From: a virus
Length of the DNA stretch: 25,053 nt
IMG/VR virus record: IMGVR_UViG_3300021425_002343
Span: 1-25,053 of that record
Reading direction: 5' to 3' (one strand)
Made by a program: the position numbers and the translations under genes. This document shows, piece after piece, positions 1 to 25,053 of the stretch (its first letter is position 1; every line of letters starts with the position of its first letter). The notes under the pieces are model-generated. The model was not told where the DNA came from. It saw nothing but the letters and a program-made list of their open reading frames with translations, and ran no database searches.

Positions 1-239
1 TTGCACAAATTTCTGGTTACAAAGTAGGCGAGTTTATTTGGACTGGTGGCGACTGTCATATCTACAAAAACCATATAGATCAAGTCGAAGAGCAATTGAC
101 TAGAAAGCCTGTAAAAGGTCCTACACTACAAATGCCAACGTTTACAAATTTAGAAGAGTTGTTAAACACTGGGCCTGACGATTATAAATTACTAGAATAC
201 CATCCAATGGATAGTATAAAGGCACCGATGGCAGTATGA
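1..239 (+). CDS. thyA: Thymidylate synthase (ThyA type), C-terminal part only
   Basis: The first in-frame codon begins at base 3, and the gene starts upstream of the window. The visible 78 residues match the C-terminal end of ThyA-type thymidylate synthase. They include the GGDCHIYKNHIDQV segment (family: GDxHxYxNHxxQ, which contacts dUMP), then QLTRKP, a PTLQMP strand, and the terminal IKAPMAV, equivalent to the family's IKAPVAI end that closes over the active site. The enzyme methylates dUMP to dTMP using methylene-tetrahydrofolate; T4 encodes one (td). The stop overlaps the next start as ATGA at 236-239, so the downstream reductase is translationally coupled. The catalytic Cys lies outside the window. 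Confidence 0.95.
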   Translation, partial: AQISGYKVGEFIWTGGDCHIYKNHIDQVEEQLTRKPVKGPTLQMPTFTNLEELLNTGPDDYKLLEYHPMDSIKAPMAV

Positions 240-931
240 AACTAAAAGTAATTGACGTAGAACATTATACAGATACACTTTTTAGGATAAGAACCGAACG
301 TCCAAATTCTTACAGATTCACAGCAGGTGAATTTGTTATGATAGGAATGGACGATACTCCTAAACGTGCGTATAGTCTTACAAGCGGGCCGTATGACGAA
401 TATTTAGAATTCTACAGTATCAAAGTTCAAGATGGTCCCCTTACAAGTAAATTACAGCACATTAAGGTCGGAGATGAACTTGATGTAGGAGACAAGCCTA
501 CAGGAACTTTGATATTGGCAAATTTAGAACTTGGCGGGCATCTAGTAATGATGGCAAGCGGAACTGGAATTGCACCTTTTATAAGTTTGCTAAGAGATCC
601 CGAAACCTACGACTTGTTTGAAAATATTACAGTCACATGGACAACACGCACACATGCTGAACAAGACAGTTACAGAGATTTCCTAAACGAAATGCCCATA
701 GAATATATAAGCACAGTTACACAAGAGCCTGCTGAACTTAATGGACGTATTCAAAAGTTTATGGAGGACGGCACTGTGGTTATAGATGATCCTACAAAGC
801 AACGTATAATGCTTTGTGGTAGTATGTCATTTAACACAGATTTAAAAGATCATTTTTCTAAGTTAGGATTTAGCGAAGGCAACAAAAAAACACAAGGAAC
901 TTTTGTGCAAGAGAAAGCATTTGTGGGATGA
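236..931 (+). CDS. fpr: Ferredoxin/flavodoxin-NADP+ reductase (Fpr-type)
   Basis: A 231-residue flavoprotein with full bacterial FNR architecture. An N-terminal FAD barrel carries RAYS at residues 44-47 (family RxYS FAD motif). The NADP domain carries SGTGIAPF at 108-115 and the CGSMSFN strand at 194-200. The C-terminus GTFVQEKAFVG resembles the end of proteobacterial Fpr proteins. The family passes electrons between NADPH and ferredoxin or flavodoxin. The 4-base ATGA overlap with thymidylate synthase places it in a nucleotide-metabolism operon. I infer that it could supply reduced flavodoxin or ferredoxin for ribonucleotide reductase activation or another phage redox enzyme, but the partner is not in this window. 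The length is slightly below that of host Fpr (about 250). Start chosen by the coupling overlap; the ribosome site is weak. Confidence 0.93.
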   Translation: MKLKVIDVEHYTDTLFRIRTERPNSYRFTAGEFVMIGMDDTPKRAYSLTSGPYDEYLEFYSIKVQDGPLTSKLQHIKVGDELDVGDKPTGTLILANLELGGHLVMMASGTGIAPFISLLRDPETYDLFENITVTWTTRTHAEQDSYRDFLNEMPIEYISTVTQEPAELNGRIQKFMEDGTVVIDDPTKQRIMLCGSMSFNTDLKDHFSKLGFSEGNKKTQGTFVQEKAFVG

Positions 932-1191
932 TGGGTGCAAATTGGCGACTAGATCCTAAGCAAACAATCATCGAACGTTTTGCATGGTGGCCAGTAAAAA
1001 GCACTTGGAGCAAAAAACTAATTTGGTTAAAAAAGTATATACAAATGGAAGTATACCACGACAGCGAAATGTCTAACCCTATAAGGTCAAACACATTCAC
1101 TTTTGTATACTCAAAAAACGAATATTTACTTTATTTGCTTAGAAACAGTGAAGGAAGCGGTTCAAAAAATCCGCTCCCTCCTAAAAATTAA
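928..1191 (+). CDS. Small conserved phage protein, unknown function
   Basis: An 87-residue product coupled to the reductase by an ATGA overlap; a second ATG at 931 is an alternative start. The protein has a dense aromatic and basic core: FAWWPVKS at 18-25, then WLKKY, and VYSKNEYLLYLL near residues 60-71. I recall this W-W-P-V ... W-L-K-x-Y ... NEYLxYLL pattern from short hypothetical proteins of T4-like phages, but I know no function. There is no membrane segment or signal peptide. The last codons contain a stem-loop that may end transcription toward the convergent phoH gene. Confidence 0.75.
   Translation: MMGANWRLDPKQTIIERFAWWPVKSTWSKKLIWLKKYIQMEVYHDSEMSNPIRSNTFTFVYSKNEYLLYLLRNSEGSGSKNPLPPKN
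1153..1178. terminator. Possible stem-loop between convergent genes
   Basis: GGAAGCGG at 1153-1160 pairs with CCGCTCCC at 1171-1178 (7 of 8 pairs) around a 10-base loop. It lies at the 3' end of the small ORF ending at 1191, just before the convergent phoH stop at 1195. Neither strand has a clear T-run directly after the stem, so it is not a textbook intrinsic terminator. Its place between convergent genes is the main argument for a termination or 3'-end role. Confidence 0.3.
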
Positions 1192-1194
1192 TTA

Positions 1195-1917
1195 TTAAGC
1201 ATCTCCGTAAACTTCGAGAACTTCTGCAACAGCAGGATGTCTTTCAATATCTCCTTTGTGAAAATCTACTATGTCTATTCTTTGGCTTTCATAATCACGT
1301 AAATGGCTTATAAAATCTATTAACCCATTGTCCTTAAGTCTGTCCGCCTGAGCTAAGTCACCTGTAACTACCATTTTCGAACCTACGCCAATACGTGTCA
1401 GCAGCATTTTCATTTGGTTAGGTGTTGCATTTTGCATTTCGTCTGCAATAATATAAGAATCTTTGAAAGTTCGACCACGCATATATGCCAGTGGTGATAT
1501 TTCAATTACACCTTCTCTTATCATACCCTCAATTTCGTTGGCATAAAAATGTTCGCGAAATACATCAAAAATAGGTCTTGTCCAAGGAGCCATTTTTTCT
1601 TCTAGTGTCCCTGGCAAAAATCCTAAATCTTCGTCAGCACTTACTGCTGGACGTGTGACCACAATTCTATCTACATCACCGTCCAAGAAACTTTTCACTG
1701 CTGCTTGACATGCAAGCATGGTTTTACCTGTTCCAGCTGGACCAATTCCAAAAACAATGTTTTTGGTTTCTTCTAGCAGGCTTAATATGTAAGTTTCTTG
1801 ATTTCTGTTTCTTGGAATAAGTTGAATGTTTCTAGTTTTTTGTGGAAGGAAGTTGTTGATTTTAACAACATTACTGTTGTTATATTTTTGCTTTTTAGCA
1901 GCTCTCGCTTTACCCAT
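1195..1917 (-). CDS. phoH: PhoH-family ATPase
   Basis: A 240-residue PhoH-like P-loop ATPase and the only clear minus-strand gene in the window. Walker A is GPAGTGKT at residues 59-66. A VVTRPAV segment follows at 86-92, then Walker B YIIADE at 155-160 followed by MQNATPNQMKMLLTR, and the sensor strand VVTGD at 183-187. The length matches the compact phage and bacterial PhoH/PhoL core. PhoH proteins are NTPases linked to RNA metabolism and, in some hosts, to phosphate starvation; they are very common in marine phages, where their role is unsettled. A strong Shine-Dalgarno AAGGAG (minus strand, 1924-1929) sits 6 bases before the ATG. The leader carries a hairpin (1939-1970) preceded by a late-like motif. 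The opposite orientation from both neighbours implies separate control. Confidence 0.95.
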   Translation of the reverse strand: MGKARAAKKQKYNNSNVVKINNFLPQKTRNIQLIPRNRNQETYILSLLEETKNIVFGIGPAGTGKTMLACQAAVKSFLDGDVDRIVVTRPAVSADEDLGFLPGTLEEKMAPWTRPIFDVFREHFYANEIEGMIREGVIEISPLAYMRGRTFKDSYIIADEMQNATPNQMKMLLTRIGVGSKMVVTGDLAQADRLKDNGLIDFISHLRDYESQRIDIVDFHKGDIERHPAVAEVLEVYGDA

Positions 1918-1938
1918 TAAGTTCTCCTTATTATGGAT

Positions 1939-1970
1939 AGCAGGCTTATTCCTGTGCAGGATAACCTGCT
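1939..1970 (-). promoter_or_regulatory. Leader hairpin upstream of phoH
   Basis: On the minus strand the sequence begins AGCAGGTTATCCTG and ends CAGGAATAAGCCTGCT, with CA between. The arms pair over 13-14 bases with two single-base bulges and a minimal loop. It ends about 9 bases before the phoH Shine-Dalgarno site, so it would form in the 5' leader. If the AGTAAATA motif at 1976-1983 is a T4-type late promoter, transcription would begin almost exactly at the first base of this hairpin. A 5'-terminal stem could stabilise the mRNA. A terminator on the plus strand is less likely because the bases after it (GTTTGTATTT) are an interrupted T-tract. Confidence 0.5.
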
Positions 1971-1975
1971 GTTTG

Positions 1976-1983
1976 TATTTACT
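1976..1983 (-). promoter_or_regulatory. Possible late-type promoter for phoH
   Basis: The minus strand reads AGTAAATA, two mismatches from the T4 late consensus TATAAATA. Using T4 geometry (last A at about -6), the start site would be near base 1970, where the leader hairpin begins. I found no convincing -35/-10 pair on this strand. The match is weaker than at the other sites listed, so this is tentative. Confidence 0.3.
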
Positions 1984-2038
1984 CTAGTTGAACAAAAATA
2001 AAGTGCGCTGTGAATTATTTTGCACTAGGCGGCAAATA

Positions 2039-2046
2039 GATAAATA
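2039..2046 (+). promoter_or_regulatory. Late-type promoter, GATAAATA
   Basis: GATAAATA is one mismatch from the T4 late promoter box TATAAATA and is followed by GTAT. The same GATAAATAGT string recurs before genes at 10338 and 15437. Predicted start is about base 2052, giving a 14-base leader with an AG-rich ribosome site (AAGAGAG) before the ATG at 2066. It sits in the only sizeable intergenic gap and heads the structural and lysis operon, as expected for a late promoter. Confidence 0.65.
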
Positions 2047-2065
2047 GTATAAAGAGAGTGTAACT

Positions 2066-2626
2066 ATGACTGATATTTTAGATACTTTAGATGTTATTAA
2101 AAACCTAGAAAACATATATGACAGCGATCGTGCTTTCAGTGTGCTGAAAGATTACGAAAGAGTAGTCGACGAATTAGGTTTGTATGTATATGACAATTGG
2201 TCATCAGGCGAATTAGTCGAAGGACCTAAAATAGAAAGACATTGGGTTACATGCACATTTATGTGGCCAAGAGACAACATGCCAGACCCAATGGGAGGCA
2301 AGCGTTTGGTTGATTATGACTGTAAAGTTTCTTACAAAAAATGTTTTATTGTAAAACCAAGAGAAATTAAAAAACCAGATGATATAAGACCAGGAACCAA
2401 AAAAGGCAAATTAGATAAATTACCTGTATGGACAGTGACAATACAAATGCCAAAAAGTTTAATCGTGGACATCTTTGGCGGAACAATAGAAGCTGAAGAA
2501 AGAGAAGATGCATTTGCAACACAAGCACCATTAGAAGCACCAGGTGCAATGCCTGTAGATGACATGGCCGGTGGTGATCCATTAGCAGCTGGCGGCGATC
2601 CTCTAGCAGCAGGAGGCACATTATAA
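2066..2626 (+). CDS. Unknown phage protein, probably late or structural
   Basis: A 186-residue protein, first gene behind the late-type promoter. I do not recognise a named family. The N-terminal half is a mixed fold with an aromatic stretch (ERHWVTCTFMWPRDN at about 77-91) and conserved-looking DxMPDPMGGKRL. The middle is rich in Lys and Pro (KPREIKKPDDIRPGT). The last 40 residues are low-complexity Ala/Gly/Pro and end in two copies of GGDPLAA. That tail looks flexible, perhaps a linker or surface tail. There is no signal peptide or membrane segment. The stop shares one base with the next start (TAATG), so it is coupled to the 237-residue gene downstream, and both probably belong to the virion or its assembly. 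Confidence 0.8.
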   Translation: MTDILDTLDVIKNLENIYDSDRAFSVLKDYERVVDELGLYVYDNWSSGELVEGPKIERHWVTCTFMWPRDNMPDPMGGKRLVDYDCKVSYKKCFIVKPREIKKPDDIRPGTKKGKLDKLPVWTVTIQMPKSLIVDIFGGTIEAEEREDAFATQAPLEAPGAMPVDDMAGGDPLAAGGDPLAAGGTL

Positions 2627-3339
2627 TGGGATATAACAAAAGCGATTTAAGAGATCTAGTTAGAAATATATTCGAAATAGATGCATACCAAAGTAAAATG
2701 GGTGACGACGAAGATATTGTTGTTGTAAGTTTTAGTGTAAAAGAATCTGGTGCTGCAAATGATCTTGTGGACTTTATTGAAAAAGGCTACGATTTTGTGT
2801 TAGATGCTGATGCAACCAGCGGTGAATTAGAAACTGGTGATTACAAAGTATTTGTTGAAATGGAAAGAAATAGACATTCTAGTAAAAACATAATGGAGAT
2901 ACTAGACGGTGTAGGAAAAATTGCAGCTATAGAAAACTTTAAATTTAGATATCACAAAAGTTTTGCAAGTGTAGATGTTAGCGATACAGCATTAGCCGAA
3001 ACGCTACCTACAAACCCTGCAGATTATGTGGCTACAATAAGCGAAAGCAAAGTTGATAATTATAAAGAATTTTTTAATAAGAGTTATTTAGAAAGTATAA
3101 AAACAATAGGCGATACTTTGGTTGTTAAAAAAGCATACGCAGATCCATTAGGATTGAAAATCAAAAACTTTGGTCCTAGCGAAAGAATAAACGAAACTTT
3201 AGAAAAAATCAATATGAACGACTATGCAGAAATATTGTTTCTGACTAAATATCTTGGAGACTATAATGTTATGAAATTTGGTAATAAAACATTAACATTA
3301 GAAAACAAAGGGCACACTCTTGTCGTTGAAAGAATCTAA
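2626..3339 (+). CDS. Unknown phage protein, probably structural
   Basis: A 237-residue acidic protein of alternating predicted strands and helices, with no family motif I can name. Visible features are an N-terminal helix (SDLRDLVRNIFEID), a patch of DADATSGELETGDYKVFVEMER near residues 60-80, and a C-terminal part with KNFGPSERINETLEK and a final strand-rich end (KTLTLENKGHTLVVERI). It is coupled to the preceding gene by a one-base overlap and shares its late promoter. The 3' end overlaps a small Cys-rich frame that begins at a TTG inside it. There is no membrane segment or leader. Function unknown; location in the late operon suggests a virion or assembly role. Confidence 0.8.
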   Translation: MGYNKSDLRDLVRNIFEIDAYQSKMGDDEDIVVVSFSVKESGAANDLVDFIEKGYDFVLDADATSGELETGDYKVFVEMERNRHSSKNIMEILDGVGKIAAIENFKFRYHKSFASVDVSDTALAETLPTNPADYVATISESKVDNYKEFFNKSYLESIKTIGDTLVVKKAYADPLGLKIKNFGPSERINETLEKINMNDYAEILFLTKYLGDYNVMKFGNKTLTLENKGHTLVVERI

Positions 3340-3493
3340 CTTTTGCAATAACTGTGGCGGACCAAGCCATTGTGGATTGCCGGCATATAGTGAGCTACAA
3401 AACTACAATGAGCCGCCAACAACTATAAAAACTTGTAATACATGCAGATGCGGCCGCTGCACAAATACGGAAAGTAATAATAATGGCTGTTGA
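3320..3493 (+). CDS. Cys-rich mini-protein, probable zinc-binding
   Basis: A 57-residue frame fills the gap between the 237-residue gene and the endolysin, and overlaps both. It holds eight cysteines in two clusters: CNNCGGPSHC at residues 9-18 (C-x2-C-x5-C with a His beside the last Cys) and CNTCRCGRC at 39-47 (C-x2-C-x-C-x2-C), plus a terminal Cys. Such spacing is unlikely by chance and suggests zinc or another metal. No ATG exists in frame; TTG at 3320 or 3326 would be the start, so initiation is the weak point, though coupling to upstream translation could help. The frame is open from 3302. It covers the only otherwise unexplained 140 bases of this operon, which supports a real gene. Confidence 0.6.
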   Translation: MSLKESNFCNNCGGPSHCGLPAYSELQNYNEPPTTIKTCNTCRCGRCTNTESNNNGC

Positions 3494-4334
3494 AGATTTT
3501 GAATTTGAATTTACAGAAGAGATGGCAATAGAACTGCTACGTGGCAACGACGAAGCAGAAGATTGGTATGATGCAATGTGCGAAATACTACCACTTTGGG
3601 AAGTAGATACACCCGAACGTGTAGCAATGTTTTTAGCACAGTGCGGACATGAGTCAAACAACTTTAGAGTTCTAAGCGAGAACTTAAATTACAGCGCAAA
3701 AGGATTGAACGCTGTATTTCCAAAATATTTTGAAAGGGCAGGTAGAGATGCTCAAGAATATCACAGACAACCTCGCAAAATTGCGAATGTTATTTACGCA
3801 AATAGAATGGACAATGGCGATACAGATTCCGGTGATGGCTGGCGCTTTAGAGGCGGCGGCATATTGCAACTTACAGGTCGCTACAACTATACTAAATTCG
3901 GAGAAGAAGTAGAAATGTCGCCAGAAGAAGCAGTTGACTATGTGCGCACTAAAAAAGGTGCGCTAGACAGTGCTTGCTGGTTCTGGGATACAAACGATAT
4001 TAACAAGTATGCAGATGCAAGAGATGTAAAGGGTGCAACAAAACGTATCAACGGTGGCTACATTGGATTAGAAGATCGTAAAAAACATTACGAACACGCA
4101 ATGGAAGTTCTAGGTGGACATTGGGAGCCAAGTAAAATTGTATACGAAACAGTCCGTTTGGGTTCACGTGGACCCACAGTTAGAGCAGTCCAAGAAGAAT
4201 TAGAAATTGGTGCTGATGGCGTATTTGGCCGTGGCACTGAAGCTCACGTTAAAGCGTGGCAAGAAGAAAATGGACTTACACCTGACGGTGTAATGGGTCC
4301 GAAAAGTCTAGCGATAATGTTTGGAGAAGACTAG
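3483..4334 (+). CDS. Endolysin: GH19 chitinase-like lysozyme with peptidoglycan-binding domain
   Basis: A 283-residue cell-wall hydrolase. Residues about 15-212 match glycoside hydrolase family 19: the catalytic Glu lies in CGHESNNF (E57), a second acidic residue in LSENLNY (E66), and the family core WRFRGGGILQLTGRYNY at 120-136 is intact. Residues about 224-281 form a peptidoglycan-binding type 1 domain, with LGSRGPTVRAVQEEL and DGVFGRGTEAHVKAWQ repeating the V-x2-x-Q / G-x-F-G-x-x-T pattern. The order (catalytic first, binding domain last) is less common than the reverse in phage endolysins. There is no signal peptide, so a holin is needed for export. It is followed directly by small membrane proteins and spanins, which fixes its role in lysis. 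Confidence 0.93.
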   Translation: MAVEDFEFEFTEEMAIELLRGNDEAEDWYDAMCEILPLWEVDTPERVAMFLAQCGHESNNFRVLSENLNYSAKGLNAVFPKYFERAGRDAQEYHRQPRKIANVIYANRMDNGDTDSGDGWRFRGGGILQLTGRYNYTKFGEEVEMSPEEAVDYVRTKKGALDSACWFWDTNDINKYADARDVKGATKRINGGYIGLEDRKKHYEHAMEVLGGHWEPSKIVYETVRLGSRGPTVRAVQEELEIGADGVFGRGTEAHVKAWQEENGLTPDGVMGPKSLAIMFGED

Positions 4335-4540
4335 TGTTTAGTAAAAAGTGTCAAGCACACTTAAATGATGTCAACATGACAAGATGGCAGCATTTTAAAT
4401 TTGCTTGGTGGTTCTTATGGCAACTTAAAAAAGCAGGTATAGCGTTAGCTATACACAGTGTTGCTCCTAGATTTTTGCAAACATATGCTAGTGATAAAAT
4501 ACTAGAGTTAGCAGAAATTTTAAAGGATCATAAAAAATGA
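4334..4540 (+). CDS. Small membrane-associated protein (DUF6356-like), holin candidate
   Basis: A 68-residue product starting at GTG, coupled to the endolysin by the shared base of TAGTG. The pattern H-x-x-D-V-N-x-x-x-W-x-H-F-x-F-A, then KKAGIALAIHSVAPRFL, then SDKILELAEIL resembles small DUF6356 proteins (AGxAxxIHxxxPFLF ... GSxxI). One amphipathic or membrane helix spans about residues 33-50. It lies between the endolysin and the spanins, where a holin or antiholin is often found, but the hydrophobic stretch is short for a classical holin. Two larger membrane proteins downstream (5354 and 5631) compete for that role. Family resemblance is from memory and the function is inferred from position. 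Confidence 0.75.
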   Translation: MFSKKCQAHLNDVNMTRWQHFKFAWWFLWQLKKAGIALAIHSVAPRFLQTYASDKILELAEILKDHKK

Positions 4541-5007
4541 AACTATCGGGCATACTAATTGTAGTAATACTGATGATGGGCAGCATTGGTTATTGGTATT
4601 ACAACGATACACAGAAAACGATAAAAGTGTTAACAGAAAACAATGCAAAACTAGAACTTGCTGTAGAAACAAACGAAGCAGCAATTGAAAGTTTACAAGC
4701 AGATTATGCTGCCGTTGCTGCCGAAAATCAACGTATTAATGAAGCATATGCAGAAATACGTAGACAGAATAGTCGTTTAAGTAGCAAACTTGCAGATATG
4801 GATATAGGACTTCTAGCAGCAGAAAGACCTGATTCAATCGAACGTGCTGTAAACAACGGAACAGAAAATGCTGGAAGGTGTTTTGAAATACTGTCCGGTT
4901 CACCACTAACAGAGGAAGAAATAAATGCGGAAGATGGAGAAACTTTTAACAAAGAGTGTCCTTGGCTTTGGCCTGGTCCTGCTACTGTCGGGTTGCCTGG
5001 GGAATAA
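4537..5007 (+). CDS. Inner-membrane spanin subunit (Rz-like)
   Basis: A 156-residue protein with an N-terminal membrane anchor (residues about 4-22, ILIVVILMMGSIGYWYY), followed by a long periplasmic coiled coil rich in Glu, Ala, Asn and Gln (about 26-95). The C-terminal segment RCFEILSGSPLTEEEIN ... NKECPWLWPG closely follows the Rz-type i-spanin tail (RCFELxxGxPLT ... NxECP), with its two cysteines. I-spanins pair with an outer-membrane lipoprotein and fuse the two membranes in the last step of lysis. The o-spanin gene begins inside its 3' end in another frame, a classical Rz/Rz1-type arrangement. The start overlaps the preceding stop as ATGA. Confidence 0.93.
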   Translation: MKLSGILIVVILMMGSIGYWYYNDTQKTIKVLTENNAKLELAVETNEAAIESLQADYAAVAAENQRINEAYAEIRRQNSRLSSKLADMDIGLLAAERPDSIERAVNNGTENAGRCFEILSGSPLTEEEINAEDGETFNKECPWLWPGPATVGLPGE

Positions 5008-5326
5008 TCCTCAAACAATCGAAATCAGTGCAAAACCATTAGACAAGCCAGAACTCAATTTGCCACCAGTTGACGAGCTACGTATGCGTCCTGTTGAGTG
5101 GGTCATTATCAACCAAGAAAATTTAGAAGAAAAATTAGCACAACTAACTGCCAATGGACAACCTTTAGGAATGTTTGTTCTCACAGGAGAAGGTTATGAA
5201 AATCTAGGTTTAAACTTTAGTGATATACGTGCTATGGTGCAACAACAACAAGAAATTATAGTTGCGTATGAAAACTATTACAAAGCAGCTGAAGAAGCAA
5301 TGGATAATGCTATAGTAAAAGAATAA
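4925..5326 (+). CDS. Outer-membrane spanin lipoprotein (Rz1-like)
   Basis: A 133-residue lipoprotein. The basic N-terminus (MRKMEK) and hydrophobic stretch lead to the lipobox LLSGC, with the lipidated Cys at residue 24. A Pro-containing mature N-terminus follows (KPLDKPELNLPPVDELRMRP), typical of o-spanins. The gene starts 83 bases inside the i-spanin gene in a different frame, with its own Shine-Dalgarno GAGGAA at 4912-4917, 7 bases from the ATG. A second ATG at 4934 is possible. The mature part (about 109 residues) is longer than lambda Rz1 and has a helical C-terminal region (MVQQQQEIIVAYENYYKAA). Together with the upstream gene it forms a two-component spanin. Confidence 0.9.
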   Translation: MRKMEKLLTKSVLGFGLVLLLSGCLGNNPQTIEISAKPLDKPELNLPPVDELRMRPVEWVIINQENLEEKLAQLTANGQPLGMFVLTGEGYENLGLNFSDIRAMVQQQQEIIVAYENYYKAAEEAMDNAIVKE

Positions 5327-5329
5327 ATA
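5322..5329 (+). promoter_or_regulatory. Late-type promoter, AATAAATA
   Basis: AATAAATA overlaps the o-spanin stop and is one mismatch from TATAAATA. Predicted start about 5335 leaves a 19-base leader with Shine-Dalgarno GAGGG at 5343-5347, spaced 6 bases from the ATG at 5354. The spacing is what a working late promoter would need, but A/T-rich stop regions give such matches easily. Confidence 0.5.
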
Positions 5330-5353
5330 CACATATAACGATGAGGGCAAATT

Positions 5354-5650
5354 ATGTGGGAAATGATACAAAACATGGCGAATGATCGCACATGGATTTA
5401 CACAAGCATAGCAGGCAGTATTGCAGGTGCTATGGTTTTAGCATATTTAAGCACAACAAGAATAGGATTATGGGGATACGCTAAGTTTGACTTAGCCGTA
5501 GACTATCTTGTTGAACGTTGGGGTCTAACTTGGTTGCAACAGCCAGAAGATGCTTGGAGGAAAAAATATCCAAGAATAACAGCAAAGATAGATTCAATCG
5601 AAGCAAGGCTAGACAAATTGGAGGGTAAAAATGCCAAGAAAAAAACCTGA
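5354..5650 (+). CDS. Small single-pass membrane protein, unknown
   Basis: A 98-residue protein with one clear membrane helix (about residues 15-35, TSIAGSIAGAMVLAYL) followed by a soluble tail with WGLTWLQQPEDAWRKKYP. The C-terminal helix is charged (KIDSIEARLDKLEG) and ends in KNAKKKT. Shine-Dalgarno GAGGG is 6 bases before the start. It lies directly after the spanin pair and overlaps the next membrane-protein gene by 20 bases. Position and size allow a holin or antiholin role, but one helix plus a 60-residue cytoplasmic or periplasmic tail is not diagnostic. I know no family name for it. Confidence 0.75.
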   Translation: MWEMIQNMANDRTWIYTSIAGSIAGAMVLAYLSTTRIGLWGYAKFDLAVDYLVERWGLTWLQQPEDAWRKKYPRITAKIDSIEARLDKLEGKNAKKKT

Positions 5651-6083
5651 GGAATTAAAAAGCAAAGCAGCGCCACCAGCAGCACCTGCACCAGCAGCAG
5701 CACCCGCGCCTGCACCATCAGCGCCAGTAATTCAACAACCAGCGCCAGCACCACAACCTGCAAGTAATTACCATCCTGCAGACTTAAACGGTGACGGAAA
5801 AGTAGACGCTGAAGAAAAAGCAATGGAACTAGAGTTTAGACGTAAGATGTTAGAAGACCAAGATGCTATGCGAGATGCACAGCGTAGTATGGCTTGGTTT
5901 GCATTAGCAGGTATGTTGCTTTATCCTTTTGCAGTTGTGTTGGCAGTGTTTTTAAGTTTAGATCAAGCAGCAACAGTGTTAGGCTCAATGGCAGCAACAT
6001 ACTTTGTGTCGGTAGCAGCTATCGTAGCAGCGTTCTTTGGCGGACAAGCATACACGCAGTCAAGTTCAAACAAAAAGCGGTAG
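5631..6083 (+). CDS. Two-pass membrane protein with Ala/Pro tail and EF-hand loop; holin candidate
   Basis: A 150-residue protein in three parts. Residues 1-48 are a low-complexity Ala/Pro tail. Residues 51-62 (DLNGDGKVDAEE) form a canonical EF-hand calcium loop: D51, N53, D55, G56, V58, D59 and E62 fill positions 1, 3, 5, 6, 8, 9 and 12. A charged helix follows (65-85), then two membrane helices at about 88-108 and 117-138. The C-terminus ends in KKR. Two closely spaced helices with a basic C-terminus fit a class II-like holin, and the gene closes the lysis cassette. A lone EF-hand beside the membrane domain is unusual and suggests calcium binding. Shine-Dalgarno GGAGGG precedes the ATG; the gene overlaps its neighbour by 20 bases. 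Confidence 0.8.
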   Translation: MPRKKPEELKSKAAPPAAPAPAAAPAPAPSAPVIQQPAPAPQPASNYHPADLNGDGKVDAEEKAMELEFRRKMLEDQDAMRDAQRSMAWFALAGMLLYPFAVVLAVFLSLDQAATVLGSMAATYFVSVAAIVAAFFGGQAYTQSSSNKKR

Positions 6084-6085
6084 GG

Positions 6086-6093
6086 TCTAAATA
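6086..6093 (+). promoter_or_regulatory. Late-type promoter, TCTAAATA
   Basis: TCTAAATA has one mismatch to the T4 late box. The predicted start near 6099 leaves only about four bases before the DnaJ ATG at 6103 and no room for a Shine-Dalgarno site. Either the transcript is nearly leaderless or the gene is mainly read from an upstream promoter. Confidence 0.45.
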
Positions 6094-6102
6094 AGTAATA
6101 GT

Positions 6103-6909
6103 ATGGACTATTACAGCAGGCTTGGCGTGAACAAATCAGCATCGCCAGATGATATAAAAAAAGCATACAAAAAACTGGCGATGCAACATCACCCAGATCG
6201 TGGGGGAGATGAAAAAACGTTTCAGCAAATCAACGAAGCATATTCTACACTGAAAGATCCTGCAAAGCGTCAACAGTATGACAATCCTCGTCCTCAAAAC
6301 GATTTCAATTTTAATTCAGGAAATATGAATGATATTTTTGAAACTTTTTTTAGACAAACAGGACGGCAAGTTCGTAGGAATTTAGATATTACAATTAGTG
6401 TAAGAATCAAATTAGAAGATGTGTTAACAGGCAAAGATGTTTTAGGAAAATATAGGCTTAGAGATAATACAGAAGAAATAGCAACAATCAAAATTCCTCC
6501 AGGCATTGAAAATGGACAAGTGATGTCCTACAAAGGCCTAGGCGACAACACTCATAAAAATGTGCCTAGAGGAAATTTGCATGTTAGAGTTCTTGTTGAA
6601 AAACACAGGACTTATGAAAGAGATAGGTTGCATTTACGCACAACTTGTGCTATAAATGTATTTGAGTTAATATTAGGCACAGAAGTAAACATTAATAAAT
6701 TAGAAGGCGGAACTCTTAATATAAAAATTCCAAAAGGAACTAACCCAGGCACAATTCTTAGTATACCTCAACACGGATTACCAGATCGTAGGACAGGTCG
6801 CCGTGGCAACATATACTTAGAGATTAAAGGTGTTACACCTAAAATAGACGAATACGAAAAATTAGAAAAGGTTAAAAATCTATATGATGAACTTAGTTTA
6901 CGCTCCTGA
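6103..6909 (+). CDS. DnaJ-type co-chaperone without zinc finger (CbpA-like)
   Basis: A 268-residue J-domain protein. Residues 1-60 form the J domain with the HPD motif at 30-32, needed to stimulate Hsp70 (DnaK) ATPase, and the usual KKAYKKLAMQ helix before it. A short Asn/Phe-rich linker (FNFNSGNMNDIFETFF) replaces the Gly/Phe region. The zinc-finger CxxCxGxG repeats are absent, so it is a class B (CbpA-like) protein. The C-terminal substrate-binding part shows IKIPPGIENGQVMSYKGLGD and GTLNIKIPKGTNPG, the two beta-domain signatures of the DnaJ C-terminal region. It is slightly shorter than CbpA (about 306). The 3' end overlaps the deformylase start by 26 bases. It presumably redirects host DnaK, perhaps for virion assembly. 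Confidence 0.93.
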   Translation: MDYYSRLGVNKSASPDDIKKAYKKLAMQHHPDRGGDEKTFQQINEAYSTLKDPAKRQQYDNPRPQNDFNFNSGNMNDIFETFFRQTGRQVRRNLDITISVRIKLEDVLTGKDVLGKYRLRDNTEEIATIKIPPGIENGQVMSYKGLGDNTHKNVPRGNLHVRVLVEKHRTYERDRLHLRTTCAINVFELILGTEVNINKLEGGTLNIKIPKGTNPGTILSIPQHGLPDRRTGRRGNIYLEIKGVTPKIDEYEKLEKVKNLYDELSLRS

Positions 6910-7411
6910 TGTAATGTTAGAGACAGCAGTAAGACCTATGCAGTATGATGAAATACATCCTGCTACTGTTGTTCCTGATATGATATACCTGATGCAAAAA
7001 CACAGCGGCTTAGGATTAAGTGCAAATCAGGTAGGATTAGATGCTCAAATTTTTGTAATGAGACCTGTATTAAATAAAAAATGGGGAAGTCCGCTAACTG
7101 TTATTAACCCTATTATCAAAGGACTTAGCAAAGAAATGGAAATAGGCGTTGAAGGATGTCTAAGTCATCCTGATTTACTTTTGAAGGTCAAACGTCCAAT
7201 AAGCTGTATTGTTGAGTTTGATACACTGGCTTCAGATGGTAAGACTATTATTCATACCGATACAAAATTTGACGATATAGATGCAAGAATATTTTTACAC
7301 GAATATGATCACTTACATGGCATACAATTCATTGACAGAGTAAGTAAGTTTAAGTTACAATTAGCAGAGAAGAAAAGACTAAAAAAACAAAAAAGGAAAG
7401 TTAATGGTTGA
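6884..7411 (+). CDS. def: Peptide deformylase
   Basis: A 175-residue metalloenzyme that removes the N-terminal formyl group from new proteins. All three family motifs are present: GLGLSANQVG (motif 1, GxGLAAxQ), EGCLSHP (motif 2, with the metal-binding Cys) and HEYDHLHG (motif 3, HExxH with both metal-binding His and the catalytic Glu). The Lys/Arg-rich C-terminal end (KKRLKKQKRKVNG) is short and basic, unlike the longer tails of many bacterial enzymes, in keeping with phage deformylases. ATG at 6884 and 6887 are both possible starts; both lie inside the DnaJ gene. The 3' end overlaps the ClpA gene by 8 bases. Phage deformylases are known from marine phages and are thought to keep up with the phage translation load. 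Confidence 0.95.
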   Translation: MMNLVYAPDVMLETAVRPMQYDEIHPATVVPDMIYLMQKHSGLGLSANQVGLDAQIFVMRPVLNKKWGSPLTVINPIIKGLSKEMEIGVEGCLSHPDLLLKVKRPISCIVEFDTLASDGKTIIHTDTKFDDIDARIFLHEYDHLHGIQFIDRVSKFKLQLAEKKRLKKQKRKVNG

Positions 7412-9656
7412 ACCAAGCAAAAAGCTACAAGCAGTTTTTGAAAAAGCAGTAAAAGATGCACGTAAGCTATCTCACGAATATGTTACTCTAGAGCATCTAT
7501 TGTATAGTATGTTGTGTGAAGAGCAATTTGAAACTATTATAAGTGGCTTTGGCACTGATGTTGATTATATTAAAAAGAATTTAGAAAATCACCTAAAAAC
7601 TAAATTAGATGATATTAAAACAGATCTAACAAAATACAAGCCACGTAAAACACAAACTGTAGAGCGTGTTTTGAACCGTGCTTTTACACAGGTATTGTTT
7701 AATGGACGCAGTAACATTGATATTGCAGATGTGTTTATAAGTATTCTTAGCGAAAAGAAAACCTATGCATATTATATCTGCGAACAAGGTGGTATTACTA
7801 AAGAACAATTTTCTAACTATATGGCTAACGAGTTTGATGGACAGTTTGAAGAAGAAGCTGAACGTGAAAACACTGGTATGGCAAACCGTGCATTGCGTGA
7901 ATTTACAACGCATCTAAATGATGAAGTAAAGCAAGGCAAGGTTGACCCTGTTATTGGACGTGATGAAGAAATGGAACAGGTTGCACTTGCACTTGGCCGA
8001 CGCAGTAAAAGCAACGTGCTTATGGTAGGTGATCCAGGTGTTGGTAAAACTGCTATTGCAGAAGGACTTGCTTGGAAAATTGAGAACAATGATGTTCCCG
8101 ACTTCCTAAAAGAATACAATGTATATACACTAGATATTGGCAGTATGCTGGCTGGTTCTAAATATCGCGGTGATTTTGAAGAACGCTTCAAGTTGGTTTT
8201 ACAGGCTCTGCGCAACAAAGGCAAAACCATTATGTTTATTGACGAAGCACATATGATTTCAGGTGCTGGTGCAGGCGGCGGCAATAGTGCAAACGATTTG
8301 GCTAATATGTTAAAGCCAGCATTAGCAAAGGGCAATCTTAAAGTTGTTGCAAGCACTACTTGGGAAGAGTTCCGCAAGCATTTTGAAAAAGACCGTGCAT
8401 TAATGCGTAGGTTCCAGCGTGTAACTATTGACGAACCAAGTGCAGAAATGACAGTGAAAATTTTGCAAGGTGTTAAAAGATATTACGAAGATTATCACAC
8501 AACTACAATTACACAAGATGCAATTGAAGCAGCAGTAAAACTGAGCATCAAGTATCAAACAGATAAAAAATTGCCTGATAAAGCAATTGACTTAATTGAC
8601 GTTGCCTGTGCTAGATTCAAAGTTCGAAATCAAACTGAAAACAAAATTGTTACAGAAGATAGCATACAGTTTGAACTTGCAAAAATGGTAAATCTACCAG
8701 AAGAACAAGTCAAAGAACGTGAAGCAGAAAATCTTGTGCACCTTTCGGATAATCTTAAAAAGGTTGTTTATGGACAAGATAATGCAATTGAATCTATTGT
8801 TGATAAAATCCTAGTTGCACAAGCAGGACTAAAAGAAGAAAACAAGCCAATTGGTTCGTTTGTGTTTATGGGTCCAACTGGTGTAGGTAAAACTGAACTT
8901 GCAAAACAATTGAGCAGCCACATGGGTGTAAAACTTGTAAGATTTGACATGAGCGAATTCCAAGAAAAGCACAGTGTAAGCAAACTCATTGGTTCGCCTC
9001 CAGGATATGTTGGGCATGAAGAAAGTGCTGGCCAACTTATTGAAAAATTACAAGAATCGCCAAACTGTGTTCTATTGTTAGACGAAGTAGAAAAAGCACA
9101 TCCTGATGTGTCACAAATTTTGCTACAACTTATGGACAATGGTAAAATCACAGGCAGTAATGGCAAGGAAGCAGATGCAAGAAATGCAACACTTATCCTA
9201 ACTACAAACTTAGGTGCTCAAGAAGCTGAAAAAAACAACATTGGATTTAGCGATAGCATGGATAGAGATTACGATGATAGTGAATTGAAAAAATTCTTTC
9301 CACCTGAATTCCGTAATAGACTAGATGGTATCATTACATTTGGCAAGTTGGACAAACCGGTTATGATGAAGATTGTTGGTAAGTTCTTGTTGACTTTGAA
9401 AGAACAGGTAAAAGACAAAGGCATTAACATAAAACTGTCGGACGAAGCATTAGACTATCTTGTTGACAAAGGCTTTGACAGTAAAATGGGTGCTCGTCCT
9501 CTGCAACGTGTAATCGATCAAGAAATCAAGCGTCCTCTTAGTAAATTAATGTTATTTGGAGAATTAAAAAATGGCGGCAATATTAACATAGATTTTGTTG
9601 ATGAAAATCTCGAGCTGTTGGTGGTAATGCAAGATGAACTTGTTGAAAACACGTAA
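7404..9656 (+). CDS. clpA: ClpA-type AAA+ protein unfoldase
   Basis: A 750-residue double-ring AAA+ protein, nearly the length of E. coli ClpA (758). Residues 1-140 resemble the ClpA N-domain. D1 has Walker A GDPGVGKT (209-216), pore loop KYRG (253-256), Walker B IMFIDEAH (276-283) and RALMRRF. D2 has Walker A GPTGVGKT (490-497), pore loop GYVG (534-537), Walker B LLLDEVE (557-563) and sensor-2 GARPL (696-700). There is no ClpB/Hsp104 coiled-coil insert, so it is ClpA/ClpC-like rather than a disaggregase. The segment NNIGF (611-615) aligns with the ClpA IGL loop that docks on ClpP and retains the I-G-(F/L) tripeptide. No clpP lies in the window, so host ClpP is the likely partner. Confidence 0.95.
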   Translation: MVEPSKKLQAVFEKAVKDARKLSHEYVTLEHLLYSMLCEEQFETIISGFGTDVDYIKKNLENHLKTKLDDIKTDLTKYKPRKTQTVERVLNRAFTQVLFNGRSNIDIADVFISILSEKKTYAYYICEQGGITKEQFSNYMANEFDGQFEEEAERENTGMANRALREFTTHLNDEVKQGKVDPVIGRDEEMEQVALALGRRSKSNVLMVGDPGVGKTAIAEGLAWKIENNDVPDFLKEYNVYTLDIGSMLAGSKYRGDFEERFKLVLQALRNKGKTIMFIDEAHMISGAGAGGGNSANDLANMLKPALAKGNLKVVASTTWEEFRKHFEKDRALMRRFQRVTIDEPSAEMTVKILQGVKRYYEDYHTTTITQDAIEAAVKLSIKYQTDKKLPDKAIDLIDVACARFKVRNQTENKIVTEDSIQFELAKMVNLPEEQVKEREAENLVHLSDNLKKVVYGQDNAIESIVDKILVAQAGLKEENKPIGSFVFMGPTGVGKTELAKQLSSHMGVKLVRFDMSEFQEKHSVSKLIGSPPGYVGHEESAGQLIEKLQESPNCVLLLDEVEKAHPDVSQILLQLMDNGKITGSNGKEADARNATLILTTNLGAQEAEKNNIGFSDSMDRDYDDSELKKFFPPEFRNRLDGIITFGKLDKPVMMKIVGKFLLTLKEQVKDKGINIKLSDEALDYLVDKGFDSKMGARPLQRVIDQEIKRPLSKLMLFGELKNGGNINIDFVDENLELLVVMQDELVENT

Positions 9657-10329
9657 ATTACATTATGGCAAATACTTATATAAAACATCTTTTCCGAATA
9701 AACTAGCAGGACACTTTAGGACTGAATTACAAAAAGATGGCTGTTATGGCCATCTTCGTGTAAAGCTAGATGAACTGCACAGTGTATTTGTTCCAGGCTC
9801 AACAGAAATAAAACTGCCTTGGGCATACCATACACGCATATACGATAGTATTCCTGTAGAAGATTATTATGATGCAATTGACTTATACCGGCTTCTTGGT
9901 AAATCATCTGATATAGAATTTACACTTCGTTGCGAAGCATTTAGATTAAATCTTTACAGTAACGACAGAGATTTTATAACTAAGATAGTCAATATAGTAA
10001 GACACAAATTTGTTGAATTTTGGGAACCTGATCCAGAAGATGCAAAAATACTAACAGCTGAAAACAATGTAATTATTGTAAATGAACCACCCGATTATGA
10101 ATATAAAATTACATTAGGCAAAAATCGCGGCGAACCTAGTCTTGCAAAATGGATTGATGCAAATCCAAATTTAGGAAAAATGGGATCAATAGCCAAAGAC
10201 GAATGCTACAGGTCTGGATGGGTAAAGGGTTATTATTTCTTTGTCAGAGATGACAAAACACTGTTAATAGCACAAATGATAGTTGGCAACAATATACAAA
10301 GAGTAGACCGTTTGGTGTATAACAGATAA
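9634..10329 (+). CDS. Unknown protein downstream of ClpA
   Basis: A 231-residue protein that begins 23 bases inside the ClpA gene. I do not recognise a family. The N-terminus is basic (KTRKLHYGKYLYKTSF), followed by a region rich in acidic and aromatic residues (DYYDAIDLYRLLG; KFVEFWEPDPEDAK). The C-terminal third has a WIDANPNLGKMG segment and a strand-rich end with GYYFFVRDDKTLLIAQMIVG. There is no membrane segment, signal or Cys cluster. An 8-base perfect hairpin (9734-9756) sits within it. A late-type promoter overlaps its last codons. Coupling to clpA could mean an adaptor or substrate role, but nothing in the sequence shows this. Confidence 0.8.
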   Translation: MNLLKTRKLHYGKYLYKTSFPNKLAGHFRTELQKDGCYGHLRVKLDELHSVFVPGSTEIKLPWAYHTRIYDSIPVEDYYDAIDLYRLLGKSSDIEFTLRCEAFRLNLYSNDRDFITKIVNIVRHKFVEFWEPDPEDAKILTAENNVIIVNEPPDYEYKITLGKNRGEPSLAKWIDANPNLGKMGSIAKDECYRSGWVKGYYFFVRDDKTLLIAQMIVGNNIQRVDRLVYNR

Positions 10330-10332
10330 ATA
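10325..10332 (+). promoter_or_regulatory. Late-type promoter, GATAAATA, at a leaderless position
   Basis: GATAAATAGT is identical to the copies before 2066 and 15437. With T4 spacing the transcript would begin at base 10338, the A of the next gene's ATG. There is no Shine-Dalgarno site before that ATG, so the mRNA would be leaderless. The motif overlaps the upstream stop codon. Confidence 0.6.
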
Positions 10333-10337
10333 GTTAT

Positions 10338-10703
10338 ATGCCAAGTAACAGTGAAACAATTTTAACACAAAATATACATCCTGGAGATAGCACAACCGAA
10401 ACTATCACAGGAGAAAAATACAAAGGAGACGGATACTACGGACGTAGTGACGGATTTCATAGTGTTCAATATAACCTAATTGGGTTTATTGGCACAGTCA
10501 GTATGCAAGCCACTTTAGCACTTGAACCAACTGATGATGATTGGTTTAGTGTTGCAGGCACCTCTCATACCAGCATTGCTACAGAAACCGATCTTAGCGA
10601 TGGGGGACATATCTATAACTTCACTGGCAATTATGTTTGGGTAAGAGTAACTGTTACTAATTGGACTGATGGCACAGTAGATAGTATATATTTAAATCAT
10701 TGA
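10338..10703 (+). CDS. Beta-rich protein, probable virion structural component
   Basis: A 121-residue protein rich in Thr, Ser, Gly and aromatic residues with alternating short strands, typical of a beta-sandwich. The C-terminal part (GHIYNFTGNYVWVRVTVTNWTDGTVDSIYLNH, spread over about residues 91-121) resembles small decoration or structural proteins I recall from T4-like phages, in which an FTGNYVWVRV-type strand pair recurs. There are no Cys residues, membrane segment or leader. The only candidate start is ATG 10338, exactly where a late transcript is predicted to begin, and no ribosome site precedes it. Virion location is inferred from composition and the promoter type. Confidence 0.8.
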   Translation: MPSNSETILTQNIHPGDSTTETITGEKYKGDGYYGRSDGFHSVQYNLIGFIGTVSMQATLALEPTDDDWFSVAGTSHTSIATETDLSDGGHIYNFTGNYVWVRVTVTNWTDGTVDSIYLNH

Positions 10704-10713
10704 GGCGAGCAGT

Positions 10714-11292
10714 ATGAGTTTTATAAATGTAATAATTAAAGAAAAGCATCAACCCCACACAATTGTTGAAGCAATTTGTAATAATTTTCAAATGCCGCTC
10801 AATGAGAGCGATATTGATTTCCTGGTTACTGAAGAATCAGTAGGTATAGAAGTAGAAAATGTTACTGACGAATACATTCATGCTCTTGCCGAAAGTTTGT
10901 TTGACATGGGATATAATGATTTTGATATTGATGTAGAAGAAGACTTTGACGATGTTGACGAAATAACATTAGAAGACAACGAAGACTTCCATCAAATTTT
11001 TGGATATCTTGCTTACAGTTTAGATGAAAATGATTTATTTGAAGCAGAATACAGAGGACGTAAGGTTAAGTTAAACAAGCCTATGGCAGGGGATGTCAAA
11101 AAGTTTAAGGTATATGTAAACTGCCCTGGCAAAGGTGGAAAGAAACGTGTAAAGAAAATCAACTTTGGACAAAAAGGTGTAAAAATTAAAAAGTCTAATC
11201 CTAAAAGACGCAAGAGCTTTAGAGCAAGACACAACTGCGACAATCCAGGATCAAAGTGTAAAGCAAGATATTGGAGTTGTAGAAAATGGTAA
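10714..11292 (+). CDS. Bipartite acidic/basic protein with conserved phage Cys-Arg C-terminal domain
   Basis: A 192-residue protein with a sharp charge split. Residues about 70-95 are strongly acidic (DIDVEEDFDDVDEITLEDNEDF), while residues about 115-192 are strongly basic. The basic part reads KVYVNCPGKGG, KKINFGQKGVKIKK, PKRRKSFRARHNCDN and ends KARYWSCRKW, with four cysteines. I recall this KKxxFG ... RRKSFRARHxC ... PRYWSCxxW ending as a recurrent domain in head or unknown proteins of T4-like marine phages; its function is not settled, but nucleic acid or metal binding fits. The first half has no family I know. Shine-Dalgarno GGCGAG precedes the ATG, and the stop overlaps the next start. 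Confidence 0.8.
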   Translation: MSFINVIIKEKHQPHTIVEAICNNFQMPLNESDIDFLVTEESVGIEVENVTDEYIHALAESLFDMGYNDFDIDVEEDFDDVDEITLEDNEDFHQIFGYLAYSLDENDLFEAEYRGRKVKLNKPMAGDVKKFKVYVNCPGKGGKKRVKKINFGQKGVKIKKSNPKRRKSFRARHNCDNPGSKCKARYWSCRKW

Positions 11293-11822
11293 AATTAGTA
11301 GAATTTTTTCACAATAGTGATTTACCAGAAAAAATCCTGCCTCCAATAGACTTTGATGTTGCAGAAGATCTTGTTGTCTTTATGCGCAATGATCCTGTAT
11401 TCTATCGTAAAAGTTTATTTCCGGCTATTGAAACTGTAAAGTCAACTGACCCTATAGATACTACAGCGTTACAAAATGTTGTTGCACATGGGTTAGGAAA
11501 ATACTGTGAAAAGTTTCAAATACCTCATCCAAAAACTGAACTGCTAACCGATGCTGATATATCTAGTATTGTAGAAAGATTGGTTGCAGAAGAAATAAAA
11601 GGCGAAGGCGATTTGAATGAAAGCCAGAGTTTATGGGACAGAATTTGGAATGGTCCTGAAGATAATTTTGACGCAATGATGACAGCAGTTACAGCAATGT
11701 ATGCAAGAACTAGACGCAATCCTAAATCAGTTCCGGACCAATATATGACTATGTTGAAAAAACAATTTCCGAACGCTAAACCATTAGATATGCGAAGAGC
11801 TATTGAAAAGGCGGACATCTAA
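11286..11822 (+). CDS. Unknown head-region protein
   Basis: A 178-residue, mostly helical, mildly acidic protein; no family recognised. The N-terminus MVKLVEFF contains an L-V-E triplet, and GDLNESQSLW near residues 108-117 contains L-N-E followed by Ser. Both fit the (L/I)-x-E consensus of the T4 gp21 prohead protease, so one or two cuts are possible, although such triplets also arise by chance. The segment WDRIWNGPEDNFDAMMTAVTAM is aromatic and helical. It overlaps the gene before by 7 bases and shares a base with the one after (TAATG). Position in the coupled run suggests a virion component. Confidence 0.75.
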   Translation: MVKLVEFFHNSDLPEKILPPIDFDVAEDLVVFMRNDPVFYRKSLFPAIETVKSTDPIDTTALQNVVAHGLGKYCEKFQIPHPKTELLTDADISSIVERLVAEEIKGEGDLNESQSLWDRIWNGPEDNFDAMMTAVTAMYARTRRNPKSVPDQYMTMLKKQFPNAKPLDMRRAIEKADI

Positions 11823-12025
11823 TGGACATAAAAGATTTACAACATTTAGCAGGTATACGAAATAAGTTTACTGGTTGGACACCTTATACTACAGAAAACA
11901 TTAGTATAACTGGAACAGAAAAAGCCCGTATACAACGCAAGAAAAAAATACAACCAGGCACTGAAGAATGGTTTAAACTGTGGTTTAGTCAACCACACTT
12001 AACAGGAGAAAAGCCCTATGACTGA
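11822..12025 (+). CDS. Small unknown protein with LAGI motif
   Basis: A 67-residue basic protein coupled to its neighbours at both ends. The N-terminus KDLQHLAGIRNK resembles DFAALAGITLNE in the 208-residue protein encoded at 16299, so the two share a short (D-(L/F)-x-x-LAGI) element. In the larger protein the element is followed by an L-N-E triplet, a possible prohead-protease site; here no Glu follows. The rest is basic (KARIQRKKKIQPG) with EEWFKLWFSQPHL near the end. I know no family. A capsid-targeting or scaffold-contact role for the LAGI element is a guess. Confidence 0.65.
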   Translation: MDIKDLQHLAGIRNKFTGWTPYTTENISITGTEKARIQRKKKIQPGTEEWFKLWFSQPHLTGEKPYD

Positions 12026-12428
12026 TGCAAGATTTTTTAGAAAATATGTAGACATTATTAACGAAGACAGTTCAGCGGCTGCACAAGCAATGATTGATGC
12101 TTACAATGCATTAAAAGACAATCCAGATGCAAATGCAGATCAGTTGAACAGCCTAATACAACAATACAAAAATGCTTTTGGTGGAGATATAACAACCGCA
12201 CAAGCAAGCGAGTATGATGCAGGTTCAGCTGAAGGATTGGATAATTATTATCAAGATCCTGCTAGAGGAGAAAAAGCCTTTGAACGTCATCTTGAAAGAT
12301 ATAATAGATTGCTTAGAATGAAGAGAGGAAATCCAGAAGCCTTTGAAAATAGCTTGGACGATAAATTAAAGAAATTTATGCAGGAATTTCCTAAAACTGA
12401 TATGTATAGAAAAAGGTCAATGTTCTAA
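12018..12428 (+). CDS. Unknown helical protein with possible capsid-targeting leader
   Basis: A 136-residue helical protein. It begins MTDARFFRKYVDIINE followed by Asp. The basic, aromatic leader ending in I-N-E after 16 residues fits the form of T4 internal-protein leaders, which are cut by the prohead protease after (L/I)-x-E. The body alternates Ala, Asn and Asp in helices (AAAQAMIDAYNALKDN) and has a DNYYQDPARGEKAFERHLERYN segment. There are no cysteines or membrane helices. It overlaps the preceding gene by 8 bases. Function unknown; packaging inside the head is inferred only from the N-terminus and neighbours. Confidence 0.75.
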   Translation: MTDARFFRKYVDIINEDSSAAAQAMIDAYNALKDNPDANADQLNSLIQQYKNAFGGDITTAQASEYDAGSAEGLDNYYQDPARGEKAFERHLERYNRLLRMKRGNPEAFENSLDDKLKKFMQEFPKTDMYRKRSMF

Positions 12429-12429
12429 T

Positions 12430-12648
12430 ATGAAACGCTGGTTTTACAAAATATGGCGCAGTTGGAACCCGTGGTTTACTCTTGAAGTAGATTACCGTGG
12501 TGCTACCAAGCGAATAATTGTAAAAGATTTCAAAAAGAAAACACCAAAACACATAAGCGGAACCAATGCAGATGGCGAGTTTTTTGAATTAAAATGCGAT
12601 AAGCCAATGGATTTTTATATAGAAGAATATAGGGCGGATTTAAAATGA
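12430..12648 (+). CDS. Small basic unknown protein
   Basis: A 72-residue basic protein opening with a Trp-rich, positively charged stretch (KRWFYKIWRSWNPW), then predicted beta strands (FTLEVDYRGATKRIIVKDF) and a second beta pair toward the end (FFELKCDKPMDFYIEEY). It looks like a small single beta-domain. One Cys, no membrane helix, no protease-site leader. The start follows the previous stop by one base, and its stop overlaps the next start as ATGA. No family recognised. Confidence 0.7.
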   Translation: MKRWFYKIWRSWNPWFTLEVDYRGATKRIIVKDFKKKTPKHISGTNADGEFFELKCDKPMDFYIEEYRADLK

Positions 12649-12959
12649 AATATCCACAACTTACATGGCAACAAATTGAAAGAATACGTAAGAAGTTTGC
12701 AAGAGACTGGGAAGTCCGCGAACAAAAATATCTATACAAGCGTGTAGCATTTGATGATTATAACGAAGCATTGAGATTTATGATGATGCTAGAAAAACCT
12801 CAAATGAAACTAGACCATTTTGCAGACATAGGTTTGTTTTACAATGAAATGATGCTTATGGTATACACACATGATGTAGGCGGATTAACACAATTAGATT
12901 TTGAATTAGCTGTTTATATAGATTATGCTCTAGATAAATTAGGTGCTAGAGTAAAATGA
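12645..12959 (+). CDS. Pterin-4a-carbinolamine dehydratase-like protein, active site degenerate
   Basis: A 104-residue protein matching the length and order of the PCD/DCoH family. DWEVREQKYLYKRVAFDDYNEALRFM (across about 21-46) corresponds to the family strand and FxFxDFxxAxxFM helix; KLDHFADIGLFYN (55-67) to KxDHHPEWFNVYN; THDVGGLTQLDFELAVYID (75-93) to THxxGGLTxxDxxLAxxID. The first catalytic His (H58) and the later His of THD (H76) are kept. The second His of the HHP motif is Phe59 and the Pro is Ala60. The family dehydrates 4a-hydroxytetrahydrobiopterin, and DCoH also acts as a transcription-factor partner. With one key His lost, activity may be reduced or gone, leaving a structural or binding role. 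It has no capsid-targeting leader, although most neighbours do. Confidence 0.8.
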   Translation: MKYPQLTWQQIERIRKKFARDWEVREQKYLYKRVAFDDYNEALRFMMMLEKPQMKLDHFADIGLFYNEMMLMVYTHDVGGLTQLDFELAVYIDYALDKLGARVK

Positions 12960-13579
12960 AAATTACAGAAGTCACAGCAAACCAGAGATTGAACGAGTTC
13001 GTGTTCATTCCTGCTGTTGTGGCAGGACTAGCAATAGCAGCCAGAGCTATTGTTATTGCTGGTATATTTCTTAGTGTGTATGACATATATCAAATTTATA
13101 GAAAGCTAAAAAGCGGCGAAATGACAAGAGAAGAAGCAGTAAAACAAATTGGAAAAGAAGCTGCTTATGCACTGGCAAGTATAGCTGTGCTAAAAGGCGC
13201 TGCAATGGGCTTTAGAGCATTTAAAAAACATTGGAAAAAAGCCACAGCAGGCACAGCTGGTGTAGGTGTTGGCACAGGTGTTGCAGCTCAAACTGACGAG
13301 CCAATAAAAGAAAATTTAGCCAAAGGGCTAAGAGCCATATTCGATGTTGTAAAGAATTTTGACGAGTATAAAAAAGAAGTTTTTAGAATACTTAGACGCA
13401 GTCCTAAATTTAAACATCTGTCTGACGAAAAGATTGAAAATATGTCTCATACTATAACCACTGCAGAAACTTCTAAAAGAGCAGCAAAATCCGCGTCACC
13501 AGATGACTTTGATTATGATTTAGAACTAAAACTTAGAGATTTTGATCGCGGCGACTACTTACAATCGGTGGATGACTAA
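12956..13579 (+). CDS. Membrane-segment protein with possible capsid-targeting leader
   Basis: A 207-residue protein. The leader MKITEVTANQRLNE ends in L-N-E at residues 12-14, then Phe, and fits a prohead-protease site. A strongly hydrophobic stretch (about 15-45) and a second one (66-86) could cross a membrane, and AGTAGVGVGTGVA (98-110) is a flexible Gly/Ala tract. The rest is charged and helical (VFRILRRSPKFKHLSDEKIENMS). A head-packaged protein with membrane helices would resemble ejection proteins that enter the host envelope, but this is inference. ATGA couples it to the pterin-dehydratase-like gene. No named family. Confidence 0.75.
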   Translation: MKITEVTANQRLNEFVFIPAVVAGLAIAARAIVIAGIFLSVYDIYQIYRKLKSGEMTREEAVKQIGKEAAYALASIAVLKGAAMGFRAFKKHWKKATAGTAGVGVGTGVAAQTDEPIKENLAKGLRAIFDVVKNFDEYKKEVFRILRRSPKFKHLSDEKIENMSHTITTAETSKRAAKSASPDDFDYDLELKLRDFDRGDYLQSVDD

Positions 13580-13998
13580 TGAGAAGTTACTTGAACATAG
13601 TAGAAGCAGCAAACAAAGGCTGTCCAATAGCAACACAAGATGTTGATGTTAATTTAAAAAATCGTCAAACAGCAATTGACGATTACTACTATGGACCTGC
13701 TAATCCCGACAAGCCTGGCAACTATTGGAAAGATTATGCCAAACGTTGGAAAATAGATGAGAAAACTGCAAAAACCATGCAGTGCAATAATTGTGCAGCG
13801 TTTGACGTTTCAGACAAAATGTGGGCTTGTATAGAATCAGGTATACAAGGCGATGAGAAAAACGCAGATGCAATGGCAACTATTCACAAAGCAGACATAG
13901 GATATTGTAACTTTCTACATTTTAAATGTGCAGGATCACGTAGTTGCACAGCATGGGTAAGCGGAGGCGCTATTGACGACAAGGATCTTACCAAATGA
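13579..13998 (+). CDS. Cys-cluster protein with possible capsid-targeting leader
   Basis: A 139-residue protein starting MRSYLNIVE followed by Ala-Ala, an I-V-E/A prohead-protease-type site after 9 residues. The C-terminal half holds six cysteines: C69-x2-C72 (CNNCAAFD), C84, C110 (IGYC), C117 and C123 (FKCAGSRSCTAW). The C-x2-C ... C ... G-(Y/W)-C order recalls high-potential iron-sulfur proteins, but zinc is equally possible. I recall similar CNNCAAF ... GYCxxxxFKC proteins in T4-like phages without assigned function. Metal binding is likely; an electron-transfer role is speculative. It shares one base with the gene before (TAATG) and overlaps the next as ATGA. Confidence 0.8.
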   Translation: MRSYLNIVEAANKGCPIATQDVDVNLKNRQTAIDDYYYGPANPDKPGNYWKDYAKRWKIDEKTAKTMQCNNCAAFDVSDKMWACIESGIQGDEKNADAMATIHKADIGYCNFLHFKCAGSRSCTAWVSGGAIDDKDLTK

Positions 13999-14456
13999 AG
14001 ATAAACCAAATCGTAGAAGGTGTAGGACGCATTACAAAACAAAATCAAACAGTTGATGTTGGTCCAAATGAAATCAAAACACAGGCAGCCAAGTTTGGCA
14101 ACACTGTAGACAGAGATGGACGTCCTCCTACTCTAAGCACTAGAGTCAAAGGCAAAAGCACAAATGTATTGTATAATTTGGGTATGGTAAAAGAACAACG
14201 CTACACAGCAGCAGAATGGGCAATTATGGAAGGCGGACATAGTTTAGACGATCTAGACAAACCAACCCCAACAATATCCGAACTTGTTAAAAAACACGGT
14301 GTTCCGGCCAAACAAATATTAAAACAATTAGAAGTTGGTATAGAACACGAATATGAACACACCAGTGATTTTGAAGTTGCTAAAGAAATAGCACTAGACC
14401 ACATAGGGGAAGATCCCTTATACTATGATAAATTAGATGCAATAGAGGTAGGATAA
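13995..14456 (+). CDS. DUF5661-like protein with possible capsid-targeting leader
   Basis: A 153-residue protein beginning MKINQIVE then Gly, an I-V-E/G site after 8 residues. The C-terminal part, KKHGVPAKQILKQLEVGIEHEYEHTSD (across 99-125) followed by EVAKEIALDHIGEDPLYYDKL, matches my memory of DUF5661 (GIxxExEHTxDxxxAxxIAxDHLxExPxYYxKL), a domain common in phage and some bacterial proteins. H118-E119-Y-E-H122 spells an HExxH pattern, but other family members lack the first His, so a metalloprotease reading is weak. The middle (residues 20-60) is polar with no known motif. Coupled at both ends. Confidence 0.8.
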   Translation: MKINQIVEGVGRITKQNQTVDVGPNEIKTQAAKFGNTVDRDGRPPTLSTRVKGKSTNVLYNLGMVKEQRYTAAEWAIMEGGHSLDDLDKPTPTISELVKKHGVPAKQILKQLEVGIEHEYEHTSDFEVAKEIALDHIGEDPLYYDKLDAIEVG

Positions 14457-14710
14457 TGCATGGAAACTCAAAAAGATCTGCAGAAACTAGTAAAAAAGAA
14501 AACCAAGAAATTGGAGAAAGCAAACAAAAAAGCATCACGGTTGCGGTTGACAATAGCAGAAGCAAAGCGAGTCTTGGCGTCGATGAAGACGGAAACATAG
14601 ATGATATTGAGTTTGCTCACTATGTGAATAAATACAAAGAGCACGAACAAGAGCATACAAGCACAAACGAACGAGCAAAATACTGGAAAGAATACAATGA
14701 AAATAAGTAA
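14456..14710 (+). CDS. Small charged helical protein, unknown
   Basis: An 84-residue highly charged protein starting at the shared base of TAATG. The N-terminal half is Lys/Ser/Glu-rich and looks disordered. The second half (LGVDEDGNIDDIEFAHYVNKYKEHEQEH, across about 44-71) is acidic then helical. Frame choice needed care: a second ATG four bases later opens a 46-residue Lys-rich coiled-coil-like frame as far as 14600. I prefer the longer frame because of its coupling and A/T-rich third positions. The other frame contains an A-AAA-AAG heptamer at 14492-14498, in the phase that would slip into this frame. No leader or family recognised. Confidence 0.6.
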   Translation: MHGNSKRSAETSKKENQEIGESKQKSITVAVDNSRSKASLGVDEDGNIDDIEFAHYVNKYKEHEQEHTSTNERAKYWKEYNENK

Positions 14711-15392
14711 CCTTGACGAAGGATTTTTAGATAACGTTAAGCAATGGTTTACAGGCCCTAGTTATATTGATCAATGGGCAGAAAAAAGAGATGACGCTGT
14801 AGGCGATATGTCGCGAAAGTTTGTAAGTATGCGTGAAGAATATGCTGACTCTGAATGGGCAGATCAAATTGCTTGTCGTATAGACACCTTTGAGAACTTT
14901 GTTTTAATTAAAGGTCGTGCTCCAAACGATCGTTCACAAAGCCCACGTGCTGTTTTAGACCCAGCAGCATGGCAAGCCAAAAATGGTAATCATAAATGTG
15001 CAATCAAAGAGTCAGTTAACGAAATGAGTGCCGGAGGAGTTGCAGCAGTAGCAATGCCACTAGGAAACATGCAAAGCAGAAATGGCACTGTAACACCTAA
15101 AAAGAAGAAGAAAAAGAAAAACGAAGGTCAGTATGGCGAAATAACACATCAGGATCAAGATGTTACACAGTCCGAAGTATTGGTTAAAGGCATGGGTGTA
15201 TATAGAATGGATCAACTTGAGCAGCGTATCAAGGATAGATTGCAAAATCTTTCAACACTTATAGATAGAGGCGAGCCTGATCAAGCTGCTAAATTGTTAG
15301 CACCAAACAGCGGCACATACAAGTCATTAATTGCTATGATGAATGCATATGCTGAAGCACATGACGATTTAGCATTTGGCGATAACAACTAG
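14697..15392 (+). CDS. Unknown virion-associated protein with two candidate processing sites
   Basis: A 231-residue protein starting MKISNLDE then Gly, an L-D-E/G prohead-protease-type site after 8 residues. Residues about 9-105 are helical and Trp/Asp-rich (VKQWFTGPSYIDQWAEKRDD). ESVNEMSAGGVAAVAMPLG (105-123) matches a small-residue element I recall from other T4-like marine phage proteins, again after a x-N-E triplet. Next comes a run of seven lysines (135-141), then a helical C-terminal domain (YRMDQLEQRIKDRLQNLSTLIDRG). The structure suggests domains joined by flexible, perhaps cleaved, linkers. It overlaps the gene before by 14 bases. A late-type promoter follows the stop. Confidence 0.75.
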   Translation: MKISNLDEGFLDNVKQWFTGPSYIDQWAEKRDDAVGDMSRKFVSMREEYADSEWADQIACRIDTFENFVLIKGRAPNDRSQSPRAVLDPAAWQAKNGNHKCAIKESVNEMSAGGVAAVAMPLGNMQSRNGTVTPKKKKKKKNEGQYGEITHQDQDVTQSEVLVKGMGVYRMDQLEQRIKDRLQNLSTLIDRGEPDQAAKLLAPNSGTYKSLIAMMNAYAEAHDDLAFGDNN

Positions 15393-15400
15393 CTCTAACT

Positions 15401-15408
15401 GATAAATA
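15401..15408 (+). promoter_or_regulatory. Late-type promoter, GATAAATA
   Basis: GATAAATAGTAT repeats the string before 2066 exactly. The predicted start near 15414 gives a 23-base leader with GGAG at 15426-15429, 7 bases before the ATG at 15437. This is the best-formed late promoter plus ribosome site in the window. It lies in one of the few gaps (15393-15436) in an otherwise overlapping gene run. Confidence 0.65.
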
Positions 15409-15436
15409 GTATTAGTATACTATTCGGAGCATTATA

Positions 15437-15955
15437 ATGACAAAGAAAATCAAAGAAGGTTTAGCAGATCTTGCCGATCGTGCAGAACGTGATCACGAAG
15501 TTCAAATGGCACGTAGCGATCTATACAAGCTAGCCAAATATTCAATAAAATTACACGAAATGCTTAAAAATGTTTCAGAAGCAGAAGGCATTGAGGGATG
15601 GCAACAGGCCAAAATTACAAAAGCAGCAGATTACATCAGCAGTGTTTATCATAGTTTAGACTATGAAATGAACATGGAAATGCCAATGGCTGCTGAAAGC
15701 GTGAAACCAAAGCGTAGAGCTCCTGTGTTAAGCGAAGAAGAATTTGTTTCTTATAAAGCCAATCTTAGAACTAAACTAGGAGAAAAAGCTGTAAGCAAAG
15801 ACCAGCGCAGAGCAGCAGCAATTGCACTAAAACATAAAAAAGAAGGCACAAAGCCAGAAGCTGGCACAGCAAGTGCTGATATGATGAGCATGAGTATAGC
15901 AGATTTAGAAGATTTTGCTAGCGGCAGCGAAAAAGGTTTACCTCAGTCAGCATGA
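15437..15955 (+). CDS. Conserved helical head-region protein with short leader
   Basis: A 172-residue protein starting MTKKIKE then Gly (I-K-E/G, a possible prohead-protease site). Residues about 17-78 form a helical domain, DHEVQMARSDLYKLAKYSIKL ... NVSEAEGIEGWQQAKITKAADYISSVYHSLDYE. I recall this HEVxMAxxxLYKxAKYxIxLHxML ... EGWxQAKITKAxDYxxSVYHxLDYE pattern from many T4-like marine phage proteins with no assigned function. The remainder is a Lys/Ala-rich segment (KDQRRAAAIALKHKKEG) and a Met/Ser-rich acidic tail. It is the first gene behind the best late promoter here. Core scaffold or internal head protein is a reasonable guess. Confidence 0.8.
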   Translation: MTKKIKEGLADLADRAERDHEVQMARSDLYKLAKYSIKLHEMLKNVSEAEGIEGWQQAKITKAADYISSVYHSLDYEMNMEMPMAAESVKPKRRAPVLSEEEFVSYKANLRTKLGEKAVSKDQRRAAAIALKHKKEGTKPEAGTASADMMSMSIADLEDFASGSEKGLPQSA

Positions 15956-16299
15956 AAATTAATGAGGTCATAGTAGAAACACAACAGGTTAATGAAGTAT
16001 TTAGTGGCTTGTTGAAGTTGGCTCCTAGACTTGCTAAAATTTTTGGCAGGAAGCCTAAAGATATTACTCCTAATTATCTTAAAAGGGCAATGCACAAAGT
16101 TGAAGGCAGATTAGCAGTCAGAGATTACTATGACCAAATTGATGATTACGATGTAATAGCAAGAGATTATAAAGAATATGTCAAAATGCTAGACGACCCT
16201 AACCTTTCGCAGCAACACAGACAAGCTGTAAATTTTATTATTGATGTAGTAGGCGAAAGACGTGCTGCATTACTACCTAATAGAAAAGGAATAAATTAA
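15952..16299 (+). CDS. Small unknown protein with possible capsid-targeting leader
   Basis: A 115-residue protein. The start MKINEVIVE then Thr is close in form to MKINQIVE/G at 13995, and a second triplet, V-N-E/V, follows at residues 13-15. The body is basic and helical (GLLKLAPRLAKIFGRKP; YLKRAMHKVEGRLAVRDYY) and ends in VVGERRAALLPNRKG. There is no Cys and no membrane helix long enough to be sure of. ATGA couples it to the preceding gene, and TAATG to the next. The basic body would suit DNA contact inside a head, but that is inference. Confidence 0.75.
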   Translation: MKINEVIVETQQVNEVFSGLLKLAPRLAKIFGRKPKDITPNYLKRAMHKVEGRLAVRDYYDQIDDYDVIARDYKEYVKMLDDPNLSQQHRQAVNFIIDVVGERRAALLPNRKGIN

Positions 16300-16925
16300 T
16301 GGATTATCACGCACTACAACAAAAATTATTTGCACTGGATCCTACAGATCCTAGAGAAGATTTAGCAAAACTTAAAGCACAGGCAGGTGGCAATGCTCCA
16401 GCACCTGCACCACAAGTTGACTATATCGCAGAAAGTGCTAGTGTGCCAGAAGGTTCGTTGCAAATGGATAGAAAATACAGTGTTAATGATTTCGCAGCAC
16501 TGGCAGGTATAACGCTAAATGAAACACAAAAAACCGGACCTGCAGGTCAAGCAAAAGGCAAGGATCCTATGCCAGCAGCACAACCAGGCAGAACCAAGCA
16601 TCCATTAAAAGATAAACTTGTAGGCGACAGTATAGCATATGAAGATCAAGAATTAGACGAACTAGGTATAAGAGGTGCAGGCCCTGTATCCTTTGCTGCT
16701 ATACAAACTCAATTACAAGATCTTATGAACAATTTAAAAACATTAGAAACTGAATATAGAAAACAGATGCAGCAGGCCCAACAGCCTCAACAAAGACAAA
16801 ATGCGTTTGCTGGCGGCAGTTTTGCACTTGACGATCCAGACTATGCGCAAAGAATAGCTGGGGAATCGATTGACAGTATCAAAGATACACTGTATGCTGC
16901 TTTAAATAAAAAAATGGGCGAATAA
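16299..16925 (+). CDS. Conserved phage protein with LAGI/LNE element, probably virion-associated
   Basis: A 208-residue protein. The N-terminus MDYHALQQKLFALDPTDPRE and the middle YSVNDFAALAGITLNE then TQKTGPAGQAKGKDPMP follow a pattern I recall from T4-like marine phage proteins of unknown function. Residues 71-75 (ITLNE) end in a prohead-protease-type triplet, so the protein may be cut into two parts. A Pro/Ala linker (NAPAPAPQV) lies near residue 35. The C-terminal third has a Gln-rich coiled coil (LQDLMNNLKTLETEYRKQMQQAQQPQQ) and a final helix. Shares a base with the gene before; the next start follows directly. Confidence 0.75.
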   Translation: MDYHALQQKLFALDPTDPREDLAKLKAQAGGNAPAPAPQVDYIAESASVPEGSLQMDRKYSVNDFAALAGITLNETQKTGPAGQAKGKDPMPAAQPGRTKHPLKDKLVGDSIAYEDQELDELGIRGAGPVSFAAIQTQLQDLMNNLKTLETEYRKQMQQAQQPQQRQNAFAGGSFALDDPDYAQRIAGESIDSIKDTLYAALNKKMGE

Positions 16926-19574
16926 ATGAAACTTGAACAGCTATTACTTGTTGAAAATAATTTAGATCAATTTAGGAACGCTGATCCTGGTTCTGATCGA
17001 CTAGGACAGAATCTAGGTGCAACCGAGCTTCAAGTTACACAAATAAAACAAGCATTAAAAAGACACAGACTTGCACTAGGCGAAAGACCAGAAGGTAGTT
17101 ATTGGCAAAGTGAAGAAATGGCGTGGACAGGTGATGAAAGCGGTGTATGGACTGCTGCCCTTTCTCGTGCTATTAGACGTTGGAAAGAAAGTATTGTAAA
17201 ACAAATAAGAGGTGTTCAACGTGCAAGATCTATAAATGTAGACGAATTTATAAACAACAACGAAGATTTGTTTTATTTGCTTGATGCAGAATTAATACCA
17301 GCCAATCAGCAAGGTAGTGGGTTTTTAAGAGTTATACAGGGTAGAGTAGTTGCAGAAATTGCTCGCATGGGTGCAAGAATAGACTTTGCAAACGACATTG
17401 TAGTGAAAGATGTTAATCAAATTAATAGTCTTGCTGACATGGTTAACGGTATTGGATACAGTGGTTGGATAGCTATAATAACACCTATACTTAATCAGCG
17501 TTTCCCTCCACCTAGAGATAATGCAAGAGTAGCACAAGAACGTGATCAACTTATACAAACAATAAATGTTATCACTGGTGGACCTGGACTTTGGTGGGAT
17601 AGATTCCGCAGTAATATTTTATCAACTGTAGGCAGAAACTTTGCTGTTGATATACAAGGCGAACGTGTAAAACTTTTACCGCCTTTAGATACAACCACAA
17701 GAGCATTTCCTCACAAGCATCTATATCTACATTTTGCAAATATTGCAAGTGAATTGTTAAAAGCAGGGGCGGCGGTTGATGCTGAAAGACAAGAGCAAGG
17801 ATCACAAGACGATGCAGATAGATATGCAAACGACCCAACAGGCACCGAAACACAGTATATAGCATATGCACGTCAACTGGTTGCAGCATTCAAGAACGAT
17901 CTACTAGCAGGAATACTTCCAGGAGGAAGAACTTTTGATAGTGATTCCGATATTGTAGAATATGTGTTCCAAAACGGAATACGTGCAGCAGTGGATTATG
18001 ATAAAATTGCAGAGGCATATGCAAACTTAGAAGATACTGGAGCAAATGCTAATCTAGGTGCAGATTTGGTAGAAAATCTAACCACAGAAGAATATTTTAG
18101 AATTGTTAGGATTAAACTTACATATGTAAGACGTATTGCACCTACAGCACTACACACCATGATTAATTTTGCCGGCGAAGAAAATGTTTCTGTAAACATT
18201 GGAGGATCAACATATCTTGTTGGAGATCGCTTGCTAGGTGATCGTGTGCAAATAGAACCAGAAGTTAAAGATTGTATTTTAGAAGATGCAATACTAAGAC
18301 AAGCAATCACAGAAAGCGGCGGCGAAATTCCTAATCTATTTACAAGTATTAGAGATGTTTCTGAAGATACAAAGTTAGCCGCTGCTAATTTGTTTATCAA
18401 TGCAATTGAAAGCACATATCCAGAATTAGTTCCGTGGTATACTAACCAAGAACCATTTAGTAGAGAAACGTTTGATCTAGGTGGTGCTAGATTGAGAGAA
18501 ATATTTGAAGAAATAAGTTTACTACTCAATGCCGGTTCAGATCCTGCAATGATAACTCAACGAGTTGTTGATATGTTAGAAGGCGATAGAATATGGTTAG
18601 TAGGAGATGGATCAGAAGATAAAAAAGGCAATGCAAATATAACATTCGATGCAAGATACCGAGATGAAGGTTTGGCAAATAGATATCTAGAGGAAACTCC
18701 TGACCCAACTGATTTAGATGATGACGATTTAGATTTAATCACAAGAATGGCTGATGATAGAGAAGATATATCATCAGCTGCAATCCAAGAATTGGGTGCA
18801 ATGCCAAATAGTATTGAATATTATATGGACACAGTATACAGAGGATTTAAACAAGAAATTGGCAAATATCCTGATTTATTCTTTACAGACAATGATAAAA
18901 AGCCATTGTCTGATTATCTTACAGACGGCACATATCCAGATGGAAAGTTTGGAGAACTAATAAGAGCATTAAATGACCAAACTGCAATTGCTGCTCCGAG
19001 TTTAACAGCACAACTATTTGAAGACAGTATGGAAGGTCGTTGGTGGGAATTATTTGGTGGAACAAATGAAGATCTAATGAAAGCTGTTGTAGATGGTATT
19101 AAAAATAGAGAATATTATCTATGGGTAAATGAATTTTATGACGGCAATCTATTTGCAGATGTAAAAGCAGAACAAAGCTGGACAGATACTTTTGCAGACG
19201 AACTTGCAGCAAAAATTGGTGAAAGTTTTGCTCAGGATGAAGAATTAGGTGTTCCTGAAGATGTTCGCACAGGTTATCAAGAAGTGTTTGATGCTATTGC
19301 CGCAGGTGAAGAAATTACTCAAGAAATGTATGATGGATATATCGATGCCATGGAAGAATACAAAAACAACCCTGTTGGACAACTTGCCGACATGTTGACA
19401 TTTAACCGACAGGTTGTTAATGTTATAAATGATAACATAGAACAAGTATACGGCAGATATCGCAGCAACAAACAAGATTATCCAGATATAATTAGAGACT
19501 TATACGAGTATAATCAAAATTGGTTTGCTGAAGCAAGAGAAAACCTTTTCACATTTAGACCTGCAGAGGAATAA
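16926..19574 (+). CDS. Large (882-residue) candidate internal/ejected head protein
   Basis: The longest unknown in the window. The leader MKLEQLLLVE then Asn-Asn ends in L-V-E after 10 residues, like T4 capsid-targeting leaders; T4 packages its large Alt protein in a comparable way. Residues about 35-95 (LQVTQIKQALKRHRL ... GVWTAALSRAIRRWKESI) loosely resemble a peptidoglycan-binding helical repeat. Residues about 331-397 (GRTFDSDSDIVEYVFQNGIR ... YDKIAEAYANLE ... EEYFRIVRIKL) resemble one annexin-like repeat with an acidic loop. The C-terminal half is acidic and helical with DPTDLDDDDLDL near 600. No Walker, protease or ADP-ribosyltransferase motif is visible. Starts one base after the previous stop. 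Function unknown; head packaging is inferred. Confidence 0.8.
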   Translation: MKLEQLLLVENNLDQFRNADPGSDRLGQNLGATELQVTQIKQALKRHRLALGERPEGSYWQSEEMAWTGDESGVWTAALSRAIRRWKESIVKQIRGVQRARSINVDEFINNNEDLFYLLDAELIPANQQGSGFLRVIQGRVVAEIARMGARIDFANDIVVKDVNQINSLADMVNGIGYSGWIAIITPILNQRFPPPRDNARVAQERDQLIQTINVITGGPGLWWDRFRSNILSTVGRNFAVDIQGERVKLLPPLDTTTRAFPHKHLYLHFANIASELLKAGAAVDAERQEQGSQDDADRYANDPTGTETQYIAYARQLVAAFKNDLLAGILPGGRTFDSDSDIVEYVFQNGIRAAVDYDKIAEAYANLEDTGANANLGADLVENLTTEEYFRIVRIKLTYVRRIAPTALHTMINFAGEENVSVNIGGSTYLVGDRLLGDRVQIEPEVKDCILEDAILRQAITESGGEIPNLFTSIRDVSEDTKLAAANLFINAIESTYPELVPWYTNQEPFSRETFDLGGARLREIFEEISLLLNAGSDPAMITQRVVDMLEGDRIWLVGDGSEDKKGNANITFDARYRDEGLANRYLEETPDPTDLDDDDLDLITRMADDREDISSAAIQELGAMPNSIEYYMDTVYRGFKQEIGKYPDLFFTDNDKKPLSDYLTDGTYPDGKFGELIRALNDQTAIAAPSLTAQLFEDSMEGRWWELFGGTNEDLMKAVVDGIKNREYYLWVNEFYDGNLFADVKAEQSWTDTFADELAAKIGESFAQDEELGVPEDVRTGYQEVFDAIAAGEEITQEMYDGYIDAMEEYKNNPVGQLADMLTFNRQVVNVINDNIEQVYGRYRSNKQDYPDIIRDLYEYNQNWFAEARENLFTFRPAEE

Positions 19575-20212
19575 TGCATTTAGTAAATCTTTTTCCAGAA
19601 TTCAACAGCGATGCTTATCTTACCAAGCCTATTGAAAGGAATTTGGTAGAAACACTGCCTTTCAAAGATTTTGACAAAGATGGATACGAAGTGCCAACGC
19701 CTTTAGAGCATTTGCATTACGAAGAAAATGGCATCGAGCTCAATAGAGAGATACAATTCCATATTGCTCCGGTTCAAGAATGGTATAGAGATATAGAGCA
19801 AAGTGAACATGGACTTGTTTTAGATCATTGTATGCTACTGACACGTTATGCGTTTGCAGGCGCAGCTAGAGATCAAATACAAGAAGTGTGCATAAATCGA
19901 CCTATACTGCAAAAACTTCTCAACATCAAACCCAAATGGGGCATTGACTTTTCATTAGACTATGTTACACACGATGTAGTAATGGAAGTTATACATATTG
20001 AACAAGACTTTGATACAGTAGACGAAGCATATGCTGCAAAACAACGACTAGAAAGCATTATAGACAACACTGACTGGTATGAGGGTGCTATGCAACTTTG
20101 GAAACGCAAAGACGAATGGCAAAATTTATCCAGTGATGATCATAGTGATTATAAAGCACAGTTCTTTGGGTGGGAAAGAGCTTTTGATAACAAAAAGGTT
20201 TTTAACACTTGA
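19574..20212 (+). CDS. Unknown phage protein
   Basis: A 212-residue acidic protein that shares one base with the end of the 882-residue gene (TAATG). No family recognised. The N-terminus MHLVNLFPEFNSDAYL is hydrophobic and aromatic but not a signal peptide. The body has many His, Trp, Glu and Asp residues, including HIAPVQEWYRDIEQSEHG (about 63-80), LDHCMLLTRYAF, and a C-terminal WYEGAMQLWKRKDEWQNL. Such a distribution could bind metal, but no pattern is clear enough to call. The last 4 bases overlap the -35 box of the early promoter that follows. It probably ends the late run. Confidence 0.75.
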   Translation: MHLVNLFPEFNSDAYLTKPIERNLVETLPFKDFDKDGYEVPTPLEHLHYEENGIELNREIQFHIAPVQEWYRDIEQSEHGLVLDHCMLLTRYAFAGAARDQIQEVCINRPILQKLLNIKPKWGIDFSLDYVTHDVVMEVIHIEQDFDTVDEAYAAKQRLESIIDNTDWYEGAMQLWKRKDEWQNLSSDDHSDYKAQFFGWERAFDNKKVFNT

Positions 20213-20237
20213 CTTTTGGTCCTGATCCAATTATAAT
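20209..20237 (+). promoter_or_regulatory. Near-consensus sigma70 promoter
   Basis: TTGACT at 20209-20214 (one mismatch to TTGACA), a spacer of exactly 17 bases, and a perfect TATAAT at 20232-20237. The start site would be near 20244, giving a leader with AAGGAG at 20251-20256, 6 bases from the ATG at 20263. This is the only strong host-type promoter seen in the window. It marks the change from late-promoter genes to the replication region, so it is probably an early or middle promoter for dsbA and DNA polymerase. Confidence 0.85.
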
Positions 20238-20262
20238 ATAACAAATAATCAAGGAGTATTGC

Positions 20263-20529
20263 ATGAGCGATAGAGTTTATGGCCCTGACGAAAAGGCCAA
20301 ACTAGAACGTCTTGTCCGTGAAGGCGTCACAGTATTACAAGAAATTGAAGATCTGCAGGCTGGTTTGAAAGAAACGGTAAAAGCAGTTGCAGAAGAATTA
20401 AATGTAAAAACAAGCCTAATTAACAAAGCAATTAAGGTAGCACAAAAACGTGACTGGAGTCGTGTGCAAGACGAGTTTGAAGATTTAGAAACTATTGTTG
20501 CAACCACAGGTTACGATAAAGATGCGTAG
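20263..20529 (+). CDS. dsbA: DsbA-like double-stranded DNA-binding protein
   Basis: An 88-residue, fully helical, charged protein. The sequence KAKLERLVREGVTVLQEIEDLQAGLKETVKAVAEELNVKTSLINKAIKVAQKRDW (across 12-66) fits the small T4-family DsbA: two N-terminal helices forming a hairpin, then a short helix-turn-helix-like C-terminal part. T4 DsbA binds double-stranded DNA near late promoters and modestly aids late transcription. It is first behind the near-consensus sigma70 promoter, with Shine-Dalgarno AAGGAG. Its stop overlaps the next start. This is the T4 transcription protein, not the thiol oxidoreductase of the same name. Identification is by overall pattern, so moderately sure. Confidence 0.75.
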   Translation: MSDRVYGPDEKAKLERLVREGVTVLQEIEDLQAGLKETVKAVAEELNVKTSLINKAIKVAQKRDWSRVQDEFEDLETIVATTGYDKDA

Positions 20530-20803
20530 TGTAATAGATTTTTTCAAGCGTAGTCACGCACTAAATCCACGTTTGTTTTATATAGAAATGGCAAGTGCAA
20601 TAAGTGTGCTTATTGCCAGCTTTTCTCTTAGTATAAATGCAGCAGATCCGGACATGCGCTGGATATATCCATTTTTCTTTTTTGGAACAGCATGTGGACT
20701 ATATACTAATTATAAACGTAACCTTGCTTTTCCATTAGTGTTAATGACTGTTTTCTTTTTTAATAACATATACGGCAACGGTGTAGCTTGGGGCTGGTGG
20801 TAA
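20522..20803 (+). CDS. Small three-helix membrane protein, unknown
   Basis: A 93-residue protein with three hydrophobic helices at about 22-40, 47-62 and 68-84. It has a charged amphipathic N-terminus (MRSVIDFFKRSHALNPRLFYIE) and a Trp-rich end (GVAWGWW). I chose ATG 20522, inside the end of dsbA, since that gives coupling and a good N-terminus; an upstream in-frame ATG at 20495 would add nine residues with no better ribosome site. Membrane proteins of this layout occur beside replication genes in T4-like phages, but I know no function. An ion-channel, superinfection or PnuC-like transport role cannot be told from sequence. Confidence 0.75.
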   Translation: MRSVIDFFKRSHALNPRLFYIEMASAISVLIASFSLSINAADPDMRWIYPFFFFGTACGLYTNYKRNLAFPLVLMTVFFFNNIYGNGVAWGWW

Positions 20804-20812
20804 GGAGATCAA

Positions 20813-23494
20813 ATGCCATACGTAGACGCATTTTTTGATAGAGACGCTGATATTATCCGTTGTGTAGAACGCAAAGACGGAAAGCGTATGTATAATGAGT
20901 ATCAAGCAAAATACACATTCTACTATGAAGATCCACGTGGCAAATACAAAAGTATCTTTGGCGATCAACTACAACGTGTAGTATGTAAGAATACAAAAGA
21001 CTTTCGCAAGGAACTTGCTATCAATAAAGGCAAGAAAATGTTTGAGTCGGATGTAAATCCAATATTCCAGTGTTTGAGTGAAAACTATTTGAACCAAGAT
21101 GCACCAAAGTTGAACGTGGCGTTTTGGGATATTGAGACTGACTTTGATCCAGACAGAGGCTTTGCTCCAGTAGAAGATCCATTTATGCCAATCACTGCAA
21201 TCACAGTGCATTTGCAATGGCTGGATATGTTGATCACAGTTGCTATGCCACCCAAAGGTTTGCCATTTGAAGAAGCAGCAGCAATGTGTAAACAACGCTG
21301 GGGTGAGCAGTGCATACTGTTTCCAAATACAGAAAAAGGCGAAGGCGATATGCTGGAAGCATTCCTTGACTTGATTGAGGATGCAGATATTCACAGTGGT
21401 TGGAACAGTGAAGGATATGATGTTCCATACACTATCAACAGAATACAACGTGTATTAAGCAAGGATGACACAAGACGTTTTTGTTTGTGGGGACAGTTGC
21501 CCAAGCGTAGAGAATATGAAAAGTTTGGCAAGATGAGTGAAACATATGACACTATTGGTAGAGTGCATATGGACTATCTCAACTTGTATCGCAAATACAC
21601 ATATGAAGAACGTCACACATATAGACTAGATGCTATTGGTGAAATGGAAGTTGGTGAAAACAAGACAGTGTATGAAGGCACACTTGACCAACTTTACAAC
21701 AATGACTTTGAAAAGTTTATTGAATACAACAGACAAGACGTTGCACTGCTTGATAAACTAGACAAGAAACTGCGTTTTATCGATCTTGCAAATGAGATTG
21801 CACACGACAACACAGTGCTACTACAAACAACAGCAGGAGCAGTTGCAGTTACAGAACAGGCTATTGTTAACGAAGCACACAGACGTGGTATGCAGGTTCC
21901 TAACAGAGTGAATCATGAAGGCAATACAGCAGCAGCAGGTGCTTATGTTGCGTTTCCAAAGAAAGGCGTGCATGAATGGATTGGTTCAATGGACTTGAAT
22001 TCACTGTATCCAAGTATTATTCGTGCAATGAACATGGCGCCAGAAACTATTGTAGGACAAATACGTCCAGAGTTGACAGATGCATTCTTACACGATGCAA
22101 TGACATTGCAAAAGAAGAGTTTTGCGGGTGCTTGGGAAGGCAAGTTTGCCACACTTGAATATGATGCTGTAATGGAACAGCGCAAAGATGTTGCACTAAC
22201 ACTCGACTTGGAAGATGGCAGCAGTCACGTTTTGAGTGGTGCTGAAATTTACAAACTTATTTTTGACAGCAATCAACCTTGGATGCTCAGTGCTAATGGC
22301 ACAGTATTTACTACAGAAGTAGAAGGTGTTATTCCAGGTTTGCTAAAACGTTGGTATGCTGAACGTAAAGAATTGCAAGCAAAAATGCGCAAAGCAATTG
22401 ATGCAGGCAATGAAACGGAAATAGCGTTTTGGGATAAACGACAACTTGTTAAAAAGATTAACTTGAACAGTCTGTATGGTGCTATTTTGAATCCAGGTTG
22501 TAGATTCTTTGATAAACGCATTGGACAATCGACCACACTTACAGGCAGGCAGATTGCAAAACACATGGCTGCGGAAGTTAACAAGATTATCACAGGCGAA
22601 TATGATCACGTAGGCAAAGCAATTATATACGGTGATACAGACTCTGTTTACTTCAGTGCTTATCCTGTGCTAAAAGATGAGATTAAAGCAGGTAGTATTC
22701 CTTGGGGTAAAGACAATGTGATTACACTGTATGATCAGTTGTGTGAACAAGCAAACACAACATTCCCAGACTTTATGGCAAGAGCGTTTCATTGTCCACG
22801 TCCTCGCAGCGAAGTTATTGCAGCAGGTAGAGAAGTTGTTGCAGACACAGGTTTGTTTATTACAAAGAAACGCTATGCAGTGCGTGTGTATGACTTGGAA
22901 GGCAACAGAACAGACAAAGACGGCAAGTTGGGTAAAGTTAAAGCTATGGGGTTGGACTTGAAGCGCAGTGATACGCCAGTGTTTATGCAAGACTATTTGA
23001 AAACGCTGCTAGACATGGTGCTAGAACTCAAGCCGGAAAAAGAACTGTTAGAATCAATTACAGACTTTAGACGTGAGTTCAAAGAACGTCCAGGTTTTGA
23101 AAAAGGTTCACCTAAACGTGCAAACAAGATTGGACACTATCAGCGTCTTGAAGAAAAGCAAGGCAAAGCAAACATGCCAGGACACGTAAGAGCAAGCATC
23201 AATTGGAACACACTCAAGCGCATGAACGGCGATAAGTATTCACAAGATATTGTAGATGGTATGAAAGTTATTGTTTGCAAACTAAAACAGAATCCACTGG
23301 GCTATACCAGTGTTGCTTATCCAACAGATGAATTGCGTTTGCCAGATTGGTTCAAAGAACTGCCATTTGATGGAGATGCAATGGAAGAGGTTATCATTGA
23401 TAACAAACTTGATAACTTGATTGGCGTGCTAAAATATGATTTAGAAAGCACAAAACAGAAAACAACCTTCAATGATTTATTTGAGTGGGGATAA
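20813..23494 (+). CDS. 43: Replicative DNA polymerase, family B (T4 gp43 type)
   Basis: An 893-residue polymerase, close to T4 gp43 (898). Proofreading exonuclease: Exo I FWDIETD (D106, E108), Exo II HSGWNSEGYDVPY (D203), Exo III YNRQDV (D309). Polymerase: motif A SMDLNSLYPSIIR (D394), motif B KKINLNSLYGA (547-557), motif C YGDTDS (D608, D610), then KKRYAVRVYD. All catalytic acids are present, so both activities should be intact. The final residues TTFNDLFEWG resemble the C-terminal clamp-binding peptide of T4/RB69 gp43 (SLFDMFDF), which implies a gp45-type sliding clamp encoded elsewhere. Strong Shine-Dalgarno AAGGAG lies just before the ATG. No intein or split is seen. Confidence 0.98.
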   Translation: MPYVDAFFDRDADIIRCVERKDGKRMYNEYQAKYTFYYEDPRGKYKSIFGDQLQRVVCKNTKDFRKELAINKGKKMFESDVNPIFQCLSENYLNQDAPKLNVAFWDIETDFDPDRGFAPVEDPFMPITAITVHLQWLDMLITVAMPPKGLPFEEAAAMCKQRWGEQCILFPNTEKGEGDMLEAFLDLIEDADIHSGWNSEGYDVPYTINRIQRVLSKDDTRRFCLWGQLPKRREYEKFGKMSETYDTIGRVHMDYLNLYRKYTYEERHTYRLDAIGEMEVGENKTVYEGTLDQLYNNDFEKFIEYNRQDVALLDKLDKKLRFIDLANEIAHDNTVLLQTTAGAVAVTEQAIVNEAHRRGMQVPNRVNHEGNTAAAGAYVAFPKKGVHEWIGSMDLNSLYPSIIRAMNMAPETIVGQIRPELTDAFLHDAMTLQKKSFAGAWEGKFATLEYDAVMEQRKDVALTLDLEDGSSHVLSGAEIYKLIFDSNQPWMLSANGTVFTTEVEGVIPGLLKRWYAERKELQAKMRKAIDAGNETEIAFWDKRQLVKKINLNSLYGAILNPGCRFFDKRIGQSTTLTGRQIAKHMAAEVNKIITGEYDHVGKAIIYGDTDSVYFSAYPVLKDEIKAGSIPWGKDNVITLYDQLCEQANTTFPDFMARAFHCPRPRSEVIAAGREVVADTGLFITKKRYAVRVYDLEGNRTDKDGKLGKVKAMGLDLKRSDTPVFMQDYLKTLLDMVLELKPEKELLESITDFRREFKERPGFEKGSPKRANKIGHYQRLEEKQGKANMPGHVRASINWNTLKRMNGDKYSQDIVDGMKVIVCKLKQNPLGYTSVAYPTDELRLPDWFKELPFDGDAMEEVIIDNKLDNLIGVLKYDLESTKQKTTFNDLFEWG

Positions 23495-23495
23495 A

Positions 23496-23744
23496 ATGAG
23501 TGATGAACAAAAGCTAATACTAATTACAGACTTTATAGAACAAAAGTTACGTAAAGAAAAAGAATTAGAATTTTATCTAGAAGAACTGCAAAAATTACAA
23601 ACCAAGATTGGCTACCTCCGACGAGAAGTTGACCTAACTAATACTATAATAAGCATGATAAAGCATGAACAAGTTTATGATATAAAAGAACATATGATTG
23701 CAAATGATGACAATATTATTAAACTACCGGAGGAAGATAAATGA
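23496..23744 (+). CDS. Small coiled-coil protein, unknown
   Basis: An 82-residue protein that is almost entirely charged helix: LITDFIEQKLRKEKELEFYLEEL then KLQTKIGYLRREVDLTNTIISMIKHE show heptad-like Leu/Ile spacing. The chosen start (23496) lies one base after the polymerase stop with GGGG close upstream; an in-frame ATG at 23472 lies inside the polymerase gene and is less likely. The acidic C-terminal tail ends IKLPEEDK. The stop overlaps the next start as ATGA. It may act as a small multimer or a partner of a replication protein, but nothing in the sequence shows which. Confidence 0.75.
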   Translation: MSDEQKLILITDFIEQKLRKEKELEFYLEELQKLQTKIGYLRREVDLTNTIISMIKHEQVYDIKEHMIANDDNIIKLPEEDK

Positions 23745-24148
23745 AAGTAGGATTTACTTGCTCGACATTTGATTTGTTACATGCAGGACATGTGCAAATG
23801 TTACGTGAAGCAAAAGATCAATGTGACTATTTAATTTGTGCATTGCAAATGGATCCAAGTGTAGATAGAGCAGAAAAGAATGCGCCTGTGCAAACAATTG
23901 TAGAGCGTTACACACAATTAAAAGGTGTAAAGTATGTGGATGAAATTATTCCATATGGCACCGAAAAAGATCTAGAAGATATCTTGACAATGTATGATAT
24001 AGATGTTAGAATATTAGGAGAAGAATATAGAGACAAAGACTTTACTGGCAAGGATATTTGCCGTAAGCGTGAAATAGATCTGTATTTTAACAAACGAGAC
24101 CATCGCTTTAGCACAAGCGATCTTAGAAAAAGAGTATGTGAAGTATGA
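23741..24148 (+). CDS. Cytidylyltransferase-family nucleotidyltransferase (TagD-like)
   Basis: A 135-residue enzyme of the HxGH nucleotidyltransferase superfamily. GFTCSTFDLLHAGHVQML holds the HxGH signature (H14, H17) that binds the nucleotide phosphates. ERYTQLKGVKYVDEIIPY (55-72) and ILGEEYRDKDFTGK (91-104) follow the glycerol-3-phosphate cytidylyltransferase (TagD) pattern. RFSTSDLRKRV (122-132) corresponds to the family's RTxGISTTxLxxRI end. The length is that of TagD (about 130). The family joins CTP (or ATP) to glycerol-3-phosphate, ethanolamine-phosphate or sugar phosphates. The exact substrate cannot be read. A phosphomannomutase-like gene about 540 bases downstream hints at sugar-nucleotide or glycan chemistry. 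Confidence 0.88.
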   Translation: MKVGFTCSTFDLLHAGHVQMLREAKDQCDYLICALQMDPSVDRAEKNAPVQTIVERYTQLKGVKYVDEIIPYGTEKDLEDILTMYDIDVRILGEEYRDKDFTGKDICRKREIDLYFNKRDHRFSTSDLRKRVCEV

Positions 24149-24288
24149 ATGCAAAAGAAGATTGGGTAATCTTGCTACATAATATGGCAAGAAAACAAAA
24201 AGATCCTACATTACGTGAGATTGCCGATTACATAAGTGCGTGTATCAAAGCAGAAAAAGAATACAAACACTATACGGTGCAAGGATAA
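24145..24288 (+). CDS. Very small unknown protein
   Basis: A 47-residue frame opening with ATGA overlap to the nucleotidyltransferase. The peptide is helical and charged: NAKEDWVILLHNMARKQKDP then REIADYISACIKAEKEYKHY. It fills the whole gap between two coupled genes, and its end carries the AAGGA that serves the next start. Codon choice is like the neighbours. No family recognised. Gap-filling and coupling are the main support. Confidence 0.6.
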   Translation: MNAKEDWVILLHNMARKQKDPTLREIADYISACIKAEKEYKHYTVQG

Positions 24289-24292
24289 TACA

Positions 24293-24463
24293 ATGTGGAT
24301 ATTAGTGGTATTAAGCACATTTATTGGTAGTGATGAAGTTAGACTCACTTACTACGATGCTTATCAAACTGAAAACAAATGTTCAATTGAACGTTCTGTC
24401 TTAGAAGCAACATTTACCGAAGGTGAACAGGCGGTATGTGTTAAACATAGGAGCACAAAATGA
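24293..24463 (+). CDS. Small possibly secreted protein, unknown
   Basis: A 56-residue product. The chosen ATG at 24293 follows AAGGA (24281-24285) at a normal spacing; the frame is open further upstream, but the earlier ATG lies inside another gene. The N-terminus WILVVLSTFIGSDE is hydrophobic and short, like a weak signal peptide or membrane anchor lacking a basic start. Two Cys residues (CSIERS, AVCVKH) could pair in the periplasm. It overlaps the next gene as ATGA. No family recognised. Confidence 0.65.
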   Translation: MWILVVLSTFIGSDEVRLTYYDAYQTENKCSIERSVLEATFTEGEQAVCVKHRSTK

Positions 24464-24705
24464 CTTTTCAATGGGATAAAATTTATAAGTGGGAAGAAGC
24501 CTTTGAACGTGAGATTGTAGATTCTGTTGTTGAATATGTTTGTCGTTATTATGAAGTAGATGATTTTGACGAATTAACTGCAAACCAAATAGACGAAATT
24601 ATGGAATTTATGGAAGAGCTCAACGAATACAGTGTCCTACAAGTAGGATTTAGGCATTTAATAAATTACTGGGAAGAGGCATCTTATGAAATCGAAGACG
24701 AGTAA
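24460..24705 (+). CDS. Small acidic helical protein, unknown
   Basis: An 81-residue strongly acidic protein: WDKIYKWEEAFEREIVDSVVEYVCRYYEVDDFDEL, then ANQIDEIMEFMEELNEYSVLQVGFRHLINYWEEASYE. It is predicted all-helical with many Glu and aromatic residues. Small acidic proteins of this type in T4-like phages sometimes mimic DNA or bind host enzymes, but no family is recognised here. The 3' end overlaps the next gene by 20 bases in another frame. Confidence 0.7.
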   Translation: MTFQWDKIYKWEEAFEREIVDSVVEYVCRYYEVDDFDELTANQIDEIMEFMEELNEYSVLQVGFRHLINYWEEASYEIEDE

Positions 24706-25053
24706 ATTTATATTTGATGTTGATGGAACATTAACTCCAAGTAGACAAAAAATTGATCCTCAATTTGCAGAATACTTTCAATCTTTTGTGCATAGTAATA
24801 AAGTGTGGCTGGTTACAGGTAGTGATTATGCAAAAACTGTAGAACAACTTGGAGAAAAAATTTGCGAGTCAGTTGTAACTGTGTATAATTGTAGTGGAAA
24901 CGATGTGTATTTCAAAGGCAAACGTGTAAATTCAAAACCATTTAAGGCTCCTAAAGAGTTATACAAATTTATGGAAAGTTGGTTACAAACAAGTAGTTTT
25001 CCTTTGCGCACCGGAAATCATATTGAAGAACGTAGGGGCATTATTAATTTTTC
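24686..25053 (+). CDS. Phosphomannomutase-like HAD enzyme (eukaryotic type), N-terminal part
   Basis: The reading frame runs off the window after 122 codons. FIFDVDGTLTPSRQKID (residues 8-24) is the HAD motif I with nucleophile and acid Asp (DxDGT). WLVTGSDYAKTVEQLGE (about 42-58) is the motif II region. NCSGNDVYFKGKRV follows, where the phosphomannomutase family has NG-x-x-x-Y-x-x-G-K. The later EERRGIINF segment aligns with the family's EFRNGMLNVSP. These details match the eukaryotic-type PMM/HAD-IIB family, which interconverts mannose-6-phosphate and mannose-1-phosphate, rather than the bacterial alpha-D-phosphohexomutase. The ATG lies inside the preceding gene with AGAGG upstream. Missing its C-terminal half here, so substrate residues cannot be judged. 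Confidence 0.85.
   Translation, partial: MKSKTSKFIFDVDGTLTPSRQKIDPQFAEYFQSFVHSNKVWLVTGSDYAKTVEQLGEKICESVVTVYNCSGNDVYFKGKRVNSKPFKAPKELYKFMESWLQTSSFPLRTGNHIEERRGIINF

Follow-up and report, generated by a model that had tools for sequence, protein, structure and literature searches.

A conserved phage operon of DnaJ, peptide deformylase, and ClpA with a predicted leaderless DnaJ start and a probable role in protein quality control

The window, a DNA stretch of 25,053 nucleotides from an uncultured jumbo phage (IMG/VR record IMGVR_UViG_3300021425_002343), carries an operon of four genes set between virion and lysis genes. The genes are as follows.

2066 to 2626 and 2626 to 3339, plus strand: virion structural genes, head-type, upstream of the lysis block
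3483 to 4334, plus strand: endolysin, within the lysis block (3483 to 5326) upstream of the operon
4537 to 5007 and 4925 to 5326, plus strand: Rz/Rz1-type spanins of the same block
6103 to 6909, plus strand: DnaJ, a class-B J-domain protein of 268 aa (from the ORF list, Pfam, and NCBIfam)
6884 to 7411, plus strand: peptide deformylase (PDF) of 175 aa (ORF list, Pfam, and sequence motifs)
7404 to 9656, plus strand: ClpA-type double-ring AAA+ unfoldase with N domain, 750 aa (Pfam, NCBIfam, and residue checks)
9634 to 10329, plus strand: fourth operon gene, with a phage-only fold, which follows ClpA in nearly all relatives
10338 to 10703, plus strand: virion structural protein-like gene (phrog_14467, E 2e-10), downstream of the operon and conserved in phage PAC2

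The overlaps in the ORF list are 26 nt for DnaJ and PDF, 8 nt for PDF and ClpA, and 23 nt for ClpA and the fourth gene; a first-pass annotation had given 8-26 nt for the first three genes, and the ORFs, which are intact, agree. Its further proposal that the three are made together also holds, in that they form a conserved operon that is co-transcribed and probably translationally coupled. All three proteins score above Pfam cut-offs: DnaJ with DnaJ (1e-22) and DnaJ_C (9e-32), PDF with Pep_deformylase (3e-32), and ClpA with AAA, AAA_lid_9, AAA_2, ClpB_D2-small, and Clp_N (5e-6). The best NCBIfam models are DnaJ_bact, peptide deformylase, and ClpA (E 4e-264); all three proteins fall under the curated cut-offs of these models and are therefore considered divergent members. 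The dN/dS ratios of DnaJ, PDF, and ClpA are well below 1 (0.02-0.38, mostly <0.15; 8 pairs), and judged by these ratios purifying selection acts on each gene. The fourth gene product has a confident structure model (pLDDT 94.5) that matches no fold in the PDB; it belongs to no family, and its sequence relatives are uncharacterised phage proteins only.

The DnaJ-PDF-ClpA linkage is conserved across a lineage of viruses. A survey of related phages, the check called for by the first-pass annotation, finds the order well beyond one genome: the 47 relatives left after dereplication comprise 35 with DnaJ-PDF-ClpA, 10 with DnaJ-ClpA, and 2 in which the unit is cut. DnaJ lies within 3 kb of ClpA at all 66 ClpA loci with upstream room, 53 of them with PDF, and with the DnaJ query alone ClpA is found downstream at 27 of 30 loci (1 locus is cut). 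The overlaps are likewise kept, at 11-35 nt for DnaJ/PDF (34/35 relatives) and 4-17 nt for PDF/ClpA (32/35). Since the same order turns up in dozens of separate contigs and also in jumbo phages that have been cultured, with PDF in Phosso and without it in Atu_ph07 and PAC2, the linkage is beyond chance.

Most of the parts have a published precedent in Agrobacterium phage Atu_ph07, which encodes ClpA, ClpP, ClpS, ClpX, ClpB, and DnaJ (PMC6102473); the kind of system is thus known, and this one is a variant. In Atu_ph07 DnaJ (gp293) is directly upstream of ClpA (gp292), ClpP and ClpS are encoded elsewhere, HSP20 lies ~0.75 kb from ClpS, and the DNA polymerase is the second-best match (48%); its DnaJ, however, is only 34% identical, and the genome has no deformylase. 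Sinorhizobium phage Phosso (PV764938), the best DNA polymerase match (50%), shares the DnaJ-PDF-ClpA order and has its own ClpP, ClpS, and HSP20, but its genes are separated by at least 1 nt instead of overlapping, and the leaderless layout described below is absent. The Pseudomonas phages PAC2 and PA5oct (Arenbergviridae) have PhoH, two virion genes, DnaJ, ClpA, and a virion gene in the order of the window (examined in PAC2), but PDF is absent from the unit, DnaJ is matched over only part of the J domain, and ClpA matches at 42%. The moraphages are jumbo phages from aquatic habitats whose core genes include ClpA and PhoH, with DnaJ/DnaK in some, but a deformylase is not mentioned for them (PMC12619734).

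The DnaJ protein consists of a J domain with the HPD motif (6190-6198), a short linker, and DnaJ_C. HPD is present in 45 of 45 relatives' DnaJ proteins and the CxxCxGxG zinc-finger motif in 0 of 45, the pattern of class-B (type II) J-domain proteins; without CxxCxGxG, and with 185 bits vs the 377-bit DnaJ_bact cut-off, the protein is not a class-A bacterial DnaJ. Rki of phage RB43 also has a phage-encoded J domain with HPD; it is an early protein aimed at DnaK and not a generic DnaK cochaperone, and its C-terminal domain is unrelated, in contrast to the standard DnaJ_C of the window protein (PMC3486835). By analogy to Rki, the window J protein could be a DnaK inhibitor instead of a helper.

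Promoter-like boxes are found before DnaJ and around the operon.

2040 to 2046, plus strand: T4-late-type ATAAATA box upstream of the two head-type virion genes (35/35 relatives)
5323 to 5329, plus strand: T4-late-type ATAAATA box upstream of the 5354-5650 ORF, the nearest promoter upstream of the operon (NTAAATA in 36/36 relatives)
6091 to 6097, plus strand: ATAAGTA box at -12 to -6 relative to the DnaJ start codon, the predicted promoter from which a leaderless DnaJ mRNA would arise
10326 to 10332, plus strand: ATAAATA box 12 nt ahead of the 10338-10703 start codon, the next promoter, which marks the operon end

In 42 of 43 relatives (15/15 independent flanks) ATAAGTA or CTAAGTA begins exactly at -12 relative to the DnaJ ATG, and a Shine-Dalgarno sequence precedes DnaJ in 0 of 43. 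With the box directly at the start codon and no Shine-Dalgarno sequence, the DnaJ mRNA is predicted to be leaderless in the window lineage, and also in a sister clade, where a consensus sigma-70 promoter occupies the equivalent position (16/16). This layout, found with two promoter types, appears to be new; the ATAAGTA box before DnaJ is absent in Phosso, Atu_ph07, and PAC2. Before 10338-10703 the box is at -12/-11 in 28/28 and a Shine-Dalgarno sequence is present in 0/28. The structural genes have the features of T4-type late promoters, ATAAATA without a -35 element and a gp55-type sigma in relatives (13/20), but the class of the ATAAGTA box of DnaJ is uncertain; because it is not ATAAATA, and a sigma-70 promoter takes its place in the sister clade, expression may be early or mixed in timing. 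The lineage uses GATAAATA, which occurs 127 times on the plus strand vs 3 on the minus strand; the strict T4 late promoter TATAAATA has no match in the window, and a generic sigma-70 scan was dropped since it gave about as many matches as in shuffled sequence.

In PDF the three metal and active-site motifs (GLGLSANQ, EGCLS, and HEYDH) are intact in 38 of 38 relatives. It had been suggested that PDF exposes N-termini for ClpA. ClpS-type N-degrons (Leu/Phe/Tyr/Trp) are not produced by deformylation. Of the 45 dereplicated relatives in which DnaJ adjoins ClpA, 10 lack PDF in the unit, as does Atu_ph07 in its whole genome. Neither methionine aminopeptidase (MetAP) nor L/F-transferase is encoded in 20 relatives; as PDF is dispensable and these enzymes are lacking in the relatives tested, the link from PDF to N-degrons is weak. 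PDF, which is common in marine phages, may instead be cargo inserted into an older DnaJ-ClpA pair, with no joint role alongside its neighbors. It is the variable member of the unit, lies ~190 kb away from it in relative G018, and is known in many cyanophages and vibriophages; against this, its overlaps with the neighboring genes are conserved, purifying selection on it is strong, and it stands between DnaJ and ClpA both in the window lineage and in distant Phosso. This explanation, which covers PDF only and is compatible with the reading preferred below for DnaJ and ClpA, is considered rather unlikely.

ClpA retains, at the level of sequence, the determinants for docking ClpP and the putative ones for docking ClpS. 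K220/T221, E286, R339/R340, K501/T502, E565, and R643, the Walker A, catalytic Glu, and Arg residues of the two AAA+ modules, are invariant in 48/48 sequences, and ATPase and pore residues are kept in at least 46/48. The equivalents of E23, E28, T81, and R86, which we take to be the ClpS-facing contacts of ClpA, are kept in at least 46/48, and a Clp_N domain is found. The loop for ClpP docking (for the role of IGL/IGF see PMC9663308) has I/V, G, and F each in 48/48:

9240 to 9248, plus strand: Ile-Gly-Phe, ClpA residues 613-615, which corresponds to IGL 617-619 in E. coli

The phage protein shares its domain layout, docking loop, presumed ClpS-facing residues, and ATPase motifs with the E. coli ClpAPS N-end-rule protease (PDB 1r6b, 6w1z, 7uiv), but the phage ClpA lineage is separate in the tree, has IGF for IGL, and misses the NCBIfam ClpA equivalog score (878 bits vs 993); the protein is therefore named ClpA-type and not a strict orthologue.

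The partners of ClpA were presumed in the first-pass annotation to be those of the host. ClpP, with aligned Ser-His-Asp, is found in 8 of 24 long relatives as well as in G028, Phosso, and Atu_ph07, and ClpS, with the NDD/E-TPM and His motif of the N-degron pocket, in 10 of 25; both are present in, for example, G004, G015, G018, G021, Phosso, and Atu_ph07, so the partner need not come from the host. Both are known from relatives only, with no ClpP in the window's own 25 kb genome fragment, and ClpP is undetected in several long, possibly incomplete relatives, including one 330 kb genome with ClpS. HSP20 adjoins every ClpS found, and a DnaK gene is present in 3 relatives. The HSP20 leader is usually predicted to fold like a ROSE RNA thermometer. 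Rfam gave no match at gathering thresholds.

The observed genes, motifs, linkage, promoter-like boxes, and partner genes are best explained by phage-run protein quality control, probably late (probability about 0.55), for which we infer complexes, timing, and substrates as follows. The operon of DnaJ, PDF, ClpA, and the phage-only protein would start at the promoter right at the DnaJ start codon; DnaJ would be read from a leaderless mRNA, with PDF and ClpA following via coupled translation at the overlaps. In this lineage the most likely partners of ClpA in a ClpAP(S)-type protease are ClpP and ClpS made by the phage from genes elsewhere in its genome; host ClpP may serve as well. DnaJ would bring host DnaK, or rarely phage DnaK, to proteins that are nascent, unassembled, or aggregated, and PDF would add to the deformylase activity available for the surge of newly made chains. 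The net effect would be to keep the virion protein output soluble and to remove failed or unwanted proteins, probably in middle to late infection; no infection time course for PA5oct was found in the literature searched.

The first wording, in which the phage chooses the proteins to be folded or destroyed, is unsupported; the virion and lysis setting, the late-type promoters, and the ClpS-HSP20 pairing fit general quality control at least as well. A related but unlikely alternative is early host takeover, in which host DnaK is sequestered or diverted by the J protein while ClpA/ClpS/ClpP degrades selected host or defence proteins via N-degrons. The N-degron pocket motif of ClpS and the conserved ClpS-facing side of ClpA point this way, the sister-clade promoter is compatible with early expression, Rki offers a precedent (PMC3486835), and action of phage ClpP/ClpS on host proteins has been proposed (PMC7824862); however, DnaJ_C, unlike the Rki C-terminus, is a standard client-binding domain, the operon lies among virion and lysis genes and has late-type boxes around it, the constant company of HSP20 suggests that ClpS deals with aggregates, and L/F-transferase and MetAP are absent in the 20 relatives tested. 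Quite improbable is a role in head or tail morphogenesis, with ClpA as a ClpP-free unfoldase/remodeller and DnaJ as an assembly chaperone: the location, beside two virion genes of head type and with another virion gene downstream, is conserved in very distant phages including PAC2, ClpA has been proposed as an assembly translocase (PMC7824862), and in 121Q, GAP32, and Vibrio 2.275 no DnaJ adjoins ClpA, but the conserved ClpP-docking loop and the phage ClpP that accompanies ClpA in many relatives would not be required.

A further reading, held at somewhat less than even odds, is a self-contained and separately controlled proteostasis network of leaderless DnaJ-PDF-ClpA, HSP20-ClpS under a ROSE-type thermometer, and phage ClpP. 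If so, a leaderless DnaJ mRNA would go on being translated while ordinary initiation is impaired, and HSP20 supply, and perhaps that of ClpS, would be coupled through the thermometer to stress from heat or misfolding. Chaperone and protease genes of phages tend to be catalogued singly, as sporadic extras; here there are two conserved, separately controlled operons with matching partners. A phage-run N-degron/aggregate protease becomes directly testable in culturable Phosso, the leaderless start, retained across a switch of promoter type, is predicted to the exact nucleotide, and the compact, naturally evolved ClpAPS set could potentially serve protein-degradation tools.

Two groups of ClpA matches were set aside. 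The best-ranked named-phage matches, from 'Acinetobacter phage MD-2021a', have bacterial metabolic neighbors and group with E. coli ClpA, and are thus bacterial DNA; the best matches in bacterial genome bins (68% Neomarinimicrobiota, 53% Pacearchaeota) yield no host assignment, since they have phage-like gene order and are mis-binned phage.

The window, a 25,053-base IMG/VR record that is part of a larger genome, carries three genes that the first-pass annotation had proposed as a phage proteostasis operon; all are real open reading frames, overlapping by 26 and 8 nt, and a fourth frame overlaps ClpA by 23 nt.

6103-6909, plus strand: DnaJ
6884-7411, plus strand: peptide deformylase (PDF)
7404-9656, plus strand: ClpA
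9634-10329: fourth reading frame

The J protein contains DnaJ and DnaJ_C domains, PDF a Pep_deformylase domain, and ClpA the complete layout including the N domain, all above Pfam cut-offs. ClpA is also the best NCBIfam model for its product (E 4e-264); all three proteins score below the NCBIfam curated cut-offs and are therefore divergent family members. The J protein is class B, with HPD kept and the zinc finger absent (45/45 relatives), and the three deformylase motifs are all intact in PDF (38/38). dN/dS is 0.02-0.38, mostly below 0.15 (eight pairs, three genes). The 9634-10329 product, in which R29, R99, and P132 are invariant, gives a confident model (pLDDT 94.5) with a phage-only fold; the model has no match in the PDB, and its structural relatives come only from uncultured phages and the jumbo phage Atu_ph07.

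Viral-contig relatives of ClpA were scanned for nearby DnaJ and PDF genes. DnaJ lies within 3 kb of ClpA in all 66 loci with room upstream, joined by PDF in 53. The linkage recurs well beyond this genome: among 47 relatives dereplicated at 95% ClpA identity, 45 link DnaJ to ClpA (35 as DnaJ-PDF-ClpA, 10 as DnaJ-ClpA) and two are truncated. Of the 30 loci recovered by a DnaJ-seeded search, 27 have ClpA downstream and one more is cut. The cultured phage Phosso has the order DnaJ-PDF-ClpA, and Atu_ph07 and PAC2, also cultured, have DnaJ-ClpA; gene order around the unit also agrees between the window and PAC2, with PhoH on the opposite strand followed by two virion genes, DnaJ, ClpA, and a virion gene. 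PDF is absent from Atu_ph07 and lies ~190 kb from the DnaJ-ClpA unit in a 357-kb relative (G018). PDF is thus the member that varies, joined to an old pairing of DnaJ with ClpA. In a carefully built ML tree, which has some long branches, a 100/98 branch parts phage from bacterial ClpAs, and the window groups with one relative (L001) at 100/100.

ATAAGTA (or CTAAGTA) occupies exactly positions -12 to -6 of the DnaJ ATG in 42 of 43 relatives (15/15 independent flanks), and none of the 43 has a Shine-Dalgarno (SD) sequence before DnaJ; an SD precedes PDF in 32/36 and ClpA in 46/46. The T4 late promoter octamer sits at -13 to -6, a spacing from which the DnaJ transcript is predicted to begin at the A of ATG. 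A sister clade (L082-L107) instead has TTGAC, ~17 nt, and TATAAT (or CATAAT) at the DnaJ start (16/16 distinct contigs), ending 6-7 nt before the ATG, with the SD absent; two promoter types at one place thus predict the same leaderless mRNA. This layout was not seen in Phosso, Atu_ph07, or PAC2.

The GATAAATA box occurs 127 times on the plus strand versus three on the minus strand of dereplicated loci, and scrambled octamers show far smaller asymmetries. ATAAATA-type boxes precede the virion genes at 2066 (35/35 relatives) and 10338 (28/28) and, as NTAAATA, the gene at 5354 (36/36). These boxes match the late promoters of T4, TATAAATA, and of cyanophages, NATAAATA (PMC2984593), and the ATAAATA preceding structural genes in jumbo phage CBB (PMC5259590). 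A gp55-type late sigma is encoded by 13/20 relatives. The predicted operon is DnaJ-PDF-ClpA-9634, bounded by the next box at 10326. In the window (10326-10338) and in relatives, that box stands 11-12 nt before the ATG of the virion gene at 10338, without an SD (28/28), and the late mRNA of this gene is likewise predicted to be leaderless, as for DnaJ.

An endolysin, Rz/Rz1-type spanins, and a pair of head-type virion genes precede the operon, and a virion gene follows it. The DnaJ-PDF-ClpA unit is read as probable quality control for virion production: DnaJ would recruit DnaK to nascent or stray chains, those beyond rescue would be cleared by ClpA together with ClpS and ClpP, and PDF would keep deformylation in step. 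One phage J protein, Rki of RB43, blocks DnaK (PMC3486835); the J protein here may either help or block DnaK, with the standard DnaJ_C domain arguing for a helper. On an fMet-degron view (PMC4745127), PDF could protect new proteins by stripping off a degradation signal.

ClpA residues were compared at E. coli numbering in 48 sequences. Little or no variation is seen at the ATPase, pore, and arginine positions, and all 48 read I/V-G-F at the docking tripeptide. The N domain keeps equivalents of E23 (47/48), E28 (47/48), T81 (48/48), and R86 (46/48), which we take to be the ClpS face. In the ClpP/ClpS alignment, which includes E. coli rows, Ser-His-Asp of the phage ClpPs is aligned and the N-degron pocket motif is found in all eight aligned ClpSs. 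The IGL loop and ClpS docking onto the ClpA N domain are described in PMC9663308. ClpP occurs in 8/24 long relatives, plus G028, Phosso, and Atu_ph07, and ClpS in 10/25 relatives; most relatives' contigs may be incomplete, which makes absences weak evidence. Neither L/F-transferase nor MetAP was found in 20 relatives, again on possibly incomplete contigs. G004, a close relative, encodes DnaJ, PDF, ClpA, ClpP, ClpS, and HSP20. The ClpPs of G007, G024, and G004 (L139, L140, L141), relatives close to the window, have IHR in place of IHQP and, following the region of the catalytic His, an insertion of 10 residues.

In 10/10 ClpS-bearing relatives, HSP20 shares the strand of ClpS and is either its immediate neighbor or no more than ~1 kb away. 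DnaK, found in three relatives, adjoins HSP20-ClpS in G020 and G021. ClpS beside a small heat-shock protein points to aggregates rather than a list of chosen host targets. In G021 (L145, 195-1486), HSP20-ClpS is followed by heme-oxygenase-like and fatty-acid-desaturase-like genes, judged by eye from translation.

Eight HSP20 leaders (L145-L151 and L265, from G021, G024, G011, G020, G004, G015, G018, and G023) fold into an upstream and a terminal hairpin, the latter pairing the AAGGAG ribosome site with UCUUGCUU (clear in 7/8, weak in G021); TCTTGCTT is invariant (8/8). Rfam ROSE_3 matches two leaders in the right place below the gathering score (E 5e-4 for L265, and 0.13), and gradual opening with temperature is predicted. 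The HSP20 leader looks like a ROSE-type RNA thermometer.

Clp, DnaJ, HSP20, and ClpS genes are already known in jumbo phages (PMC6102473; PMC7824862), and a 2025 paper (PMC12619734) described aquatic jumbo phages that have ClpA, DnaJ, and DnaK; the literature searched describes neither the DnaJ-PDF-ClpA operon as a unit, nor its leaderless promoter, nor an HSP20-ClpS thermometer unit.

Two records named 'Acinetobacter phage MD-2021a', L247 (CAKLQF020000008) and CAKLQH020000043, contain metabolic genes of bacteria along with a bacterial clpS-clpA pair and look like bacterial chromosome. Contigs L167 (PBPT01000016.1) and L169 (NZDU01000042.1), from bins labeled Neomarinimicrobiota and Pacearchaeota, carry their genes in the phage order and appear to be jumbo phage that was mis-binned. 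The window also encodes, at 236-931, a ferredoxin-NADP reductase-like protein, matched by NCBIfam below its cut-off (E 2e-28); such a redox gene is unusual in a phage.
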